Positions 1 to 64,000 of a stretch of 64,000 nucleotides of DNA are shown piece after piece. Made by a program: the position numbers and the translations under genes. How positions within the stretch are numbered: the first letter of the stretch is position 1; each line of letters opens with the position of its first letter. A model generated the notes under the pieces. It worked only from the letters and a program-made list of their open reading frames with translations, had not been told where the DNA came from and made no database searches. The stretch is from the NCBI GenBank assembly GCA_019358895.1, contig JAHHIG010000008.1, positions 124,001 to 188,000 of the forward strand, in the 5' to 3' direction. The stretch comes from Tildeniella nuda ZEHNDER 1965/U140. GTDB taxonomy: Bacteria; Cyanobacteriota; Cyanobacteriia; Leptolyngbyales; Leptolyngbyaceae.

Positions 1-904
1 AAAAGGGCAGACCTTGAAGATCCCACTCAAACGTATGGGCGAGCATGTGCCCCGTATGTGCCAGCGAGAGAACGTAGGCTCCCACACCCAAAACGCGACG
101 ATAGCGCAGAGGAAACTGCCAGAAGCGGCTGACAGGACGGGCAAGCAGCGCCAACATGAGGCAGAAGATGGCAGCGTGCCCGGTGTAATCGACCATTCCA
201 TCCGTGCGGAGGAGGGTGAGCAGACCGATCGCCAGCGTGACCCAACCGCCCATGCGAAAAAGCTGGCTCCGGCGATCGCGGCTCAGCAGCGAAGTCGAAA
301 GTCCAATGCCCAGCATCGAGGGTGCAGTACCCAAACCAAACGCCAGCATAGTAGCGGTGCCATGCCACAAATTGCCTGTTTCAGCCGCTTTTACCTGTGC
401 CGCGTACAAAAAGCCACAGGGAATCAGCCCCCACGTCATGCCGAGCAGTGCTGGAGTCCACCAATGTGCGTGGCTGGAGAGCTTCATCATGCCCGTACTC
501 AGCCGCTCATGAAAGCCACCCTGAAGCATGGGATGGAGCAGGGGGATACCCGGCAAAAGCTTCGGGTTAATCTGCGTGAGTCCCATCCAGATTAGCAGGA
601 GTCCGGTGGCGATCGACAGCCCCTGCCGCAACCCACTCCCAATGCCTGCCAATTGCCCGCCCGCTACCAGTACCGATCCCAGCGCACCAATCCCAGCGCC
701 AACCAGTGCATAGCTGATAATGCGACCCAGGTTAAGCAACCCATGAAAGGCAAGCCGCTGCTGCCAGGTTGGCGTGTGCTGCGAGGACTGCTGCGAGGAC
801 TGCTGCGAAAGGGCAAACGCAGCCGTGAGCGGTCCACACATGCCCACACAGTGTCCAAAGCTGCCCAACAGCCCCAGCAACATGACCAGCCACAGATCCG
901 TCAT
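1..904 (-). CDS. TauE/SafE-like (UreH/DsbD_2-type) membrane protein, 3' end outside window
   Basis: Polytopic inner-membrane protein read from ATG at 904; no stop codon occurs before the window edge, so the C-terminus is missing. The N-terminus carries the conserved GHCVGMCGPL motif of the sulfite-exporter TauE/SafE / UreH-like transmembrane family, followed by alternating hydrophobic segments and a second motif, TWGLIPCGFLY. Members have been linked to metal, sulfur-compound or cytochrome-maturation functions, but the substrate cannot be read from sequence. It begins 4 bp after the cytochrome c6 stop codon, so the two are very likely co-transcribed. This hints at a role in c-type cytochrome or copper/heme handling (inference). 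The family call is firm, the function is not. Confidence 0.8.
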   Translation of the reverse strand, partial: MTDLWLVMLLGLLGSFGHCVGMCGPLTAAFALSQQSSQQSSQHTPTWQQRLAFHGLLNLGRIISYALVGAGIGALGSVLVAGGQLAGIGSGLRQGLSIATGLLLIWMGLTQINPKLLPGIPLLHPMLQGGFHERLSTGMMKLSSHAHWWTPALLGMTWGLIPCGFLYAAQVKAAETGNLWHGTATMLAFGLGTAPSMLGIGLSTSLLSRDRRSQLFRMGGWVTLAIGLLTLLRTDGMVDYTGHAAIFCLMLALLARPVSRFWQFPLRYRRVLGVGAYVLSLAHTGHMLAHTFEWDLQGLPF

Positions 905-908
905 GACA

Positions 909-1253
909 TCACTTCTTCCAATCCTTTGCTGACTGGTCTAACACATAAGCGGCAACAGCTTTAATGTCCTCTTCTTTCAGACGACCTTTGAAAGACGGCA
1001 TGGCACCTTTACCGTTTGTCACTTGAGTAATAATCGCTTCAGCAGAATCCATCCCATATTGCTTCAGCGCGGCTGCTTTCAGGTTCTTATTAGCAGCAAC
1101 CACATTGTTTCCCCCCTGATGGCAGGCGGCACAGTTAGCGCTGAACACTTTTGCACCCTTGGCAGTGAGAGCGGTTGAGTCATCTGCCTGCACCGGGTTA
1201 GCAAAGCAGAGGGCGCACACGATCGCCAGCAGCACAGCAAACAGTTTTTTCAC
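909..1253 (-). CDS. petJ: Cytochrome c6, soluble photosynthetic electron carrier
   Basis: Lumenal c-type cytochrome that carries electrons from cytochrome b6f to photosystem I or to terminal oxidase, as the alternative to plastocyanin. A signal peptide spans about residues 1-23 and ends NPVQA. The heme-binding CAACH is at residues 41-45 and the axial methionine is in GAMPSF near residue 85. The mature chain of about 91 residues is typical for the family. I chose the GTG at 1253 because AAGGGG lies 7 bp upstream and VKKLF is a normal signal-peptide start; an in-frame GTG at 1271 would add six residues including that ribosome-binding site. First gene of a pair with the TauE/SafE-like gene. Confidence 0.93.
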
Positions 1254-1859
1254 AGTCGTTCCCCTTGTCACAACAAAGCATCGGTAAGCTCTATTGTTTA
1301 CTCGACTGTCTACTGCGTCAAAAGACAGGCTGTCGAAGTTCTAAGGATCGCTCACCTGGTCGCTTGGGTGAGTTGCTGTAGCAGTTCTGAATCATTCGTG
1401 AAAAGTATGCAGTGGTTTAGCGGTCAGCGGTCAGTAGTCAGTAGTCAGCGGTGAGCGTCGAGAGCTAGAGCTGAAAGCGAATCCAGCATGACTTTCATCA
1501 ATCAAACCGGATGGCATATCCAGTGATGCGATCGCTAAAGATTCAGTTCACTTCGCTCAAGCGATTGGCGAGTGCTGTGTATGTTTTCTTGCTTGAGAGA
1601 CGTTTGTCAGAACGTTTGAGGTATCAGCAACCTTGCTAGAGACCTGTGGTTTGAGTCGATAAGCACCATGCAACACCAGTAGGATGGGCAATGCCCGTTA
1701 CCTGTGACGTTGCACCCTGAGCACCAGTAGAGTGGGCAATGCCCATCTACCTGTGGCTTCGTGAAGAAACCCGGTTTCTACATTCAAGCAAGCCGTCAAT
1801 CCTTCACGGGTGTTAGCCTAGAGGAGCAGTCTTTTGCAAGCATCTTTGCTTCACTGTCC
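1254..1859. other. Intergenic region between divergent petJ and mnmA
   Basis: No convincing gene. It holds scattered TCAGCGG / TCAGTAG heptamers around 1413-1455 and a tandemly repeated palindrome at 1674-1755 (listed separately). The petJ promoter should lie in the first 100 bp. An open frame runs into mnmA from 1761, but that part is repeat-derived and does not resemble the MnmA family. Confidence 0.6.
1674..1755. repeat. Two tandem copies of a palindromic intergenic repeat
   Basis: Two about 34-bp copies (1674-1706 and 1722-1755, 48 bp apart) share CACCAGTAG at the left, GTGGGCAATGCCC or ATGGGCAATGCCC in the centre and ACCTGTG at the right. The second copy folds as GTAGA-TGGGCA / TGCCCA-TCTAC. 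It resembles dispersed TGGGCAATGCCCA repeats common between cyanobacterial genes. Confidence 0.7.
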
Positions 1860-2930
1860 ATGAAAAACGTTGTGGTAGGACTCTCAGGCGGAGTCGATAG
1901 TTCAACAGCCGCTGCCATTCTGCATGATCAAGGCTACTCGGTCGTGGGGCTGACGCTTTGGCTGATGAAGGGCAAAGGGCAGTGCTGCTCAGAAGGTATG
2001 GTGGATGCGGCTCAGCTATGTGAGCAGTTAGGCATTCCTCATCACATCGTTGATACGCGAGAATCCTTCCAGGAAAACATTGTGGATTACCTGGTGGCTG
2101 GCTATAGCACAGGCATTACGCCGCTGCCTTGCTCTCAGTGCAACAAAGCGGTGAAGTTTAGTCCCATGTTGCACTACGCGCAAGAGACTCTGGGCATCGA
2201 TCGTATTGCCACGGGGCACTATGCGCGCACTCGCTACGATGCAGCCTCTGAACGCTATCAGCTTCTACGAGCGATCGATCGGACAAAAGACCAATCCTAC
2301 TTTCTCTATGACCTGTCGCAAGACGTGTTGGCACGAGTCATTTTTCCACTAGGCGAACAGCCTAAGACTGAAACTCGCCGTGTTGCCGCTGCGTTTGGCT
2401 TGCACACTGCCGACAAGCCCGAAAGCCAGGATCTCTGCCTGGTGGAAGCAAATGGCTCCATGCGGGCGTTTTTGGACAAGTACATTACGCCACAGTCGGG
2501 TAACATTGTTGACCAGGCTGGGAACATTCTGGGGCAGCATGAAGGTGTGCATCACTACACCATTGGTCAGCGTAAAGGACTGGGCGTTGCCCATAGTGAA
2601 CCGCTGTATGTCGTGGCGCTGGATGCCGCCAACAATCGCGTGATTGTGGGCGATCGTACTGCCACACTTGCATCAGACTGTACGGTGCAGCGGCTGAACT
2701 GGGTTTCCATCGCGGCACCAACCGCACCCATCCGTGCAGACGTGCAAATTCGCTATCGTTCGCTGGCTATGCCTGCAACGATCATGCCGCTGGAGAGCGA
2801 TTCACCCACCAGCGATCGCGTTCGTGTGGTTTTCGACGAGCCTCAATCCAGCATCACACCGGGTCAAGCAGCCGTCTGGTACGATGGCGAAGTGCTGTTG
2901 GGCGGCGGTATCATCGATCGTCAAGCTTGA
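1860..2930 (+). CDS. mnmA: tRNA-specific 2-thiouridylase MnmA
   Basis: Cytoplasmic enzyme that installs 2-thiouridine at wobble position 34 of tRNAs for Lys, Glu and Gln, using ATP and persulfide sulfur. The PP-loop SGGVDSS starts at residue 9. The catalytic cysteine pair is present: CSQCN at residues 91-95, and ESQDLC near residue 200. The 356-residue length is usual. Start is ATG 1860 ([11 protein letters not shown]), which matches the family; the frame is open about 100 bp further upstream, but that extension is low-complexity intergenic repeat. No obvious operon partner. Confidence 0.95.
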
Positions 2931-3062
2931 AGCGACCATTTCTGAGCGACCTTCCTGGCGAGAGGTATGTTTTTTGGGAGCGATCAGCAGTCAGCAACTA
3001 GCGTTGGATTGCTTGTGTCTCTCTTACCTTATCGTCCTGGGGCTTTGGCTGATAGCTGACCG

Positions 3063-3476
3063 CTAATTGCTTAAAAGCTCTCTAGAGTTCAACAATTGTT
3101 GCGTTGTTTGCAAAATTTCATCCAAGCCGCAATCTTTAGGCATGATGAGATCTGCTTGCAAGCCCAGCGTATGATCGAGAACTAAATCGCTGCGGCTAAT
3201 AAAGGCTGAAGTCAGAATCGTCAGGGGTGGCTGCTTCAGTGAGGTTTTTAGCTGATGAATGATTTCGATGCCATTCGTAGACGTTTCGTGGCGATGGTTG
3301 GGCGCGATCGTAAAATCGATGATGACAAGATCATACGAATCGAGGGCAGAATTCAGAAAACTTTGAGCATCTGTAAAGGTAGTGACATCAAAATGAGTTC
3401 TGAAGAAACGCTTGATGGCAAGGCACCAGGTTTCGTCATCGTCCAGAACAGCGACTTTTGGCATTAGATTGGTCAT
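3063..3476 (-). CDS. Single-domain response regulator
   Basis: A stand-alone receiver domain of 137 residues without an output domain. The acidic pocket is D12-D14 in VLDDDE, the phospho-acceptor is D54 in DLVIIDF, the switch residue is S90 in TILTSA and the conserved lysine is K114 in MPKD. It probably relays phosphate or acts by protein-protein interaction. No kinase is adjacent: the flanking genes are mnmA and a Nif11-like gene. Its partner cannot be deduced. Confidence 0.85.
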   Translation of the reverse strand: MTNLMPKVAVLDDDETWCLAIKRFFRTHFDVTTFTDAQSFLNSALDSYDLVIIDFTIAPNHRHETSTNGIEIIHQLKTSLKQPPLTILTSAFISRSDLVLDHTLGLQADLIMPKDCGLDEILQTTQQLLNSRELLSN

Positions 3477-3920
3477 TGTTGCAGCACATTACCTTCGCGT
3501 GGCGATCGGAACTCTCTCTAAGCAACCACATCTCTGGATCTAAAGCCGTTGCAGAGGATGACATTGCTTGCTTCGGCAGACCTGCAAGAAAACCAGAACT
3601 TAGACGTTAGCACGATCGTTCATTCTACCTTAGGGCTTTCAATATCACAGGCTCATAATAAGGCTACCCATTTTTTCCACCGTACTGCGCTTAGAGCTTG
3701 CTAAAAAAATAACTGCACACTTTGGATCAGCTATCAGCTATCAGTTTTTAGCTGACGGCTGACGGCTACAGACCATGCTGTTATTTCTGTACAACGCCTT
3801 AGGGGGAGGAAATTTTTAGTAATAACCGCTTATTAGGACTAAACTTCAACTTTTATTAAGCAGCATCGTTGTAAACGTTTGCTAGCATCTTGACGGAAAA
3901 CCGATCGGGACACTTTTGAT
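3477..3920. other. Intergenic region with dispersed repeat
   Basis: About 440 bp without a supported gene between the divergent response-regulator and Nif11-like genes. It contains AGCTATC/GCTGACG heptamers at about 3728-3768 and a 38-bp sequence found again, inverted, at 44988-45025. The plus-strand promoter for the gene at 3921 should be in the last 100 bp. Confidence 0.55.
3758..3795 (-). repeat. 38-bp dispersed repeat, copy 1
   Basis: Exact reverse complement of 44988-45025, starting GTTGTACAGAAAT and ending GCCGTCAGC when read on the minus strand. Both copies are followed by AAAAGCTGATAGCTGATAGC-type heptamers, so the repeated unit is a composite of a unique core plus a heptamer tail of about 60-70 bp. 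Confidence 0.85.
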
Positions 3921-4310
3921 ATGGCACCTGCAACCGTATTGCGATTCATGCAAAAGACCGCTGAAGACAAAGCCCTGCGCCAAGCGCTCGAAGCGCTGCT
4001 GGGTGTAGGTGATGGCAACATTAGCAGTGAAGCAGAGCTAGATGCAGCCGAAACCGAGGCTTTAAAGGGAGAACGTGCCCCTACTGTTGCTGCCTTTGCT
4101 GCTCAGAACGGCTTCGCCTTTGCTGCCGAAGATCTCGTTGCTGTCGTTGAGGCGTTCCAGAGGCATCAGGCAGGCGAGTTATCTGATGCTGAATTTGCAA
4201 CATTGCTGGGTGTAGCGGATGGTGGAGATGCAGCCAGCCTTGCCCTCTCAGCAAACCCACTCAAGCGCTTAACGAGCTACCTGGGCAAAACGTACCTGGG
4301 GCTTGGTTAA
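3921..4310 (+). CDS. Nif11-like conserved cyanobacterial protein
   Basis: Small soluble protein of 129 residues. The N-terminus (TVLRFMQKTAEDKALRQALE) resembles the Nif11 domain, a helical unit found in nitrogen-fixation-associated proteins and in leader parts of some peptide precursors. The C-terminal half is alpha-helical and Ala-rich with FQRHQAGELSDAEFATLLG. There is no double-glycine cleavage site with a Cys-rich core, so it does not look like a RiPP precursor. No neighbouring modification enzymes. Function unknown. Confidence 0.6.
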   Translation: MAPATVLRFMQKTAEDKALRQALEALLGVGDGNISSEAELDAAETEALKGERAPTVAAFAAQNGFAFAAEDLVAVVEAFQRHQAGELSDAEFATLLGVADGGDAASLALSANPLKRLTSYLGKTYLGLG

Positions 4311-4364
4311 ACCGTGCGATCGCATTAATGCTCCAGTCTGCTCAATGTTTCGAGCCACCTCTAA

Positions 4365-4931
4365 TTACCCCCCAACGCTTGCCTGCTTCAGCTTCGCGCT
4401 GCTGATATCTGCACCTGTTAGCAGTACGCCTGTCAGCACTGCGTCAGTGAGGTCAGCGTGGTTAAGGATGGCATCGGTAAAGTCAGCATTCGTCAAGTTG
4501 GCACGCTGTAACTTTGCATAGCGTAAGTTCGCGCTGCGAAAAACGGCATCAGTTAGATTCGCGTCGCTCAAATCGACCCCAATGAGATTCGCTCCGATTA
4601 GGTTTGCAGCGCTCAGATCAGCACCGCTGAGATCGGCACCAATGAGATTGGCACCACGAAGCTTGGCTTCAATGAGATCGTCTCCTGTTAGTTGTGCTCC
4701 CGTAAGGTTGGCACCACTGAGGTTAGCCTGATGAAGGTTCGCACCACTGAGGTTATCGCCACTAAAATCAGAACCGCTCAGGTCGGCAGTCTGGAAGTCG
4801 GCTTGACTCAGGTCAATATGGCTGAGGTCAACACCAACCAGGCTGGGAATCACCTGAGCATTGTCTCTCCTCCAATCATTCCAAACGCGAACCCCTTGTT
4901 TCAGCAACGCCATCTGCTCTTCATCAGCCAT
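4365..4931 (-). CDS. Pentapeptide-repeat protein
   Basis: 188 residues, of which about 30-180 are tandem A(D/N)LXX pentapeptides (SQADF, SGANL, IGADL, TNADF and similar). These fold into a right-handed quadrilateral beta-helix. A short N-terminal helical segment contains VRVWNDWRRD. No signal peptide or membrane segment. Such proteins are abundant in cyanobacteria and mostly have no known role; a gyrase-mimic function like MfpA/Qnr cannot be inferred. It is transcribed in the same direction as the downstream SPFH gene's neighbour group, separated from it by about 40 bp. Confidence 0.9.
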   Translation of the reverse strand: MADEEQMALLKQGVRVWNDWRRDNAQVIPSLVGVDLSHIDLSQADFQTADLSGSDFSGDNLSGANLHQANLSGANLTGAQLTGDDLIEAKLRGANLIGADLSGADLSAANLIGANLIGVDLSDANLTDAVFRSANLRYAKLQRANLTNADFTDAILNHADLTDAVLTGVLLTGADISSAKLKQASVGG

Positions 4932-4970
4932 AGCCTTTTCTCTCCTGGTTAACCTAGCCGCTCACAGCCG

Positions 4971-5774
4971 TTAAGGATTGTTACCACTCCCATTGTTTCC
5001 TAACTCGGTCTGATCGGCTGAGATCAGTTCACCGATCGTCTCTGTAAGCGCCTTGGGATCCATGAAGATAATCTTGGAGTTATCGCTTTCACTCAACTTC
5101 AGGTTGGCATCAACATACTTTTGTGCCAAAAGGTATTGCAGCACTGCTTGCGAGTTAGTCTGTCCTTGAAGTGCTCTAGAAATGCGTTGAATCGACTCGA
5201 CCATCGACTCAGTTTCTGACATTGCTGCTTTGCGCTTGCTTTCTGCCGATCGCTCTAGCTCTAGCGACTCTAGTATGGCTTTTGAGGGAGCGAGTTCTTG
5301 AACTTCAACCCGCATAATCTTCACCCCCCAGCTTTCTGTGGCTTCGTCGAGTTGATGGAGGAGTGCTTGATTAATCTTGTTTCGACCTGAGACGCTTTCC
5401 CGTAGATCCATTTGACCAATCTCACTTCGGAGAGCAGTGACTACCAGGTTAGTCAAGGCTGATTCCAGATCCTCGACACCGTAGTAGGCTTTTTGGACAT
5501 CAAGAATTTTCCAAAACATGACAGCGTCTACCGTCAGCGGTACATTATCGCGAGTAATTGTCTGCTGAGGAGCCGTATCCAGAATTTGTTCGCGTGTTGA
5601 TTCGACCAGAACGGTATCGAAGATGGGGATGACGAAATTTAGCCCCGGTTGAAGGGTGCGACGATACTGCCCTAACCGCTCTACAAGACCTTCGTTACCT
5701 TCGTTGATAATTTTGATTGAACCAGCGATGTAGCCAACCACTGCTAGAGCCAGGGCGGCAATCAGAGATTCCAT
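4971..5774 (-). CDS. SPFH/Band 7 (stomatin-like) membrane protein
   Basis: 267 residues: one N-terminal transmembrane helix (IAALALAVVGYIAGSI), then a Band 7/SPFH domain with the characteristic NEGNEGLVERLGQYRRTLQPG, ITRDNVPLTVDAVMFWKI and LRSEIGQMDLRE blocks, then a charged helix and a C-terminal segment. Stomatin/QmcA-type proteins form membrane rings and regulate proteases or channels. Start taken at ATG 5774 (MESLIAAL) rather than 5828 because it directly precedes the membrane helix. No NfeD partner is adjacent. Confidence 0.88.
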   Translation of the reverse strand: MESLIAALALAVVGYIAGSIKIINEGNEGLVERLGQYRRTLQPGLNFVIPIFDTVLVESTREQILDTAPQQTITRDNVPLTVDAVMFWKILDVQKAYYGVEDLESALTNLVVTALRSEIGQMDLRESVSGRNKINQALLHQLDEATESWGVKIMRVEVQELAPSKAILESLELERSAESKRKAAMSETESMVESIQRISRALQGQTNSQAVLQYLLAQKYVDANLKLSESDNSKIIFMDPKALTETIGELISADQTELGNNGSGNNP

Positions 5775-5913
5775 AGATGTTGAGCCTGCGGCGATGCAGA
5801 GTGGGTGAAGGTGGTCAAATTGATCCAAACTAATTCAATTGTATTCCAGTCTAGTGAGACGGTAGAAATTGAGGGCAAGAGCTTGAACGGCAAAGATTTA
5901 ATGTCTTTAGCTT

Positions 5914-5983
<70 letters not shown>

Positions 5984-6012
5984 TTAACACCCAATAACTC
6001 CTTCTTCTGCGC

Positions 6013-7602
6013 TTAGTCATCTTCCAGATTCAGCAGTTGTTGATCGATCGCCTGTACACGCGCTTTTACTACATCTTCCGACAAAATCCGCTTGCGGAGT
6101 GCTTCGTTGAGGGCATCTTTCTCTGCCAGCAGCAACCGACGGCGGATGGCATCAAGACGGGCAATTCTGCCACTGGCAGCAGTCAATTTGTCCGGGCGAC
6201 GATTATAAAAGTCGCGCAAAGAGCGTTCTGCGGCGGCGATTCGTACCTGATAGCCAGCACGCATTTCTTCGTAAACAGATTTGGGTAACACACCCGTTTT
6301 GAGCAGCGTCTCCAGTTCATCCTGTGCGGCTTTGGCAGTGATGAGCTGAGACTGGAGCGACTCGATCCACTGCTGCGATTCGGAGGTCTGGACAAGGTCG
6401 AGCCGACGCACCAGCCAGGGCAAACTTACGCCCTGTCCGACCAGCGACACCAGCACGGTACCAAAAACCAGGGCAATCAATGCCTCGCGATCGGGCAAGG
6501 TAGATGGCAAACTTAGTGCCAATGCCATCGATAATGAGCCTTTGATGTTGCCCAAAAACAGGACGTGCTGCCAGCGTAACGGTAAGTTGCGATCGACGTG
6601 TTTGACGATCGCCAGCAGCGGGTAGACCGATAGAAAGCGCCCGACTTGATAAGCTAAGACTGCCAGAAGCACAGCAGGCAGGGTTCTCAACAGCGTTTCT
6701 AGATTGATTTCGATGCCAATGAGCAAAAAGATGAAGGTGTTGACCCCAAAGCCTGCATAGTCCCAAAAGCTGAGCACTGTGATGCGGTTAGACGCAGAAA
6801 CCGTCTGGGAGCGCTCCATATTGCCTACAACCAGCCCTGCTACCACGACTGCCACCACGCCCGACATCCCAAAAAATTGGCTGAGCTGAAAGGTGCCGAG
6901 GGCGATCGCAACCGTCAACAGAATATTGCTCAGGGAATCGTCCGATCGAGCGTAAAGCCCCACGCCTAGATAACCAAGCGCCAAGCCCACTAGCCCACCA
7001 CCCAAAATCACCACCACCAGTTCCCGGATACCATCAGCAACCGTAAGTGCTTCCGTTGTATTCACCTTCAAAATCAGGCTAAACAGCACTAGCGCGATCC
7101 CATCGTTAAACAGACTTTCGCCCTCGACGATCGTGCTCAGTCGCGGTGGTACACTCACTTCCTTAAAGACAGCGATCACCGAAACAGTGTCGGTAATCGC
7201 CAAAATCACGCCAACCAGCAGTGCTGAAACCCACGGCAAGCCCAAGCCAAACTTCAGGATCACCGCCGTTACACCAGAAGCAATGATGACCCCCGGACCA
7301 GCCAGTAAGGTCACAGGTTTTACCGTCGTGCGAAGGCGACTGATATCGGTGTTGATGGCGGCTTCAAACAGCAGAATGGGTAAGAAAAGGTTAAGAATCA
7401 GGGACGAATCGAGTCCAATGCGGCGGGGCAGCAGTTCGGTAATGGCAAGTCCGGCAACGACTAAACCCGTGACGTAAGGAATGCGGAGCCGCCGCGACAC
7501 CAGCGCTACGCCTGTTGCAACCAGCAAGAGAATGATCAAAACAGTGACTAATTGAGCCGCATTCGACTGTTCACTGCCTGCAACCGCAAGGAGACATGTC
7601 AT
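6013..7602 (-). CDS. CPA1-type Na+/H+ antiporter
   Basis: 529-residue inner-membrane antiporter with about 12 hydrophobic helices and a cytoplasmic tail of about 130 residues rich in charged helices. The family signature is seen in AITDTVSVIAVFKEVSVPPRLSTIVEGESLFNDGIA, with the conserved ITDTVS and EGESLFND segments used for cation/proton exchange. The protein extrudes Na+ (or K+) for protons and supports pH and salt homeostasis. Monocistronic as far as can be seen. Confidence 0.9.
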   Translation of the reverse strand: MTCLLAVAGSEQSNAAQLVTVLIILLLVATGVALVSRRLRIPYVTGLVVAGLAITELLPRRIGLDSSLILNLFLPILLFEAAINTDISRLRTTVKPVTLLAGPGVIIASGVTAVILKFGLGLPWVSALLVGVILAITDTVSVIAVFKEVSVPPRLSTIVEGESLFNDGIALVLFSLILKVNTTEALTVADGIRELVVVILGGGLVGLALGYLGVGLYARSDDSLSNILLTVAIALGTFQLSQFFGMSGVVAVVVAGLVVGNMERSQTVSASNRITVLSFWDYAGFGVNTFIFLLIGIEINLETLLRTLPAVLLAVLAYQVGRFLSVYPLLAIVKHVDRNLPLRWQHVLFLGNIKGSLSMALALSLPSTLPDREALIALVFGTVLVSLVGQGVSLPWLVRRLDLVQTSESQQWIESLQSQLITAKAAQDELETLLKTGVLPKSVYEEMRAGYQVRIAAAERSLRDFYNRRPDKLTAASGRIARLDAIRRRLLLAEKDALNEALRKRILSEDVVKARVQAIDQQLLNLEDD

Positions 7603-7829
7603 GGGAATTTGACCTGAGAGTCAATGCAGAAAGCTGACAAATGGATAAGCTATAGTCAGGTTCAGTGCTTTAGACGTGAGCGCTTCACTCTAGACTAAAA
7701 GCAAAGATTAGACCAAACGCAAAGATGGCATCGCTAACAGATTCCAGCAGTCTAGAGTCTCAAGTGTACAGTTCAACGTCTAGAGGGTACTCTCCCCAAA
7801 TTATTGTGTCAGCTTGAGGAGCTATTTCA

Positions 7830-9104
7830 GTGAGTCCAGAAGCGCTAGTTCAAACCCTACCCACGATCGCCCCACCCTTGTCTCATGCAAGTTCTTTCAG
7901 TGCAGAGGACTTTGACGAGCATGTGATGACGACCTACGCTCGTTATGCGATCGCCCTTGAGCGAGGCACAGGCTGCCGCGTGTGGGATACAAACGGGCGC
8001 GAGTATCTGGATTTTGTTGCCGGAATCGCTACCTGCACGTTGGGTCACGCGCATCCAGTGATGGTGCAAGCGGTGACAGAGCAGATTCAAACGCTGCACC
8101 ACGTCTCAAACCTTTACTACGTACCGCAACAGGGCGCACTGGCGAAATGGCTAGTCGAGCATTCTTGTGCCGATCGCGCCTTTTTCTGCAACTCTGGAGC
8201 TGAGGCAAACGAAGGTGCCATCAAACTGGCGCGGAAATATGCCCATGAAGTCCGACAGATTGCTGATCCGATCATCATTACGGCACACGCCAGCTTTCAC
8301 GGGCGCACCCTGGCAACTGTGACTGCCACTGGTCAGCCGAAATATCAGAAGAGTTTCAGTCCGCTGGTGCCTGGGTTCCACTACGTCACCTATAACGATA
8401 TCACTGCGCTAGAAACAGCACTGGATGAATTAGAGAGTGGCGAACCGCGAGTTGCTGCCATCCTGCTCGAAGCGTTGCAAGGGGAAGGCGGTGTGCGTCC
8501 GGGCGATCGCGCCTACTTCCAACGCGTCCGGCAACTCTGCGATGAGCGCGGCATCCTGCTGATTCTCGACGAAGTGCAGGTGGGGATGGGTCGCTCTGGG
8601 CAACTCTGGGGCTACGAAAATCTCGGCATTGAACCCGATATTTTCACATCAGCAAAAGGTCTCGGTGGCGGTATCCCGATCGGTGCCATGCTCTGCAAGT
8701 CTTCCTGCGATGTTTTTCAACCCGGCGATCACGCCAGCACCTTTGGCGGCAATCCCTTTGCCTGTGGTGTTGCACTCGCAGTGTGCCAAACCATTGAGTG
8801 CGAAAACCTGTTGGCAAAGGTACGCGATCGGGGTAAGCAACTGAGAGAGGGATTAGGGGCGATCGCGCAAAAATTCCCTAATCACGTTGCCGAAGTACGC
8901 GGCTGGGGACTCATTAATGGTCTTGAACTCAAAGCCGATTCGCCGCTGACTTCTCCCGATATTGTCAAAGTCGCAATGGCAAATGGTCTCTTGCTTGTGC
9001 CTGCGGGTCCCAAAGTTGTCCGCTTTGTGCCCCCCCTCATTGTCACTGAAGCTGAGATCGATCAAGCTCTAAGCGCTGTCGAGCAAGCCTTTGCTTCTCT
9101 TTGA
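7830..9104 (+). CDS. argD: Acetylornithine aminotransferase
   Basis: PLP-dependent class III aminotransferase converting N-acetylglutamate semialdehyde to N-acetylornithine in arginine synthesis. Visible features: the CNSGAEANEGAIKLAR cofactor loop, ILDEVQVGMGRSG with the PLP-pyridine Asp, the Schiff-base lysine in TSAKGLGGG, and FGGNPFACGVALA. 424 residues, slightly long because of an N-terminal cyanobacterial extension. GTG start at 7830 is supported by GAGGAG 8 bp upstream. A 227-bp gap precedes it, with no partner gene. Confidence 0.93.
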   Translation: MSPEALVQTLPTIAPPLSHASSFSAEDFDEHVMTTYARYAIALERGTGCRVWDTNGREYLDFVAGIATCTLGHAHPVMVQAVTEQIQTLHHVSNLYYVPQQGALAKWLVEHSCADRAFFCNSGAEANEGAIKLARKYAHEVRQIADPIIITAHASFHGRTLATVTATGQPKYQKSFSPLVPGFHYVTYNDITALETALDELESGEPRVAAILLEALQGEGGVRPGDRAYFQRVRQLCDERGILLILDEVQVGMGRSGQLWGYENLGIEPDIFTSAKGLGGGIPIGAMLCKSSCDVFQPGDHASTFGGNPFACGVALAVCQTIECENLLAKVRDRGKQLREGLGAIAQKFPNHVAEVRGWGLINGLELKADSPLTSPDIVKVAMANGLLLVPAGPKVVRFVPPLIVTEAEIDQALSAVEQAFASL

Positions 9105-9117
9105 CACTGCTAAGAAA

Positions 9118-10836
9118 TTAACATTGCCAAGAAATGCCCTCGGCTTTGAGGTCAATGACTGCACCAATAAAGGCAGCATGAACAAACGTTTGTGGAAAAT
9201 TTCCCAGCATCCGTCCCGTCTTTGTGTCTGCTTCTTCTGCAAACAGCCCCAAATCATTGGCATACTCCAAAGCAGCACTTAAGATCGCATGAACGCGTTG
9301 AAAGTCTTGACGCATGATCCAGTACTGAGCGACCCAGAAAGTGCCTGCTAGAAAGGCACCTTCTTGACGAGAATCAAACTCTTCCAGGTGCCGCCGATAC
9401 AGATTTGCGGTTGCATAGTCACGCTCTAACCCCTCGATCGTTGCCAACATCTCTGGCGTGTCTGGGGCAGTGAAACCCCACACGGGAAAGAGCGCTGCCG
9501 AGACATCGATCGCGTCACTCCCTGCTACCACTGCATAAGCGCCTGCGGACGTGAGACACTCCCGCGTCACAAACTTACGGATTGCTTGAGCCGCAGTTTG
9601 CCAACGTTGAGCCTGCGAGTCTGTTTGGGCAAACTCAGCAATGTACTCTAAGCCACAGGCAGCAATGACCTTACTGGATGTGTATTGTTGCTGCACCTGC
9701 TCTTCCCACAGCCCATGATCCGGCTTGTGCCAGTGTGCTGCTAGAAAGTCAGCGAGTTGCTCAATTAACGACCAATGTTCACGGGTGTCAAAGCAACTGT
9801 AAATCAGCTTCGCGGCGAGCAGAACATTGCCATAGGCATCAAGCTGAAGTTGATTGCTTGCACTGTTACCGATCGTGACGGGTGTACTTTCACGGTAGCC
9901 CCTCAAAGCAAGCGTTTCTTCGTGGGATACTGGCTGACCGTTGATAGTAGAAAAGGGATAGATGGGAAGGGTTCCATCACGATCGCACGTACAGATGAAA
10001 TCTAAAAACCGTCGCTCTTCGGTGCCATCACTACCTGCACGAGTCAGCGCACTCACAATCATGCCTGCATCTCGTAACCACACATAGCGGTAGTCGTAGT
10101 TTCGTTTGCCGCCAATGACCTCTGGTAACGCGATCGTGGGTGCTGCAATGACACCGCCTGTCTCCTCAAACGTCAGCAGCCGTAGGGCACGCATGGATGC
10201 AGCCACCTGGCGCTCGTAGGGTCCGTGATAAACGGCATGAGACGCAATTTGTCGCCAGCACTCCAGCGTTGTCTCCAACCAGGTGTCTAGCGCGATCGGC
10301 TCTGTCAGCGGTTCATCAACTAGAGTTGTCCAACCTGCTTCACCAACAGGAATCGTTAACTCAACGTGCTCGCTGACAATTTTAAGCGGATGAGACGCAT
10401 AGAGATAGTGCTGATCAATCTGAATACATTGATTCTGATGGTGCAGATTGGGAGCGCGTCGAGCGTAGTCTGGAGCCGCTTGCAGTGTCACTATGAGCTG
10501 AGCAGGTACGGGAGAAAAGCGACGACAAATGCCTCTGGGTGTTTGATCACCCATCGACATCCAATCAGTGATGTGTAGTTCACCCGCTGGTGTGGTCAGG
10601 GTCGTTTCAAGAATGCCGCTGTCTTCGAGATAACGACGACTGGCAAAGGTAGCATTGGGTAAATGCAACGCCCAGGAGCCGCCTTTTGGATCAAGCAGAG
10701 CGGCAAACAGCGACGGGCGATCGAACTGTTTAGGGCAGTACCAGACGATCGTACCTGTAGTGGTCAGCAGAGCAGCAGTTCGACGATCGCCAATAATGGC
10801 TAAATCACGAATCTCAGGAAAGCCATCGCTCATCAA
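9118..10836 (-). CDS. Glycoside hydrolase family 15 (glucoamylase/trehalase-like)
   Basis: 572-residue cytosolic protein with an N-terminal beta-domain (FPEIRDLAIIGDRRTAALL, typical of bacterial GH15) and an (alpha/alpha)6 catalytic barrel containing YDYRYVWLRDAGMIVSAL and GLWEEQ, where family acid/base glutamates lie. Likely hydrolyses terminal glucose units of alpha-glucans or trehalose; which one is not readable. Its ATG overlaps the stop codon of the upstream SDR gene by 4 bp (ATGA), so it is translationally coupled to that gene. The insertion in the SDR gene may therefore affect its expression. Confidence 0.88.
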   Translation of the reverse strand: MMSDGFPEIRDLAIIGDRRTAALLTTTGTIVWYCPKQFDRPSLFAALLDPKGGSWALHLPNATFASRRYLEDSGILETTLTTPAGELHITDWMSMGDQTPRGICRRFSPVPAQLIVTLQAAPDYARRAPNLHHQNQCIQIDQHYLYASHPLKIVSEHVELTIPVGEAGWTTLVDEPLTEPIALDTWLETTLECWRQIASHAVYHGPYERQVAASMRALRLLTFEETGGVIAAPTIALPEVIGGKRNYDYRYVWLRDAGMIVSALTRAGSDGTEERRFLDFICTCDRDGTLPIYPFSTINGQPVSHEETLALRGYRESTPVTIGNSASNQLQLDAYGNVLLAAKLIYSCFDTREHWSLIEQLADFLAAHWHKPDHGLWEEQVQQQYTSSKVIAACGLEYIAEFAQTDSQAQRWQTAAQAIRKFVTRECLTSAGAYAVVAGSDAIDVSAALFPVWGFTAPDTPEMLATIEGLERDYATANLYRRHLEEFDSRQEGAFLAGTFWVAQYWIMRQDFQRVHAILSAALEYANDLGLFAEEADTKTGRMLGNFPQTFVHAAFIGAVIDLKAEGISWQC

Positions 10837-11878
10837 GCGCCCTGTCCCAGATTTTGCATTAAGCCACCGTCGATAAACAGCGTTGTGCCATGAATATAAC
10901 GTCCATCTCTAGACGCTAAAAAGACGGCTGCATGGGCAATCTCTTGTGGTTCAGCCGCTCGTTTGAGTGGAATAGATTGCACCTGCTGTTTCCAGGTATC
11001 GGGATCGTCTAACGAGGATTGGTTCATCGGTGTCATCACCATACCGGGCGCAATGTTATTCACATTGATCTTCTTATCAGCCAGTTCTAGCGCCAGAGTT
11101 CTGGTTAAGTTGCGGAGTGCCCCTTTTGCAGCATCGTAATCAGCAGAGCCAGCACGCGGAATCTCTTCATGCACACTGGTGATGTTGATAATCACTCCCT
11201 GCTGCTCAGAGCCTTCCAAGCCGCGAATGAATTGTTGACAACAGAGAAAAGGACCATACAAGTTTGTCTTAATTGCCTGATCCAACTGTTCGTAAGGCAT
11301 ATCTTTAACAGGTGTTCCTGCTGAATCTTTACCCGCATTATTCACCAGCACCGCCGGAGTACCTAACTTGCTTTGAACCTCTTTGAACAACTGTGCCACT
11401 GCTTCCGGTTTGCTTTGATCCAACTGAGTCAGAACGGCGGTAGTGCTCAAGATGTAATGATGGAGAAGTAGCGTTTTTTACTGTCCTCTCATGCCTGCCT
11501 GCTCCCTCTGTGCCGCTTCCTCCACGGTTAAGAATGGTCGCATCCACAACGGCAAACAACGGTTCAAAGGTCGAGACTGCGGGCAGCAAAACCTGATCCT
11601 TCTCAAAATCGTTGGAGAATCACATTAGTGCGATCTGGTATTTCATCCATCACTACAATGCCTCATTACTTGTGTAGCACTACCAGAACGGCTTTTTGTC
11701 CTGCTTCTTCCACTAACTTCTGAGTGTGCTCGGCTACCTGACGGTCTTCAAGATAAGTGATCACAACATCTGCTCCTTCACGAGCAAAGGCGATCGCGGT
11801 TGCTTGTCCAATACCAGAGTCTGAGCCTGTGACCACTGCAATTTCGCCAGCCAATCTTTTGCCTGTCATTGTAGTCAT
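10833..11878 (-). pseudogene. SDR-family dehydrogenase interrupted by an IS1-family remnant
   Basis: Both halves of a glucose-1-dehydrogenase-like short-chain dehydrogenase are present. The 5' part (11878 down to 11693) holds the cofactor loop TGSDSGIGQATA. The 3' part holds NNAG, the active-site S and YxxAK (SADYDAAKGALRNL) and PGMVMTPM. They are separated by 246 bp of IS1-family DNA plus an 8-bp duplication. Removing those 254 bp restores one frame reading KAVLTQLDQSKPEAV and a normal 263-residue protein, so the insertion is recent and the rest of the gene is undamaged. It lies within a minus-strand run of stress-type genes. Confidence 0.92.
11439..11684 (+). mobile_element. IS1-family remnant or MITE, 246 bp, with 8-bp target duplication
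   Basis: Ends are imperfect terminal inverted repeats beginning GGTAGTGCT (19 of 24 positions match). AGAACGGC flanks it directly on both sides (11431-11438 and 11685-11692). Inside, a 45-codon frame at 11491-11628 encodes MPACSLC, KNGRIHNGKQRFK and GRDCGQQ. This is the zinc-finger start of an IS1-type InsA, with one cysteine of the second pair replaced by glycine. The rest of InsA and all of InsB are gone, so it must have moved using a transposase in trans. An 8-bp duplication and GG ends fit the IS1 family. Confidence 0.85.
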
Positions 11879-12040
11879 TCCTTTGTTTGCTGTTCAAATT
11901 AAATCAATGATGGTTGAGTGGAGCTAAGGGCTTGTTAAGAATAAGCTCATGGCTTCAAGAGCTAGTTACGATGTTGGATGACACCTTAAGCCTTAAAGCA
12001 CAAAGTTCCTTAACAGCCTCTAAACATTTCGTGGATGTCT

Positions 12041-12235
12041 CTACTCGATCGCGCCAACGGCTTTACTAACGTCTGCTGGCGTTTCAAATTCCTCGTCTGA
12101 CAGTTGCTCTAAGGTTGAGAGAATATTTTCGTCGGCACTTTCTTGTCGAGCGCGATCGAGTAAGTCCTGCTTGTTGGCAGGGTAATCAACGCCCTTGAGA
12201 TACTTCTGCAATTGAATTGGGTTTACCTTAGTCAT
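12041..12235 (-). CDS. DUF2795 family protein
   Basis: 64-residue acidic soluble protein. It matches the DUF2795 pattern: NPIQLQKYLKGVDYPANKQDLLDRA, then a short helical pair ending LSDEEFETPADVSKAVG. Family members are small, often stress- or salt-induced, and lack an assigned activity. It sits between the alcohol dehydrogenase and the interrupted SDR gene on the same strand. CAGGAGAAAAACA precedes the ATG and gives a good ribosome-binding site. Confidence 0.85.
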   Translation of the reverse strand: MTKVNPIQLQKYLKGVDYPANKQDLLDRARQESADENILSTLEQLSDEEFETPADVSKAVGAIE

Positions 12236-12405
12236 TGTTTTTCTCCTGTTACTGTTTCGCTTATTGGATCAATCTGAATTAATCTTTTCTCATTGCACTT
12301 TCAACATTACTTAGCTTATGTTCTAGCTAAGTAATCCTCTTTATAGGAACAATCGATGAGCTGTTCTTAACAAAGAGAGTTTTCTCGTCCTGTTGAGTGC
12401 GGCTT

Positions 12406-13611
12406 TTAGGCAGCCTGACCTGGCTTAAGCACGATTTTGATGCAGTTATCTTTCTTGTGCTTAAAGATTTCATAGCCGTGCAGTGCCTGCTCTAGCGGCA
12501 GACGATGGGTTGTGAGAAACGATGGATCAATTTCACCCTTTTGAATGCGATCGGTTAGTGGACGCAAGTACCGATGGATGTGCGTTTGCCCTGTCTTCAT
12601 CGTCAAGCCTTTGTTCATGAACGCACCCATAGGCACCTTGTCGATGAAGCCTGTGTAGACACCAGGAACAGATACAGTACCGCCTTTGCGACACGCTACG
12701 ATCGCCTGCCTTAGTACATTGGGTCGATCGGTTTCCAGCCGTGCGGCTTGCGATACTTTATCGTAAAAGCCTTCCAAACCCATTCCATGTGCTTCCATAC
12801 CCACGGCATCCATCACCGAGTCAGGACCGCGCCCTCCAGTCATTTCTTTCAATGCTTCACCCACTTCGACTTCTTCAAAGTTAAGGACTTCTGCCCCACC
12901 GTCTTTTGCCATCTGGAGACGCTCAGGTACGCGATCGATCGCAATCACCCGCTCGGCACCCAGCAAGAAGGCGCTGCGAATGGCAAACTGCCCCACTGGA
13001 CCGCAACCCCAAATAGCGACGGTATCACCCGGTTGAATATCACAGTTTTCAGCCGCCATATAGCCAGTGGGGAAAATATCAGTCAGAAACAGGACTTGTT
13101 CGTCAGTCAATTCACTGGGAACCTTGAACAGTCCCGTATCAGCAAAGGGCACACGGGCATACTCCGCTTGACCACCTGCGTAGCCGCCTGTGAGATGGGA
13201 ATAACCGTATAGACCGGCTGGAGAATGCCCCAGCATTTGTTCTGCCATCCAGGCATTTGGGTTGGAGTTATCACACAGAGACCAGAGGGTGCGGTTGCAG
13301 AAGAAGCAACTGCCACAGGCGATGGTGAAGGGAACTACGACACGATCGCCCACAGCAAGCGGTTCACCGTTATTGCGTGGATTCCCGTCTTTAACGCCAC
13401 TACCGAGTTCAACGATTTCTCCCATAAACTCGTGTCCCAGGATATCGCCTGATTTCATAGTGGGATTGAAGCCATCATACAAATGCAAATCGGAACCACA
13501 GATGGCAGTGGATGTGATTTTGACGATCGCATCCCGTGGATTGATGATTTTAGGATCGGGTACAGTTTCAACTTTGACTTTTCCAGTGCCTTCCCAGCAA
13601 ACAGCTTTCAT
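12406..13611 (-). CDS. Zinc-dependent alcohol dehydrogenase (formaldehyde-dehydrogenase-like)
   Basis: 401-residue medium-chain dehydrogenase. The catalytic zinc site is [10 protein letters not shown] plus GHEFMGE; the structural-zinc loop is [15 protein letters not shown]. The NAD-binding Rossmann motif is GCGPVGQFA. Length and sequence fit the group annotated as glutathione-independent formaldehyde dehydrogenase or threonine-dehydrogenase-like proteins; the true substrate is unknown. It lies in a same-strand run with SRPBCC, DUF2795, SDR and GH15 genes, an association suggesting desiccation or osmotic stress metabolism (inference). Confidence 0.88.
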
Positions 13612-13686
13612 TGTTGTAAATCCTTAGTGATTACTTAGTCAGTGGTCAGTCGTCAATGGTCAGTGTCAGTAGAGAACAGCTAAAAA

Positions 13687-14169
13687 CTACTTGCGTCCAG
13701 AAGATTGACCTTCGGTTGTGGCAATTTCACCTGTTTCCATCAGCATTTTGAAGCGACGTAGATCATCGCCTAACTGCTGTTCGGGTGATTCGCCAAAGAG
13801 TTTGGCAATGGCAGAGCCGATCGCCCCGGCAGGTGGCTTGTATTCGGTAATCACTTTTACTTCAGTACCGCGATCGTGTGAGGCTGGCTGAAAGCGGATG
13901 GAACCAAAGTTTTCCACATCAGCGCCTTCGACCGATCGCCAAGCAATCAGTTCGTTTTCTTGATCGTCAGTGATCTCCGCATCCCATTCCACGGTGGTAT
14001 CTAGCGGCGCGCTCGTAATCCAGTGCGATCGCTTCTCGTCGTAAACGTTCACATTTTTAAGATGCTTCATGAAATGAGGCAAGTGCTCAAAGTTGTGCCA
14101 GAAGCGGTAGAGTTCTGCTGCGGGTTTGTTGATCGTCAGTGTTTTTTCAACTTTGATGGGTTGATTCAC
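13687..14169 (-). CDS. SRPBCC (START-like) family protein
   Basis: 160-residue soluble protein with the polyketide-cyclase/dehydrase-like helix-grip fold. The start VEKTLTINKPAAELYRFWHNFEHLPHFMKHL and the later ITDDQENELIAWRSVEGADVENFGSIRF are the usual conserved blocks. The C-terminus is a charged tail. These proteins bind hydrophobic ligands, possibly lipids, and often neighbour zinc alcohol dehydrogenases in cyanobacteria. First gene of the 14.2-to-9.1 kb minus-strand run. Confidence 0.85.
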   Translation of the reverse strand: MNQPIKVEKTLTINKPAAELYRFWHNFEHLPHFMKHLKNVNVYDEKRSHWITSAPLDTTVEWDAEITDDQENELIAWRSVEGADVENFGSIRFQPASHDRGTEVKVITEYKPPAGAIGSAIAKLFGESPEQQLGDDLRRFKMLMETGEIATTEGQSSGRK

Positions 14170-15186
14170 AACTATTGCCTCTTATGCTTGTTGTTCGATC
14201 GAAATCTGAGTTCATCGCAGCCCTACTATTTCAGCCCTACTATTTCAACAGTCGGCAACTTCTGCAACTGACCAACCATTTGTCCTGTCTCCTCAAGCGT
14301 GAATCAGCATCGGTAGACGTATGCAAGTGAGCGATCGGCTGCCCCTTGGCTGAGCAAGCGTACAGCGCTGTGCAACAGTAACCGTGGCAGCAGCAAACTC
14401 GCTCTGCCTGGTCTTTCCACCAATTCCGATGACTGCAAGCTTCACCATGCAGGATAGGAAGACTTAAGCCTGCCTCATCGACTTAAATCCTCAGAAATGC
14501 GCTTGGTTGTAGGAGCCAATGGGTTGCAACGTGTTTAAGATGATTCGTTCTAGCAGGCTCGATACGTTCCATCACAAACAGTTTTAGAAAACTGGAGGCA
14601 ACCTTCCCTCTCTCATTGGAGAGATCATACGCAAATCCCCGACTACTGATGAGTTACAGGCTGCTTGATGGCAAGACAGGGACTCAGGGCAAGCGTATGA
14701 AAATCATTGAGCTAAGACGATGAAGAGATATAGCAGTCTCAAATCAGTGATGAGTGGAACTTAATGGTTGAGCCATCAGCGGTCAGCTACTAGCGTTTCT
14801 TCAACCGCTGAGCGCCGATCGCTGACCGCCGATCGCAAAGAGCTGATAGCCATATCGCGTCTCACGATTCATTTACAGCGGTTACTGATTGGGTAAGCCA
14901 CAGTCAAGCGAATATGGGTGTGGGGTGTGGGGTGTGGGGTGTGGTGAATGCAAATGAAAACGGCTGTAGGATCGCTATGAGTTGCACATCCATCGATCGC
15001 CTGCTGCAATTGGGTGTGAATAAGCGTCTGTTCCAGGTGTTACGATTGGCGTGAAAGTGGCATCGTGTCGCGTAAAGGGAATGGCGTTGACAAGGTCGCT
15101 GCAATCGGTGTTATGTCATCCCTTGCGTTAAGTCCTGGCTTTTAGTTAGTCTTAATATTTGAGTCGAAATTACATCGATAGATCGA
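14170..15186. other. Long intergenic region
   Basis: About 1 kb with no gene I can support; the short open frames here resemble nothing I know. Contents: a 14-bp direct repeat (CCCTACTATTTCAG, 14221-14249), mixed GCTGACCG/GATCGC heptamers at about 14770-14850, and a TGTGGGG array at 14916-14945. It separates the stress operon from the histidine kinase locus and may hold promoters for the former. Confidence 0.5.
14916..14945. repeat. TGTGGGG heptamer array
   Basis: About four head-to-tail copies of the 7-bp unit TGTGGGG. A purine-rich heptamer repeat like the GGAGTGG array at 52981. Confidence 0.8.
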
Positions 15187-15498
15187 ATGCTACTTCCGTC
15201 AAAAGGTAGAGAATCATTAAGATGCGTGCTACAGCGTAATGAACAAATGTGGTCTTCTTCAGAATCGGTAATTCTTAAACAAGCTCTCGTGCTGAGGCAG
15301 CCAGAAGCAGGCAATCTGGTTCGAGAAATCCGGCAAACTCAGTTAACACAGAAGCCTACAAACCAGGAACATACAGAGCGGCTGGGTATGACTTACAGCA
15401 CTTTGAACCGTCGAAAAAACGATCATATGCAGTCATCCCTGCTTGCCTCAAGGCAAGGTTGCTTCCGTCTTGCATTAACTCAACTATTCTTCTACTGA
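15187..15498 (+). pseudogene. Decayed helix-turn-helix protein upstream of the histidine kinase
   Basis: A 103-codon frame that still reads GNLVREIRQTQLTQ, ERLGMTYSTLNRRKNDHMQSS and LLA. This is the XRE-type helix-turn-helix pattern LVREIRxxxxLTQ..LGVTYxTLNRWENGxxQPSPLA, common in small cyanobacterial regulators. The W of WENG is R and the G is D. The C-terminus departs from the family, so it appears degraded or truncated. Such HTH genes often sit directly before hybrid histidine kinases. Assigned from pattern only. Confidence 0.45.
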
Positions 15499-15609
15499 AG
15501 CGCTGCGAGATAGCAGTGAAGCGCTCTTAAGCAAGCAGCTTGCCAAGCAGTAGGGGTGGCGACCCAGGACGATCGATCCTTGATGTGTGGGCGGAATGAA
15601 GGAAAAAAC

Positions 15610-18600
15610 ATGACCCAGCACGATCCAGCAGTGGCACAGATTTTTGCAGGCAATAGTGAAATGGCAGGGCTGATGCGATCGCTCGACTGGTCGCAAACGC
15701 CGCTGGGCGCTGTTGAGACGTGGGCTCAAAGCCTGCGATCGGCACTGAGTATTTGTCTCAACTCACGCTTTCCCATTGCCATCTACTGGGGAAAAGACTG
15801 CTTGCTGCTCTACAACGATGCCTGGCGACCGATCGTGGGTGACAAACATTCCTGGGCGCTTGGTCGTCCGGCTCGTGAGGTTTGGGCTGAGATTTGGGAC
15901 GACATCGGTTCAGAGCTTGCCAGCGTTTTGGCGACGGGCGAGGGCACCTTTCACAAAGATGACCTGTTGTCGATGCATCGCTTTGGTTATACCGAAGAAT
16001 GTTTCTTTGAGTACACCTTCAATCCTATCCAGGGTGAGGGTGGTGTGACTGGTGGCGTGTTTAACGTCGGCAGTGAGACGACCTACCGGGTGTTGAACGA
16101 TCGCCGCGCCCAACTGCTGCGCGAAGTGGCAGCGAAAACTGGGATTGCAAAGACGGCTGAAGAGGCGGGTGCCCTGATGGTGGAGGCTCTCAAGTCTGAT
16201 CCGCTTGACATTCCGTTTGCGCTGCTCTACCTGATTGACCCAGATGGAAAATATGCCCGACTCTGTAACGACAGTGGGTACGCGTCCGATCGCCCGATGA
16301 GTCCTGCGGTGATCGATCTGGCAGCGGCAGATGATCCTAGCGGCTGGTCGATCGCTCTCGCGGCTCGTACCCTCCAGCCCCAAGTGGTTAATGATCTGGT
16401 GTCACGTTTTGGGGCACTTCCTGGTAGTCCCTGGGCAGAGCCACCACAAGAGGCAATGGTGTTGCCGATCGCTGCCCCTGGGCAAGGCAAGGCAAGCGGA
16501 GTACTGATCGCCGTAGCCAGCCCACGCCGCAGACTCGACGATCACTACCGCGACTTTTTCGCTCAAGTTGCCGGACAGATTGCCATGGCAATCACCATTG
16601 CTCAAACCTATGAAGCAGAACGCAAACGGGCTGAGGCTCTAACCGAACTCGATCGCGCTAAAACCGCCTTTTTTAGTAACGTTAGCCATGAGTTTCGCAC
16701 GCCCTTAACGTTGATGCTGAGTCCGCTGGAGGAGCTATCGTATGCATTGCATGAGCGCTTGCAGCCAGAAGAACGAGAACAGCTACAGCTAGTGCAGCGC
16801 AACGGCTTACGACTACAAAAGCTCGTCAACACGCTGCTTGATTTCTCCCGGATTGAGGCAGGACGCGTCCAGGCATCCTATGAACCGACCAATTTAGCCA
16901 TCTATACAGCAGAGCTTGCCAGCACCTTTCGATCGCTGATTGAACGGGCGGGAATACAGTTGGTCATTGACTGCCCACTCCTACCGGAACCCGTGTATGT
17001 CGATCGCGAGATGTGGGAAAAGATTGTGCTCAATCTCCTCTCGAATGCATTTAAGTTTACGTTTACTGGCAGCATCACCGTGCGCTTACACCCGGTTGGT
17101 GATGTCGTTGCTTTGAGCGTCGCCGATACAGGCGTTGGCATTTCTGAAGCGGAATTACCAAGATTATTTGAACGCTTTCATCGTGTGAGTGGCACGCGAT
17201 CGCGCACCTATGAAGGTTCTGGCATTGGACTGGCGTTGGTACAAGAGTTGGTCAAGCTTCACGGTGGCACGATTCAACTGACAAGCCAGGTGGATCAAGG
17301 AACAACCTTTACGATCGCGATTCCCTTCGGCTCGGCTCATTTGCCGCCCGATCGCCTTCAGTCCGCTCACACCTTAGAATCAACGGCGCTGGGAGCCGCA
17401 ACGTTTGTCGAAGAAGCGTGGCGCTGGCTAGCAAAAGAGGGGAATGGGGAATGGGGAATGGGGAATGGAGAAGAAATGTCTGTCCCCACTCCCTACTCCC
17501 CACTCCCTACTCCCTCACCTCCTCACATTCTCCTGGCTGACGACAACGCCGACATGCGCGACTATGTAAAGCGGTTGTTGAGTTTGCACTTTCAGGTGGA
17601 AACTGCAACCAACGGCAGGACAGCGCTGAATGCCATCCAGGTAAATCCACCCGACTTAGTATTAATGGATGTGATGATGCCAGAGATGGATGGATTTGAG
17701 TTGTTACGGTTGCTCCGCACAAACCCTACAACTCAGGATATTCCGATCGTTCTATTGTCAGCTCGTGCTGGAGAGGAAGCCCGCATCGAAGGGTTGGCAG
17801 CCGGAGCAGATGATTATTTGACCAAGCCGTTTTCTGCCCGTGAGTTGTTAGCACGGGTGGAAGCAAATTTGAAGCTCGCGCAACTGCGACGCATGGCAAT
17901 TCAGCAAGAGCAGGCATTACGACTGGAAGCAGAAACGGTAAAACAGCAGGTTGAAACCATTTTGTCGAGCATCCGAGATGGCTTTTATGTGCTGGATCGT
18001 GATTGGCGGTTCACCTACGTTAACGATCGCTATTGCAAAATGGTGGCAATGCCGCGAGCCGAGATTCTGGGGCAAACCATTTGGACGCTATTTCCGGCTG
18101 CCGTTGATACTGATGTTTATGTGCAATTCCAGCGGGCAATGACGGAACAAACACCGCTCCAGTTTGAGTATCTTTACTTCCCCTGGAACCATTGGCATGA
18201 CCATCGCATTTATCCGTCACCGAACGGATTGACCGTTTTTCTGGCAGATATTACCGAGGCGAAGCGCGCCGAAGCCGTTCGCAAACATGCCGAAGCCGAA
18301 CTGCGGCAAAAAAATGCCATTTTGGATGCGGTAAACGAATCAGCCCCCACCCCCATCTTTGTTAAAGATCGCGAGGGACGGATTATTTATGCTAACCCGG
18401 CGACGCTTGAGGTGCTGGGCAAAGCGGCTTCTGAAGTCATTGGTTACCGCGATTGCGATCTCTATCCCAACCTTGAGGATGCCATTGAGGTGATGGCAAA
18501 TGATCAGCGCGTCATGGCATCGGGACAAACGGAAGTGGTGGAAGAATCGCCCGATGGCATTCGCACCTTTTTGGGCATGAAGGCTCCTTACCGGAACGAA

Positions 18601-19866
18601 GCTGGAGAGGTGATTGGGTTGATTGGCATCGCCAACGACATTAGCGATCGCGTGCAGCTTGAGCGCGATCGGGAGCGGCTTTTACAGCAAGAACAGGCGG
18701 CACGAGAAGCCGCTGAACAAGCCAACCGCATCAAAGATGAGTTTCTCGCTGTCCTCTCACACGAGCTGCGATCGCCGCTCAATCCCATTCTCGGTTGGGC
18801 AAAGCTGTTGCGGCAGGGCAAGCTAGATGAGGCACAGACAGCTCAGGCTCTCGCCACGATCGAACGCAATGCCGAACTGCAAGCCCAACTGATCGAAGAC
18901 TTGCTCGACATCTCCCGCATTATGCAGGGCAAACTGTCCTTAACAGCGGCTCCTGTGAGCTTGCCCTTGGTGATTGCTGCGGCAGTCGAAACCGTGCGTT
19001 TAGCAGCAGAAGCGAAAAACATTGAATTACAGCTTGAGCTTGATCCGATCGCCCCCATCTCTGGCGATGCTGCCCGCTTGCAGCAAGTCGTCTGGAACTT
19101 ACTCACCAATGCGGTCAAATTTACACCCCACGGCGGACAGGTAACGGTTGAATTGAGACAAGTCAACCAATTGGCTCAAATGCGGGTAGTGGATACAGGC
19201 AAGGGCATTAAGCCCGCTTTCCTGGTGCATATGTTTGAGTATTTTCGACAAGAAGACGGGTCAACCACACGCAGATTTGGCGGGTTGGGGTTGGGGTTGG
19301 CGATCGTGCGACAAATTGTTGAAATGCATGGCGGTACTGTTTGGGCAGAGAGCAAAGGCGAACATCAAGGCGCGACCTTCATCGTGAGGCTGCCGCTGTC
19401 GGGGAGTAGGGAATCGGGAGTAGGGAATGGGGAACAGCCGGATAACCCCTCACTCCCCACTCCCCACTCCCCACTCACTGGATTGCAAATTTTGCTTGTG
19501 GATGATGACACTGATACCCGCGAGTTTCAGGCTTTTCTGCTGGAACAAAACGGAGCAGCGGTGACAGCGGTTGACTCTGGTTTAGCCGCGTTGCAGGCGC
19601 TAGAGCAGTTCACTCCTGATGTGATTGTCAGTGATGTCGGCATGGCTGCAATGGATGGCTATATGCTGATGCAGCACATTCGTTCGCGCCCACTGAATCA
19701 AGGAGGAGCGATTCCAGCGATCGCGCTCACCGCTTATGCCGCCGAACTTGATCAGCAAAAAGCACTCCGGGCAGGCTTTCAAGCTCACATCACGAAACCT
19801 CTAGAGCCAGAGGTGTTGGTGAAGGCGATCGTTCATCTTTTGCGGGAAAGAGTAACCAAACTTTAG
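15610..19866 (+). CDS. Hybrid histidine kinase with two kinase cores and two receivers
   Basis: 1418-residue cytoplasmic multistep phosphorelay protein. In order: an N-terminal PAS-like region, a GAF-like region (about 150-310), HisKA with His at 360 (NVSHEFRTPL), HATPase with GVGISEAELPRLFERF and GIGLALV, receiver 1 with Asp 687 (VLMDVMMPEMDG), two PAS regions, a second HisKA with His about 1051 (LSHELRSPLNPILGWAKLL), a second HATPase, and receiver 2 with Asp about 1342 (VIVSDVGMAAMDG). ATG 15610 is preceded by AAGGA. Both inter-domain linkers just before the receivers contain in-frame repeat insertions. The signal is unknown; no output gene is adjacent. Confidence 0.9.
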   Translation: MTQHDPAVAQIFAGNSEMAGLMRSLDWSQTPLGAVETWAQSLRSALSICLNSRFPIAIYWGKDCLLLYNDAWRPIVGDKHSWALGRPAREVWAEIWDDIGSELASVLATGEGTFHKDDLLSMHRFGYTEECFFEYTFNPIQGEGGVTGGVFNVGSETTYRVLNDRRAQLLREVAAKTGIAKTAEEAGALMVEALKSDPLDIPFALLYLIDPDGKYARLCNDSGYASDRPMSPAVIDLAAADDPSGWSIALAARTLQPQVVNDLVSRFGALPGSPWAEPPQEAMVLPIAAPGQGKASGVLIAVASPRRRLDDHYRDFFAQVAGQIAMAITIAQTYEAERKRAEALTELDRAKTAFFSNVSHEFRTPLTLMLSPLEELSYALHERLQPEEREQLQLVQRNGLRLQKLVNTLLDFSRIEAGRVQASYEPTNLAIYTAELASTFRSLIERAGIQLVIDCPLLPEPVYVDREMWEKIVLNLLSNAFKFTFTGSITVRLHPVGDVVALSVADTGVGISEAELPRLFERFHRVSGTRSRTYEGSGIGLALVQELVKLHGGTIQLTSQVDQGTTFTIAIPFGSAHLPPDRLQSAHTLESTALGAATFVEEAWRWLAKEGNGEWGMGNGEEMSVPTPYSPLPTPSPPHILLADDNADMRDYVKRLLSLHFQVETATNGRTALNAIQVNPPDLVLMDVMMPEMDGFELLRLLRTNPTTQDIPIVLLSARAGEEARIEGLAAGADDYLTKPFSARELLARVEANLKLAQLRRMAIQQEQALRLEAETVKQQVETILSSIRDGFYVLDRDWRFTYVNDRYCKMVAMPRAEILGQTIWTLFPAAVDTDVYVQFQRAMTEQTPLQFEYLYFPWNHWHDHRIYPSPNGLTVFLADITEAKRAEAVRKHAEAELRQKNAILDAVNESAPTPIFVKDREGRIIYANPATLEVLGKAASEVIGYRDCDLYPNLEDAIEVMANDQRVMASGQTEVVEESPDGIRTFLGMKAPYRNEAGEVIGLIGIANDISDRVQLERDRERLLQQEQAAREAAEQANRIKDEFLAVLSHELRSPLNPILGWAKLLRQGKLDEAQTAQALATIERNAELQAQLIEDLLDISRIMQGKLSLTAAPVSLPLVIAAAVETVRLAAEAKNIELQLELDPIAPISGDAARLQQVVWNLLTNAVKFTPHGGQVTVELRQVNQLAQMRVVDTGKGIKPAFLVHMFEYFRQEDGSTTRRFGGLGLGLAIVRQIVEMHGGTVWAESKGEHQGATFIVRLPLSGSRESGVGNGEQPDNPSLPTPHSPLTGLQILLVDDDTDTREFQAFLLEQNGAAVTAVDSGLAALQALEQFTPDVIVSDVGMAAMDGYMLMQHIRSRPLNQGGAIPAIALTAYAAELDQQKALRAGFQAHITKPLEPEVLVKAIVHLLRERVTKL
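17438..17518. repeat. In-frame palindromic repeat inside the kinase gene, copy 1
   Basis: GGGGAATGGGGAATGG-type units followed by CCCCACTCCCTACTCCCC-type units, able to pair as a hairpin. Translated as a G/N/E-rich then P/T/S/L-rich linker (GNGEWGMGNGEE, then PTPYSPLPTPSPP) immediately before receiver 1. Same base motif as the intergenic array at 52981-53058. Confidence 0.85.
19399..19483. repeat. In-frame palindromic repeat inside the kinase gene, copy 2
   Basis: GGGGAGTAGGGAATCGGGAG-type units, a short spacer, then CACTCCCCACTCCCC units. Translated as SGSRESGVGNGEQPD and PSLPTPHSPL, placed exactly between the second ATPase domain and receiver 2. Confidence 0.85.
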
Positions 19867-19907
19867 CCGCGCAAAGGAGTCGGCGAAACCTGTCTCCTAC
19901 CTCACCT

Positions 19908-20513
19908 TCAGTTTTGTCGAGCACGATCGGGGACGCCAACGGGCGACAGTCCTGCCACCGAGCGCAGATTTTGCGTCCGCAGTAACTCCGTAAAATTCAG
20001 CGATCGTCCTTCGATCTCAGCAACGGCTTCAATAGCAGTCAGCAAGTGACGAGCGGCTTCTGGCTCTTCATACCCACGTCGTTGCGCGACTCGAAGGGCA
20101 GCTTCATCCGCATCAAGCTCGGTTTGGGTACTCCGATTGCCGCGCCAAATTTGGGCACCCGCGATCGCGGTCAACCCACCCGCTGCAATGATGCCGACCG
20201 GATCGCCCTGTACCAGTTCCACAATGCCACCAACAACACCTGCTAGCACGACACCTTGATAGAGGCTAGGGCGGAACCATTTCACGCCCGTCAGCCAGCT
20301 CACGGTACGTAGAATGAGTAGATCGCGCTGCGGTCGAGAAAGCCGTTCCCACAGGTCAAAGTTAATCCAAATGGGGCGATCGCGCACCCAGGGCATGGGA
20401 AAGGTGCTGTCCACTACGAGCCGCTGTTCGGGCTTGCTGACAAGCTTCGTCGCCATGCGACCAGATGCGGGCATCACATCCAAAAGGCGACGCATCTCAA
20501 AGTCTGGATTCAT
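19908..20513 (-). CDS. DUF3318 cyanobacterial membrane protein
   Basis: 201 residues, matching the cyanobacteria-specific DUF3318 family: an N-terminal RRLLDVMPASGRM, then the aromatic PWVRDRPIWINFDLWERLSRPQRDLLILR. Two hydrophobic stretches follow (VVLAGVVGGIVELV and VGIIAAGGLTAIAGA). The C-terminus is a soluble helical region containing ELDADEAALRVAQRRGY. Function unknown. Convergent with the kinase gene. Confidence 0.8.
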   Translation of the reverse strand: MNPDFEMRRLLDVMPASGRMATKLVSKPEQRLVVDSTFPMPWVRDRPIWINFDLWERLSRPQRDLLILRTVSWLTGVKWFRPSLYQGVVLAGVVGGIVELVQGDPVGIIAAGGLTAIAGAQIWRGNRSTQTELDADEAALRVAQRRGYEEPEAARHLLTAIEAVAEIEGRSLNFTELLRTQNLRSVAGLSPVGVPDRARQN

Positions 20514-20721
20514 AACAGTTGCCGCTTAGCTTCATCTATGTGCATTGTCGCATGAACAAACAGGCACTAAACCGCCTTTGGTCAGCTTCTAAAAATTAGT
20601 TTGAATTAGTACTGTTTGTGTTGTAGACTAGGCTTATGCATCGCCTTATGTGATTTAGACGCGATGTGTGACTTTCCTAAAATGGTTGCAAAAGCTGCGC
20701 ACCCTTCGGGAAGCAAGCTAC

Positions 20722-20805
20722 ACCTTAGCCCTCTCCTGCTGGGAGAGGGCACCGGAAAAGTCAGAAAGCCCTTCTCCTCAGGGAGAAGAGTGGGGATGAG
20801 GGCAA
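20722..20805. repeat. Dispersed palindromic intergenic repeat
   Basis: Two hairpins in a row: GCCCTCTCCTGCTGGGAGAGGGC and CCCTTCTCCTCAGGGAGAAG, followed by AGTGGGGATGAGGG. This is a familiar type of repeat between cyanobacterial genes; here it occupies the 5' region of the MarR gene. Confidence 0.75.
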
Positions 20806-20820
20806 ATTTAGTTGCAAATC

Positions 20821-21366
20821 ATGGGATTGATGAGTGAGTCTAGTGAGAATCGTAATTTTAGAGGCAGCAATTTGAAGCAAGCAGAGATTCAGCAACATCA
20901 ATCAGAACCACAGGCAGCAACGCGACAAGCAGCTAAAGAACCGTTTCTTCCAGTCGTGCGAGAGCTAGCGCGAACGTTTCAAGCCTTTACTGCATACGAC
21001 GATGAGCATATCCGGCAATTGGGTTTAACGGCACCTCAGTTTGATGTCATCAGCACGCTAGGTAATACAGATGGCATGACAATGGGGCAGCTAGCCGAAA
21101 AAACCCTGGTCACAAAGGGTACGTTAACGGGCATTATTGATCGATTGGAACGCAAAGGACTGGTGCGCCGCGAAGTGCCACCCGAAAACCGTCGTTGCTT
21201 CATGATTGTGCTAACAGATGAAGGCGATCGCGTCTTTGAGGCAGTGTTTCCAGCTCATATTGCCCACCTCAAGGAACGCTTTGGCAAACTCAACGAGCAA
21301 GAACTAGAGGACATTCGGCGATCGCTGCAAACACTGCGCGAGTTGTTTCAGCCTGTGCAGAGTTAA
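20821..21366 (+). CDS. MarR-family transcriptional regulator
   Basis: 181 residues with a disordered Q-rich N-terminus and a winged-helix MarR domain. Visible blocks are LGLTAPQFDVISTLGNTDGMTMGQLAEKTLVTKGTLTGIIDRLERKGLVRREVPPENRR for the HTH and wing, then helices for dimerisation. It probably binds a palindromic operator and releases it on a small ligand or oxidation; neither is known here. I took ATG 20821; TTG 20812 and ATG 20830 are in frame. Upstream DNA is a palindromic repeat. Confidence 0.88.
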   Translation: MGLMSESSENRNFRGSNLKQAEIQQHQSEPQAATRQAAKEPFLPVVRELARTFQAFTAYDDEHIRQLGLTAPQFDVISTLGNTDGMTMGQLAEKTLVTKGTLTGIIDRLERKGLVRREVPPENRRCFMIVLTDEGDRVFEAVFPAHIAHLKERFGKLNEQELEDIRRSLQTLRELFQPVQS

Positions 21367-21470
21367 ACGCGGTTGTAAGGCTTTGGGGCTGTAATGGCGC
21401 GATCGCTTCCAGAATCAACCCGGCATACTACACTTGTATTACGAACTATCCAACAAGGAAGGAGACCGTA

Positions 21471-21803
21471 ATGCATATACTGACCCGCACCGCTACAACC
21501 GACATGGAAGTTACCAGCATTCGACTGGAGCGAGAGCTGAAAGAAAAACTCAAAGAACTCTCCGGTAATCAAGGCTATCAGTCACTCATTCGGGATGTGC
21601 TCTGGCAGTACGTCCAGCAAAAGTCGGGAGACTACACACCTCAAATTTCGCTTACCGACATCCGCGCTACCGTCGCTGCTACAGCACAGCAGGAAGAACG
21701 CTGCGTGCTCACCGCTAAACTCATCCAGCCAAACGAACCGATGCTCTTAGGGCTAACGATCGCCGGGAGCATGGTTCCCCTTAGCCCCAGCAGTTTGGCA
21801 TAG
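21471..21803 (+). CDS. Ribbon-helix-helix-like small protein
   Basis: 110 residues. The region MEVTSIRLERELKEKLKELSGNQGYQSLIRDVLWQYVQ has the beta-strand/helix/helix layout of RHH (CopG/MetJ-type) DNA-binding proteins. The C-terminal half has LTDIRATVAATAQQEERCVLTA and may bind a partner. Strong ribosome-binding site GGAAGGAG. It stands 14 bp before the methyltransferase frame, so the two were probably one operon. The DNA target is unknown. Confidence 0.6.
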   Translation: MHILTRTATTDMEVTSIRLERELKEKLKELSGNQGYQSLIRDVLWQYVQQKSGDYTPQISLTDIRATVAATAQQEERCVLTAKLIQPNEPMLLGLTIAGSMVPLSPSSLA

Positions 21804-21817
21804 GAAAGGCATTCACG

Positions 21818-22534
21818 ATGAGAACCGATCAAATTTGGCAAAACCGCACTGTAGCGGAGAATTTTTTGACGGGTGTGAGGGGCGCAATTCCCTTTGCGAC
21901 AGAACAAGTTAACCTTGCCCTGCGAGTGCTTGACCAGCTCGATCGACCCATCCAGCAAGTAGCCGACCTGGGCTGTGGTGATGGCGCGATCGCCCACGCA
22001 ATCCTCACCCACTATCCAGACGCGCACGTCACAGCGATCGACTTTTCAGAACCGATGCTCGAACAGGCACAACAGCGACTGCAACCGTTTGGCAAACGGG
22101 TAGAGATTGTGCAAGCAGATCTTTACACACCAGACTGGCAAAAAGGGTTGGAGCCGTTTGATGCAGTGCTATCGGGCTACTGCATTCACCACTTGCCAGA
22201 CGATCGCAAACAGGCACTCTACCGTGAAATCTTTCACTTGCTGCGATCGGGCGGTGGTTTTCTCAACATCGAGCACGTTGCCTCCGCCACACCTTAGGGC
22301 GAGGCGTTGTTTAACGACACGCTGGTCGATGCCATCTACGCATGGCACCAGACGCAAGATGACGTTTTATCACGAGAAGAGGTGGGGCAACGGTTTGTTT
22401 ATCGGGAAGACAAAAAGGCGAACATCCTTGCGCCTGTTGAGGTTCAGTGCGACTGGCTGCGGGCGATCGGGTTTCAGCAGGTAGACTGTTTTTTTAAGTT
22501 TTTTGAACTTGCAGTCTTTGGCGGCATCCGTTAG
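21818..22534 (+). pseudogene. SAM-dependent methyltransferase with an in-frame stop codon
   Basis: Class I methyltransferase with motif I VADLGCGDGAIA, an acidic AIDFSEPML, and YCIHHLPDD further on. A TAG at 22295-22297 ends the chain at 159 residues. The same frame continues without other damage to 22534 (GEALFNDTLVDAIYAWHQ ... FELAVFGGIR) and would give about 238 residues, the expected length. A single nonsense change, or a sequencing error, explains it. The cofactor-binding core precedes the stop, so a shortened product could fold partly. Confidence 0.85.
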
Positions 22535-22659
22535 CCGGAAAGTGATGACCACGGTTGTAGATACTCATAGCAATCTCTCTTGCTAAGGAATAGACGGTAG
22601 CACGACCCTCTCAGGACTGCCGTCTAACCCCTACACAATCTACAACCAAGGTTTACCCT

Positions 22660-24291
22660 ATGCCTTCAGATCAAAAAGCCTCAGAGCAACCTGCTGTCAG
22701 TGCTCCTACTCACGTTTCCGCAAGCACCGCAACTGCACCGAAGCCGATCGCCTCAGTGCAACCCAGTTCTGGTACCTCGACTCAAACGGCAGTCGGCACA
22801 TCATCCACTTCAAAGCTGCCTCTGCGAGCACCAAGCGCCATTGATATCAGCCGTTTTAATGCTCTGGTCGGCGATTGGAAAGGTCAACCCATCACCGACC
22901 TGAAGAAGCTCTTCACCAAGCAAGTTGTGCTTGACGATGCGACGACTCTAGAGGTTGAGACGATCGCCGTCCCTGGCTACATTGGCATTAGTGATGCCGT
23001 TAGCGTCACTGATCCGGCAGGCAATAAGGTTTCAGGACATGCAGACATCGCCAAATTTTTAGCCAGAGATGGTTTGTTGATTACGAGTTATCAATGGCAC
23101 AAAGAACGCTATGGTGTGCTGATCGACACACGCCGTCCACTCTCATTAGAATTATTTCAAGAAGCGTTTATTAAAAATGAAGGGCATCATGCCGGGGCAA
23201 TCGTCCCTGCGAAACGAATGGATCAGTCAGGGCAACCGATCGACTCGTTCGGCACCTTCAACGAACCCAATGACTATCATCGCGGCATGTATGGCAAAGA
23301 TGGCTACGTTGCCGTGGCGCAGCGCCTTGTTTTTCCATCCTTTGTCACGCCAGAGCAAGCACGGGGTTATACCAACTCCATCATTAACTGGATGGCGCTA
23401 CTCAATCCCTTTGCCCAGTTTCCCAGAGACTATAACGGCGGCGACCCCACACGTGTCTGCGATCGCGCCGCTCTGAAGGAATTTCTGAAACAGGGTCTTC
23501 TTGCTGCGGTGGGTGATCCGCGCGCGCTGAGCTTCTTCAACAACCCCGTCAATAAGACCTACTGTGCTGAATTCATCTTCATCAGCTTGAATACACCGAT
23601 TTATCCCTTTAACTTAAAAACCATTACCAGTTTGCTGGATGGCGACAGCTTCAAAGCGAAGCAAGTTTTGGAGCTAAAGGATCTGCAAAATAGTAAGCAG
23701 GCAAACCTGCTGAGCAAGAAGACGGATAACCCAGAGTTCAAAGCGTTCAATCTCGCCATGCCGCCCGTACCAGAAGATCTGCCGCCGCTAGATGTACTGA
23801 TGGCGCAGCATGGGCAGACGATCGCGCCCAACAGCCTTTCCTTTCCGCCCTTCAAAATCTCGCAGGTAATCCGTCGTGCCTTCCGCACGCTTTTACCGCG
23901 CGAAAAATTTGGTGACGCAAAGTTAGTGGAGGCGCAGGCACGGCTCTTTAAGTTTATGGAACCCGCGCTTCTGCAACAGTTGGGCTTGCAGAATCTGCCG
24001 TCGAGTGACCCGAAGGTCATTGGTGTGAGCCAGTTTGTCGAACAGGTCAGTCAGCAGCTTGACCAGTCCTACAGCTCCTTCACCGAGTTTGACACCATAG
24101 TCGATGGCATCATGCAGAAAGCCGATGAGATGCTTGTTGGGGCAGACGATCGCAAATACTTTGTGCCTCCCCGCATCTTCGTCGATCTCGGACAAAATGA
24201 TGGTGACGATAACCTGCCTCAAGGATGGGGCTTCAAGCTGGAAACGATCGGTGCGTTGGTCGCCCGTAGCATCATCAGAGGCAACGCATAG
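22660..24291 (+). CDS. Unrecognised 543-residue protein, possible papain-like fold
   Basis: No family recognised with confidence. Residues 1-60 are Ser/Thr/Ala/Pro-rich and disordered. The rest is globular, without signal peptide or membrane segments. Two conserved-looking motifs, NEGHHAGAIV (about residue 175) and KTYCAEFIFISLNTPIYPF (about 302), resemble the His-then-Cys order of circularly permuted NlpC/P60 (YiiX-type) papain-like enzymes. That would make it a thiol hydrolase; this is only a motif-level idea. A helical C-terminal domain follows. Standalone between the methyltransferase and a heptamer array. Confidence 0.55.
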   Translation: MPSDQKASEQPAVSAPTHVSASTATAPKPIASVQPSSGTSTQTAVGTSSTSKLPLRAPSAIDISRFNALVGDWKGQPITDLKKLFTKQVVLDDATTLEVETIAVPGYIGISDAVSVTDPAGNKVSGHADIAKFLARDGLLITSYQWHKERYGVLIDTRRPLSLELFQEAFIKNEGHHAGAIVPAKRMDQSGQPIDSFGTFNEPNDYHRGMYGKDGYVAVAQRLVFPSFVTPEQARGYTNSIINWMALLNPFAQFPRDYNGGDPTRVCDRAALKEFLKQGLLAAVGDPRALSFFNNPVNKTYCAEFIFISLNTPIYPFNLKTITSLLDGDSFKAKQVLELKDLQNSKQANLLSKKTDNPEFKAFNLAMPPVPEDLPPLDVLMAQHGQTIAPNSLSFPPFKISQVIRRAFRTLLPREKFGDAKLVEAQARLFKFMEPALLQQLGLQNLPSSDPKVIGVSQFVEQVSQQLDQSYSSFTEFDTIVDGIMQKADEMLVGADDRKYFVPPRIFVDLGQNDGDDNLPQGWGFKLETIGALVARSIIRGNA

Positions 24292-24310
24292 AGGCAACGA
24301 TTAATCATTT

Positions 24311-24384
24311 AGCTATCAGCTATCAGCTATCAGCTATCAGCTATCAGCTATCAGCTATCAGCTATCAGCTATCAGCTATCAGCT
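24311..24384. repeat. AGCTATC heptamer array, 10 perfect units
   Basis: Ten identical 7-bp units from 24311 to 24380, ending in AGCT and a T6 run. It lies just after the stop of the 543-residue protein. The unit can pair with neighbouring GCTGATGGCTGACGGCT and may form hairpins when transcribed. Confidence 0.95.
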
Positions 24385-24733
24385 TTTTTGCTGATGGCTG
24401 ACGGCTCCGCTGCTTGCCATAGCGCAGACGAGCGTAATTTTCATCATTCAAACAGGATCGTATCTGAAGGGATTAGGAGGCACTTTCCTGCTCCCTTTTT
24501 TTGCCGTCTCTGGCAGACTTTTGATGCAGAAAACGGGGTTCCGGACAAGCAATACTGTAAGCAGCCAAATTGTGTCCAAGAACCCGTTTTTTTTAACATA
24601 CGGAAAACCGCACCGCTGTCCTCAAAAGCCGCAGGGGCAGCTATATCAGAAGACGGTTTCCCCTAGTGCTTGCTCTCTCCAAATGGCATCGCTTTTCATT
24701 ACGATCGTAGAAGATGATAGCTAGAGAGTTTCA
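24385..24733. other. Gene-free region with two terminator-like hairpins
   Basis: No supported protein gene; short open frames here look random. Two hairpin-plus-T-run structures occur at 24468-24502 and 24534-24594 (listed separately). The remainder is upstream DNA of the gene at 24734. Confidence 0.5.
24468..24594 (+). ncRNA. Candidate small RNA or tandem terminators
   Basis: First, GGGATTAGG ... CCTGCTCCC followed by T7 (24496-24502). Then CGGGGTTCCGGACA (24534) pairs with TGTCCAAGAACCCG (24573-24586), followed directly by T8. The second is a strong intrinsic terminator on the plus strand. The nearest upstream stop is over 240 bp away across a repeat array, so this may terminate a short non-coding transcript starting between the two. 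Structure seen by eye; transcription unproven. Confidence 0.45.
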
Positions 24734-25087
24734 ATGCAAATCGGTCGCTTCTTTTCACTCCAGCAGGGTCGAGTGGGGCAGTATTTATCACCGAGAGTTC
24801 TAGTCGTGCGATCGCCCTTTAAAGCTGCCTCTCCCATCTGCTACTTCGGCTTTGAGCAGCTCAAGCAAGCGCAGACGTTTGCCCAAAAACTAGCCAGAAT
24901 GGGTGCCCAGTTTCAGATTCGTCGCAGCCAAGTCATGTTACAGAGCTACGAAATCTGTTTGCGTGGACATAGTGACCTTGCTGGCACCCTAGCGTATTGG
25001 GAGCGACAAGGCGCACGAAGAACAGTACTTCAAGGCAGCCTAACACTAGACAAAATCGGCGTTTCAGGCAGAGCGATCGCAGCCTAG
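24734..25087 (+). CDS. Conserved-type hypothetical protein
   Basis: 117 residues, basic, soluble; family not recognised. Contains FSLQQGRVGQYLSPRVLVVRSPFKAASPICYFGFEQLKQAQTFAQKLARMGAQFQIRRS, a compact alpha/beta pattern, then a C-terminal helix. No catalytic motif. First of four small plus-strand genes of unknown function up to 26335. The frame is open with good codon use and no overlap with other genes. Confidence 0.5.
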   Translation: MQIGRFFSLQQGRVGQYLSPRVLVVRSPFKAASPICYFGFEQLKQAQTFAQKLARMGAQFQIRRSQVMLQSYEICLRGHSDLAGTLAYWERQGARRTVLQGSLTLDKIGVSGRAIAA

Positions 25088-25122
25088 CGCCCTACTTGAA
25101 ACCAACCAGTAAATCTACTAAA

Positions 25123-25140
25123 ATAGTATACATGTACTAT
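25123..25140. promoter_or_regulatory. LexA-like palindrome at the start of the 25156 gene
   Basis: ATAGTATACATGTACTAT is an interrupted palindrome with perfect ATAGTA/TACTAT arms. Read either way it differs by one base from the published cyanobacterial LexA consensus RGTACNNNDGTWCB. It overlaps an alternative ATG (25132) just before the likely start at 25156, a location suited to an operator. Confidence 0.3.
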
Positions 25141-25155
25141 TTCAAGTCTTGTCTC

Positions 25156-25428
25156 ATGACCAAGCACTATATTCTCAACCTGGATCCAGATGCGAAGTAT
25201 GACTGGGATCGCCGTACGCTACGTGACCCCATTACCGCTGATCACCCAGCTTTAGCAGATTTAGTGGCTCAGGCAGTCGGAGAAGAGTCTGGGTCATACC
25301 TAATTGCAGTCAACATCGAAGTCAAAGTGTTGGAAAAAGCTGCTGTCGATCAGGTAAAGCAGTTTCCTGCTCCAACTGATCTGCCCCACCGTACTCCACT
25401 ACCTCAATTGACAGAATTGGTTGCTTGA
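25156..25428 (+). CDS. Small conserved cyanobacterial protein
   Basis: 90 residues from ATG 25156 (MTKHYILNLDPDAKYDWD). Acidic and soluble, with RRTLRDPITADHPALADLVAQAVGEESGSYLIAVNIEVKVLE. I do not recognise a named domain. An alternative ATG at 25132 adds eight residues; the downstream start seems better because the extra segment overlaps the palindrome at 25123-25140. Function unknown. Confidence 0.55.
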   Translation: MTKHYILNLDPDAKYDWDRRTLRDPITADHPALADLVAQAVGEESGSYLIAVNIEVKVLEKAAVDQVKQFPAPTDLPHRTPLPQLTELVA

Positions 25429-25498
25429 GTCTTGTTGACCTTGAGCCTTGTGCCGATCACCATTAGTTTGCTGTTTATTCCTTTCCGGGAGTTAGTTT

Positions 25499-25873
25499 AT
25501 GAAACTTAGTCTCAGTCAATATCCCAGCGCGATCGCGCAAGCTGCCCAAGCCGTCAACGAATTTGAGTATCAAATGGCGGAAGTGCGTCAGCATATTGCT
25601 CGTCTCGAAGGCAATGCCGAGATGGTCGTCGCCTTTGAAACTGCACTCAAAAACGACAATCAGCGCAAAGCACGGCGCTTTGAGGTGCTTCAGGTTAACC
25701 AGGAGTATTACCGGGCACTGGATGCCTTGAACCGCATCTCCACTGAGAAAGCAAATGCGCTGGCGCGGTTAGAGCATTTACGCAACGAGTTTAGCGTCGC
25801 CAAGTTAGAAACACGGCTCACGATCGCTCAGAAACTGACTGGCTTAGAATCACGAGAACTCGTCGGGCTGTAG
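25499..25873 (+). CDS. Coiled-coil hypothetical protein
   Basis: 124 residues, almost entirely helical and highly charged: AVNEFEYQMAEVRQHIARLEG, KNDNQRKARRFEVLQVNQEYY and STEKANALARLEHLRNEF suggest a coiled coil. No membrane segment or catalytic motif. Preceded by CCGGGAG. It lies 82 bp before another unknown gene on the same strand; the pair may be co-expressed. Function unknown. Confidence 0.6.
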   Translation: MKLSLSQYPSAIAQAAQAVNEFEYQMAEVRQHIARLEGNAEMVVAFETALKNDNQRKARRFEVLQVNQEYYRALDALNRISTEKANALARLEHLRNEFSVAKLETRLTIAQKLTGLESRELVGL

Positions 25874-25954
25874 CGATCGTCTAAGCGTCTACAAAGCAAA
25901 CACTGCAAGGCTGCGAAATGATACGATCGCTCTAGCTGTAACGTTTGCTGTCCC

Positions 25955-26335
25955 ATGACTATCACTGTCACACTAGAAGAAATCGAGCAATTCCGGGCTG
26001 ATCTGGCAGGCTACCCTGATGCGCTGGTAGCTCTGAATGAGATTGAAGACTGTGAAGGCGATCTGGAAGATGCGGCGATCGCGCTGGCGATTCAGGTTGG
26101 ACAAGAACCTGAGACCAACGATCGCTGGATTGAGAGTGTGGCAAAACAGTGGCGACACATTCTTTGCCGTGCTGATCACAAAGAAGCCCTGGAGGACGGT
26201 TTGACTGGCAACTTGCTTCTCAGCCTCACCGAGCACACGATGCTACCGCTCAAGCTGGCAACCCCTGTCGCTATTTTTGCGATCAAGACGGGTATGCAAG
26301 ATTTCTGTCGCTCCTTTGAGGCGAAGATTCAGTAA
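25955..26335 (+). CDS. Hypothetical cyanobacterial protein
   Basis: 126 residues: an acidic N-terminal half (EIEQFRADLAGYPDALVALNEIEDCEGDLEDAAIALAIQVG), then WIESVAKQWRHILC and a mildly hydrophobic C-terminal region (LPLKLATPVAIFAIKTGMQDF). Family not recognised. Possibly linked to the coiled-coil gene just upstream by position only. Convergent with the dienelactone hydrolase gene. Confidence 0.6.
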   Translation: MTITVTLEEIEQFRADLAGYPDALVALNEIEDCEGDLEDAAIALAIQVGQEPETNDRWIESVAKQWRHILCRADHKEALEDGLTGNLLLSLTEHTMLPLKLATPVAIFAIKTGMQDFCRSFEAKIQ

Positions 26336-26353
26336 ACGATCAACCGTCTGACG

Positions 26354-27091
26354 TTAGCCAAAAACCTGCTTGAAAAAGGCTGTCATCTCTGCCCATGCTG
26401 CATCAGCCGCTGCGGGATCGTAGCGGTAGCCATCATCACGCATAAAGGTATGATTTGCTTCATACAGCAGAACGGTGTGAGAGACCCCAGTGTCAGTTAG
26501 CGCTTGAACGATCGCCTGTCGCCCGTCCTCTGGAACATGCGGATCAAGCGTACCAAAGACCATTAGTACATCTCCATTGATCTCACCCATACGTTGAAGC
26601 GTGTCTGCAACGCCTTTACCCAACTTGCCACTATGGATACCTGTGGGGTAACAGCAAACCGTCGCTTTAATGCCGGGTTGCAACGCTGCGCGAACGGCAA
26701 GATGCCCACCAATACAAAAGCCGATCGTGCCGATTTGGTCTGGCACGACAGCGCTCTCTTGTTTGAGCCAAGCAAGTACAGCACGAGCATCGGCATCGTA
26801 GTCGGCGATCGCCGTTCGTCGTGCCGCATCATTGCCTCTCATCCGCCCCAGATCATCTGGTTCAATGACAGTACCCACTGGTTCCAGCCGATGAAAAATT
26901 TCGGGAGCCGCTACAACGTATCCGTAGCCTGCCAATCGATCTGCCAAACGAGTAATGGCACCGCCAAGCTGATAAATATCGCTATAGAACAGAATGCCAG
27001 GATAGCGTCCCTCTGGTTTAGGAACTGCGACGTACAGCCGCATCAAGCTATCGTCTACCCGCAGTTCAACATTGCGTTTGGTAATCTGCAC
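26354..27091 (-). CDS. Dienelactone hydrolase family protein
   Basis: 245-residue alpha/beta hydrolase with a cysteine nucleophile in IGFCIGGHLA, an acid in VFGTLDPHVP and a histidine in ANHTFMRDDG, the DLH triad order. These enzymes open cyclic esters; in cyanobacteria the physiological substrate is unknown. The C-terminus (AADAAWAEMTAFFKQVFG) is the family ending. Monocistronic or first of a short run with the coiled-coil repeat gene upstream of it at 27126. Confidence 0.88.
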   Translation of the reverse strand: MQITKRNVELRVDDSLMRLYVAVPKPEGRYPGILFYSDIYQLGGAITRLADRLAGYGYVVAAPEIFHRLEPVGTVIEPDDLGRMRGNDAARRTAIADYDADARAVLAWLKQESAVVPDQIGTIGFCIGGHLAVRAALQPGIKATVCCYPTGIHSGKLGKGVADTLQRMGEINGDVLMVFGTLDPHVPEDGRQAIVQALTDTGVSHTVLLYEANHTFMRDDGYRYDPAAADAAWAEMTAFFKQVFG

Positions 27092-27125
27092 ACGGCGATC
27101 TCCTGGTTGTAACAGCGCTCAATCA

Positions 27126-27605
27126 TTATTGCCTAAGGCTCTGTGGTAGCAATCGCTCCACAATTTGAGCCTGACGCTCTACAGTAGCAGCAAGACGTGA
27201 GATGCTCTCTGCCTGCTGTTTTGCGGTTTCTGCCTGTTGTTTTGCGGTTTCTGCTTGTTCCTGGGTGATGGCTTTCAGCTCTGAAAAGCCAGTTGTGACG
27301 ACCTCAGTAAGCGTATCAAGCTTTTCGGTTAGATGCTCCATTTTGTTCGTAAGAACATCAAAGCTGTGCTGCTGTTGTTCTCCCAGATGTGCAATGCGAT
27401 CCGTCAGAACGCCAAGGCTATGCTGCTGTTGTTCTCCCAGATGTGCAATGCGATCCGTCAGAACGCCAAGGCTATGCTGCTGCTGTTCTGTCAGATGTCC
27501 GATTTGATTCGTTAAAACATCAAGACTTTGTTGCTGCTGTGCTCCTGCTTGCAAGAGCGCAGTGAGCAACTGCTGAGTCGTCGGTTCTGGCTGATGGTTC
27601 GTCAT
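27126..27605 (-). CDS. Coiled-coil protein with 18-residue tandem repeats
   Basis: 159 residues. Four to five consecutive 18-residue units follow the pattern HSLGVLTDRIAHLGEQQQ. Two are identical at the amino-acid level and nearly so in DNA (54-bp period, about 27367-27474). Further on are three ETAKQQA heptads. The pattern predicts a long parallel coiled coil. No membrane anchor. Repeat-number variation between strains is likely because the DNA copies are almost exact. Function unknown. Confidence 0.7.
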   Translation of the reverse strand: MTNHQPEPTTQQLLTALLQAGAQQQQSLDVLTNQIGHLTEQQQHSLGVLTDRIAHLGEQQQHSLGVLTDRIAHLGEQQQHSFDVLTNKMEHLTEKLDTLTEVVTTGFSELKAITQEQAETAKQQAETAKQQAESISRLAATVERQAQIVERLLPQSLRQ

Positions 27606-27659
27606 GCTTCCACGGTTGCATTACGTAAAAGTCTACATCAAACGAATGTGTCAGTTGTG

Positions 27660-27701
27660 TGAGCGATCGCCCTGTACTGCTAAGTAAAGTGCGATCGCTC
27701 A
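27660..27701. repeat. HIP1-based inverted repeat
   Basis: TGAGCGATCGC and GCGATCGCTCA form a perfect 11-bp stem with a 20-bp loop in the gap after the desaturase gene. No T-run follows on either strand, so it is not a classical terminator. Confidence 0.6.
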
Positions 27702-27724
27702 GCGACTATCCCTAGTCACGAAGC

Positions 27725-28801
27725 CTAACTGCGTTGACGTTTCGGTGCTTGATAGTAAACCTCTGCGCCTGTATTTGGTACAAAGCGACAGGTGCGATAC
27801 GAGCGCACAAAGCCGCTCCAGATTGATTCATCTGACTTGCGGTAGTAGGTGCCCAGAATAGGCTTGATTGCCTTCGTCGCCGCTCTCAGGTGGTAGTGGG
27901 GCATGTTGAGAAAAATGTGATGCGCTACATGAGTACCGATGTCGTGGTGAATGGCATTGATGAAGCCGTAGTCGCGATCGATGGTCGAAAGTGCTCCTTT
28001 CAAAAAGTACCAGTCGCTATTGCGGTACCAGGGGATTTCCTGCTCGGTGTGGTGCAAAAACGTTACTAAATCCAGCCAGACCACAAAGACGATGTAAGGT
28101 CCTACGTAATACTGCACCAGGAACAGCCAGCCATAGGCATAGGTGAGTCCGCCCAGAAAGCCAATCATCAGCAGCCAAAGTGCTGTACTGGTCAACACAT
28201 CCCATTTCTCAGATGGGCGAAACAGGTCACTGGCAGGATGAAAATGTGATCCTTTGCGATCGGACGATCGCTGAAACAAATAAATTGGGTACGCCAGTAG
28301 CGGCACATAAAAGCGAAAAAGCTTTTCGTACCAGGGCATTTGCTCATACTTCGCCTGCGACACGGGATACCAACTTTCGTCTGTATCAAGGTTGCCTGTG
28401 TTGCTGTGATGCGTCCGGTGGCTAATCCGCCAGCCGTGATAAGGCACCAAGATCGGCGTGTGGGAAAGGTGCCCAATAAGGCTGTTCAACCATTTTTGGC
28501 GTGAAAAGGAGCCATGACCACAATCATGCCCGACGACAAAGAGCGCCCAAAACATGGTTCCTTGCGCCAGCCAAAAACAGGGGAAGAACCACCAAGCGTT
28601 AAGAAAATGGGCGATCGCATAGAGAGCGGCGATGACTCCACAATCTAAAAAGAAGTAAGAAAGGGATTTCCAGACAGAGGGTTGAAAACAGTAAGCAGGA
28701 ATACTTGCCTTCAGGTCTTGTAAGGTAAATGGTAGTGCTTCTGCACAAGGCGGCAAGGCAACTGTAGCAGATTCACCAGGGGCAATAAGGTTATGTGGCA
28801 C
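27725..28801 (-). CDS. desB: Omega-3 acyl-lipid desaturase
   Basis: Integral thylakoid/plasma-membrane di-iron desaturase that adds the omega-3 double bond to glycerolipid-bound fatty acids, typically during cold acclimation. All three histidine boxes are present: GHDCGHGSF, HRTHHSNTGNLDTDESW and HVAHHIF. Hydrophobic helices occur between them. 358 residues, the normal size. The DTDESW after box 2 and the C-terminal KSDESIW fit DesB rather than DesA or DesC. Monocistronic. Confidence 0.9.
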   Translation of the reverse strand: MPHNLIAPGESATVALPPCAEALPFTLQDLKASIPAYCFQPSVWKSLSYFFLDCGVIAALYAIAHFLNAWWFFPCFWLAQGTMFWALFVVGHDCGHGSFSRQKWLNSLIGHLSHTPILVPYHGWRISHRTHHSNTGNLDTDESWYPVSQAKYEQMPWYEKLFRFYVPLLAYPIYLFQRSSDRKGSHFHPASDLFRPSEKWDVLTSTALWLLMIGFLGGLTYAYGWLFLVQYYVGPYIVFVVWLDLVTFLHHTEQEIPWYRNSDWYFLKGALSTIDRDYGFINAIHHDIGTHVAHHIFLNMPHYHLRAATKAIKPILGTYYRKSDESIWSGFVRSYRTCRFVPNTGAEVYYQAPKRQRS

Positions 28802-28989
28802 GCAGTTTTTGATTTGACCTGATTTTTAGACAACGGCAACCATTCTACTGTCATGTTGCCGTGATCAGGATGGGCGGGATCACTGATCGACCAGTAATTT
28901 CACCCTGCCAGGTGTCAAGGCTCTACGCCACTACAGCCTGGTGTAAATATGGGTAGGCTAGTAATACTGGATACAATCGTCTGTTGTCT

Positions 28990-31449
28990 CTAACCCTTGG
29001 CAACCTCAATTGCCCGCACAGCGTGATCGCGATCGAAGAGTATCCGTGGCTTTAGCAAAATCTTGAACAACAGCAGTAGCGACTGGAACTCTCCCGGCGT
29101 TTTGCGTCGCTTCCATTGCCCTGGACGACAATACAGCATTTCCACTAAACAGCGCTGCTGCGCTAGGTTCAAGTGCTCAAACATCACTCGCACCGTCGGA
29201 AACTCATCCCTCATACCGCTACAGACCGCCACGCCTTGCAGCTTCAAGTCAACTTCCATCACTTCCAGCGAGACTGGTAGCGTTTCCCCCTCTGCCAAAG
29301 TTGGAAAGCCAGACTGGGTGAAAGCGATTTCAGCGCCCGCTTCAGAGATCATGGTAGTAACACCCCAGAGGCTAAGAGCTGAGGGCTTTGGATTGCTGTC
29401 ACTTTGCGGCGAGGTAAGCAATAAAGAGTGAGGCGATGGTGCAACGAGTGTGCTCATACCATCCCGACGATGCCAATGCCTTACGCTCTCTACGTTCTCC
29501 CGTTTTGTGTCTGCCTGTCTTTGTGCTTCTGCGTCCCGCGGCTCGTCGATCGCTGGCAAAAAGCACAACCGTACCGTTCGGCGCAAGTCAAACCAGCCAT
29601 TGGTATCAGGGCGTGGCACATCTAACAAAATCAACAGTGCAATACCCAGCATGATCAGGTTGTAACTACTCCAGAGCCAGCCAAGCCCCAGTCCTTTCAG
29701 TTCGGGGGTTACAGTTGCTGACCAGCCAATGACCATGCACATACCCAGGTTGCGCCACAGGCTGACAGCCGTAATGATAAACAGCACCATCAGCGGTAGT
29801 GCCAGATTCCAGTTAAAAGAATAGCGATCGGTCGCGGTTCCTTTCGGCGTGACGCTAAAGCCCTTCGAGAATGGATTCAGCATCACCTGAATGACCGTTA
29901 GCGCGAGGGGAAACGTCAGCACAAGCGAGTAAATATCTGACAGCAACGCCGATCGCGAATGGTGGTTAAGCCAGGAGAAAAACGTGAGCTGCACGACATA
30001 GTAGGGCAAGAAGAAATACATCAACTCATCTAGTGTCGCTCGAACGGGAATGACACCTAAAAAAGAGAACGCCAACGGTGCAATCAAGTAGCCGACACGA
30101 GAAAGGCTGGTAAACCAGTGCAGCAGTCCTTCTAAATGTGCCAAACGTTGTAAAGGGCTGAGACCGGGAATCGTCAGCGGATTTGCTTCGATAAAAAACG
30201 CCTGGAGCGTGCCGCGTGCCCATCGTAACCGCTGCGTCGCATGATCAGACATGTTATCGGCTGCCAAACCTGCACTCAACTTCTCATCCAGGTAGACCAG
30301 ACGATAGCCCTGCGCTGCCAGACGAATGCCTGTAAAGTAGTCTTCGCTCAACGAATCGGTGACAAAGCCGCCCGTTGCTTCGAGCGCACTGCGCCTGACC
30401 ACAAACGACGTGCCCGAACAAATGACCCCACCCGCACCATCCCGAATTGGTTGAATTTGACGGTAGAAGACTTCTTCTTCGGGTGTCAGAATATCTTCTA
30501 AGCCTAAATTACGGGCGATCGGGTCGGGGTTATAGAAGCTCTGAGGCGTTTGCACCAGGGCGACTTGCTCATCCTGAAAGAAGCCAACCGTACGCGTCAA
30601 AAAGTTCCGAGTTGGCACAAAATCGGCATCAAAGACCACGATCAGGTCGCTCTTCGTGTGAGTGCGCTCTTGGGCAGTCTGGGCGATCGCATGATTCAAA
30701 TTCCCTGCCTTCGCATAGCGGTTGTCTGGGCGCGTCACGTACTCACAGCCTAGTTCCACCGCTAGCTGTTGTACGTCTGATCGACGTGTGTCGTCCAGCA
30801 AATAAACTCGCTTATGGGGATAATCGATTGCCTGACAGCCCACGATCGTGCGCCGCAAAATAAACAACGGTTCGTTGTACGTGGGCACGAGAATGTCAAC
30901 TGAGGGGTTAAACTCGCCCTCTAGCACCGCGATCGCATTCTGGTCTGCTTCCCGACGACGGTCTTTAATCCGCAGCATCAAGAAAAGCTGAATAATCCCG
31001 CTAGCCAGCATAAGCATCTCCAGCGCAAATAAGCCCAGGCTGAAGATGCCATTCAAGGGATCAGCAAGGTTAAGGGTCGCCAGCGATCGCCAAGCAATAT
31101 ACCGTAGGGTCAATGCCAGCAAAATGCCGACTACGATCGTCCGTGACCAACGGCGCGGCTCTGGAGACACCTTCATTACTACCAGCGCGATCAGCAAAAG
31201 AATGACCGTTGGTGCTAACAGGTATTGCATCGCCACCATTGGCACTGCCAGCCAGAGAGGTGGTGATTCTTGTAACCAATTTAGTTGCGTAAAGATATGG
31301 TCAATATTTCCCTCTCCTACAAACCAGGCGGCGCAAACTCCAGCGGCTAACACTACAGTTCCCAAAAGAACCAGCGTCGCAATGCGAGGACGAAACGTTT
31401 GCCATTTAAAGTCTTTTAGAGTTGGACGCTTGACTCGAAAACTCGCCAT
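28990..31449 (-). CDS. Cellulose-synthase-like glycosyltransferase 2 with PilZ-like C-terminus
   Basis: 819-residue processive membrane glycosyltransferase. Four N-terminal helices, then a GT-A domain with ILVPTYNEP, DDTRR, DAD (VFDADFVP), SEDYFTG in place of TED, and QRLRWARG (QxxRW), then several further helices. The C-terminus contains RRTVR and an S-x-x-G motif suggestive of a PilZ c-di-GMP site. It probably makes an exopolysaccharide. Start is ATG 31449 (MASFRVKRP) with GGAG upstream; the open frame extends to 31758 without support. Between the membrane core and the PilZ part lies a repeat-like insertion around 29480-29545. No BcsB neighbour. Confidence 0.85.
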   Translation of the reverse strand: MASFRVKRPTLKDFKWQTFRPRIATLVLLGTVVLAAGVCAAWFVGEGNIDHIFTQLNWLQESPPLWLAVPMVAMQYLLAPTVILLLIALVVMKVSPEPRRWSRTIVVGILLALTLRYIAWRSLATLNLADPLNGIFSLGLFALEMLMLASGIIQLFLMLRIKDRRREADQNAIAVLEGEFNPSVDILVPTYNEPLFILRRTIVGCQAIDYPHKRVYLLDDTRRSDVQQLAVELGCEYVTRPDNRYAKAGNLNHAIAQTAQERTHTKSDLIVVFDADFVPTRNFLTRTVGFFQDEQVALVQTPQSFYNPDPIARNLGLEDILTPEEEVFYRQIQPIRDGAGGVICSGTSFVVRRSALEATGGFVTDSLSEDYFTGIRLAAQGYRLVYLDEKLSAGLAADNMSDHATQRLRWARGTLQAFFIEANPLTIPGLSPLQRLAHLEGLLHWFTSLSRVGYLIAPLAFSFLGVIPVRATLDELMYFFLPYYVVQLTFFSWLNHHSRSALLSDIYSLVLTFPLALTVIQVMLNPFSKGFSVTPKGTATDRYSFNWNLALPLMVLFIITAVSLWRNLGMCMVIGWSATVTPELKGLGLGWLWSSYNLIMLGIALLILLDVPRPDTNGWFDLRRTVRLCFLPAIDEPRDAEAQRQADTKRENVESVRHWHRRDGMSTLVAPSPHSLLLTSPQSDSNPKPSALSLWGVTTMISEAGAEIAFTQSGFPTLAEGETLPVSLEVMEVDLKLQGVAVCSGMRDEFPTVRVMFEHLNLAQQRCLVEMLYCRPGQWKRRKTPGEFQSLLLLFKILLKPRILFDRDHAVRAIEVAKG

Positions 31450-31703
31450 CGGTTGCTTCTCCACCAGACTCGAACGGGTAATATCGGACACGCAGCTGAG
31501 AGAAATGATTGGTTTCATCGCTTCATACACTGTTGCTAGTATGGCAACTGCTTGAACCAAACGTAGCGATCGCTCAGCGACGTAAACACAAGTAGATGCC
31601 CACCAATGCAAGCAATACAAGATACGTTGAGTCTTTAGCCTAAGTTTGATGAATAGGCAGTTTGTGAACTGTCCAGTCACAACAGACAACTTCAAAGACA
31701 CAT

Positions 31704-31737
31704 AAAAAACTACCAGAATCAATTGATCCTGGTAGTT
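31704..31737 (-). terminator. Intrinsic terminator of the glycine-zipper gene
   Basis: On the minus strand AACTACCAG and CTGGTAGTT form a perfect 9-bp stem with an AT-rich loop, directly followed by a T6 run. It lies 31 bp after the stop of the gene at 31768-32292. Confidence 0.8.
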
Positions 31738-31767
31738 CTCATTGACCGCAACAATCAAGTTACTGAG

Positions 31768-32292
31768 CTATTTACCATCGTGGTCAGCATCACCGGGAAG
31801 GGCACGCTCTGCCCGATCCCATGCATCACGAGTCGCGTGCTTTGCCTTTTCCCAAGCTAGTCTACCGCCGCCATGCTGCGTTTCGTAATTTTGACGTAAG
31901 GTCGGTTCAGCCTGGTCATAAGTCACTCTCTGACCGTGATGGTTGGAGTATCCTTCATATCCAGTGCGATACGCTGGCTCGTAATCACTGTAGTTATGAT
32001 CCGGCTCCACATAAGGGCGTGAGGCATAGTTCTCGCGCCAGTAGGCATCTTCAACCGTTGGATTGACTCTTTCAGCGACACTTTTACCAGCTAAACCACC
32101 GCCAACGGCACCAACAACCGCGCCAACGACCGCGCCAACCGGACCACCGATCGCGCCGCCAACAGCCGCACCAGCCGCGCCAGCACCAGCGGCACCAACC
32201 CCAGTGCCTACCGGATGAGCGCCCGTTTCGCCCGTGATTGGATCAAGGTTTGCATCCGGCGCACTAGTTTCTCTAAGCTTCTCGTTACTCAT
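31768..32292 (-). CDS. Glycine-zipper stress-type protein
   Basis: 174 residues. After a polar start (DPITGETGAHPVGTGVGAAG), a glycine-zipper segment alternates G/A with V (GGAIGGPVGAVVGAVVGAV), likely membrane-inserting as paired helices. The C-terminus is hydrophilic and aromatic (YRTGYEGYSNHHGQ, LAWEKAKHATRDAWDRAE). Similar proteins are found in cyanobacteria and proteobacteria and are induced by stress; no biochemical function is known. Own terminator downstream. Confidence 0.75.
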   Translation of the reverse strand: MSNEKLRETSAPDANLDPITGETGAHPVGTGVGAAGAGAAGAAVGGAIGGPVGAVVGAVVGAVGGGLAGKSVAERVNPTVEDAYWRENYASRPYVEPDHNYSDYEPAYRTGYEGYSNHHGQRVTYDQAEPTLRQNYETQHGGGRLAWEKAKHATRDAWDRAERALPGDADHDGK

Positions 32293-32525
32293 TGCACGTA
32301 CCTCTCAGTTCAGTTAGTCTGGCGACAAACCCGATTAAGCCTATCGCTAACTAAACGGTATCGGTGGAGCTGTAGAAGGACGTGTACCAAGAGTAAGACA
32401 CGTGACTCGACATAAAGACACAGATTGAAGCCAGGATTCAGTAGTCAGTGCTCAGTAGTGACGATCGACCGAGCATTAAATTGTCCTGCTCATTTTCGAT
32501 CGCCTGTTTATACTCCGGCTCGCTA

Positions 32526-33131
32526 CTAAGGACTGTTTCTTGGCGAAGGTGCTCCAAAGGGAGCGGCACCCGAGGGTTGACCAGAGGCAGGAGACGATTG
32601 AGACGGCAAGGCATTCGATGGTTGGCTAGGACTAGGGGTACCGAAAATGTTAAATGGGTCAGTCGTAGGATTAATCAAGCCAGGGCTAGCCGTTGGAGCA
32701 GGGATCACTCCAGACGGTTGATTGGTTTCGGCAGGTTGGGTTGCTAGTGCGACACGATCGCCGCCCACCTGTCGCATCACATCCAAAACCTGCACAACAT
32801 CGTTATAAAAAGCAGTCTGCGAAGCATTTAGGACTAGCAACCCATCAGGATTTTTTTGGCGATAGTCCTGTAGCTGCTGGTAAAGCTGGACGCGATCGAC
32901 AAACTGTTTATTGACAAACGTCTGTCCCGTTGAACTCACCGTTACCACCAGCATTTGCCGCGTCTGTGTCGCACCCGTGCTCGCCTTCGGCAAATCGATC
33001 TCGATTCCCTGCTGCCTAGTCAACTGAAGCGCCGCCAGAATAAAGAACGTCAAAATGCAAAAGATGACATCAATCAGCGGAATAATCTGAATTTGAACAT
33101 CCTCAGGGGGCGAGTCAAGGTTAATTTTCAT
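32526..33131 (-). CDS. ExbD/TolR-type biopolymer transport protein
   Basis: 201 residues with one N-terminal membrane helix (IIPLIDVIFCILTFFILAAL) carrying the essential Asp in PLIDVIF, a periplasmic domain (VSSTGQTFVNKQFV, VLDVMRQVGGDRVALATQ) and a long Pro/Ser-rich tail unusual for the family. It works with ExbB to use the proton gradient for outer-membrane transport or envelope maintenance. Start is ATG 33131 (MKINLDSPPED) with AAGGA/GGAG upstream. About 100 bp downstream of the exbB-like gene on the same strand. No TonB gene seen nearby. Confidence 0.88.
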   Translation of the reverse strand: MKINLDSPPEDVQIQIIPLIDVIFCILTFFILAALQLTRQQGIEIDLPKASTGATQTRQMLVVTVSSTGQTFVNKQFVDRVQLYQQLQDYRQKNPDGLLVLNASQTAFYNDVVQVLDVMRQVGGDRVALATQPAETNQPSGVIPAPTASPGLINPTTDPFNIFGTPSPSQPSNALPSQSSPASGQPSGAAPFGAPSPRNSP

Positions 33132-33233
33132 TACTCCGTCCTTAAAAAGCATCAACATCGTCAATGTGGCTACAACTTAGCGTCGTTGCCCACGGGTTAA
33201 CGTTCACGCTCTGCATGAGGTGACGCGATCGCC

Positions 33234-33875
33234 CTACGGTTGTCCATCCGTTTTTTGTATCCAATGTTGCCGATAGAGCAGTTCCAGGTCATTACCAGCT
33301 TTGCGAAAGACTCTGACTTGGTTGAACAAAAAGCCTTGAAACAGTCGGTAAAACGCCAAGCTAAAAATTGCCACGATTAACCCACTAGCGGTTGCAATCA
33401 GCGCTTCACCAATCCCATTTGTTACTCCTGAAGTCGAAGCTGTGCCCAGATCGCCAAGACGAATCGATCGCAGTGACACAATCAAACCAATGACCGTACC
33501 CAGCAAGCCCAACAATGGAGCCAGCGCAATCACTGCTTCCAACACCTTGTCACCCCGACGCATCGCTGCCAGTTCATCATCGGCTGTCGCCTCAAGCGCC
33601 AAGCGAAACATCTCCGGATCAGCGTTTTCAAGCTGTAGTGGGCTATAAAGAAACCGTCCGATCGGCTGCTCGTGTGCCTGTCGAGCAATTTCCTTGGCGG
33701 TTCCCCAGTCCCTTCGTGAGGCATCCAGTACCCGATTGACGATCTCACGTTCTTTGAGCAACACATTCGTCCAAAACCAGGCACGCTCAATAATGACGCT
33801 GAGCGACAGGATTGAGAGAAAAAGCAGGGGCAAGATCGTGACTCCACCCTTTTGAAAGATTTCCGCAACGTTCAC
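33234..33875 (-). CDS. ExbB/TolQ/MotA-family proton channel protein
   Basis: 213 residues from GTG 33875 ([11 protein letters not shown]), preceded by GGAGGA. Three membrane helices: [17 protein letters not shown], then a pair around [18 protein letters not shown] and [18 protein letters not shown], with the conserved cytoplasmic region between. The family motif [14 protein letters not shown] is intact. It forms the proton-conducting complex with the adjacent ExbD-like protein. The longer frame to 33980 has no family resemblance. Confidence 0.88.
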
Positions 33876-34239
33876 AGTCTGTTTTATCCTCCATACGTTC
33901 CCTACCTCAGATCTCCGCTTAATTGTATGCGTAAATCTGGGGCTACTCAATTTTAGAGATTTAGAACCACATTCAAGCAAACTGAAGAAACTTCAGTCAA
34001 AACTAAGCGAAATGTTGCAGTTTGAGTCCAAAGACTGAGAACAATGGGTAAGCCTTTGGTGACCATAGGGTTAAGAAGCGATCGCGTCAATAAAGCAATC
34101 CTTTTAGTCGTTGACAGATTCCCCGCTATGCCTCTCCCAGAGCCGTACTGGCGCACTCCTAAAAACAGGAGGATATCCACACCAGAATTCTCTGAAGCGA
34201 TCTGCCAAGATTTAAATGTAATCGGAGGAGAAACCTTAA

Positions 34240-34548
34240 ATGAAAGACTCAATCTCAGGTTGGTATCGCAATGTCATTCGCAATCCTAAGTACCGTTGGT
34301 GGATCATTGGCGGTTCACTGATCTATCTGCTTAGCCCGATCGATATTTCCCCAGACTTTATTCCCGTCGTAGGCTGGATTGATGACGGTCTCATTGCCAC
34401 CTTACTCATTGCCGAGTTGTCGACTTGGGCGCTCGATCGCCTGAAAGGACGCAAGGGCGAAGAGCCGCTCCAGACGAGTGAAGCAGCCAGCCCAGGCTTC
34501 GCATCAGACACAAAAACTGTTGATGTCAATGCTGTATCAGCAAAGTAG
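34240..34548 (+). CDS. YkvA-family (DUF1232) membrane protein
   Basis: 102 residues with one or two hydrophobic segments. The DUF1232 signature is LLSPIDISPDFIPVVGWIDD, followed by a second hydrophobic stretch and a hydrophilic tail. Strong ribosome-binding site GGAGGAG. Function unknown; the family is widespread. Convergent with thiC, sharing the hairpin at 34611-34654. Confidence 0.85.
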   Translation: MKDSISGWYRNVIRNPKYRWWIIGGSLIYLLSPIDISPDFIPVVGWIDDGLIATLLIAELSTWALDRLKGRKGEEPLQTSEAASPGFASDTKTVDVNAVSAK

Positions 34549-34610
34549 ACATACAGCCAGCAGATTTGATACTGCGATCGCGTCACTTTCAGACAGCACT
34601 TCTAGACAGC

Positions 34611-34654
34611 AAAGGCAACAGCAGTTAAGCCACTCGCTACTGCTGTTGTCCTTT
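34611..34654. terminator. Bidirectional terminator between DUF1232 gene and thiC
   Basis: AAAGGCAACAGCAGT pairs with ACTGCTGTTGTCCTTT (one bulged base) around a 13-base loop. It lies between convergent stop codons at 34548 and 34702. The T-runs are short (CCTTT on both strands), so efficiency is uncertain. Confidence 0.6.
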
Positions 34655-34701
34655 AAGAAGGTACTGCGATCGTTAAAGCAATATCGTTGCCACTTTCTAG
34701 C

Positions 34702-36176
<1,475 letters not shown>

Positions 36177-36257
36177 GACTGTGATTCTACCACCCCACGC
36201 AGAAAAGGGTCGATGGTGTTAGAGGATAGGGATTTTAGCGGTTACGGGATTAGGCAG

Positions 36258-37322
36258 TCACGCTTTAGTTGTGAGGCGCTTTTTCAAAAGCAGACTATGG
36301 CTAGAGACTTTGACATTAACTGGTCTACTGGTACGGTCTGCTGGCTCTAAGCGAGGCAATGTGTAAAAGCCAAACTTCTGCTTCAGCAGCAACCAGAAGA
36401 AGGGCAAGTCTTCGACCAGATATCGCTTCCAAAGACGCTGGGGATCACAGTAGATTCTAAACAACCACTCTATGCCCAAATTGCTCATCCATTTAGGCGC
36501 ACGTTTGATGATACCCGCTTCAAAATCGATCGTGGCACCGACTGCCATGAAAATTTTGACATGAGGAAGCTTGTGTTTGTACTTATAAATCCATTTTTCT
36601 TGCTTAGGCGCACCTACTCCCACAGCAAGGACAGTTGCCCTGGATTGGTTAATAATCTCAATAATTTCCAGGCATTCCTGCTCATCTTTCTCAAACCCAA
36701 ACGATGGGGAATGAGCGCCAACAACAATGTCTCTATGAGTTTTTTGATTGATCTTACGTTTAGCTTTTGCAGCAACGCCTTCAGCACCACCAAGCAAAAA
36801 TATGGTGATGTTAGCGTTAGTTTTGTGAAACTCACAGAACCTCGGAAACAAGTCAGAACCTGAAACCTTTTCTTTAATTGGAGTTCCTAGAAGCTGTGAA
36901 GCATACATTAAAACTTGACTGTCACAAACCTTGTAATCCGCAAGGGTATAGACTTTCAGAAATTCTGCATCTTTCTGTAGCTTCATCAAGTGATCAACGT
37001 TTGGGGTAAGCACCACGCCGCTGTGGAGTTGATCTAGAAGTTCATGCATGGACAGATTGTCGATCGTAAGGTTAAGAATATCAACCTTTCTGAGTTCGTT
37101 AGTGTACTGTAAATACTGGACTTCATTAAGCTTGGCTTGGCTAACAAGTGCGTCTTCTAAGTCACTTCTGCTGATGATTCCGTCTTCCAGGAGAAGTTCT
37201 CCAATCAACCTCCAGCCAGATGTTTCGGCTTGCTGACGCTGTTTCTGCAAGGCTAGGTCGAGTTGCCTCTGATTGAGCAACCGTCTTTTCAGAAGAATAG
37301 AGCCTAAAGAGTGTCCAGTCAT
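36258..37322 (-). CDS. WecG/TagA/CpsF (GT26) glycosyltransferase with MshEN-like N-terminus
   Basis: 354 residues. Residues about 3-66 hold two 24-residue units, SLGSILLKRRLLNQRQLDLA and LIGELLLEDGIISRSDLEDA onward, each ending LxxQ, like the MshEN c-di-GMP-binding domain of type II secretion ATPases. Residues about 90-310 are the GT26 domain with TPNVDHL, SGSDLFP, FLLGGAEG, VGVGAPKQEKW and GATIDFEAG. It likely adds a ManNAc-type sugar to a lipid carrier during exopolysaccharide synthesis. The gene is isolated from other polysaccharide genes. GT call firm; MshEN call by pattern. Confidence 0.82.
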   Translation of the reverse strand: MTGHSLGSILLKRRLLNQRQLDLALQKQRQQAETSGWRLIGELLLEDGIISRSDLEDALVSQAKLNEVQYLQYTNELRKVDILNLTIDNLSMHELLDQLHSGVVLTPNVDHLMKLQKDAEFLKVYTLADYKVCDSQVLMYASQLLGTPIKEKVSGSDLFPRFCEFHKTNANITIFLLGGAEGVAAKAKRKINQKTHRDIVVGAHSPSFGFEKDEQECLEIIEIINQSRATVLAVGVGAPKQEKWIYKYKHKLPHVKIFMAVGATIDFEAGIIKRAPKWMSNLGIEWLFRIYCDPQRLWKRYLVEDLPFFWLLLKQKFGFYTLPRLEPADRTSRPVNVKVSSHSLLLKKRLTTKA

Positions 37323-37843
37323 TTTCTTCAGAATTGGTTTATGAAATCGTCAGCTTATTGGAAATTAAGCACTCGCTCAGGACTTTCAACTGGATTCTTT
37401 CAGCAAGACTATAGTTCTTTGTGGGAACATTAAATGTCCACGACAGAAGCTTTCGTAGTGTCAGATGCGTCAAGAACGTAGAACACACGTGATTGCTGCA
37501 AGACTATTCAATCTAGATAATGTTGTGTCAGCGGAGCGAGCTTTGTTTTGGAGGAAACCGCAACACATTCAATATAAGATGAGGCAAACGGGCTAAGCTG
37601 CCCTAGCTAGACGGCTTCACAAAAAGATCACTAGAAGTCTAGCAATATCAAGCTTCGTTTCGCTCTGCCTAGAGACTAACTAGAGTGACTACTTAGTGAA
37701 GACTAAGATTTCCGGGTGACCCAGTCAGCCTGATAGACCCTAGATAATAGGATATCCAATAACTACTTCAAGTTCATGTGCTTACCTTTACAAAAAAATT
37801 ATTATCGACAAAGGCTTAAACCATTCGTTGACGTTTTAGCTCT
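37323..37843. other. Intergenic region between divergent genes
   Basis: About 520 bp, relatively AT-rich, with no supported gene, repeat array or hairpin. It should contain the promoters of both the GT26 gene and the MoaD-like gene. I see no clear promoter or operator consensus. Confidence 0.5.
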
Positions 37844-38104
37844 ATGCCAGTACCGACAATAACGATCACGGTAAAGCTCTTTGCGGTTTATCAGGAGGCT
37901 TGCGGCGCACCAGAAATCACACTGGACGTTGAGCCTGGTACAGTCGTTGCGTCTGTGCGCGATCGTCTGATTGAGGCACATCCTCAGTTAACCCAGTGGC
38001 GGGAGCTGACGCGTTTTGGAGTCAATCTCCAATTTGTCGAGCCTGATCAGCTCCTGCATGATGGAGACGAAGTGGTGCTCATTCCTCCAGTGAGCGGTGG
38101 ATAG
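37844..38104 (+). CDS. MoaD/ThiS-family sulfur carrier protein
   Basis: 86-residue ubiquitin-like beta-grasp protein. It ends with the required diglycine (PPVSGG) where sulfur is carried as thiocarboxylate. The internal pattern ITVKLFAVYQEACGAPEITLDVEPGT and DGDEVVLIPP fits MoaD (molybdopterin synthase small subunit) better than ThiS, but no moaE is adjacent. Stand-alone gene; a different sulfur-transfer role cannot be excluded. Confidence 0.85.
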   Translation: MPVPTITITVKLFAVYQEACGAPEITLDVEPGTVVASVRDRLIEAHPQLTQWRELTRFGVNLQFVEPDQLLHDGDEVVLIPPVSGG

Positions 38105-38196
38105 AGGCTCGTTGGAGGGACGTGGCAAGCTCGTTCACGCAACGGCTGTCGCAAGCGGGTGCTCGCTTTGGTTAGAGAACAGTGTTAACTGAACAG

Positions 38197-39255
38197 TTAC
38201 GTGTGCCGATCGAGGGCTAACTGAACCAGACGATCGACTAGATCAGGAAACGTAATGCCACTAGCAGCCCAGAGTTGAGGATACATGCTGGTGGCTGTAA
38301 ACCCTGGCATTGTATTGATCTCATTAATAAAAACGTCTCCGGTCGCTTCGATATAAAAGAAGTCTACCCGTGCCAAGCCTGCCGCATCGATCGCGGTGAA
38401 GGCTTGTGTTGCCATTGTTTGAATCTTTGCTGTGATGGACTCCGGTAAGCGGGCGGGAATGATTAAGTCAGCTTTGCCTTCGGTGTACTTGGTTTCATAG
38501 TCGTAAAAATCGCTTTGGTACGTAATCTCGCCCACGATCGATGCTTGTGGTGCATCATTACCCAGCACGGCGCATTCAACCTCACGTGCGACTACCCCTG
38601 CTTCGACGATAAGGCGGCGATCGTAACTAGCGGCGCTATCTAGAGCAGCTTCGAGCTGGGCACGGTTTCTAACCTTGGAAATGCCGACCGATGAGCCGAG
38701 GTTAGCAGGTTTGACAAAGCAGGGGTAGTCAAGTGTGGCTTCAATGTGGTCGCACAACTTGGGATAAATGCAGGGATTAGACCAAACCTGAGCGCGACTA
38801 ATCGGCATGTAGCTCACCTGAGGCAAACCGACTTGAGCAAACACCATTTTCATGGCGAGTTTGTCCATGCCGATCGCTGATCCCAGGATGCCAGAGCCAA
38901 CAAAGGGAGCCTGCATCAATTTCAATAGTCCCTGTACGGTGCCATCTTCGCCATTGGGACCGTGCAGTACTGGAAACCAAACATCAACTTCAGCAACCGA
39001 GGGTGGTAAGCGCCAGCGATCGGAGGGTACGGCAGGTGCGTCTGATGCTAGCGGGTGACCGGATGCCAATACCTGTTGAGCAGGCTCGCCGTCGTGCCAC
39101 TGACCGTTTTTCTGAATGTAGAACGGTAAGAGCGTATAGGTAGCCTGGTTGGCTTCAGCGTTGAATGCTTGCGCGATCGCTCGTGCGGAGGCGATCGAAA
39201 CCTCATGCTCCCCAGAGCATCCCCCAAACAGTAGCCCAACGCTGCGTTTTGTCAT
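38197..39255 (-). CDS. ddl: D-alanine--D-alanine ligase
   Basis: 352-residue ATP-grasp ligase that makes the D-Ala-D-Ala dipeptide of peptidoglycan. Visible: [17 protein letters not shown] at the N-terminus, [14 protein letters not shown], the ATP-binding [18 protein letters not shown], and metal/substrate residues in ARVDFF and [12 protein letters not shown]. Cytoplasmic. No cell-wall gene neighbours. The MPGFT motif with its Tyr-type neighbours suggests normal D-Ala specificity. Confidence 0.94.
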
Positions 39256-39729
39256 GAAGCCATTATCCTAAAGGCTGGTACACGCCATTTGTGTTAACTG
39301 GAGCGTATGGACTTGGATATCAGCGATCGCAATGCAGTTGATTCCCAAAGACGATTTGCGACAGCTCACTGAACTGAACCTGAGCTTAGCCCCATCCCAT
39401 AGCCAGTGTTTACAGGCTCTCATGGTATACCCAATAGACTTTCTTGCCAAACATCGAACAAGTAACTGAGTATTGCTGTGACCCTTACAGTACTCAAGGT
39501 AGGTTTAAAGTACAGATTTATTGCAGTGCTGCGTGAGCCAAGAAAGACTGGTAGTATACGATCTGTTGACCCTGAGTGCGTTGCACTGGCACACGTGGAG
39601 TTGGGTCTGCTGCAAGATTGGGTGTGCGGTTAGATGTTTCAGTGGCGGCTCTACCAGCTTTGATTTTCTGGCTTTGATTAGCTTGGCTTGAGTACGACAA
39701 ACGTAACCATTAACGTTCACCAGATCACT
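39256..39729. other. Intergenic region
   Basis: About 470 bp between divergent ddl and a TPR gene. Short open frames on both strands show no family resemblance. No repeats beyond one HIP1 site. Presumably holds the two promoters. Confidence 0.45.
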
Positions 39730-40257
39730 ATGGAACAGCAATCGCTGATTAAAAAGGCATCTGAGCTTGAGGTTCATATTGAAGTTCAGAACCGTCAGGG
39801 TTTGATGCTGGCAGAAACGCATCGCTACGACGAAGCACTTGCTTGTTATAACCGTGTACTCCGACTGAGAGAAGACAATTTCCCTGCGTGGTATGGGCGC
39901 GGTGCAGCGCTTGCCAACTTAGGGCAGTATCAAGCGGCGTTGCTGAGCTTTGACCGAGCGATCGCGATTAACTCCTGCCGTCATGAAACCTGGATCTTTC
40001 GAGCTGTTGTTCTGATTCATCTAGAGCGCTATCAAGAGGCACTGGCAAATTGCGAGCAAGCCTTAGCGTTGCAGCCCGATGATTGGGAAGCGCTGACCTT
40101 TCGTGGCGTAGCATTCTATTACCTGGGGCAGTACAAGCGTGCCTATGAAAACTACGATCGTGCCACTGGACAAACGGTACAGCCACGGAACCTGTTCGCA
40201 TGGCTGAAAAAACTGCTGTCTAGCTTTCAGCCTGATTGTGCCCAACGACCTAGTTAG
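39730..40257 (+). CDS. Tetratricopeptide-repeat protein
   Basis: 175 residues from ATG 39730 (MEQQSLIKKASELEVHIEV). Three to four consecutive TPRs (NRQGLMLAETHRYDEALACYNRVLRL; YGRGAALANLGQYQAALLSFDRAI; EALTFRGVAFYYLGQYKRAYENYDRA), then a short tail. No signal peptide. It would act as a protein-protein interaction scaffold with unknown partner. The frame is open to 39688 but that extension is less convincing. Confidence 0.8.
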   Translation: MEQQSLIKKASELEVHIEVQNRQGLMLAETHRYDEALACYNRVLRLREDNFPAWYGRGAALANLGQYQAALLSFDRAIAINSCRHETWIFRAVVLIHLERYQEALANCEQALALQPDDWEALTFRGVAFYYLGQYKRAYENYDRATGQTVQPRNLFAWLKKLLSSFQPDCAQRPS

Positions 40258-40727
40258 GCGACAAAACCGTCAATGGTTAAGTCTTCTTGAAGCGCCTGTC
40301 TAACTTCGTTGATGCAGGCGCTCAGCCTGCCATATTAATATTTTTGCTGCCAGTAAGTGTAGAAAAGGTTGGCAGCAAAAGAATACGGGTTGCTTGCAGT
40401 TATCAACTGAGCGCGATCGCCTCACTGCTGCTAACAGCAAAACCGCTCAAAACGTAGCGAAGTCTAACTGAATAGGACTGACGCATTTGCCCCATGCCAA
40501 TTCTGAGGGCTTAATAAGCTCGGCTCTCCCAACCTTGGGGGCTAGGGGTGAAACTCGACAGCGTTTGCGTAAGTCCTGCTGAAGAATCTCCCAGCGTTTT
40601 GCTAGATAGTTTGCAATCAAACAGTACGTGTGCTATATCTATGTACAGATTGTACGACCTAGTACAGTCATGAAGCGAAAGAACCGTTCCAAACTACTGC
40701 ACAATACCTACATAAGGAGATTCTCAA
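40258..40727. other. Intergenic region
   Basis: About 470 bp without a supported gene. Includes a GCTGCCA...TGGCAGC inverted repeat near 40348-40378 after the TPR gene (possible terminator: TTTGCTGCCAGTAAGTGTAG, then GGTTGGCAGCAAAA), a CTCTCCCAACCTTGGGGGCTAGGGG repeat-type sequence near 40525-40550, and GTAC-rich promoter DNA before 40728. Confidence 0.5.
40652..40665 (+). promoter_or_regulatory. NtcA-like GTA-N8-TAC site
   Basis: GTACGACCTAGTAC matches the core GTA-N8-TAC of the cyanobacterial nitrogen regulator NtcA, 62 bp upstream of the gene at 40728. A good -10 element at the expected distance is not obvious, and 6-base cores occur by chance. Confidence 0.25.
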
Positions 40728-41084
40728 ATGAGTACGGACTTGAAAGCAACGTTTGAAGACATCAAGAACCGAGTGCTGCAAGGCAAAGCGATGGATGTCT
40801 TTGAGCAATACTATGCGGACGATGTGGTCATGCAAGAGAACGATAACCCGCCTACTATAAGCAAAGAGGCAAATCGCCAGCGAGAACTAGAGTTTTTCTC
40901 AAAGCTGACCGAATTTCGTGGAGCTGAGGTCAAAAGCGTTGCCTATGGCGATGACGTGATTATTTCTGAATGGTTTTTAGACTACACTCACGCCGATTGG
41001 GGCAAACGCACCTACGACCAGGTTTCGGTGCAGAAATGGAAAGATGGCAAGGTCATCTACGAGCGGTTTTACTACGCCAGCTAG
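40728..41084 (+). CDS. SnoaL-like/NTF2-fold protein
   Basis: 118-residue single-domain cone-shaped alpha+beta barrel of the SnoaL/NTF2-like type: DLKATFEDIKNRVLQGKAMDVFEQYYADDVVMQEND, later VISEWFLDYTHADWGKRTYDQVSVQKW and a C-terminal KVIYERFYY. Clear ribosome-binding site AAGGAGA. Members range from small-molecule isomerases to ligand-binding accessory proteins; the role here is unknown. Monocistronic. Confidence 0.8.
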   Translation: MSTDLKATFEDIKNRVLQGKAMDVFEQYYADDVVMQENDNPPTISKEANRQRELEFFSKLTEFRGAEVKSVAYGDDVIISEWFLDYTHADWGKRTYDQVSVQKWKDGKVIYERFYYAS

Positions 41085-41185
41085 ATCGCTTGTTTAGATA
41101 GGGCTTAATTTGGGGCGATCGCTACCATCACTACAGGGGCGATCGCCCGCCACTCGTTCAAGACAGGGTGGGTTTCCCATTGACT

Positions 41186-42985
41186 CTAAATGCCGTGGCT
41201 TTTGCCAATCACCCAATGGCGGCGGAAGAAGCGCGACAACGACGATTCTTCCAGCGTGAGGCAAATGGGGCGACCGTGGGGACACGTACGTGGACTGCGG
41301 GTTTGCTGCCACTGATCGAGCAACGTTTGCATTGCTTGCAGTGTGAGTGATGTGCCATTGCGAATGGCGCTACGACAGGCTGTAGCAACTTGTGCGGTTT
41401 GTAAATCGCCGCCCAGACTGAGTTCCAACAGCGCTTCGGTGCAGTCGTCTCGCTGTGCCAGTATTGCGGGAGCCGATCGCACCATCCACACCTGTTCGCC
41501 AAACGGCTCGATTTCTAAGCCTAACCGTTGCAACTGCTCAACCTGAGCCACCGACAATTGGTGCAACATCACAGCGGCTTCTAAGGAAACCAGTTGCCAG
41601 CGATCGCATAACTGCTCGTACAACACCCGCTCATGGGCAATATGCTGCTCGATCAGCCAAACGCCAGTAGGGTGCTCAGCGAGAATGTAAGTGTTGTGGA
41701 CTTGGGCAAGGGCTTTGAGCGGTGAGGAGTGAGGGGTGAGGGGTGAGGGGTGAGTTACTTCTGCTCCCCTGCTCCCCTGCTCCCCTGCTTCTGACTGCTG
41801 AACCCTTCTAGCGCCATAGCCGCTTTCGGCTTCAGCAGTCTTTATTAACGTCCCAACTCGCTGAGAGTAAAGAGTGCTAGAGAGGTTCATCGGACTCAGA
41901 CGGAGTGCCTGCTCGATCGCGCTAGCAATCTGTTCTCGCCAGTCGTCTAAATGATGCAGGTAGATTTCGGCTTTGGCTGGGTGACGGTTCCAGTCAATTT
42001 GGTCGGGAGGCACCTGGAGATGCACGATGCAAATGGGGAACCGATCGCGCGGCAACACTTGCCGAAAGCTTGACAGGATCGTCTGCTCTAGCGCTGGCAT
42101 TGCTACAAAGCGCCCGTTGATGGCGACCCGGAGCCAATCTGGGCGGTGGCGATGACAGCGATCGGGTAAACCGAGAAGAAGATAAAGAGACGGCTGACGG
42201 CTGACGGCTGAAAGCTGAAGGGAATTTTGACTCTCGTCACCTTTTATCCTTTCGCCTTCATCCTTTATCCTTTCACCTTCTACCGTCAGTTCTTGCAAGT
42301 CTCCCATCTGTACATCGCGCAGAATTTGAGGCAGGATTTGCTGTGCGGTTTTACCAGACCAGAGATGAAACCAATCGCGATCGCGGGGAGACCCACTGTG
42401 AGTATCGGTTTGCTGCACCTGCCAGGTGACGTGAGGATGACAGAGCGCAAGTTGATGAATCATCGCTTGTACGGCTCTCATCTGTTGCGCGAGAGGAGGC
42501 AAGCCTTGACGACGAGCAGTCCAGTTACCAAAGAGGCGATCGACTGTTACAACCGTACCGGGCGCGATCGCCACAGGTTCTACCTGCAGTGGCTTGCCCT
42601 GGTTGTCGTAGCTGACTTGCCAACCCTCAGCCGCGTCGGCAGGGCGGCTCAAAATTTCTAAAGTGGCGAGTTGAGCGAGGCTGTGTAGCGCTTCGCCACG
42701 AAAGCCCAGGCTGGCAATGCGCCAAAGATCCTGGCGGTCTCGAATTTTGCTGGTGCTATGGGGTGCTGCGGCTTGCTTCAGGTCTGCTAAGCTCATACCC
42801 CCGCCGTTATCGGCAACGCGAAGTCGCCACTGCTCAGGGTAAAGCGAAATGGTAATGCGTGTTGCGCCTGCATCGAGCGAATTTTCTGCCAACTCTCGCA
42901 CCACTGCTGCCAGCGAGTCAATCACTTCACCCGCTGCAATGAGATGCACAACCTCTACTGGTAAAGCTTCAATCCCAGATGCCAT
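41186..42985 (-). CDS. mutL: DNA mismatch repair protein MutL
   Basis: 599-residue GHKL ATPase that couples MutS recognition to strand excision. The N-terminal ATPase motifs are AAGEVIDSLAAVVRELAENSLDAGA, DNGGGM and SLGFRGEALHSLA. The C-terminal dimerisation part has IEQHIAHERVLYE, a variant of the endonuclease motif DQHAxxExxxxE, with E for D and I for A. Two repeat-derived segments sit in the chain at about residues 232-266 (within the ATPase half) and 397-422 (inter-domain linker). Normal cyanobacterial MutL is shorter by roughly these insertions. Confidence 0.93.
   Translation of the reverse strand: MASGIEALPVEVVHLIAAGEVIDSLAAVVRELAENSLDAGATRITISLYPEQWRLRVADNGGGMSLADLKQAAAPHSTSKIRDRQDLWRIASLGFRGEALHSLAQLATLEILSRPADAAEGWQVSYDNQGKPLQVEPVAIAPGTVVTVDRLFGNWTARRQGLPPLAQQMRAVQAMIHQLALCHPHVTWQVQQTDTHSGSPRDRDWFHLWSGKTAQQILPQILRDVQMGDLQELTVEGERIKDEGERIKGDESQNSLQLSAVSRQPSLYLLLGLPDRCHRHRPDWLRVAINGRFVAMPALEQTILSSFRQVLPRDRFPICIVHLQVPPDQIDWNRHPAKAEIYLHHLDDWREQIASAIEQALRLSPMNLSSTLYSQRVGTLIKTAEAESGYGARRVQQSEAGEQGSRGAEVTHPSPLTPHSSPLKALAQVHNTYILAEHPTGVWLIEQHIAHERVLYEQLCDRWQLVSLEAAVMLHQLSVAQVEQLQRLGLEIEPFGEQVWMVRSAPAILAQRDDCTEALLELSLGGDLQTAQVATACRSAIRNGTSLTLQAMQTLLDQWQQTRSPRTCPHGRPICLTLEESSLSRFFRRHWVIGKSHGI
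41718..41795. repeat. In-frame repeat in mutL, linker copy
   Basis: GGTGAGGAGTGAGGGG units (7-bp GTGAGGG period) on the left, CTCCCCTGCTCCCCTGCTCC units on the right, potentially pairing. Translated on the minus strand as EQGSRGAEVTHPSPLTPHSS in the flexible linker between the ATPase and the C-terminal domain. Confidence 0.85.
42186..42290. repeat. In-frame repeat in mutL, N-terminal copy
   Basis: GCTGACGGCTGACGGCTG heptamers next to CCTTTTATCCTTTCGCC / CATCCTTTATCC units. On the coding strand it reads as VEGERIKDEGERIKGDESQ and LQLSAVSRQPS before the conserved LYLLLGLPDRCHRHRPDW. Both parts are common intergenic repeat units, here translated. Confidence 0.8.
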
Positions 42986-43052
42986 AGCTCCTAGTGTAGG
43001 CGAGGCAGGGGTAACTGGACTTGAGTTTTCCAGGAAGGCTGGAAGCTAAAAG

Positions 43053-44324
43053 CTAAAGTCTTACACTCGGTTTAACCGATGACAAGCTGCTAATCATCCC
43101 TGTCCCAATGCGACGGAGAGCGCGACCGAGAATCGCGTTAAAGGGCAGATCGCCTGCAAGCAGTTGGGTGGCAATGTGGGCGGCTTTGGGATTCTTAACA
43201 CCATATTGATAGAAAATTTTGGGGTATTGGTAGAAGAAATAAGCCAGTCTACGGGCGGCATTAAAACTGTTGGCGAATTCGTCGTGGATGCGATCGCTAT
43301 AGGCTTGAGTCGTCCCGCTAGTCACGCATGTTGCCGCGATGATGCCGCTTTTTGCTGCATGTAAAATGCCATCACCAAAGAGTGGATTGATCAGCCCAGC
43401 CGCATCGCCAACGAGCAAAATGCGTCCATCGGCTGTATTAAGTCGTTCTTTGCCGCACCAGATTGGTAGGGGATGGGCATGGAACTTCATTTGCGCGCGA
43501 TCGTATGGGAGTTGCAGCATCTCTAGATAGTCGAAGATTGACTGTCGCAGTGCTTCTCGAATCTGACGATCGCTGCGGGCATCTTGACGAGCCGGACGAA
43601 ACAAACCAGCCCCGATATTTAAGTGATCGGCTTTGGGAAACACCCAGGCATAGCCATGCTTCACGGCACCATATTCTAAGTGAGCCACATCTGATTGCAG
43701 ATCGGGATGTCCAGTGCCCCACTCATGCGGAAACTCGACTTCCATACCCAGCGCGATCGCTCGTGTTTGCCGTAGTTTTGCTGCTTTTGCTGTCACGCCA
43801 TTCGCACCATCTGCACCAATGACTGTGCGTGCCGTTGCCACAAAGGCATCACCCTTGCTGAGAGTGCCGTTGGCTTTAGTCACCTGAGCACGGACGCGGA
43901 CACCATCATTCTCCACTTCTACAGAACGGACTGCCAGACCATCCCGCAACTCTGCTCCTGCCCGCACGGCTCTCTGCGCCAAGGCATTGTCAAACACAGA
44001 ACGCTGCATCATCCAGATCGACAGTGGGCGATCGACACCCAGCGGATTAATCGCAGCCAGATAGGGATCATCAAAATGCCACGTCTGCCGTAGAGAGACC
44101 ACATCGGATTCGACAAATGCCTCCGGTGCTAAATCGTAGAGCAGCGATTGCATCACCATCGGTGTGCCGCCGCCACAGGTTTTATGACGCGGCAGAATTT
44201 GCTTTTCCAGCAATGCTACCTTCAGACCCGCTTGAGCCGCAGTCGCTGCTGCCATTGCACCCGCTGGTCCCGCACCACAAACAATGAGGTCATAGTTCAA
44301 CACCGATCGTTTCGCTCCAGACAC
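43053..44324 (-). CDS. Geranylgeranyl-reductase-family FAD oxidoreductase
   Basis: 423-residue flavoprotein. The FAD-binding GCGAGPAGAMAA dinucleotide fold is at residues about 16-26, then HKTCGGG, a conserved signature of this family, and RILLVGDAAGLINPLFGDGI for the FAD-ribityl site. Related to ChlP, which reduces geranylgeranyl chains of chlorophyll and tocopherol. Sequence details (CGGGTPMVMQSL) suggest a paralogue rather than ChlP itself. Membrane-associated in general. Monocistronic. Confidence 0.85.
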   Translation of the reverse strand: MSGAKRSVLNYDLIVCGAGPAGAMAAATAAQAGLKVALLEKQILPRHKTCGGGTPMVMQSLLYDLAPEAFVESDVVSLRQTWHFDDPYLAAINPLGVDRPLSIWMMQRSVFDNALAQRAVRAGAELRDGLAVRSVEVENDGVRVRAQVTKANGTLSKGDAFVATARTVIGADGANGVTAKAAKLRQTRAIALGMEVEFPHEWGTGHPDLQSDVAHLEYGAVKHGYAWVFPKADHLNIGAGLFRPARQDARSDRQIREALRQSIFDYLEMLQLPYDRAQMKFHAHPLPIWCGKERLNTADGRILLVGDAAGLINPLFGDGILHAAKSGIIAATCVTSGTTQAYSDRIHDEFANSFNAARRLAYFFYQYPKIFYQYGVKNPKAAHIATQLLAGDLPFNAILGRALRRIGTGMISSLSSVKPSVRL

Positions 44325-44460
44325 TTATTCCAGTTAACACTACGCGACGCAGAAATGGGTCAGCGCAGGGAGAGGGGGGAGTTGAGACGATTTAGACACG
44401 ATGCCTAACAGGACAAACCTGCACAAGCAGGGAAATTTGTAAACGTTTCAGCACAAATTT

Positions 44461-44489
44461 TTGCAAATTGTAAATTAACTTGTTACATT
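44461..44489 (+). promoter_or_regulatory. Candidate promoter for the rhodanese-like gene
   Basis: TTGCAA, 17 bp, TACATT: four of six matches to each sigma70-type hexamer with ideal spacing, in AT-rich DNA 27 bp before the ATG at 44516. No experimental support. Confidence 0.35.
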
Positions 44490-44515
44490 GCAAATATCGC
44501 TGATAAGGATTCCTC

Positions 44516-44896
44516 ATGCACCATCTCTTCGGTATCATTCCCCTGCCGCCACCACTCAAGGCGCGATCGTTAGTTTATGACCTCAAAGCCCGTCTCGACT
44601 GGGGCAAGCCAGCGCTGACCATTTTAGATGTGCGCGATCGCAGCCTTTTTAACGCCAGTCATATCTCAGGCGCGCTGTCGATGCCAGTTGATGGACTGAT
44701 CGATCGGGCGCGTATCAGCCTGCCGCTCAACCGCGATCTCTACATCTACGGCGAAACGGATGAAGACAGTGCTGAGATCGCCAATCGGCTTCGTGCGGCT
44801 GGTTACCGAAACGTCTCTGAAATTCGAGGTGGCGTGTCTGCCTGGAAAGCGGTCGGCTTTCCGATCGAGTCTGTGCTCACGATCGCCGAAATCTAG
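44516..44896 (+). CDS. Rhodanese-like domain protein without the catalytic cysteine
   Basis: 126 residues, one rhodanese homology domain: LTILDVRDRSLFNASHISGALSMP and later GYRNVSEIRGGVSAWKAVGFPIE. The active-site loop, usually C-x4-R-[S/T] after a VVYC strand, reads LYIYGETDEDSA, with no cysteine. Sulfurtransferase activity is therefore unlikely; such domains are used for binding or regulation. ATG 44516 follows AAGGAT. Monocistronic. Confidence 0.85.
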   Translation: MHHLFGIIPLPPPLKARSLVYDLKARLDWGKPALTILDVRDRSLFNASHISGALSMPVDGLIDRARISLPLNRDLYIYGETDEDSAEIANRLRAAGYRNVSEIRGGVSAWKAVGFPIESVLTIAEI

Positions 44897-44938
44897 CCAG
44901 AGGGTAAGAGAGTTTTGCGTTTGACAGTGTAAGTTTTG

Positions 44939-44986
44939 GTTGAGATCACTTAGTTGAGATCAATTAGGTAGTTGAGATCAATTAGG
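44939..44986. repeat. Tandem GTTGAGATCA repeat
   Basis: Three near-copies of TAGTTGAGATCAATTAGG (unit about 16-18 bp) between the rhodanese-like gene and the 38-bp repeat at 44988. Confidence 0.75.
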
Positions 44987-44987
44987 A

Positions 44988-45025
44988 GTTGTACAGAAAT
45001 AACAGCATGGTCTGTAGCCGTCAGC
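44988..45025 (+). repeat. 38-bp dispersed repeat, copy 2
   Basis: Identical over 38 bp to the reverse complement of 3758-3795 and, like that copy, followed by GCTGATAGCTGATAGCT heptamers. It ends about 85 bp before the SRAP gene. Confidence 0.85.
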
Positions 45026-45110
45026 GAAAAGCTGATAGCTGATAGCTAATCCAAGCGTGTGCAGTGATTTTTTAGCAAGCTCTTCCAACGCAGTTCTCTG
45101 GTTTGCTCTC

Positions 45111-45767
45111 ATGTGTGGACGATTTAGCCTCACTCAATCAACGGCAGCGCTTGCGGAAACATTCCAACTGGAGGAACTACCCGCATGGCAGCCACGTTAC
45201 AACATTGCACCGACTCAAACGGTGATTGCGATCGCCAACGCATCCGGCTCACCACAAGCGCGACTGCTGCGTTGGGGGTTGATACCCAGTTGGGCTAAGA
45301 ATCAGACAATTGGGGCAAAGCTCATCAATGCTCGTGCTGAGACTGTGGCTGAAAAGCCTTCGTTCCGTGCGGCATTCAAGCAGCGGCGTTGCTTGATTCT
45401 GGCAGATGGTTTTTATGAGTGGCAGCGAGTCGATCGCAAGACCAAGCAACCCTATTACTTTCAATTAGCTAACAAGCAGCCGTTTGCCTTTGCAGGGCTG
45501 TGGGAGCGCTGGCAGGGTGATGGTGATGTCGTTGAAACCTGCACGATTCTCACCACGCAGGCGAATGAGTTGTTGCAGCCCCTTCACGATCGGATGCCCG
45601 TCATGATTGATTCACAGGATTACGATCGCTGGCTAGAGCCAACGCTGGCACCTGATCACCAAGCCTTACTGCACCCCTACAATGCTGCTTTGATGCAAGG
45701 CTATCGTGTGAGCGATCGAGTCAATCGCGCTACGAACGAAAGCCCTGACTGTATAAATCCGCTTTAG
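45111..45767 (+). CDS. SRAP-family (HMCES/YedK) abasic-site-binding protein
   Basis: 218 residues from ATG 45111, beginning MCGRFSL with the catalytic Cys2 that forms a thiazolidine crosslink to abasic sites in single-stranded DNA. Further family blocks are PRYNIAPTQ, LRWGLIPSWAK, INARAETVAEKPSF, RRCLILADGFYEW and HDRMPVMI (catalytic His). It protects forks at abasic lesions. The open frame upstream of Met1 cannot be used because Cys must follow the removed Met. Confidence 0.93.
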   Translation: MCGRFSLTQSTAALAETFQLEELPAWQPRYNIAPTQTVIAIANASGSPQARLLRWGLIPSWAKNQTIGAKLINARAETVAEKPSFRAAFKQRRCLILADGFYEWQRVDRKTKQPYYFQLANKQPFAFAGLWERWQGDGDVVETCTILTTQANELLQPLHDRMPVMIDSQDYDRWLEPTLAPDHQALLHPYNAALMQGYRVSDRVNRATNESPDCINPL

Positions 45768-45911
45768 TTTCTCTTTCCTCACAGGCTGAAACGATTAGCG
45801 CGTGAGGTAGCAATGTGAGGCACTGACTCACTCACCAACAACTTCCACTCTCCCTCTTCCAGCCTTCCCCAAGCCGTGCAATAATGATGCGACTGTCGTC
45901 CGAGCACGCTA

Positions 45912-46970
45912 ATGGTACAAGCACCCCAACGTCTAGACGCTATCCATAGCGTTTCAAGAGCTTTTGAGCCGAGTGTCGATCTCCACTTTCGGTTACCTGA
46001 CCCAGAAGATGAGCTGATCCCAGAACTGGAGTTTCAGGAGCAGGTGGAGCAGGCGTGGCAGGTGTGCGATCGCTTTGACCTGCAAACCGACATCTGGCGC
46101 GGACGCATTTTACGGGCAGTACGCGATCGTGAAAAGCGACATGGAGACGGACGCGGTACAGGCTTTCTCAACTGGCTGAAAGACCGCGAAATCAGCAAAA
46201 GTCAGGCGTACACCATGATTGAGCTGGCGAACAGTGCCGATACGCTCTTGGACGGTGGCTATCTGGAACCCGAAGATGTCAACCAGTTTAGCAAACGAGC
46301 GTTTGTAGAAACGGCGCAATCGGCTCCCGAAGTGCAGCAAATGGTGAGTGATGCGGCTCATCGCGGCGATCGCATTACCCGTCGTGAAGTCCGTCAGCTT
46401 TCGGATGACTGGACGGCGATGACATCAGATCTGCTGCCTACTGAAGTGAAACAAAAAGCGGCTGACCATACCATTCCGGCAAAATATCTTGCGCCGTTGG
46501 TCAAGGAAATGCAAAAACTACCAGAGAGCCACCAGGTTTCGATTCGCGCTGCCGTTGCGGAAACGCCCGACGTGGATACCCTCAAGCAAGCCACCTCTGA
46601 GGCACGCTATCTATGGCGCTACCTGGAAGCTGCTGCAAATGTGCAGGCACTCAACAACGAATCCCTCAATTTGGAATTGGCGCTTGAAGAAGCGCTCCGC
46701 CTTGGCTGTCTCAGTTCTGCTGCTGATTTGGTCAACCATGCTGCTCAGCTTGAGCAAACGGTGACGAAGCTTTATCTCACCTGGAAGCGCCTGAATGCTC
46801 TTTCTGAGCGACTCTACCTTGACAGCGGTGCGAGTACGCCGCATTTGCGATCGCTCCTCAGTTGTCTTGCGCCCCTCTCTGGCGACATCATTGAAACCTC
46901 ACTGACAGGCGGCGGCGATCGAACGATTCGTCTCCAGGTGTTGTCGAATGCAGACGTGGAAACGCCTTAA
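45912..46970 (+). CDS. DUF3102-like cyanobacterial protein
   Basis: 352 residues, soluble, helical. The segment RGRILRAVRDREKRHGDGRGTGFLNWLKDREISKSQAYTMIELANSADTL matches the style of DUF3102, a helical unit that includes an HTH-like part found in phage and plasmid proteins. The rest contains GDRITRREVRQLSDDW and a C-terminal IRLQVLS strand. It may bind DNA. Function unknown; the frame has good codon use and follows a clean ATG. Confidence 0.55.
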   Translation: MVQAPQRLDAIHSVSRAFEPSVDLHFRLPDPEDELIPELEFQEQVEQAWQVCDRFDLQTDIWRGRILRAVRDREKRHGDGRGTGFLNWLKDREISKSQAYTMIELANSADTLLDGGYLEPEDVNQFSKRAFVETAQSAPEVQQMVSDAAHRGDRITRREVRQLSDDWTAMTSDLLPTEVKQKAADHTIPAKYLAPLVKEMQKLPESHQVSIRAAVAETPDVDTLKQATSEARYLWRYLEAAANVQALNNESLNLELALEEALRLGCLSSAADLVNHAAQLEQTVTKLYLTWKRLNALSERLYLDSGASTPHLRSLLSCLAPLSGDIIETSLTGGGDRTIRLQVLSNADVETP

Positions 46971-46997
46971 CCATTTACGCCGCCTACTTTACGCTGC

Positions 46998-47243
46998 CTA
47001 CTTTCGCAGCACTTGCCTGAATCTTGCCCACAGATGGCGCGGATTAAGCCAATGGCGATATCGTTGTGCCACCTCTTTGCCCGCTAGCAACGCCCCAATC
47101 CAGAAAAAGATCTCGCCAAGAATGAGCAATCCTGGTACAAGCACAGCTTTCTGAGCCAGGGTAACTGGCATCAGGGGTATAGCCACGATCGCCAGCCACA
47201 TCAGGCAAGAAAAGACAATGAGAAAGAACCCAAATTGCTTCAT
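46998..47243 (-). CDS. Small two-helix membrane protein (transporter-suffix domain type)
   Basis: 81 residues with two membrane helices (FFLIVFSCLMWLAIVAIPL and LVPGLLILGEIFFWIGALLAG), then a basic tail KEVAQRYRHWLNPRHLW. This is the layout of the transporter-suffix domain proteins, sometimes fused to transporters. Function unknown. Divergent from the LOG gene with a 35-bp gap. Confidence 0.8.
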   Translation of the reverse strand: MKQFGFFLIVFSCLMWLAIVAIPLMPVTLAQKAVLVPGLLILGEIFFWIGALLAGKEVAQRYRHWLNPRHLWARFRQVLRK

Positions 47244-47278
47244 TCTGAACGTTTAGCACCTCTGAACCGTTCCCTCCC

Positions 47279-47863
47279 ATGATGAAACATATCTGCGTTT
47301 TCTGCGGCTCTAATCATGGAGTCCGATCGAGTTACAAAGCAGCGGCTCAAGCACTTGGGCAAGCGTTGGTCAGGCACGAGTTGGGTCTGGTGTATGGCGG
47401 CGGTAATGTCGGCTTGATGGGCACGATCGCTGACGCTGTTCTTGCTGCTGGAGGCACGGCGATCGGCGTGATGCCCCAGGCTTTAGTTGACAAAGAGCTG
47501 GCTCATAAGGGACTAACTCAACTGCATATCGTTGGTTCTATGCACGAACGCAAAGCGCTGATGGCAGAGCTGTCCGACGGCTTCATCGCACTTCCCGGCG
47601 GCTTCGGCACCTTTGAAGAGTTTTGCGAGGTGCTTACCTGGTCACAGCTAGGGTTTCACCAAAAGCCGTGTGGCTTGCTGAATGTCGATGACTATTACAG
47701 TCCGCTGATCGCCATGTTCGATCACGCTACCAGTGAGCAGTTTGTACGTCCTCCCCATCGATCGCTCGTCCTGGAAGCACAAGACCCCGATCGCTTGCTA
47801 GAAAAACTCGCAGCCTACAAGCCGATTGCCGTTCCGAAATGGATCGATCGCCAAGAAATTTAG
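47279..47863 (+). CDS. LOG-family protein (TIGR00730, cytokinin-activating type)
   Basis: 194 residues, Rossmann-like lysine-decarboxylase-fold. The family signature PGGFGTFEEF and GSMHERKALM are intact, with GGGNVGLMG for nucleotide binding. LOG proteins cleave N6-modified or plain AMP to the base and ribose-5-phosphate. The N-terminus MMKHICVFCGS is standard. No partner gene seen. Confidence 0.93.
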   Translation: MMKHICVFCGSNHGVRSSYKAAAQALGQALVRHELGLVYGGGNVGLMGTIADAVLAAGGTAIGVMPQALVDKELAHKGLTQLHIVGSMHERKALMAELSDGFIALPGGFGTFEEFCEVLTWSQLGFHQKPCGLLNVDDYYSPLIAMFDHATSEQFVRPPHRSLVLEAQDPDRLLEKLAAYKPIAVPKWIDRQEI

Positions 47864-48076
47864 TAGTGAGAATGAGTGCCGCTTTCGCCCTTTCTACTGC
47901 CCCCTTTCTCACCCACGTCCTACTTCCTACTTCCCATTCCCTCTCTTAAGTCTGAGTACAGGTCATCTCTTCAGGACGAGGGAAATGTCGATCGCGCAAG
48001 ACAGAATTAGTAGCGTAGATAACAAATTTAATTCCAAGTGAGCGAGACTTGATCTCTGCCGCTGGAAGGAGGAAAA

Positions 48077-48736
48077 ATGGCTTTAGGACATCACAAGCGC
48101 GCAGTTGGTACCTTTTCTAACTATAGCGATGCCGAAACGGCTGTGCGTGAGTTAAGAGATAGCGATTTCCCAATGGATCGAGTTTCGGTTGTCGGTCGTG
48201 ACACCGATCGTGCCGCTGATATTGCTGGTGCGGGTGCTGGCGACAGCCTCGGAGACAAAAGTAAGCAGGTGGCTCACGATACGCAAGCCGACGAAGGCGC
48301 AAAGAAAGGTGCCGCAGCAGGTGGTGCATTAGGTGGGCTGACAGGTCTACTGGTTGGGTTAGGTGCCCTTGCTATTCCTGGGATTGGTCCAGTGATGCTG
48401 GGTGGCGCGTTGGCAACCGCATTGGCAACGACTATTTCTGGTGGTGCGATCGGTGCCGCAGCGGGTGGTCTAGTCGGCGGTCTGGTTGGCTTAGGTATTC
48501 CTGAAGACCGTGCCAGAGTTTATAACGATAGCGTCTCTAAAGGCGGCTACCTGGTGATTGTTGACGGTTCTGAAGACGAAATCCGACGTGCAGAAACCGT
48601 CTTGAGCCATCGTGGTATTCAAGAATGGGGTGTTTATGACTCACCTGTGACGGATGCCGATCGGACAACTTACCCTACAGGCACTGGCACTGCCTATACA
48701 ACGAGTGAAACGACGCGGCGTGACCCTTTGCTCTAG
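48077..48736 (+). CDS. General stress protein with glycine-zipper membrane segment
   Basis: 219 residues. Residues about 8-50 form a ferredoxin-like unit (RAVGTFSNYSDAETAVRELRDSDFPMDRVSVVGRD). Then a long glycine-rich hydrophobic region (GGALGGLTGLLVGLGALAIPG and GGAIGAAAGGLVGGLVGLGIP), then a second alpha/beta unit (GYLVIVDGSEDEIRRAETVL). Fits the general-stress-protein family common in cyanobacteria. AAGGAGGA ribosome-binding site. Its TAG stop is the insertion point of a MITE. Confidence 0.82.
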   Translation: MALGHHKRAVGTFSNYSDAETAVRELRDSDFPMDRVSVVGRDTDRAADIAGAGAGDSLGDKSKQVAHDTQADEGAKKGAAAGGALGGLTGLLVGLGALAIPGIGPVMLGGALATALATTISGGAIGAAAGGLVGGLVGLGIPEDRARVYNDSVSKGGYLVIVDGSEDEIRRAETVLSHRGIQEWGVYDSPVTDADRTTYPTGTGTAYTTSETTRRDPLL

Positions 48737-48860
48737 GGCGCGTTATCAATTAGCTCCAAAACCCTGCGGTATCAGCCTGATCGCGCCCGCCCCAACACAC
48801 CGGGCTAGGGGCTGGCACACTTGCTGAAAAGCATGTGTAGTTGTAATTGATGACAGCCCC
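48736..48860. mobile_element. 125-bp MITE, copy 1, in the stop codon of the stress-protein gene
   Basis: Ends are imperfect inverted repeats (GGGCGCGTTATCAATTA and, from the other side, GGGGCTGTCATCAATTA; 13 of 17). TA flanks both ends, consistent with a TA target duplication of the IS630/Tc1-mariner kind. The body is about 90% identical by eye to the second copy at 56402-56526 in reverse orientation. No coding capacity. Confidence 0.85.
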
Positions 48861-48967
48861 TAGCCACTGCCAGTGCTCGAAGTGCCTTGTAGAGGTGAGC
48901 CTCAGCCCGTCTCTACAGGTCTCCTTTAACCAATACGATTTCAAACGAATACGATTTCAAACGAAGG

Positions 48968-49438
48968 ATGAAAACAATGAAAAAGATTATACCCCTGCTG
49001 CTAGGTGGCTTTTTGCTGGTAAGCACAGCCGCTTGCAACAATGCCAAAACTACGTCAGATGCTCCGAATGCCACCGACAACAATGGTCAGGTGCCCAAAG
49101 CCCAAGACGCTAAAACGGCTCAGGATGATGCGACGAACGACATTCGCAAGAAGCAAATGGAATCTGACATTCGGGCACGTGAGCAGCGCAACGAAGCTGG
49201 TGGCGATCAGATGAAACGAGCCGATGGTGATCTGGAAAGTGAAGTTCGTACCAAACTGGAAGCCAATATCCCCAACGGAAAACTTGTGGTCGATGCTAAA
49301 GATGGTGCAGTAACGGTCGGTGGCACTGTGCCAACACAGGCGCAGCTTGCTAAAGTTGAACCCTTAGCGAAGGAAATCAAGGGTGTTAAGAACGTTGCAG
49401 TTAAAGCAACCGTAGCTGCTCCCGCCGCCAAGCAGTAG
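48968..49438 (+). CDS. BON-domain lipoprotein
   Basis: 156 residues. N-terminal signal MKKIIPLLLGGFLLVSTAAC with a likely lipobox cysteine, then an Asn/Asp/Lys-rich linker. Residues about 80-150 are a BON domain (LESEVRTKLEANIPNGKLVVDAKDGAVTVGGTVPTQAQLAKVEPLAKEIKGVKNVAVK), which binds phospholipids or protects the envelope under stress. Alternative ATG 48977 would give MKKII and is equally possible. Own terminator follows. Confidence 0.88.
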   Translation: MKTMKKIIPLLLGGFLLVSTAACNNAKTTSDAPNATDNNGQVPKAQDAKTAQDDATNDIRKKQMESDIRAREQRNEAGGDQMKRADGDLESEVRTKLEANIPNGKLVVDAKDGAVTVGGTVPTQAQLAKVEPLAKEIKGVKNVAVKATVAAPAAKQ

Positions 49439-49463
49439 ACGCACAATCTAGTTAACGCTTTGT

Positions 49464-49491
49464 AAGGGGAGGCATCGCTTCCCCTTCTTTT
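49464..49491 (+). terminator. Intrinsic terminator of the BON lipoprotein gene
   Basis: AAGGGGA and TCCCCTT pair around a 9-base loop, followed by CTTTTG, 25 bp after the stop codon. Confidence 0.75.
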
Positions 49492-49552
49492 GTAGTTGGC
49501 TCGATCTATGCGTTCTAACCACGCTTCCATCGTCTTCTGATGAACCAATCCA

Positions 49553-51340
49553 TCACGGTTGATGTGCTGACTGCCGCGCCTGTAGCCAGTATTCCAGACT
49601 CACCAGCAACCAAAGCTTTACGCCATAGCGTCCCCAGATATCACCGTTGTACTCTAACCAGTTGCGGATGAGGGTTTGATTGAGATACGGAGCGATCGCG
49701 GCGTTGCGGCTTAGTAAGAGCGATCGTGCTTGGCGGTTCCAATGCTCCCGAAACCCAAGCTGTACGGGCACCATCATGCCGCTCTTGGAACGGTGAACAA
49801 TCGCTGCTGGCAACAAATCGGCAACGGCTTGCTTCAGAACAGCTTTTTCCTGTACGCCTGAGAGCTTGTAATCTGGCGGTATGGTCATGCTTAACTCAAT
49901 AACCCGTGGATCGAAGAGCGGCGATCGACCATCAATACCTGCCGCACGAGTCAGGTTATTCACTTTCGTCAAAATTTGATCCGCACCTTTGAAGGTGATG
50001 TTGAGTGCCATCAGCCGATTCAAGTAGCGATCGCTTGAATGCAGAACTGGCGTAAAGACCGATGCTTCTGACTGTACCGCTACCCAGATTTCGGGCTTCA
50101 GCAGTTGGGGCAAATCCGCCGCACACTTCTGAAACGAGTGCAGATAAGCTTGCAATGCATTCTGTGAAGCGATGCCGCCATACAGAGCATTGATGAGCAT
50201 CGGCTGATTTTTGGGTCCGCCAAAGCAGGGATCGCCGCCCTCTCCATTGAGCACCGTCTGCACGGAATCTGCTGCCAAACGTCCCAGCAGTAGATTCGGC
50301 ACCGTCAGGGGATCACCGATCGGGTCATCTAGTGCTGCCATTGTCTCTGGCAGGTGCTCCCACATATCCTTAAAGGTGATTTCCAGGATGTGGTGCTGCG
50401 TTTGACAGTGCTGCGCCACCAAGTTGGAAAATTCAAGCTCGTTGGGGCGATCGGCACCAAAATGAATCGAATAGGTGTGTAGTGGCGCATCGTGAAGTTT
50501 CGCTGCCAATGCCGTAATGCAGCTAGAATCCAAGCCACCAGAGAGAAAGACCCCCACGGGTTCTCCTGGCGGCAAATGCTCCTGCACAACCTGCTCAAGC
50601 AACGATCGGAGACGATCGCCATGCCACTCCAACGGCTGGTCGGGATGTGTAATTTGTTCTTGCAGGTGCCAATACGGTTGTATCGTCTCATCCGGCAGTT
50701 GCACTGAACTGCCGGGGCGTACTTCTCGCACCTGCTGCCAAAGGGTGCGTTCTCCAGGCACAAACGCGCAGCAGAGATAATCGCGCAAAGCTACCAGATC
50801 GATGGCTGCGGAAACGTAAGGCGCGATCGCACTCAAGGTTGGAGCAATCCAACGAGTCGCACCGTCTGTTGTGTAGTAAAGGGTGCGGACACCAGCCCGA
50901 TCGCGCCCTAAATAGAGCTGTTGCCGTTCTCGATCCCACACCACAAGCGCAAATGCCCCCGGCAACTTTGACCAGGTGGTGATCCCTTCTCGTTCCCAGA
51001 GTTGAGCCACCAGCCAGCGATCGCGCTCAAGCAGCGTCGCCTCTTGATTTTCGACAACAAGTGCGATGTCAAACTCTCGCATCAGAAGTGCGCGATCGGG
51101 CAACCACACATCACCAATCAGCACAAAACGCTGGCTGGGGCTAATGGTGACTGAAGACTGATTGCGATCGCTAGCGACGATCGCCACATGATCATCCCGC
51201 CAAACAGTCGGCTCCTCTACCGCATTAACTGCACCATACACCACACGCCATGCTGAAACATCTGATGCCGATGGTGTGGGTGGACATGCAGGAAACCCGC
51301 GCCACCAATGCTTTAAACTCACAGCTTCTCGTACGTGCAA
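49553..51340 (-). CDS. Asparagine-synthetase homologue lacking the glutaminase cysteine
   Basis: 595 residues. The C-terminal synthetase domain is intact (PP-loop VFLSGGLDSSCITALAAKL; NGEGGDPCFGG; AAGIDGRSPLFD). The N-terminal Ntn-type domain is recognisable (GAFALVVWDRERQQLYLGRDRAGVRTLYY), but the chain begins MHVREAVSLKHWW instead of MCGI, so Cys2 for glutamine hydrolysis is absent. It may use free ammonia, or make an amide or beta-lactam-like product from another substrate. Monocistronic. Confidence 0.85.
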   Translation of the reverse strand: MHVREAVSLKHWWRGFPACPPTPSASDVSAWRVVYGAVNAVEEPTVWRDDHVAIVASDRNQSSVTISPSQRFVLIGDVWLPDRALLMREFDIALVVENQEATLLERDRWLVAQLWEREGITTWSKLPGAFALVVWDRERQQLYLGRDRAGVRTLYYTTDGATRWIAPTLSAIAPYVSAAIDLVALRDYLCCAFVPGERTLWQQVREVRPGSSVQLPDETIQPYWHLQEQITHPDQPLEWHGDRLRSLLEQVVQEHLPPGEPVGVFLSGGLDSSCITALAAKLHDAPLHTYSIHFGADRPNELEFSNLVAQHCQTQHHILEITFKDMWEHLPETMAALDDPIGDPLTVPNLLLGRLAADSVQTVLNGEGGDPCFGGPKNQPMLINALYGGIASQNALQAYLHSFQKCAADLPQLLKPEIWVAVQSEASVFTPVLHSSDRYLNRLMALNITFKGADQILTKVNNLTRAAGIDGRSPLFDPRVIELSMTIPPDYKLSGVQEKAVLKQAVADLLPAAIVHRSKSGMMVPVQLGFREHWNRQARSLLLSRNAAIAPYLNQTLIRNWLEYNGDIWGRYGVKLWLLVSLEYWLQARQSAHQP

Positions 51341-51600
51341 TAGGGCAATCTTAAACGAGTTGTCAGCAGCAACGGTAGGTGGTTAGCGGTCAGCAGTCAG
51401 CGATCAGCCATCAGCTAGCTATTAGCGATCAGCCGTCAGCGCTCGGCTAGTCGTTTCTATCTGTACAGGCATGAGTAAGCAGTCTTTGATCTGGCAGCAG
51501 TAGAAGCCGACCATTGAACGCTTTCAAGGTGCCCGTTCTTCGCTGTCAATGGCTGCTGCATTGACCAAAAGCTGACTGCTGATGGCTGACCGATTTCAAG
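51341..51600. other. Heptamer-rich intergenic region
   Basis: Mixed GGTCAGC/GATCAGC/CATCAGCT heptamers at about 51380-51440 and 51566-51592. No gene seen. Confidence 0.5.
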
Positions 51601-52077
51601 CTAGTACGATCGACTATTGCCTTTTTGAATATCCCGCGCCATCGCTCGAAACGTATCCAGGTTGGAATCTTCACGACGACGCTCTCTCGGATCTTTGATT
51701 TTGGGCGGATTGTCGGCTTTAGGCGTTGTCCAACCGCTGATTGGCGCTTTCTGCGCGGCAAAGGTTGAAGACCTGACGGTCGCCTGTGAGCCTTGTAGCG
51801 CGATCGCCTGATCTTTCTGCGCCTGCGATCGTTGGATTGAAGAAACTAACGAGGTTGTCCGGGGTACTTCACCATCAAGAGTTTTGGGGAACGATCGCTT
51901 AACCTCCCGTGCTGCCTGCATATAGTCGATGTCTCCAAACGTTTTGGCATCGCTAGAGTCAAGGTAAAAGGCTTGTGGCTTCGGCTTTGGCAGTCTTGGC
52001 GCAGCTTCTGGTGGTGGAGCCGATTCGGTATCCGCCGCTTGCTTGGCTCTAAAGATGCCTTTAATGAATCCAACCAT
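51601..52077 (-). CDS. Conserved-type cyanobacterial hypothetical protein
   Basis: 158 residues, largely disordered and basic. N-terminal MVGFIKGIFRAKQ amphipathic helix, then a Pro-rich stretch and the well-conserved-looking KPQAFYLDSSDAKTFGDIDYM, followed by a Ser/Gln/Lys-rich tail ending FRAMARDIQKG. No membrane segment or enzyme motif. I believe this type is widespread in cyanobacteria but cannot name a function. Confidence 0.6.
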   Translation of the reverse strand: MVGFIKGIFRAKQAADTESAPPPEAAPRLPKPKPQAFYLDSSDAKTFGDIDYMQAAREVKRSFPKTLDGEVPRTTSLVSSIQRSQAQKDQAIALQGSQATVRSSTFAAQKAPISGWTTPKADNPPKIKDPRERRREDSNLDTFRAMARDIQKGNSRSY

Positions 52078-52422
52078 GTGGCGTTATCCTGCTGTTACTT
52101 TATGTAAAGTATTATAAGTATTTATAACTGACCCCGGCAATGCTTTCAAGAAAAAGGATTTGAGGCATTGAGAAAGATTTAGCTGTCAGCTATCAGCTAT
52201 CAACCGTCAGCTACTTGCAGTGAGAATAGTTGAGCGAGCAGCATCAAAGTAGCTACTGCTTACTAACGACTGACCGCTGACCGCTGACCGCTAATCTCAA
52301 GGTCGAATCACGTGATGCAGGTCTAACGACTATCAGCTACTTGCAGTGAGAATAGTTGAGCGAGCAGCATCAAAGTAGCTACTGCTTGCGAAAGGCTGAC
52401 CGCTGACCGCTAACCGCTAATT
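52078..52422. other. Intergenic region with duplicated segment
   Basis: Contains AGCTATC-type heptamers near 52182-52205 and the first copy of the 126-bp tandem duplication (below). No gene. Confidence 0.6.
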
Positions 52423-52459
52423 TCAAGGTCGAATCACACGATGCATGTCTAATGACGGC
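52208..52459. repeat. 126-bp tandem duplication covering the dinB 3' end
   Basis: Unit A (52208-52333) and unit B (52334-52459) share about 54 identical starting bases (CAGCTACTTGCAGTGAG onward), then TGACCGC heptamers, then AAGGTCGAATCAC. Unit B includes the last 13 codons and stop of the DinB gene. Unit A retains a diverged copy of those codons (minus strand SLDLHHVIRP, versus SLDMHRVIRP). Confidence 0.85.
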
Positions 52460-52914
52460 GGTGCTACATTTGTCTGCGTCAGCATGTCGTGAATTTGTCC
52501 GCGATGATGCGTTTGATGGTTGAAAAAATGAGCGACCAGCAGAGCGGCAGGATCATCAAGCTGCCGCCCTTGATTGTTGACATACTGAATGGACTGCGCC
52601 AGAAACTCATTGGTCAAGCCAGCAGCAAAGGTTTCGATGTGCTCGTCTTGAGCAACGCGAGCAACCCGCAAGGCATCAAAGTTTTCATAGAGAATGGCGT
52701 TGAGACCGATTGACGGTGTAGTGCCGCCTTCAAAACGGGTCACCCAAATGCGATCGCCCACCATAATGTGATTGAGCGTGCCATGAATACTCTTAAAGAA
52801 TGCTGGGCGAGTGCAGGTACGTTCTGCCTCTGAAAGCTGCGCGCAAGCATCGTAAAGTTTGCAGTTTGCAAGGGTGTTGTAACGTGCCAGCGTTTGGAAA
52901 TGTTGAACGAGCAT
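52423..52914 (-). CDS. DinB-family four-helix protein
   Basis: 163 residues of the DinB/YfiT-like helical bundle. The family metal ligands are visible: His in HGTLNHIMVGDRIW, and the HxxxH in LVAHFFNHQTHHRGQIHDML. DinB proteins are metal-dependent, often thiol-transferase related, with unknown substrates. N-terminus LVQHFQTLARYNTLANCKLYDA is typical. The 3' end lies inside a tandem duplication. Confidence 0.9.
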   Translation of the reverse strand: MLVQHFQTLARYNTLANCKLYDACAQLSEAERTCTRPAFFKSIHGTLNHIMVGDRIWVTRFEGGTTPSIGLNAILYENFDALRVARVAQDEHIETFAAGLTNEFLAQSIQYVNNQGRQLDDPAALLVAHFFNHQTHHRGQIHDMLTQTNVAPPSLDMHRVIRP

Positions 52915-52980
52915 GGGGGAGGCGCGAAACGGAGATTTGAGTTTTAACTTCTGACTACACTTTTAGTCTTTAGTGAAGAG

Positions 52981-53118
52981 GGAGTAGGGAGTGGGGAGTG
53001 GGGAGTGGGGAGTCGGGAGTCGGGAGTAAGGGAGTAGGGAGTGGGGAGTCGGGAGTGAGGCTGTTTTCGCCTTTAGCCTTTAGCCTTTAGCCTTTAGCCT
53101 TTAGCCTTTAGCCTTTAC
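52981..53118. repeat. Two adjacent heptamer arrays
   Basis: First, eleven GGAGTGG-type units (52981-53058: GGAGTAG, GGAGTGG, GGAGTCG and variants, with one inserted G). Then seven CCTTTAG-type units (53070-53118, the last CCTTTAC). They fill the whole gap between the TPR gene's 3' end and the DinB gene's 5' end. Confidence 0.92.
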
Positions 53119-53123
53119 TTTCG

Positions 53124-55802
53124 CTAAAGCTGTTTTAACACTTCGGGCAAGAGCTTCGCTGGGATTTGAGAGAGCGCTAGTGTTTGCCCTTTTGACCCGA
53201 ATTCCGTATGGAAGGCACGCATGGTTTGGATGACGTAGCTGAACACAGTCTGGTAAAGCTCTGTTTGGGGTTGCCAAGTTTGGAGTGCCTGAAGGTGGTG
53301 GTGCAAGGCAGCTTCCAGGTGTGCGGAGCGTTGGGCGCTGGTTTCTCGACTATGTTTATCCGTAGCGACCTGGTAGTAAGCAAGCCCCAGATTATTATGA
53401 GTCGCGGCGGGATCAAAGGAGAAGGCAGTAGGGGCAACAGTATTGTCTGTTAGATATTCTACAGCAGCGATCGCGGTTTTATAGGCTGCGATCGCCTGGT
53501 GAAAACCTTCGCAGCGTTGCTCATGCTTATTCTCTAGCAGGTTCGCAAGCTGCCAATAAGCGGTACCAAGATTGTTTTGCGTGGCGGCATAGGCGGCAGG
53601 TGCAACGTCGAGTGTGCGATAGATCAGGGCTGCCCGATACGCACCGATCGCCCGTTGCAAGAGGTCAGCCGCCGACAGATCTTTGCCCTTAGCCGTGCCT
53701 ACACCGAGGTTTGCCTGGGGCTGCTGTGCCAGATTCCAGTACGCAGTCCCTAGATTATTTTGAATCATGGCGTAGTGCATAGGCTCGCAATCGGGACTGT
53801 AGTAGCGCAATGCCTCGAAATAAGCCGCGATCGACTGTTTGAGTCGTCGTATGGGCTGCTGGTGCTGCGCCAGGTTCCAGTACGCGGTACCCAAGTTATT
53901 TTGCGTCGCTGCATAGCGTGCTGGATCGTCATGCAGTTGGCGATAGCGGAGGGCTGACTCGTAGGCTCCTACCGATTGCTCTAAGCTTTCTGCTGGTGTG
54001 CGAAACCGTGCCATGTCTCCATACGCCGAACCGAGATTGTTCTGAATCATGGCGTAGTTGTGCGGACGCGTTTCGGGATTGGTTTTGACCAATGCCTGCT
54101 GATACGCCGCGATCGCCTGATCCAGGTACGTCAGGCTGGTGTCCGTATCTGCTTCTTGCCGCGATAGCATCCAGTACAAATTGCCAATGTCATTCAACAC
54201 GTCAGACCATTGCAAGGAGCCATCGTCTAGCCATTGCAGCGTCTGCTCGTACACACAGATAGTTAACAGTAAGTGCTGTGAGGACGCATTACCCTGCTCA
54301 ATGCGATCGCGGCAAAGGGTACCCAGATTTTGATATGCCGCCAAGAGTGTTGCCTTTGGAGCCTGTTGCAGATGCAATTGCTCGATCTGCTGCAACGCCT
54401 GAACAATCCTCGAATTTTGGCTAGAAGCGTGTTCGCCCTCTTCAGCCACAACTGAAAGAATGAGGTCGGCTAACTCCAGTGCTGCCTGACTCTGGCTGGA
54501 GGAGTCCGTGTTGCTGAGCTGGGTTGGCGTATCGATCGGCTCCGCGATCGCAGAGCCAACAGCGCCGTTTCCTAGTAGATTTGCTGCTACAGGGGTCGTA
54601 GCCTTGCCATTTTGACTGTTCTGACTGGCATCCTGGTCGTCGCTTGAAGGGTCATTGCTTGAAGCGTAAGTGACGGCAGCATCGGCTACAGTGACCCTGT
54701 GAGTAGGCGCGATCGTCGGCGAAGCCGCTTCAGCAGCACTGTTCGTCTGATCCTGTACTGGCTCTGTAAGATTATCGGTATTCTGATGACTAGAGCCGTC
54801 TAACAGCGCTAAATCGTGGCTCAAAATATCCCAGAGATTCTCTTTTGGTACCGCTGCCTTCGCTGATTCATGATTTTGGCTAGCATTGACCGCCTGAGCG
54901 ATCGTGTGGTGAGGCGGAAACGCGACTACACTCTCATCTGGTGGGCGATCGTCCTGGTTTGCCGCCGCTATGGGATGAGATGCGTACCTAGCTGGCGCTG
55001 CAATCTCACCTTGACGCTGATCTGCCTCACTGACAGCAGTTTGCGGCGGGGATGCGGCGGATGTGTAGCGAGTATCCAGACGAGCGGCAATGGAGCGCAC
55101 GGGCGTTGGGTCGCCCTCAAATTCAAACAGAGCTGTGTGCCAGTTCCAAAAATTAGGCGCTGATTGCTGTACAACGTTCAGCCATGGACGCGGTAGCCAG
55201 AGCAGCAGCGGCGCTTCTAGACAGGACAAGTAGTGCTCAACCTGCTGTAGGGAGCTTAGAAAGCGCTTCTGTACCTGAGCAGGTTGACGGGTTAAGCGCT
55301 CGGTGCCCAAAATCTGAAAACCGGGCGATCGGGCGCGTTGACTAGATTCCTTCGGTGGCGGATACTGTGCCAACCACTCAGCAATCTGCACCATCGGACT
55401 GGGATCGCTCAGATTCAGGTTGAGGCTGACCAATCGAGGGTAAAGTCGGCGTGATGGCAACGGGATGTTTGAGAGTGGAGTCTGTGCATCGCGATCGTCT
55501 GTAACGACTGACAGCCGATGGTTAAGTGGCGAAGCAACGCTGGCAGCGCTCAGTGGGCTTGTCGGTGCCATTGCCTCGACTGCTAAAGGTTTGGGCGATG
55601 GATGCGCCAACTCTGCATACAAACGGGCAGCCAAACGGTTACGCAACGCCAAGTCATCGCAGACTGCCAGAAAGATTTGTCGACGCAGGTTCAGGCTGAA
55701 CGCTAATTTCAGGCGCAGATACGCTTTTTGATTCTGTCCTGAAAAGACCTGAGCGCGATCGTGAGTGGGAGAAACTGTGGAAGAACAGTCAGCGAGTTGC
55801 AT
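53124..55802 (-). CDS. Large tetratricopeptide-repeat protein with a conserved N-terminal region
   Basis: 892 residues. N-terminus (about 25-240) is globular, with KAYLRLKLAFSLNLRRQIFLAVCDDLALRNRLAARL and LEAPLLLWLPRPWLNVVQQSAPNFWNWHTALFEFEG. I do not recognise a catalytic motif, though it resembles the start of cyanobacterial ATPase-like TPR proteins. Residues about 240-440 are disordered Ser/Ala/Asp-rich. Residues about 470-890 contain at least six degenerate TPRs with a strong ATQNNLGTAYWNLAQ / AMIQNNLGSAYGDMA theme. Likely a scaffold; partner unknown. Confidence 0.78.
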   Translation of the reverse strand: MQLADCSSTVSPTHDRAQVFSGQNQKAYLRLKLAFSLNLRRQIFLAVCDDLALRNRLAARLYAELAHPSPKPLAVEAMAPTSPLSAASVASPLNHRLSVVTDDRDAQTPLSNIPLPSRRLYPRLVSLNLNLSDPSPMVQIAEWLAQYPPPKESSQRARSPGFQILGTERLTRQPAQVQKRFLSSLQQVEHYLSCLEAPLLLWLPRPWLNVVQQSAPNFWNWHTALFEFEGDPTPVRSIAARLDTRYTSAASPPQTAVSEADQRQGEIAAPARYASHPIAAANQDDRPPDESVVAFPPHHTIAQAVNASQNHESAKAAVPKENLWDILSHDLALLDGSSHQNTDNLTEPVQDQTNSAAEAASPTIAPTHRVTVADAAVTYASSNDPSSDDQDASQNSQNGKATTPVAANLLGNGAVGSAIAEPIDTPTQLSNTDSSSQSQAALELADLILSVVAEEGEHASSQNSRIVQALQQIEQLHLQQAPKATLLAAYQNLGTLCRDRIEQGNASSQHLLLTICVYEQTLQWLDDGSLQWSDVLNDIGNLYWMLSRQEADTDTSLTYLDQAIAAYQQALVKTNPETRPHNYAMIQNNLGSAYGDMARFRTPAESLEQSVGAYESALRYRQLHDDPARYAATQNNLGTAYWNLAQHQQPIRRLKQSIAAYFEALRYYSPDCEPMHYAMIQNNLGTAYWNLAQQPQANLGVGTAKGKDLSAADLLQRAIGAYRAALIYRTLDVAPAAYAATQNNLGTAYWQLANLLENKHEQRCEGFHQAIAAYKTAIAAVEYLTDNTVAPTAFSFDPAATHNNLGLAYYQVATDKHSRETSAQRSAHLEAALHHHLQALQTWQPQTELYQTVFSYVIQTMRAFHTEFGSKGQTLALSQIPAKLLPEVLKQL

Positions 55803-55980
55803 TGCAGGTGGTACGCCGTGTCGCGCGAAGCAGCCGGGTGTTTGAAGCTGATACCACTCTTTTCAGAGGATTGGTAGCGGCTTCAGGACGAAAGGCTGAC
55901 ATTGCTTGGACGAGCCAATTCACCGTTGGCGGCGATGAATCGGCAGTAGATACACCTTTATGCAGGAGTGGAACGATAAA

Positions 55981-56012
55981 ACCGGGCGTTTACCTGAAGT
56001 AAACAGCCCGGT
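55981..56012 (-). terminator. Intrinsic terminator of psb34
   Basis: On the minus strand ACCGGGC-GTTTAC and GTAAAC-GCCCGGT form a long stem around TTCAG-like loop bases, followed by TTTAT. About 75 bp after the psb34 stop codon. Confidence 0.75.
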
Positions 56013-56088
56013 CATATTCTAAAGTCACTAATTTTTGTAGCGTCTTAGGCTCGTGTCAAGAGCTTGCTATCAAAAGAATGTTGTACCA

Positions 56089-56259
56089 CTAGGATACCGA
56101 AACTGCAACAAACAAGAGTCCACCGATCAGAGCGACGGCTCCCGCTCCCAAAATGATGTAGTTCCGCTTCTGATTCGTGTTGGGCGGCTCAGCTTCATAC
56201 ATTTTGGGTTCGATCGCAAAGTTGTTTAGCCGTCCGCCTTCTTCAACGGTGTAACGCAT
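56089..56259 (-). CDS. psb34: Photosystem II assembly protein Psb34
   Basis: 56 residues, one membrane helix. N-terminal MRYTVEEGGRLNNFAIEPKM, then a cytoplasmic acidic/polar stretch (YEAEPPNTNQKRNY) and a C-terminal transmembrane helix (IILGAGAVALIGGLLFVAVSVS). This matches Psb34 (ssl1498-type), which binds PSII assembly intermediates together with CP47. GAGGATAACTT precedes the ATG. It has its own terminator downstream. Confidence 0.88.
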   Translation of the reverse strand: MRYTVEEGGRLNNFAIEPKMYEAEPPNTNQKRNYIILGAGAVALIGGLLFVAVSVS

Positions 56260-56401
56260 AAGTTATCCTCAAGTATTTCAAAAGATTGTAACAGAATTGT
56301 AACAAAAAAGTGGGAATAACTCCCATTCATACCAAAAAGATTTGCGGATTGCTCATATTCCTGTCGAAACGTTACGACACGTAACACGGCTCGACGCGCC
56401 A

Positions 56402-56526
56402 GGGGCTGTCATCAATTACAACTACACATGACTTGCAGCAAGGGTTCCAGCCCCTAGACTGGTGTGTTGGGGCGAGCGCGATCATGCTGATACCGCAGGG
56501 TTTCGGAGCTAATTGATGACGCGCCC
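56402..56526. mobile_element. 125-bp MITE, copy 2, in the stop codon of thiG
   Basis: Reverse-orientation copy of the element at 48736-48860, the same 125-bp length, with inverted ends GGGGCTGTCATCAATTA (left) and TAATTGATGACGCGCCC (right). TA follows at the right; the left flank is CA, so the duplication has one change. Its GGGCGCG end touches the thiG stop codon, just as copy 1 touches the stop of the stress-protein gene. Confidence 0.85.
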
Positions 56527-57365
56527 TAGGGCTTGGTATGGATAGTGCCTGTGATCGGTGAGCTGGGGCTTGCGTAAGTCTTGATGGGAATGCGTCCCGC
56601 TTGATAGGCAAGTCGTCCTGCGATCGCTGCCAGGTGCATCGCACGTGCCATTGCTGCCGGATTTTGTGCCTGGGCGATCGCGGTATTAATCAACAGCGCA
56701 TCGGCTCCCAGTTCCATTGCCTGCGCTGCTTCGCTGGGTACGCCAATCCCGGCATCCACGACGACGGGCACGGTGGCGTTCTCGATAATGATCCGAATGT
56801 TGGCGGCGTTATTAATGCCTTGACCAGAGCCGATCGGTGATCCTAACGGCATGACGGTCACACAGCCAACCTCTTCCAACCGCTTTGCCAGTAGTGGATC
56901 AGCGTTGATGTAGGGCAGTACGGCAAAGCCTTCTTTGACGAGCTTCTCTGCCGCTTCGAGGGTGCCGATCGGGTCAGGCAGCAGATATTTAGAGTCGGGA
57001 ATGACTTCCAGCTTGACGAAGTTGTTGTCTTCTTGCCCCAGCAGTTTTGCCATTTCGCGTCCCAACCGAGCGACGCGCACCGCTTCATCGGCGGTTTGGC
57101 ACCCAGCGGTGTTGGGCAGCATCCAGATTTTGGTCCAATCCAAGGCTTCTGCCAGTCCTTCATGACCGGGGGCATTCGTTTGAACACGCCGCACGGCAAC
57201 GGTGACGATTTCACATTCACTCGCAGCGATGCTCTGGCGCATCTCGTCAAAGTTGCGATATTTGCCCGTGCCTGTCATCAGACGCGATTTGAAGGTGCGT
57301 CCGGCGATCGTCAACACGTCATCTTTAGCCCGGTCTAGTGGTCGATCTAATAGTTGCATGATCAT
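56526..57365 (-). CDS. thiG: Thiazole synthase ThiG
   Basis: 279-residue TIM-barrel enzyme forming the thiazole phosphate of thiamine from deoxyxylulose phosphate, dehydroglycine and ThiS thiocarboxylate. Motifs: [16 protein letters not shown] at the N-terminus, [27 protein letters not shown] with the catalytic Lys, and [18 protein letters not shown] 57365 follows GAGGACTG. The stop TAG coincides with a MITE junction. No riboswitch seen upstream; the Uma2 gene's stop is only 6 bp away, so the two may be co-transcribed. Confidence 0.94.
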
Positions 57366-57371
57366 CAGTCC

Positions 57372-58103
57372 TCAACTCTTTGCATCATCAGGGGTGTGCC
57401 CAAGCGCGTGTAGTTGCGCTGTGAGTCGCTTAATTTCGTCTTCGGCTTGCTGAGCACGACGTTCCGCTGCATCGGCTCGTTGCCGTTCTTTGTCTGCCCG
57501 CTGGCGTTCCTGGTCGGCACGCGATCGCTCTTCCTCTGCCCGTTCCGCAATTTGCTCATAGGTTTCAAAGGGTTGCCCGTTGGGACGAATCAGTACCAGA
57601 TCGCCCTCTGGCGTTAAGCCAAAGCAGACGTTCAACCGGGGGCTAACCCATGCCTCCATTGACTCGATCGCCTCTAAGCGATCATCTTGACGCAGAAACC
57701 CGCCGAGGCTGGCGCGATCGGGGTCATAAATGTAGTATTCCTCTACACCATAGCGTTCGTAAAACTGAAACTTGCGGGTCATTTCGGGAATGGTGTGACC
57801 GGGCGCAATCACCTCGAAAACCACATGTGGCGGCGTATCCGCTTCGAGCCATTGCTGGTAACTGGCGCGATCGCCCTTGGGTCGATCGAACACGACCATC
57901 GCATCGGGTGCCTGCCGCAATTTGTTGTCGCCCTCGACGGGATACCAGAGCAAATCGCCTGCCACAAAAACGTCTGAGTCGTCAATAAACAGCCAATCCA
58001 AGCCTTTTTTGATGTACACAATCCACTCAAACTGGATTGTATTCTCTGCCATTGGCAGTCCGTCTGATTCTGGGTAGATGATGGGCGATGAGGTCATGAC
58101 CAT
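57372..58103 (-). CDS. Uma2-family (DUF820) putative PD-(D/E)XK nuclease
   Basis: 243 residues. Uma2 core: LRQAPDAMVVFDRPKGD, VVFEVIAPGHTIPEMTRKFQFYERYGVEEYYIYDPD, with the D...E-x-I and lysine arrangement of restriction-like nucleases. The C-terminus is a long helical RADQERQRADKERQ repeat, a predicted coiled coil. Such genes are extremely numerous in cyanobacteria; whether any are active nucleases is unknown. First gene of the nuclease/toxin-like island. Confidence 0.85.
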   Translation of the reverse strand: MVMTSSPIIYPESDGLPMAENTIQFEWIVYIKKGLDWLFIDDSDVFVAGDLLWYPVEGDNKLRQAPDAMVVFDRPKGDRASYQQWLEADTPPHVVFEVIAPGHTIPEMTRKFQFYERYGVEEYYIYDPDRASLGGFLRQDDRLEAIESMEAWVSPRLNVCFGLTPEGDLVLIRPNGQPFETYEQIAERAEEERSRADQERQRADKERQRADAAERRAQQAEDEIKRLTAQLHALGHTPDDAKS

Positions 58104-58309
58104 TGGCGTTCCTTGCTGCTGCTTCTTCCAGCGTAGATCACAGTGTTACGACTGTTACGGCTTTTGTTGCGATCGACCCTCTTTCCCACACCTGTCACGG
58201 CTGAACATTTCAACCACCCTTGATTAGATCGTGTTCGTCAAGCTTTTTATGATGCGCGATCGGGGTAGCAGGATAAGGGTGGGTGGGGGCGATCGTTTGA
58301 TCTAAGTGA

Positions 58310-58714
58310 CTACGACTTGGGCGTGATTTCAATGTCTGCTTTGGAACGATAAAAGCAGACATTGAAATCAAGGAAAAAGTTAGTTTGACCCAGAATCAGC
58401 GGAGCATTTGGGCTACGTGCCCAGGCAAAGACCAGTTCGGTTAAGGGAAAATTTGCAATCTCAACTATTGCAGTGAAAGGAATGGCTTGCTGATTGCCAA
58501 GATTGCCTGCTAATTGAATGATAGCCCTACGTTCATCCCACTCAGTTCCCAATTGAAGACCGAGTTCATAAGGCAAGACATTTACTGTAGCGCCACTGTC
58601 TACCAACCCAACTGCTTTAATGCTCCGATCGCCGCGCCGTAGTACCAGTGGAATTCTTGGCAGACTATCAAACTCGTTTTGCGTTGGACTGGTGGTTGAA
58701 TACTTGAATCGCAT
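58310..58714 (-). CDS. Retropepsin-like aspartic protease
   Basis: 134 residues. VDSGATVNVLPYELG is the D-S-G catalytic motif of clan AA aspartic proteases at about residue 38, and LILGQTNFFLDFNV is the family's hydrophobic-Gly motif near the C-terminus. A single-domain protein would have to dimerise. It starts 3 bp after the upstream small gene's stop, a toxin-antitoxin-like arrangement, and the same arrangement recurs at 60999-61645. Substrate unknown. Confidence 0.82.
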   Translation of the reverse strand: MRFKYSTTSPTQNEFDSLPRIPLVLRRGDRSIKAVGLVDSGATVNVLPYELGLQLGTEWDERRAIIQLAGNLGNQQAIPFTAIVEIANFPLTELVFAWARSPNAPLILGQTNFFLDFNVCFYRSKADIEITPKS

Positions 58715-58717
58715 ACA

Positions 58718-58933
58718 TTATGGGCGATCGCTATCCGCTGGCTTAAGCGCGTCCATTAAAATGGCACCCGCACCAAAGCTATCGTAAGGAGTTGGCATGT
58801 TGTAGGTCTTGAACGGTTCTAGTGGCGCGATCGCTTCAGTCGTATCTAGATCTTCCACGAGAATCCGAATGAGTTTAAGCTTTTCGATGGCAGAAAGCTG
58901 CCGCGCCGCCGGAAGCACCTCAGCTAAGGTCAT
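58718..58933 (-). CDS. Small partner of the retropepsin-like protease (antitoxin-like)
   Basis: 71 residues. LPAARQLSAIEKLKLIRILVEDLD resembles the N-terminal helices of RelB/antitoxin-type proteins, followed by a conserved-looking PLEPFKTYNMPTPYDSFGAGAILMDALK. I recall that this pairing with a protease is common in cyanobacteria, but the function is not established. GAGGAGG ribosome-binding sequence upstream. Separated by 3 bp from the protease gene. Confidence 0.65.
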   Translation of the reverse strand: MTLAEVLPAARQLSAIEKLKLIRILVEDLDTTEAIAPLEPFKTYNMPTPYDSFGAGAILMDALKPADSDRP

Positions 58934-59099
58934 ATCAGTATCCTCCTCATTCAGGTCTCCATGCCTCAGTTTACTGGATACCAGGGTTAGTAGCTATAAC
59001 GCTATTAATACAAAAAGGGCAGCCTAATGGTATTCACACAGTCTCATTTCAGACGGTCGGTGGGCACATTAGGTTGGCAACCTACTGCTTGGTAAAATT

Positions 59100-60038
59100 A
59101 TGGCAACATACCTTTTAACATGGAATCCGAATGAATGGGCTTGGGAGGATATAGATAAGTCATCGCGAGAAGTCAGTTCCGGTAAATCTGTTTTTATTGA
59201 ATGGAGCTGTGGCAATACTAAGAAGATTCAAAAGGGCGATCGCGTTTTTGTGCTCAGACAAAGCGCTGAGCCAAAAGGAATTTGTGCTTCAGGTATCGTG
59301 ATTGAGGGATCTTTTGAGGGTGAGAACTGGAAGGGCAATTCAGCACAATTTATTAAGCTCAAGTTTGACACCTTGCTCAATCCAGAAACAGAAAAAGTAT
59401 TGCCTCGTCATCTGCTAAATAAAGCAGAGTTCTCCCGAGTTCGCTGGGATATCCAAAGGTCAGGAATTACAATCTACACTGAGGTTGCTGCTGAATTAGA
59501 AAAACACTGGACACAATTTTCTAATAAACCTAGTCTTTCAAATGCTGATCAGCTAGAAACTGAACAGCAAAAAGTTGAAGCTGAAGGTTATTTTGATACA
59601 GGCAATCTTGAGGATGCAAGAAGAAGAGTAATAACGTCAATTGTTCAAAGACGTGGGCAATCGGAGTTTCGACTTGGGCTGCTGAATGCCTATGCGGGTC
59701 AGTGCCCAATCACAAATTGCAATATCGAAGCGGCTATCGAAGCAGCACACATCATGTCCTATCGAGGAGATAAAAGCAATCACATTACCAATGGCTTACC
59801 ACTCAGAGCAGATATACACATACTGTTCGATCTGCATTTGTTGTCGATTCATCCAGACACCTACCGAGTCCTTCTATCCCCTGAAGTAGCTTCATCTTCT
59901 AACTACGGTGCATATGCAGGTCAAAAATTGAGACTGCCCCAGAACAAGGCAGCTTCGCCAGATCGAACAGCACTGCGAAACCATTACGAAGTCTTTCTAC
60001 AAAAGCATGAAAAGCCAAAGCAAAAGTCAGCCACATAG
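59100..60038 (+). CDS. EVE-HNH endonuclease (modification-dependent restriction type)
   Basis: 312 residues. The N-terminal EVE/PUA-like domain (YLLTWNPNEWAWEDID; GDRVFVLRQSAEPKGICASGIVI) would sense a modified base. The C-terminal HNH_2 nuclease has NAYAGQCPITNCNIEAAIEAAHIMSYRGD and NGLPLRADIHILFDLHLLSIHP with the HNH metal residues. The combination matches EVE-HNH enzymes shown elsewhere to cut DNA containing 5-methyl- or hydroxymethylcytosine. It is likely a type IV-like defence gene. Divergent from the small-protein/protease pair. Confidence 0.85.
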   Translation: MATYLLTWNPNEWAWEDIDKSSREVSSGKSVFIEWSCGNTKKIQKGDRVFVLRQSAEPKGICASGIVIEGSFEGENWKGNSAQFIKLKFDTLLNPETEKVLPRHLLNKAEFSRVRWDIQRSGITIYTEVAAELEKHWTQFSNKPSLSNADQLETEQQKVEAEGYFDTGNLEDARRRVITSIVQRRGQSEFRLGLLNAYAGQCPITNCNIEAAIEAAHIMSYRGDKSNHITNGLPLRADIHILFDLHLLSIHPDTYRVLLSPEVASSSNYGAYAGQKLRLPQNKAASPDRTALRNHYEVFLQKHEKPKQKSAT

Positions 60039-60063
60039 CTTCGCTGCATCTGACTAGGCTAAC

Positions 60064-60156
60064 TCTTCCCACAAACCAAATTGCCATTAGAGAAACAAGC
60101 GATCGCGTTGTCTTACCGTTCTGATGCTTTTTATGGTGGGTACGATCGCTGCGCAA
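60064..60156 (+). repeat. Island repeat, copy R1
   Basis: About 92 bp starting CTTCCCACAAACCAAATTGCC and containing GCGATCGCGTTG and TTCTGATGCTTTTTATGGT. About 80-85% identical by eye to R3 at 61651-61740; R2 matches its middle part. Confidence 0.8.
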
Positions 60157-60250
60157 TCTGAAACATCAGCCTTTTCCGTTGCTTCAGTCCCAGCGTTATA
60201 CTCAAATTAATCTCGGATGCAGTGGATCATTGATGTAAGGAAAGAAAGCT

Positions 60251-60469
60251 GTGTTAGACGAAACAACGCTTGAACAACGCCTGGTAACACTTGAGGCAGC
60301 CGTTTCTGACCTTCAACAAAAGCTTGAAGAGAAGCCAGCCTCTAAAAACTGGTTAGAAAAGCTCATTGGTTCAATCTCTGATGAGGACGTTTTTCGTGAA
60401 GCTCTAGAGTATGGACGTGCCTTTCGTCAGGCTGACAAGCCAAATGATGAAAGCGGCGAACAATCGTGA
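60251..60469 (+). CDS. VapB-like antitoxin
   Basis: 72 residues from GTG 60251 after AAGGAAAG. N-terminal coiled-coil (EQRLVTLEAAVSDLQQKLEEK), C-terminal acidic helix with DEDVFREALEYGRAFRQAD, typical of antitoxin toxin-binding tails. Overlaps the PIN-domain gene by 4 bp (ATGA/GTGA type). The antitoxin assignment rests on this position. No DNA-binding fold recognised. Confidence 0.7.
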   Translation: MLDETTLEQRLVTLEAAVSDLQQKLEEKPASKNWLEKLIGSISDEDVFREALEYGRAFRQADKPNDESGEQS

Positions 60470-60894
60470 AGTATTTGCTCGATACCGATCACATTAGCTT
60501 TCTACAGCAGCGCCGAAGTCTGGAATTTGCTCGTTTGACAGCTCGCATACAACCGTTCAACCCTGCTGATTTTGCGCTATCGGTTGTTAGCTTCCACGAA
60601 CAAGTGCTTGGCGCTCATAGCTTTATCAACCGTGCCCAGACAAATGCTGATTTAGCGCGTGGTTATGCTCTGCTGTTAGAAATCCTTGATGGTTTTGCAA
60701 TGGCTCCAGTTTTACCGTTTGATGCCAAAGCGATTGACGTTTTTGATCAGTTGCGTGAGCAGCGAGTTCGTGTTTCCACAATGGATTTGAGAATTGCCGC
60801 GATCGCCATATCCCACAAGTTAGTGCTGTTAACTCGAAATGTGAGTGATTTCAGTAAAGTTCCAGGGTTGGTAACAGAAGATTGGACGGCGTAG
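60466..60894 (+). CDS. VapC-like PIN-domain RNase toxin
   Basis: 142 residues. The PIN catalytic acids are at expected places: LLDTDHIS (D), SVVSFHEQ (E), TMDLRIAAIAI (D) and LTRNVSDFSKVPGL (N, D). VapC toxins cleave tRNA or rRNA. Preceded and overlapped by its small antitoxin-like gene. Second module of the island, in tandem with a protease pair downstream. Confidence 0.88.
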   Translation: MKYLLDTDHISFLQQRRSLEFARLTARIQPFNPADFALSVVSFHEQVLGAHSFINRAQTNADLARGYALLLEILDGFAMAPVLPFDAKAIDVFDQLREQRVRVSTMDLRIAAIAISHKLVLLTRNVSDFSKVPGLVTEDWTA

Positions 60895-60945
60895 CGATCG
60901 CGTTGACTCAACGTTCTGATGCTTTTTGTGATGGGCGCGATTGGA
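60894..60945 (+). repeat. Island repeat, copy R2 (partial)
   Basis: GCGATCGCGTTGACTCAACGTTCTGATGCTTTTT...GATGGGCGCGAT, matching the central 45 bp of R1 and R3. It begins at the last base of the vapC-like gene. Confidence 0.75.
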
Positions 60946-60998
60946 CTGCCTTCGTCACGTAAAATGGGAAAATCAGTAGGTTAGATAGAAACCGATGT

Positions 60999-61271
60999 AT
61001 GTCAGTCCGGCGACCCCGTTATAGCAAAGAAGAATTCGCTCGACGTGGTGATGAAATCTACGAATTGCAGGTGCGCCCACGAGTAGAAGCCGAGCATCAG
61101 GGCAAGATTGTTGCGATCGATCTTGACACAGGCGCTTGGGAAGTTGATGCCAGCGAAATCGATGCTTGCGCCCGCCTTGAAGCACATCACCCCGACGCTC
61201 AAATCTGGATTGTCCGAATTGGTTCTCGTCATGTTCGGCGCTTTGGGGGACGCACGAAGAACGCTGTATGA
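60999..61271 (+). CDS. Small partner of the second aspartic protease (antitoxin-like)
   Basis: 90 residues: SVRRPRYSKEEFARRGDEIYELQVRP, then HQGKIVAIDLDTGAWEVDASEIDACARLEAHHPDAQIWIVRIG and a basic C-terminus. I recall this as a widely conserved cyanobacterial small protein, usually encoded just before a clan AA aspartic protease. Overlaps the next gene by 4 bp. No resemblance to the small partner at 58718, so the two pairs have different partners for the same enzyme class. Confidence 0.7.
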   Translation: MSVRRPRYSKEEFARRGDEIYELQVRPRVEAEHQGKIVAIDLDTGAWEVDASEIDACARLEAHHPDAQIWIVRIGSRHVRRFGGRTKNAV

Positions 61272-61645
61272 TCAGTGGCTCTGTCAACGTGGAATTTGAG
61301 CCGATCGTGCCCTTGTCAGTCTGCGCTGCCAATGGACAGATCCATACACAAGATGCGATCGTTGATACAGGGTTCAATGGTTGGCTTTCATTACCTCCAG
61401 ACGCGATCGCTTTACTAGAGCTAACCTGGAAGCGGCGTGGGCGAGCAATTTTAGGCGATGGCAGTGAATGTGTCTTTGATGTCTACGAAGCAGTTGTTCT
61501 TTGGGATACGGACTTACTGACAATCCCAGTGGATGAAGCTGATGCAGAACCACTCATTGGCATGTCATTGATGGAAGGCTACCAGCTAACGGTGCAAGTG
61601 TTTGAGGGTGGTCGTGTAGAACTCAGTCGCCTACACAATCCTTGA
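61268..61645 (+). CDS. Retropepsin-like clan AA aspartic protease
   Basis: 125 residues. DAIVDTGFNGWLSLP is the catalytic D-T-G motif; EPLIGMSLMEGYQLTV is the family's C-terminal hydrophobic loop. Starts with ATGA overlapping the upstream small gene. It is only distantly like the 58310 protease. Self-association is expected for activity. Target unknown; position suggests a toxin-antitoxin-like or regulated-proteolysis pair. Confidence 0.82.
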   Translation: MISGSVNVEFEPIVPLSVCAANGQIHTQDAIVDTGFNGWLSLPPDAIALLELTWKRRGRAILGDGSECVFDVYEAVVLWDTDLLTIPVDEADAEPLIGMSLMEGYQLTVQVFEGGRVELSRLHNP

Positions 61646-61650
61646 TCGCC

Positions 61651-61740
61651 CCTTCCCACAAATCAAATTGCCATCAGAAAAACTGGCGATCGCGTTGACC
61701 CAATATTCTGATGCTTTTTATGGTAGATGCGATCGCACAA
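61651..61740 (+). repeat. Island repeat, copy R3
   Basis: 90 bp, closely matching R1 (CTTCCCACAAATCAAATTGCC ... GCGATCGCGTTGACC ... TTCTGATGCTTTTTATGGT ... GCGATCGCACAA). It lies just after the second protease gene. Confidence 0.8.
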
Positions 61741-61796
61741 AGCCACACATTGAGCGATCGCAACCGGATCAATTCGGTTGCATCCAATCACCTTAC

Positions 61797-62933
61797 TTAC
61801 CGTGACACACTGCGCGGGTCAAGGGCATCGCGCAGACCGTCGCCCAGTAAGTTAAACGCCAGAACGGTGAGAATAATTAGCAGTGCGGGGGGCCAAATCA
61901 GCCAGGGTTGCAGCACCAGAATCGAGGCATTGGTCGCTAGTGAGAGCATATTGCCCCAGGATGGATCGGGCTGCTGAATGCCCAAACCGATCAAGCTCAA
62001 AATCGACTCTGCCACGATAAAGTCGGGAATGGAAAGCGTGGCGGAAATCACAATATAGCTGGCGGTTTGAGGCAGCACATGGCGGATAATGATGTAGAGC
62101 GATCGTCCTCCCATTGCCCGCGCTGCCTGTACAAATTCACGCTCTTTAATCGATAACACCTGCCCACGAATCACCCGCGCCAACCCAGCCCAGCGGATAA
62201 AGGATGTAATCAGAATGATGAGCAAGAACCGTTGGGCGCTGCTGAGTCCTGGTGGTAGTACCGCCGCTAACGCAACCAGCAAATAAATACTAGGAATGGT
62301 CATCAGCACTTCAACCAGGCGCATCAGGACGCTATCGATCCAACCACCAAAGTAGCCAGAAATGCCGCCAACCAACATTCCAAGCGGGAACGAAATGATG
62401 ATGCCAACCAGACCAATACTTAAGCTGATGCGTGCGCCATACAGCAAGCGACTGAACTGATCGCGTGCCTGCTCATCCGTGCCCAAGAGGTTGAATTTCC
62501 CCGCTCCAGCAGTACCAAACAGGTGCCAGTTGCCCGGGATGCCGCCAAATACCTCAACTTCATCAAACCTGGGATCGGCAAGCGAAAACCTGGTCGGCAG
62601 CGGTAGCTTAATTTGCAATAAACGGTATTCATCGCCGACAACAAAGAGTCGTAGCGGCGATGGTTTGCTGCGATCGACCACCAGTTGACGATCGCCCGTG
62701 TTTAAGTCCACTGGACCCTGTGTCGTGGGATAGACATATGGACCAGTAAACGCGCCAGCTTGATCTTGCCAATAGATTTGAGTCGGCGGCAGCAGTGCTC
62801 CGTCTGGTTGCGAGGCATACGGGTCATACGGCGAAACAAACTCGGCAGCGATCGCCGCTACATAAAACAGCAGCAGTAGGATCGCGCCAAGTCGAGCGAG
62901 AGGATTGTTCTTAAGTCGTTGCCACCAGTTCAT
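61797..62933 (-). CDS. ABC transporter permease (DppC/OppC type)
   Basis: 378-residue membrane permease. N-terminal helix ARLGAILLLLFYVAAIAAEFVSPYDPY, then an unusually long periplasmic-side insertion (about residues 40-150), then the BPD_transp_1 part with GTDEQARDQFSRLLYGARISLSIG and the EAA-like loop VQAARAMGGRSLYIIIRHVLPQ. The family imports peptides or nickel; which one is not evident. The usual partner permease and ATPase genes are not in the window. Confidence 0.85.
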   Translation of the reverse strand: MNWWQRLKNNPLARLGAILLLLFYVAAIAAEFVSPYDPYASQPDGALLPPTQIYWQDQAGAFTGPYVYPTTQGPVDLNTGDRQLVVDRSKPSPLRLFVVGDEYRLLQIKLPLPTRFSLADPRFDEVEVFGGIPGNWHLFGTAGAGKFNLLGTDEQARDQFSRLLYGARISLSIGLVGIIISFPLGMLVGGISGYFGGWIDSVLMRLVEVLMTIPSIYLLVALAAVLPPGLSSAQRFLLIILITSFIRWAGLARVIRGQVLSIKEREFVQAARAMGGRSLYIIIRHVLPQTASYIVISATLSIPDFIVAESILSLIGLGIQQPDPSWGNMLSLATNASILVLQPWLIWPPALLIILTVLAFNLLGDGLRDALDPRSVSR

Positions 62934-63161
62934 AGTGCAGGCTAAACGCCGAGAAGTTGCTGTTAGTGCGGAGAAAAGCTGAGCGACCGAGTGACTGACA
63001 GGGTGATCACGCTCTTTAAAATCGTACTCCGAGTCCGTTCAAACTTAGCATGGACACGACGAAGAACAGAGGACAAATAGTCAGAAGGCACCAGATAGAC
63101 AGCAGAGACAAAAAGTAGAAGACTTTTACGTTGATGTCGATCGCCTGCACCTACTTCCTTT

Positions 63162-63183
63162 TTGGCACTCGTAAATGTGCCAA
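63162..63183. repeat. Inverted repeat next to the DnaA boxes
   Basis: TTGGCAC and GTGCCAA, perfect 7-bp arms with an 8-bp loop, 46 bp left of the first box. Confidence 0.65.
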
Positions 63184-63228
63184 AATCACGACTTTTTGCG
63201 GTTTTGCAATTCTTATTCTTCGCCAGAG

Positions 63229-63312
63229 TTTTCCCCACCGATTCCACAGACTTTCCACAGGTTTTCCACAGAGATCACGAGTTTTTCCACAGGATTACGC
63301 TCGTTTTCCACA
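63229..63312 (+). promoter_or_regulatory. Phased DnaA-box cluster, candidate replication origin
   Basis: Six same-strand 9-mers: TTTTCCCCA (63229), GATTCCACA (63240), CTTTCCACA (63251), TTTTCCACA (63262), TTTTCCACA (63283) and TTTTCCACA (63304). Spacings are 11, 11, 11, 21 and 21 bp, close to one and two helical turns, so all boxes face the same side. TTTTCCACA is the cyanobacterial DnaA-box form. No dnaA or dnaN gene occurs in the window, so origin function is inferred from boxes alone. Confidence 0.65.
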
Positions 63313-63713
63313 CCATAGAACCGTAGAATCGGACTTCTGCGTGTTGCGCGTCACTCAGCCGATCGCGCCTTCATGCTGAGAAAACTCTGCAAAAGACTAA
63401 GTAATGTTTCGGGGATCGCTTATAAATGCCGATTCTTTCGTTAGCCCGTTTAGGCATCAATGTTCAGTCGGGGATGAACGACATTGACAAGCAAACCGAC
63501 CTCTAGGCACAATGATTGACTTATCCCCGCAAGCGTTCTGAAACCCACGCCAACAGCACTGTTTGCGTTTGAAGAATCCGAGCGACTGTGGTGTGTGCCT
63601 TAGTTTCAACGCTGCGGCACGCGAATCTTGTTGGCTTTTTACCAGGGTGCAACGTTGCATTACTTCCTAATCGCTTCATATCAACGTGCTTCTAGCATTC
63701 ACTGAGGTTCTCA

Positions 63714-63914
63714 ATGACCACGACCGTTAGCATTCTGGCTGAAATTCCTGAAGAACTTCATACGGCAATCACGCTCTACCTCGAAAGCCGTCCCGACTGG
63801 GATCAAGATCGCGTCTTTGCGGCTGCACTGTCCCTCTTTTTGTTGCAAAATGGAGATTGCGATCGTCGTGCTGCACGAGTTTACCTGGATGCGCTGTTTA
63901 ACCATGCCGTTTAG
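63714..63914 (+). CDS. DUF2811 family protein
   Basis: 66-residue cyanobacterial protein, recognisable by VSILAEIPEELHTAITLYLESRPDWDQDRVFAAALSLFLLQNG and the C-terminal AARVYLDALF. Helical, soluble, no catalytic residues. Function unknown. It stands beside the candidate origin, but I know of no documented link to replication. Confidence 0.88.
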   Translation: MTTTVSILAEIPEELHTAITLYLESRPDWDQDRVFAAALSLFLLQNGDCDRRAARVYLDALFNHAV

Positions 63915-64000
63915 CGATCGCGTCTTTGAAATTGCCGCTTTGAGCGATCGGACTCGACTGCAATTTTAAGCTCTGAGCGTTTTTAAGAGGGTTTCTTCAT

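Follow-up and report, generated by a model that had tools for sequence, protein, structure and literature searches.

The DnaA-box array at positions 63229-63312 of the window (the whole stretch of DNA that was analysed, 64 kb in length) is probably a DnaA-responsive cis-regulatory element of the promoter of a DUF2811 gene and not an origin of replication, judging from sequence comparisons. Such comparisons established that DUF2811 genes throughout cyanobacteria are fronted by a phased array of same-strand boxes in a fixed position, with an HLR1-like element on one side and a sigma-70-type promoter on the other. The arrangement occurs in nearly all cyanobacteria with DnaA and looks ancient. Among the genomes of the class that were sampled, DUF2811 was detected in every one that bears dnaA and is missing from most of those that do not.

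The original prediction described six 9-mers on one strand within a gene-free region of 780 bp, and both observations were confirmed. The boxes lie on the + strand at steps of 11, 11, 11, 21 and 21 bp: box 1 (63229-63237, TTTTCCCCA, one mismatch), which corresponds to the first box in most relatives, box 2 (63240-63248, GATTCCACA, two mismatches), box 3 (63251-63259, CTTTCCACA, one mismatch), and boxes 4, 5 and 6 (63262-63270, 63283-63291 and 63304-63312), which are all perfect TTTTCCACA. On one side of the gene-free stretch (62934-63713) begins an OppC-like permease gene (61797-62933, - strand); on the other lies the DUF2811 gene (63714-63914, + strand), which encodes 66 amino acids and matches PF10929 with an E-value of 1e-27. 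A direct-repeat element resembling HLR1, the RpaB site (TTTGCAATTCTTATTCTT, 63203-63220, + strand), begins 26 bp before box 1, in a register common to most homologous loci. Beyond the boxes, a predicted sigma-70-type promoter (63484-63513, + strand) is composed of a -35 TTGACA (63484-63489), an 18-bp spacer and a -10 CACAAT (63508-63513), with transcription expected to start at ~63520. A search for a structured RNA leader in 62900-64000 gave no Rfam match at E ≤ 1. Elsewhere in the window (60251-60894, + strand), a 72-aa ORF overlaps the start of a PIN-domain gene (PF01850), in an arrangement like that of a VapBC-type toxin-antitoxin pair.

The array is far above chance. When at most one mismatch is allowed, five boxes are found in 84 bp on one strand; none of 60 first-order Markov versions of the window exceeded two. 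The whole genome, a 6.08-Mb draft of 38 contigs in which the window belongs to contig C35, contains only four tight groups of perfect boxes: the window array, the dnaN-proximal oriC (C9:167682-167877), a pair ahead of a second DUF2811 gene (C7:48654-48683), and a triad (C9:575004-575064). The region upstream of the second DUF2811 gene on C7 is the only other part of the genome that is similar to the array region; its arrangement is identical, and both paralogues carry the array. A third, divergent DUF2811-like gene (L326) is situated at C38:164547-164717, and no DnaA box with up to one mismatch was found in the 4 kb around it. The triad on C9 is a second conserved element outside oriC, in which three perfect TTTTCCACA boxes at steps of 31 and 21 bp (L037:10003-10064) sit where guaA and a 214-aa gene converge, between their 3' ends, and not at a promoter. 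More than half of 30 relatives have it 15-290 bp past guaA; the G025 copy is located elsewhere, behind the 214-aa gene. This guaA-linked triad is a candidate DnaA titration or DARS-like site.

For the comparison among cyanobacteria, DUF2811 loci were gathered within the family, across the phylum and from named genomes, and the upstream span from -720 to -200 was scored. At least two same-strand boxes were present in 184 of 198 non-redundant DUF2811 upstream regions, as against 7 of 1410 control windows taken at these loci, and at least three were present in 162 regions and in none of the control windows, where a box is called by mismatch to a single consensus and the loci share phylogeny and are not independent. 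The upstream regions carry a mean of 3.6 boxes on the strand of the gene and 0.3 on the opposite strand. All 25 family labels sampled, which by record name span Nostocales, Pseudanabaena, Acaryochloris and Thermosynechococcus, include a copy with at least two boxes, and most genomes of the family have two such arrays. The most frequent steps between boxes are 22 bp (198 cases), 21 bp (153), 11 bp (90) and 12 bp (16). Since 498 of the 518 steps of up to 70 bp measure 10-12, 20-23, 31-33 or 43-44 bp, that is, near whole helical turns throughout the loci, the phasing is conserved, and the phased, head-to-tail design put forward in the original prediction is supported. Counting against the regulatory reading, a clear array is absent from the divergent third copies, from several picocyanobacterial copies (which have one perfect box) and from two dnaA-bearing genomes of family label f6. 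Within f6, the DUF2811 arrays at L259 (G055) and L262 (G110), both from genomes with dnaA, are eroded to weak CCCCA-type boxes, and DnaA may be dispensable in these lineages. In Synechocystis, DnaA is reportedly dispensable.

The order of elements is fixed: the HLR1-like element 26 bp ahead of the array, the boxes at 11-, 21- or 22-bp steps, and then the promoter. HLR1 is defined by the direct repeat (G/T)TTACA(A/T)(A/T)NN(G/T)TTACA(A/T)(A/T). Four B-type copies (L063, L064, L079 and L083) contain an exact HLR1 and eleven further regions differ from it by one mismatch, compared with no shuffled region within two mismatches. The A-type copies, including that in the window, carry a highly uniform derivative, TTTGCAATTCTTATC, with at least three mismatches. 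A promoter of the form TTGACA-N16..19-[TC]ANAAT is recognized in 126 of 188 regions and in none of 188 shuffles, and its -35 element starts a median of 174 bp past the last box (10-90% range, 169-187). By contrast, the distance from promoter to gene varies from 68 to 266. Identical blocks are seen in alignments within Stenomitos and within Nostocales; Stenomitos/Leptolyngbya are the nearest named relatives by DUF2811. The constant distance between array and promoter, the use of one strand and the presence of the array at both paralogues make it look like a transcriptional control element.

The distribution of the gene also connects it with DnaA. Across 141 genomes from the class Cyanobacteriia, dnaA and DUF2811 occur together in 124 and are both absent from 13; DUF2811 stands alone in four and dnaA in none (Fisher p 3e-15, with kinship ignored). 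Genomes without either gene belong to four family labels (f7, f11, f13 and f22), and relatives having both genes are known in f7 and f11, which makes it likely that the losses were several and independent. DUF3119, an unrelated cyanobacterial family used as a control, is retained in 12 of the 13 genomes that lack dnaA and DUF2811, and the loss of DUF2811 is therefore not part of general gene loss. Loss of dnaA has been published for free-living and symbiotic cyanobacteria (PMC7198777), and no mention of DUF2811 was found in that paper. The genomes with DUF2811 only are G181, G217, G301 and G089. The first three were set aside as natural knock-outs, as DUF3119 is broken in them as well and the genomes look degenerate. 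In G089, the DUF2811 frame is intact, the promoter is almost unchanged and the HLR1-like TTTGCAATTCTTATT element is kept, and no DnaA box with up to one mismatch is left in 1.5 kb at the locus. Its dnaA-bearing congener G155 has three perfect boxes.

That the array might be oriC, as was originally proposed, or a second origin, was suggested by its six phased boxes in a long gene-free region. This proposal was not borne out. The gene dnaN lies on contig C9 (L036, 8258-9433, - strand) and the window array is not adjacent to it; directly upstream of dnaN is a denser cluster of its own, with six perfect boxes on both strands (in the region L036:9640-9900), preceded by a DnaA-trio-like TAGTAGTAG, then AGCC, then a box. 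In Bacillus subtilis, the basal unwinding element has consecutive trios separated from a box by a short GC-rich spacer. The TAGTAGTAG, AGCC and box of the dnaN cluster resemble this element, and this cluster is likely to be the oriC of this genome. No DnaA-trio or unwinding element was found adjoining the window array. A AATTCTTATTTAAACAGT..AGTAG stretch upstream of dnaN is shared by this genome with the dnaN loci of G015 and G025. The window array and the dnaN-linked oriC have AATTCTTAT in common, with differing geometry; it is also present in the oriC of G015 and G025 and absent from the remaining dnaN loci checked. Clusters of TTTTCCACA linked to dnaN are the rule for oriC in most cyanobacterial species (PMC4674748). 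GC skew, calculated for the entire C35 and for 230 kb of C9, fluctuates irregularly without an extreme at the array or at the dnaN cluster and is uninformative here; many cyanobacteria commonly show such irregularity (PMC7198777). The DUF2811 loci of seven complete or near-complete genomes of the family are situated from ~0.3 Mb to antipodal relative to dnaN; the array, of which there are at least two per genome, accompanies the DUF2811 gene at whatever distance from dnaN and stays at a fixed distance from the conserved promoter. Two of the findings that had been named in advance as speaking against an origin, a denser cluster close to dnaN and nothing more than a DnaA-regulated promoter, agree with what was found. 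The window array was thus rejected as oriC on account of the cluster elsewhere, its variable position and the absence of a trio, and we regard an origin function as extremely improbable. Software that locates origins by scoring clusters of DnaA boxes can select DUF2811 arrays in genomes with a weak dnaN-linked cluster. In Nostoc punctiforme, the putative oriC is a reported box cluster distant from both dnaA and dnaN (Npun_F0036-F0037; PMC5987646), and it is worth checking whether this could be a DUF2811 array mistaken for oriC.

The array might instead be a reservoir or activity-control site that titrates DnaA or shifts its nucleotide state, its proximity to the DUF2811 promoter being secondary. 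Both B. subtilis and E. coli have multi-box arrays away from oriC with such roles (PMC5295017, PMC5835720), most family genomes have two arrays, and the disappearance of the boxes from the dnaA-less G089 would also fit. However, a pure sink requires neither a single orientation towards one gene nor a fixed distance to a promoter, and loss of the gene alongside dnaA is not expected of it. Moreover, the position of datA and the DARS loci relative to oriC is conserved in E. coli, unlike that of the DUF2811 arrays relative to dnaN. This explanation is therefore held to be unlikely. It is less likely still, and indeed quite improbable, that the boxes merely resemble DnaA boxes and are bound by a different protein, such as DUF2811 acting as an autoregulator. 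The link between the array and DUF2811 is compatible with this idea, and so is the predicted order of helices after an N-terminal extended stretch, which could fit a ribbon-helix-helix protein, with weak fold matches such as NikR (Z 3.0). In two AlphaFold2 (AF2) runs, the small, acidic DUF2811 protein was modeled with low confidence (pLDDT 65 and 71); in the model with a mean pLDDT of 71, helices span residues 13-25, 31-46 and 51-62, and the protein is probably helical. A search of the PDB with the model gave no convincing fold match, the best ones being weak and unrelated, no sequence relatives were found in the PDB, and Pfam lists no ribbon-helix-helix family; a ribbon-helix-helix fold would be a guess. 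Against binding by DUF2811, the 9-mer is identical to the boxes of the dnaN-linked cluster of this genome and of published cyanobacterial origins (PMC4674748), the protein is acidic and its model uncertain, and in G089 the boxes are gone though DUF2811 is intact, which is the opposite of what this explanation predicts.

The reading as a DnaA-responsive element has precedents. DnaA-box loci outside oriC at promoters are already known, and the array belongs to this broad category. In B. subtilis, clusters of DnaA boxes occur away from oriC, some of them at DnaA-regulated promoters such as those of sda, ywlC and vpr (PMC4447404, PMC5295017). Like these, the array is intergenic, multi-box and promoter-associated and uses the DnaA-box consensus of its own host. 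The sda promoter, where DnaA governs the expression of a small regulatory protein at the level of transcription, can be likened to the DUF2811 promoter, although the B. subtilis target genes and DUF2811 are unrelated by name. Unlike the B. subtilis clusters, the array is strictly same-strand and phased, and keeps a constant distance from the promoter of one gene family across the class. E. coli datA, DARS1 and DARS2 are likewise DnaA-box loci outside oriC, and DARS1 and DARS2 are situated in promoter regions (PMC5835720). The core of a DARS comprises three boxes and datA acts together with IHF, whereas the array is a long tandem on one strand with as many as 6 or 7 boxes. The TTTTCCACA boxes are shared with cyanobacterial oriC (PMC4674748), from which the array differs in lying away from dnaN, on one strand only and without a trio. 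Examples of HLR1 occur at light-regulated cyanobacterial promoters (PMC6331805); the B-type copies have the exact direct repeats of these sites before the array, whereas the A-type copies diverge from them, and the element in the window is only RpaB-site-like. What is new is the rigid, phased one-strand design, its class-wide tie to a single uncharacterised gene, and the joint loss of this gene with dnaA. Among the papers searched, none was found that names DUF2811 with cyanobacteria, or PF10929, nor any on a DnaA regulon in cyanobacteria, although such absence is not proof of novelty.

In the mechanism that we propose for the DnaA-responsive element, DnaA would assemble head-to-tail on the array, whose boxes share one helical face, and the oligomer, ~170 bp upstream, would alter transcription from the TTGACA...CACAAT promoter. 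DUF2811 output would then track DnaA status and, through it, the replication cycle. The situation of the array upstream of the promoter argues against a simple road-block. A distance of ~170 bp from the -35 element is far for classical activation, which counts against the preferred explanation; regulation through looping or a DnaA filament would be a guess. In dnaA-less G089, the promoter and the gene survive box-free, which makes a modulating role of DnaA more likely than that of an obligatory activator. The HLR1-like element near the array suggests light or redox input, and an RpaB-type regulator may act there. In Synechococcus elongatus, DnaA binding to oriC depends on photosynthesis (PMC6478999).

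The joint loss of DUF2811 and dnaA suggests that the DUF2811 protein itself acts in the DnaA pathway, possibly as feedback. As a tentative extension, which we consider possible but rather doubtful, DUF2811 may be a dedicated cyanobacterial protein of the DnaA pathway, a functional counterpart of regulators of the YabA, SirA or Hda type. DnaA on the array would set the level of DUF2811, DUF2811 would act back on DnaA or on initiation, an RpaB-type regulator at the HLR1-like element would feed in light, and the module would be discarded when DnaA is given up. The coupling of DnaA activity to light and growth in cyanobacteria is poorly understood, and DUF2811, under an apparently DnaA-controlled and possibly light-controlled promoter, is a candidate for a component still missing from the picture of replication control, and one that can be tested directly.
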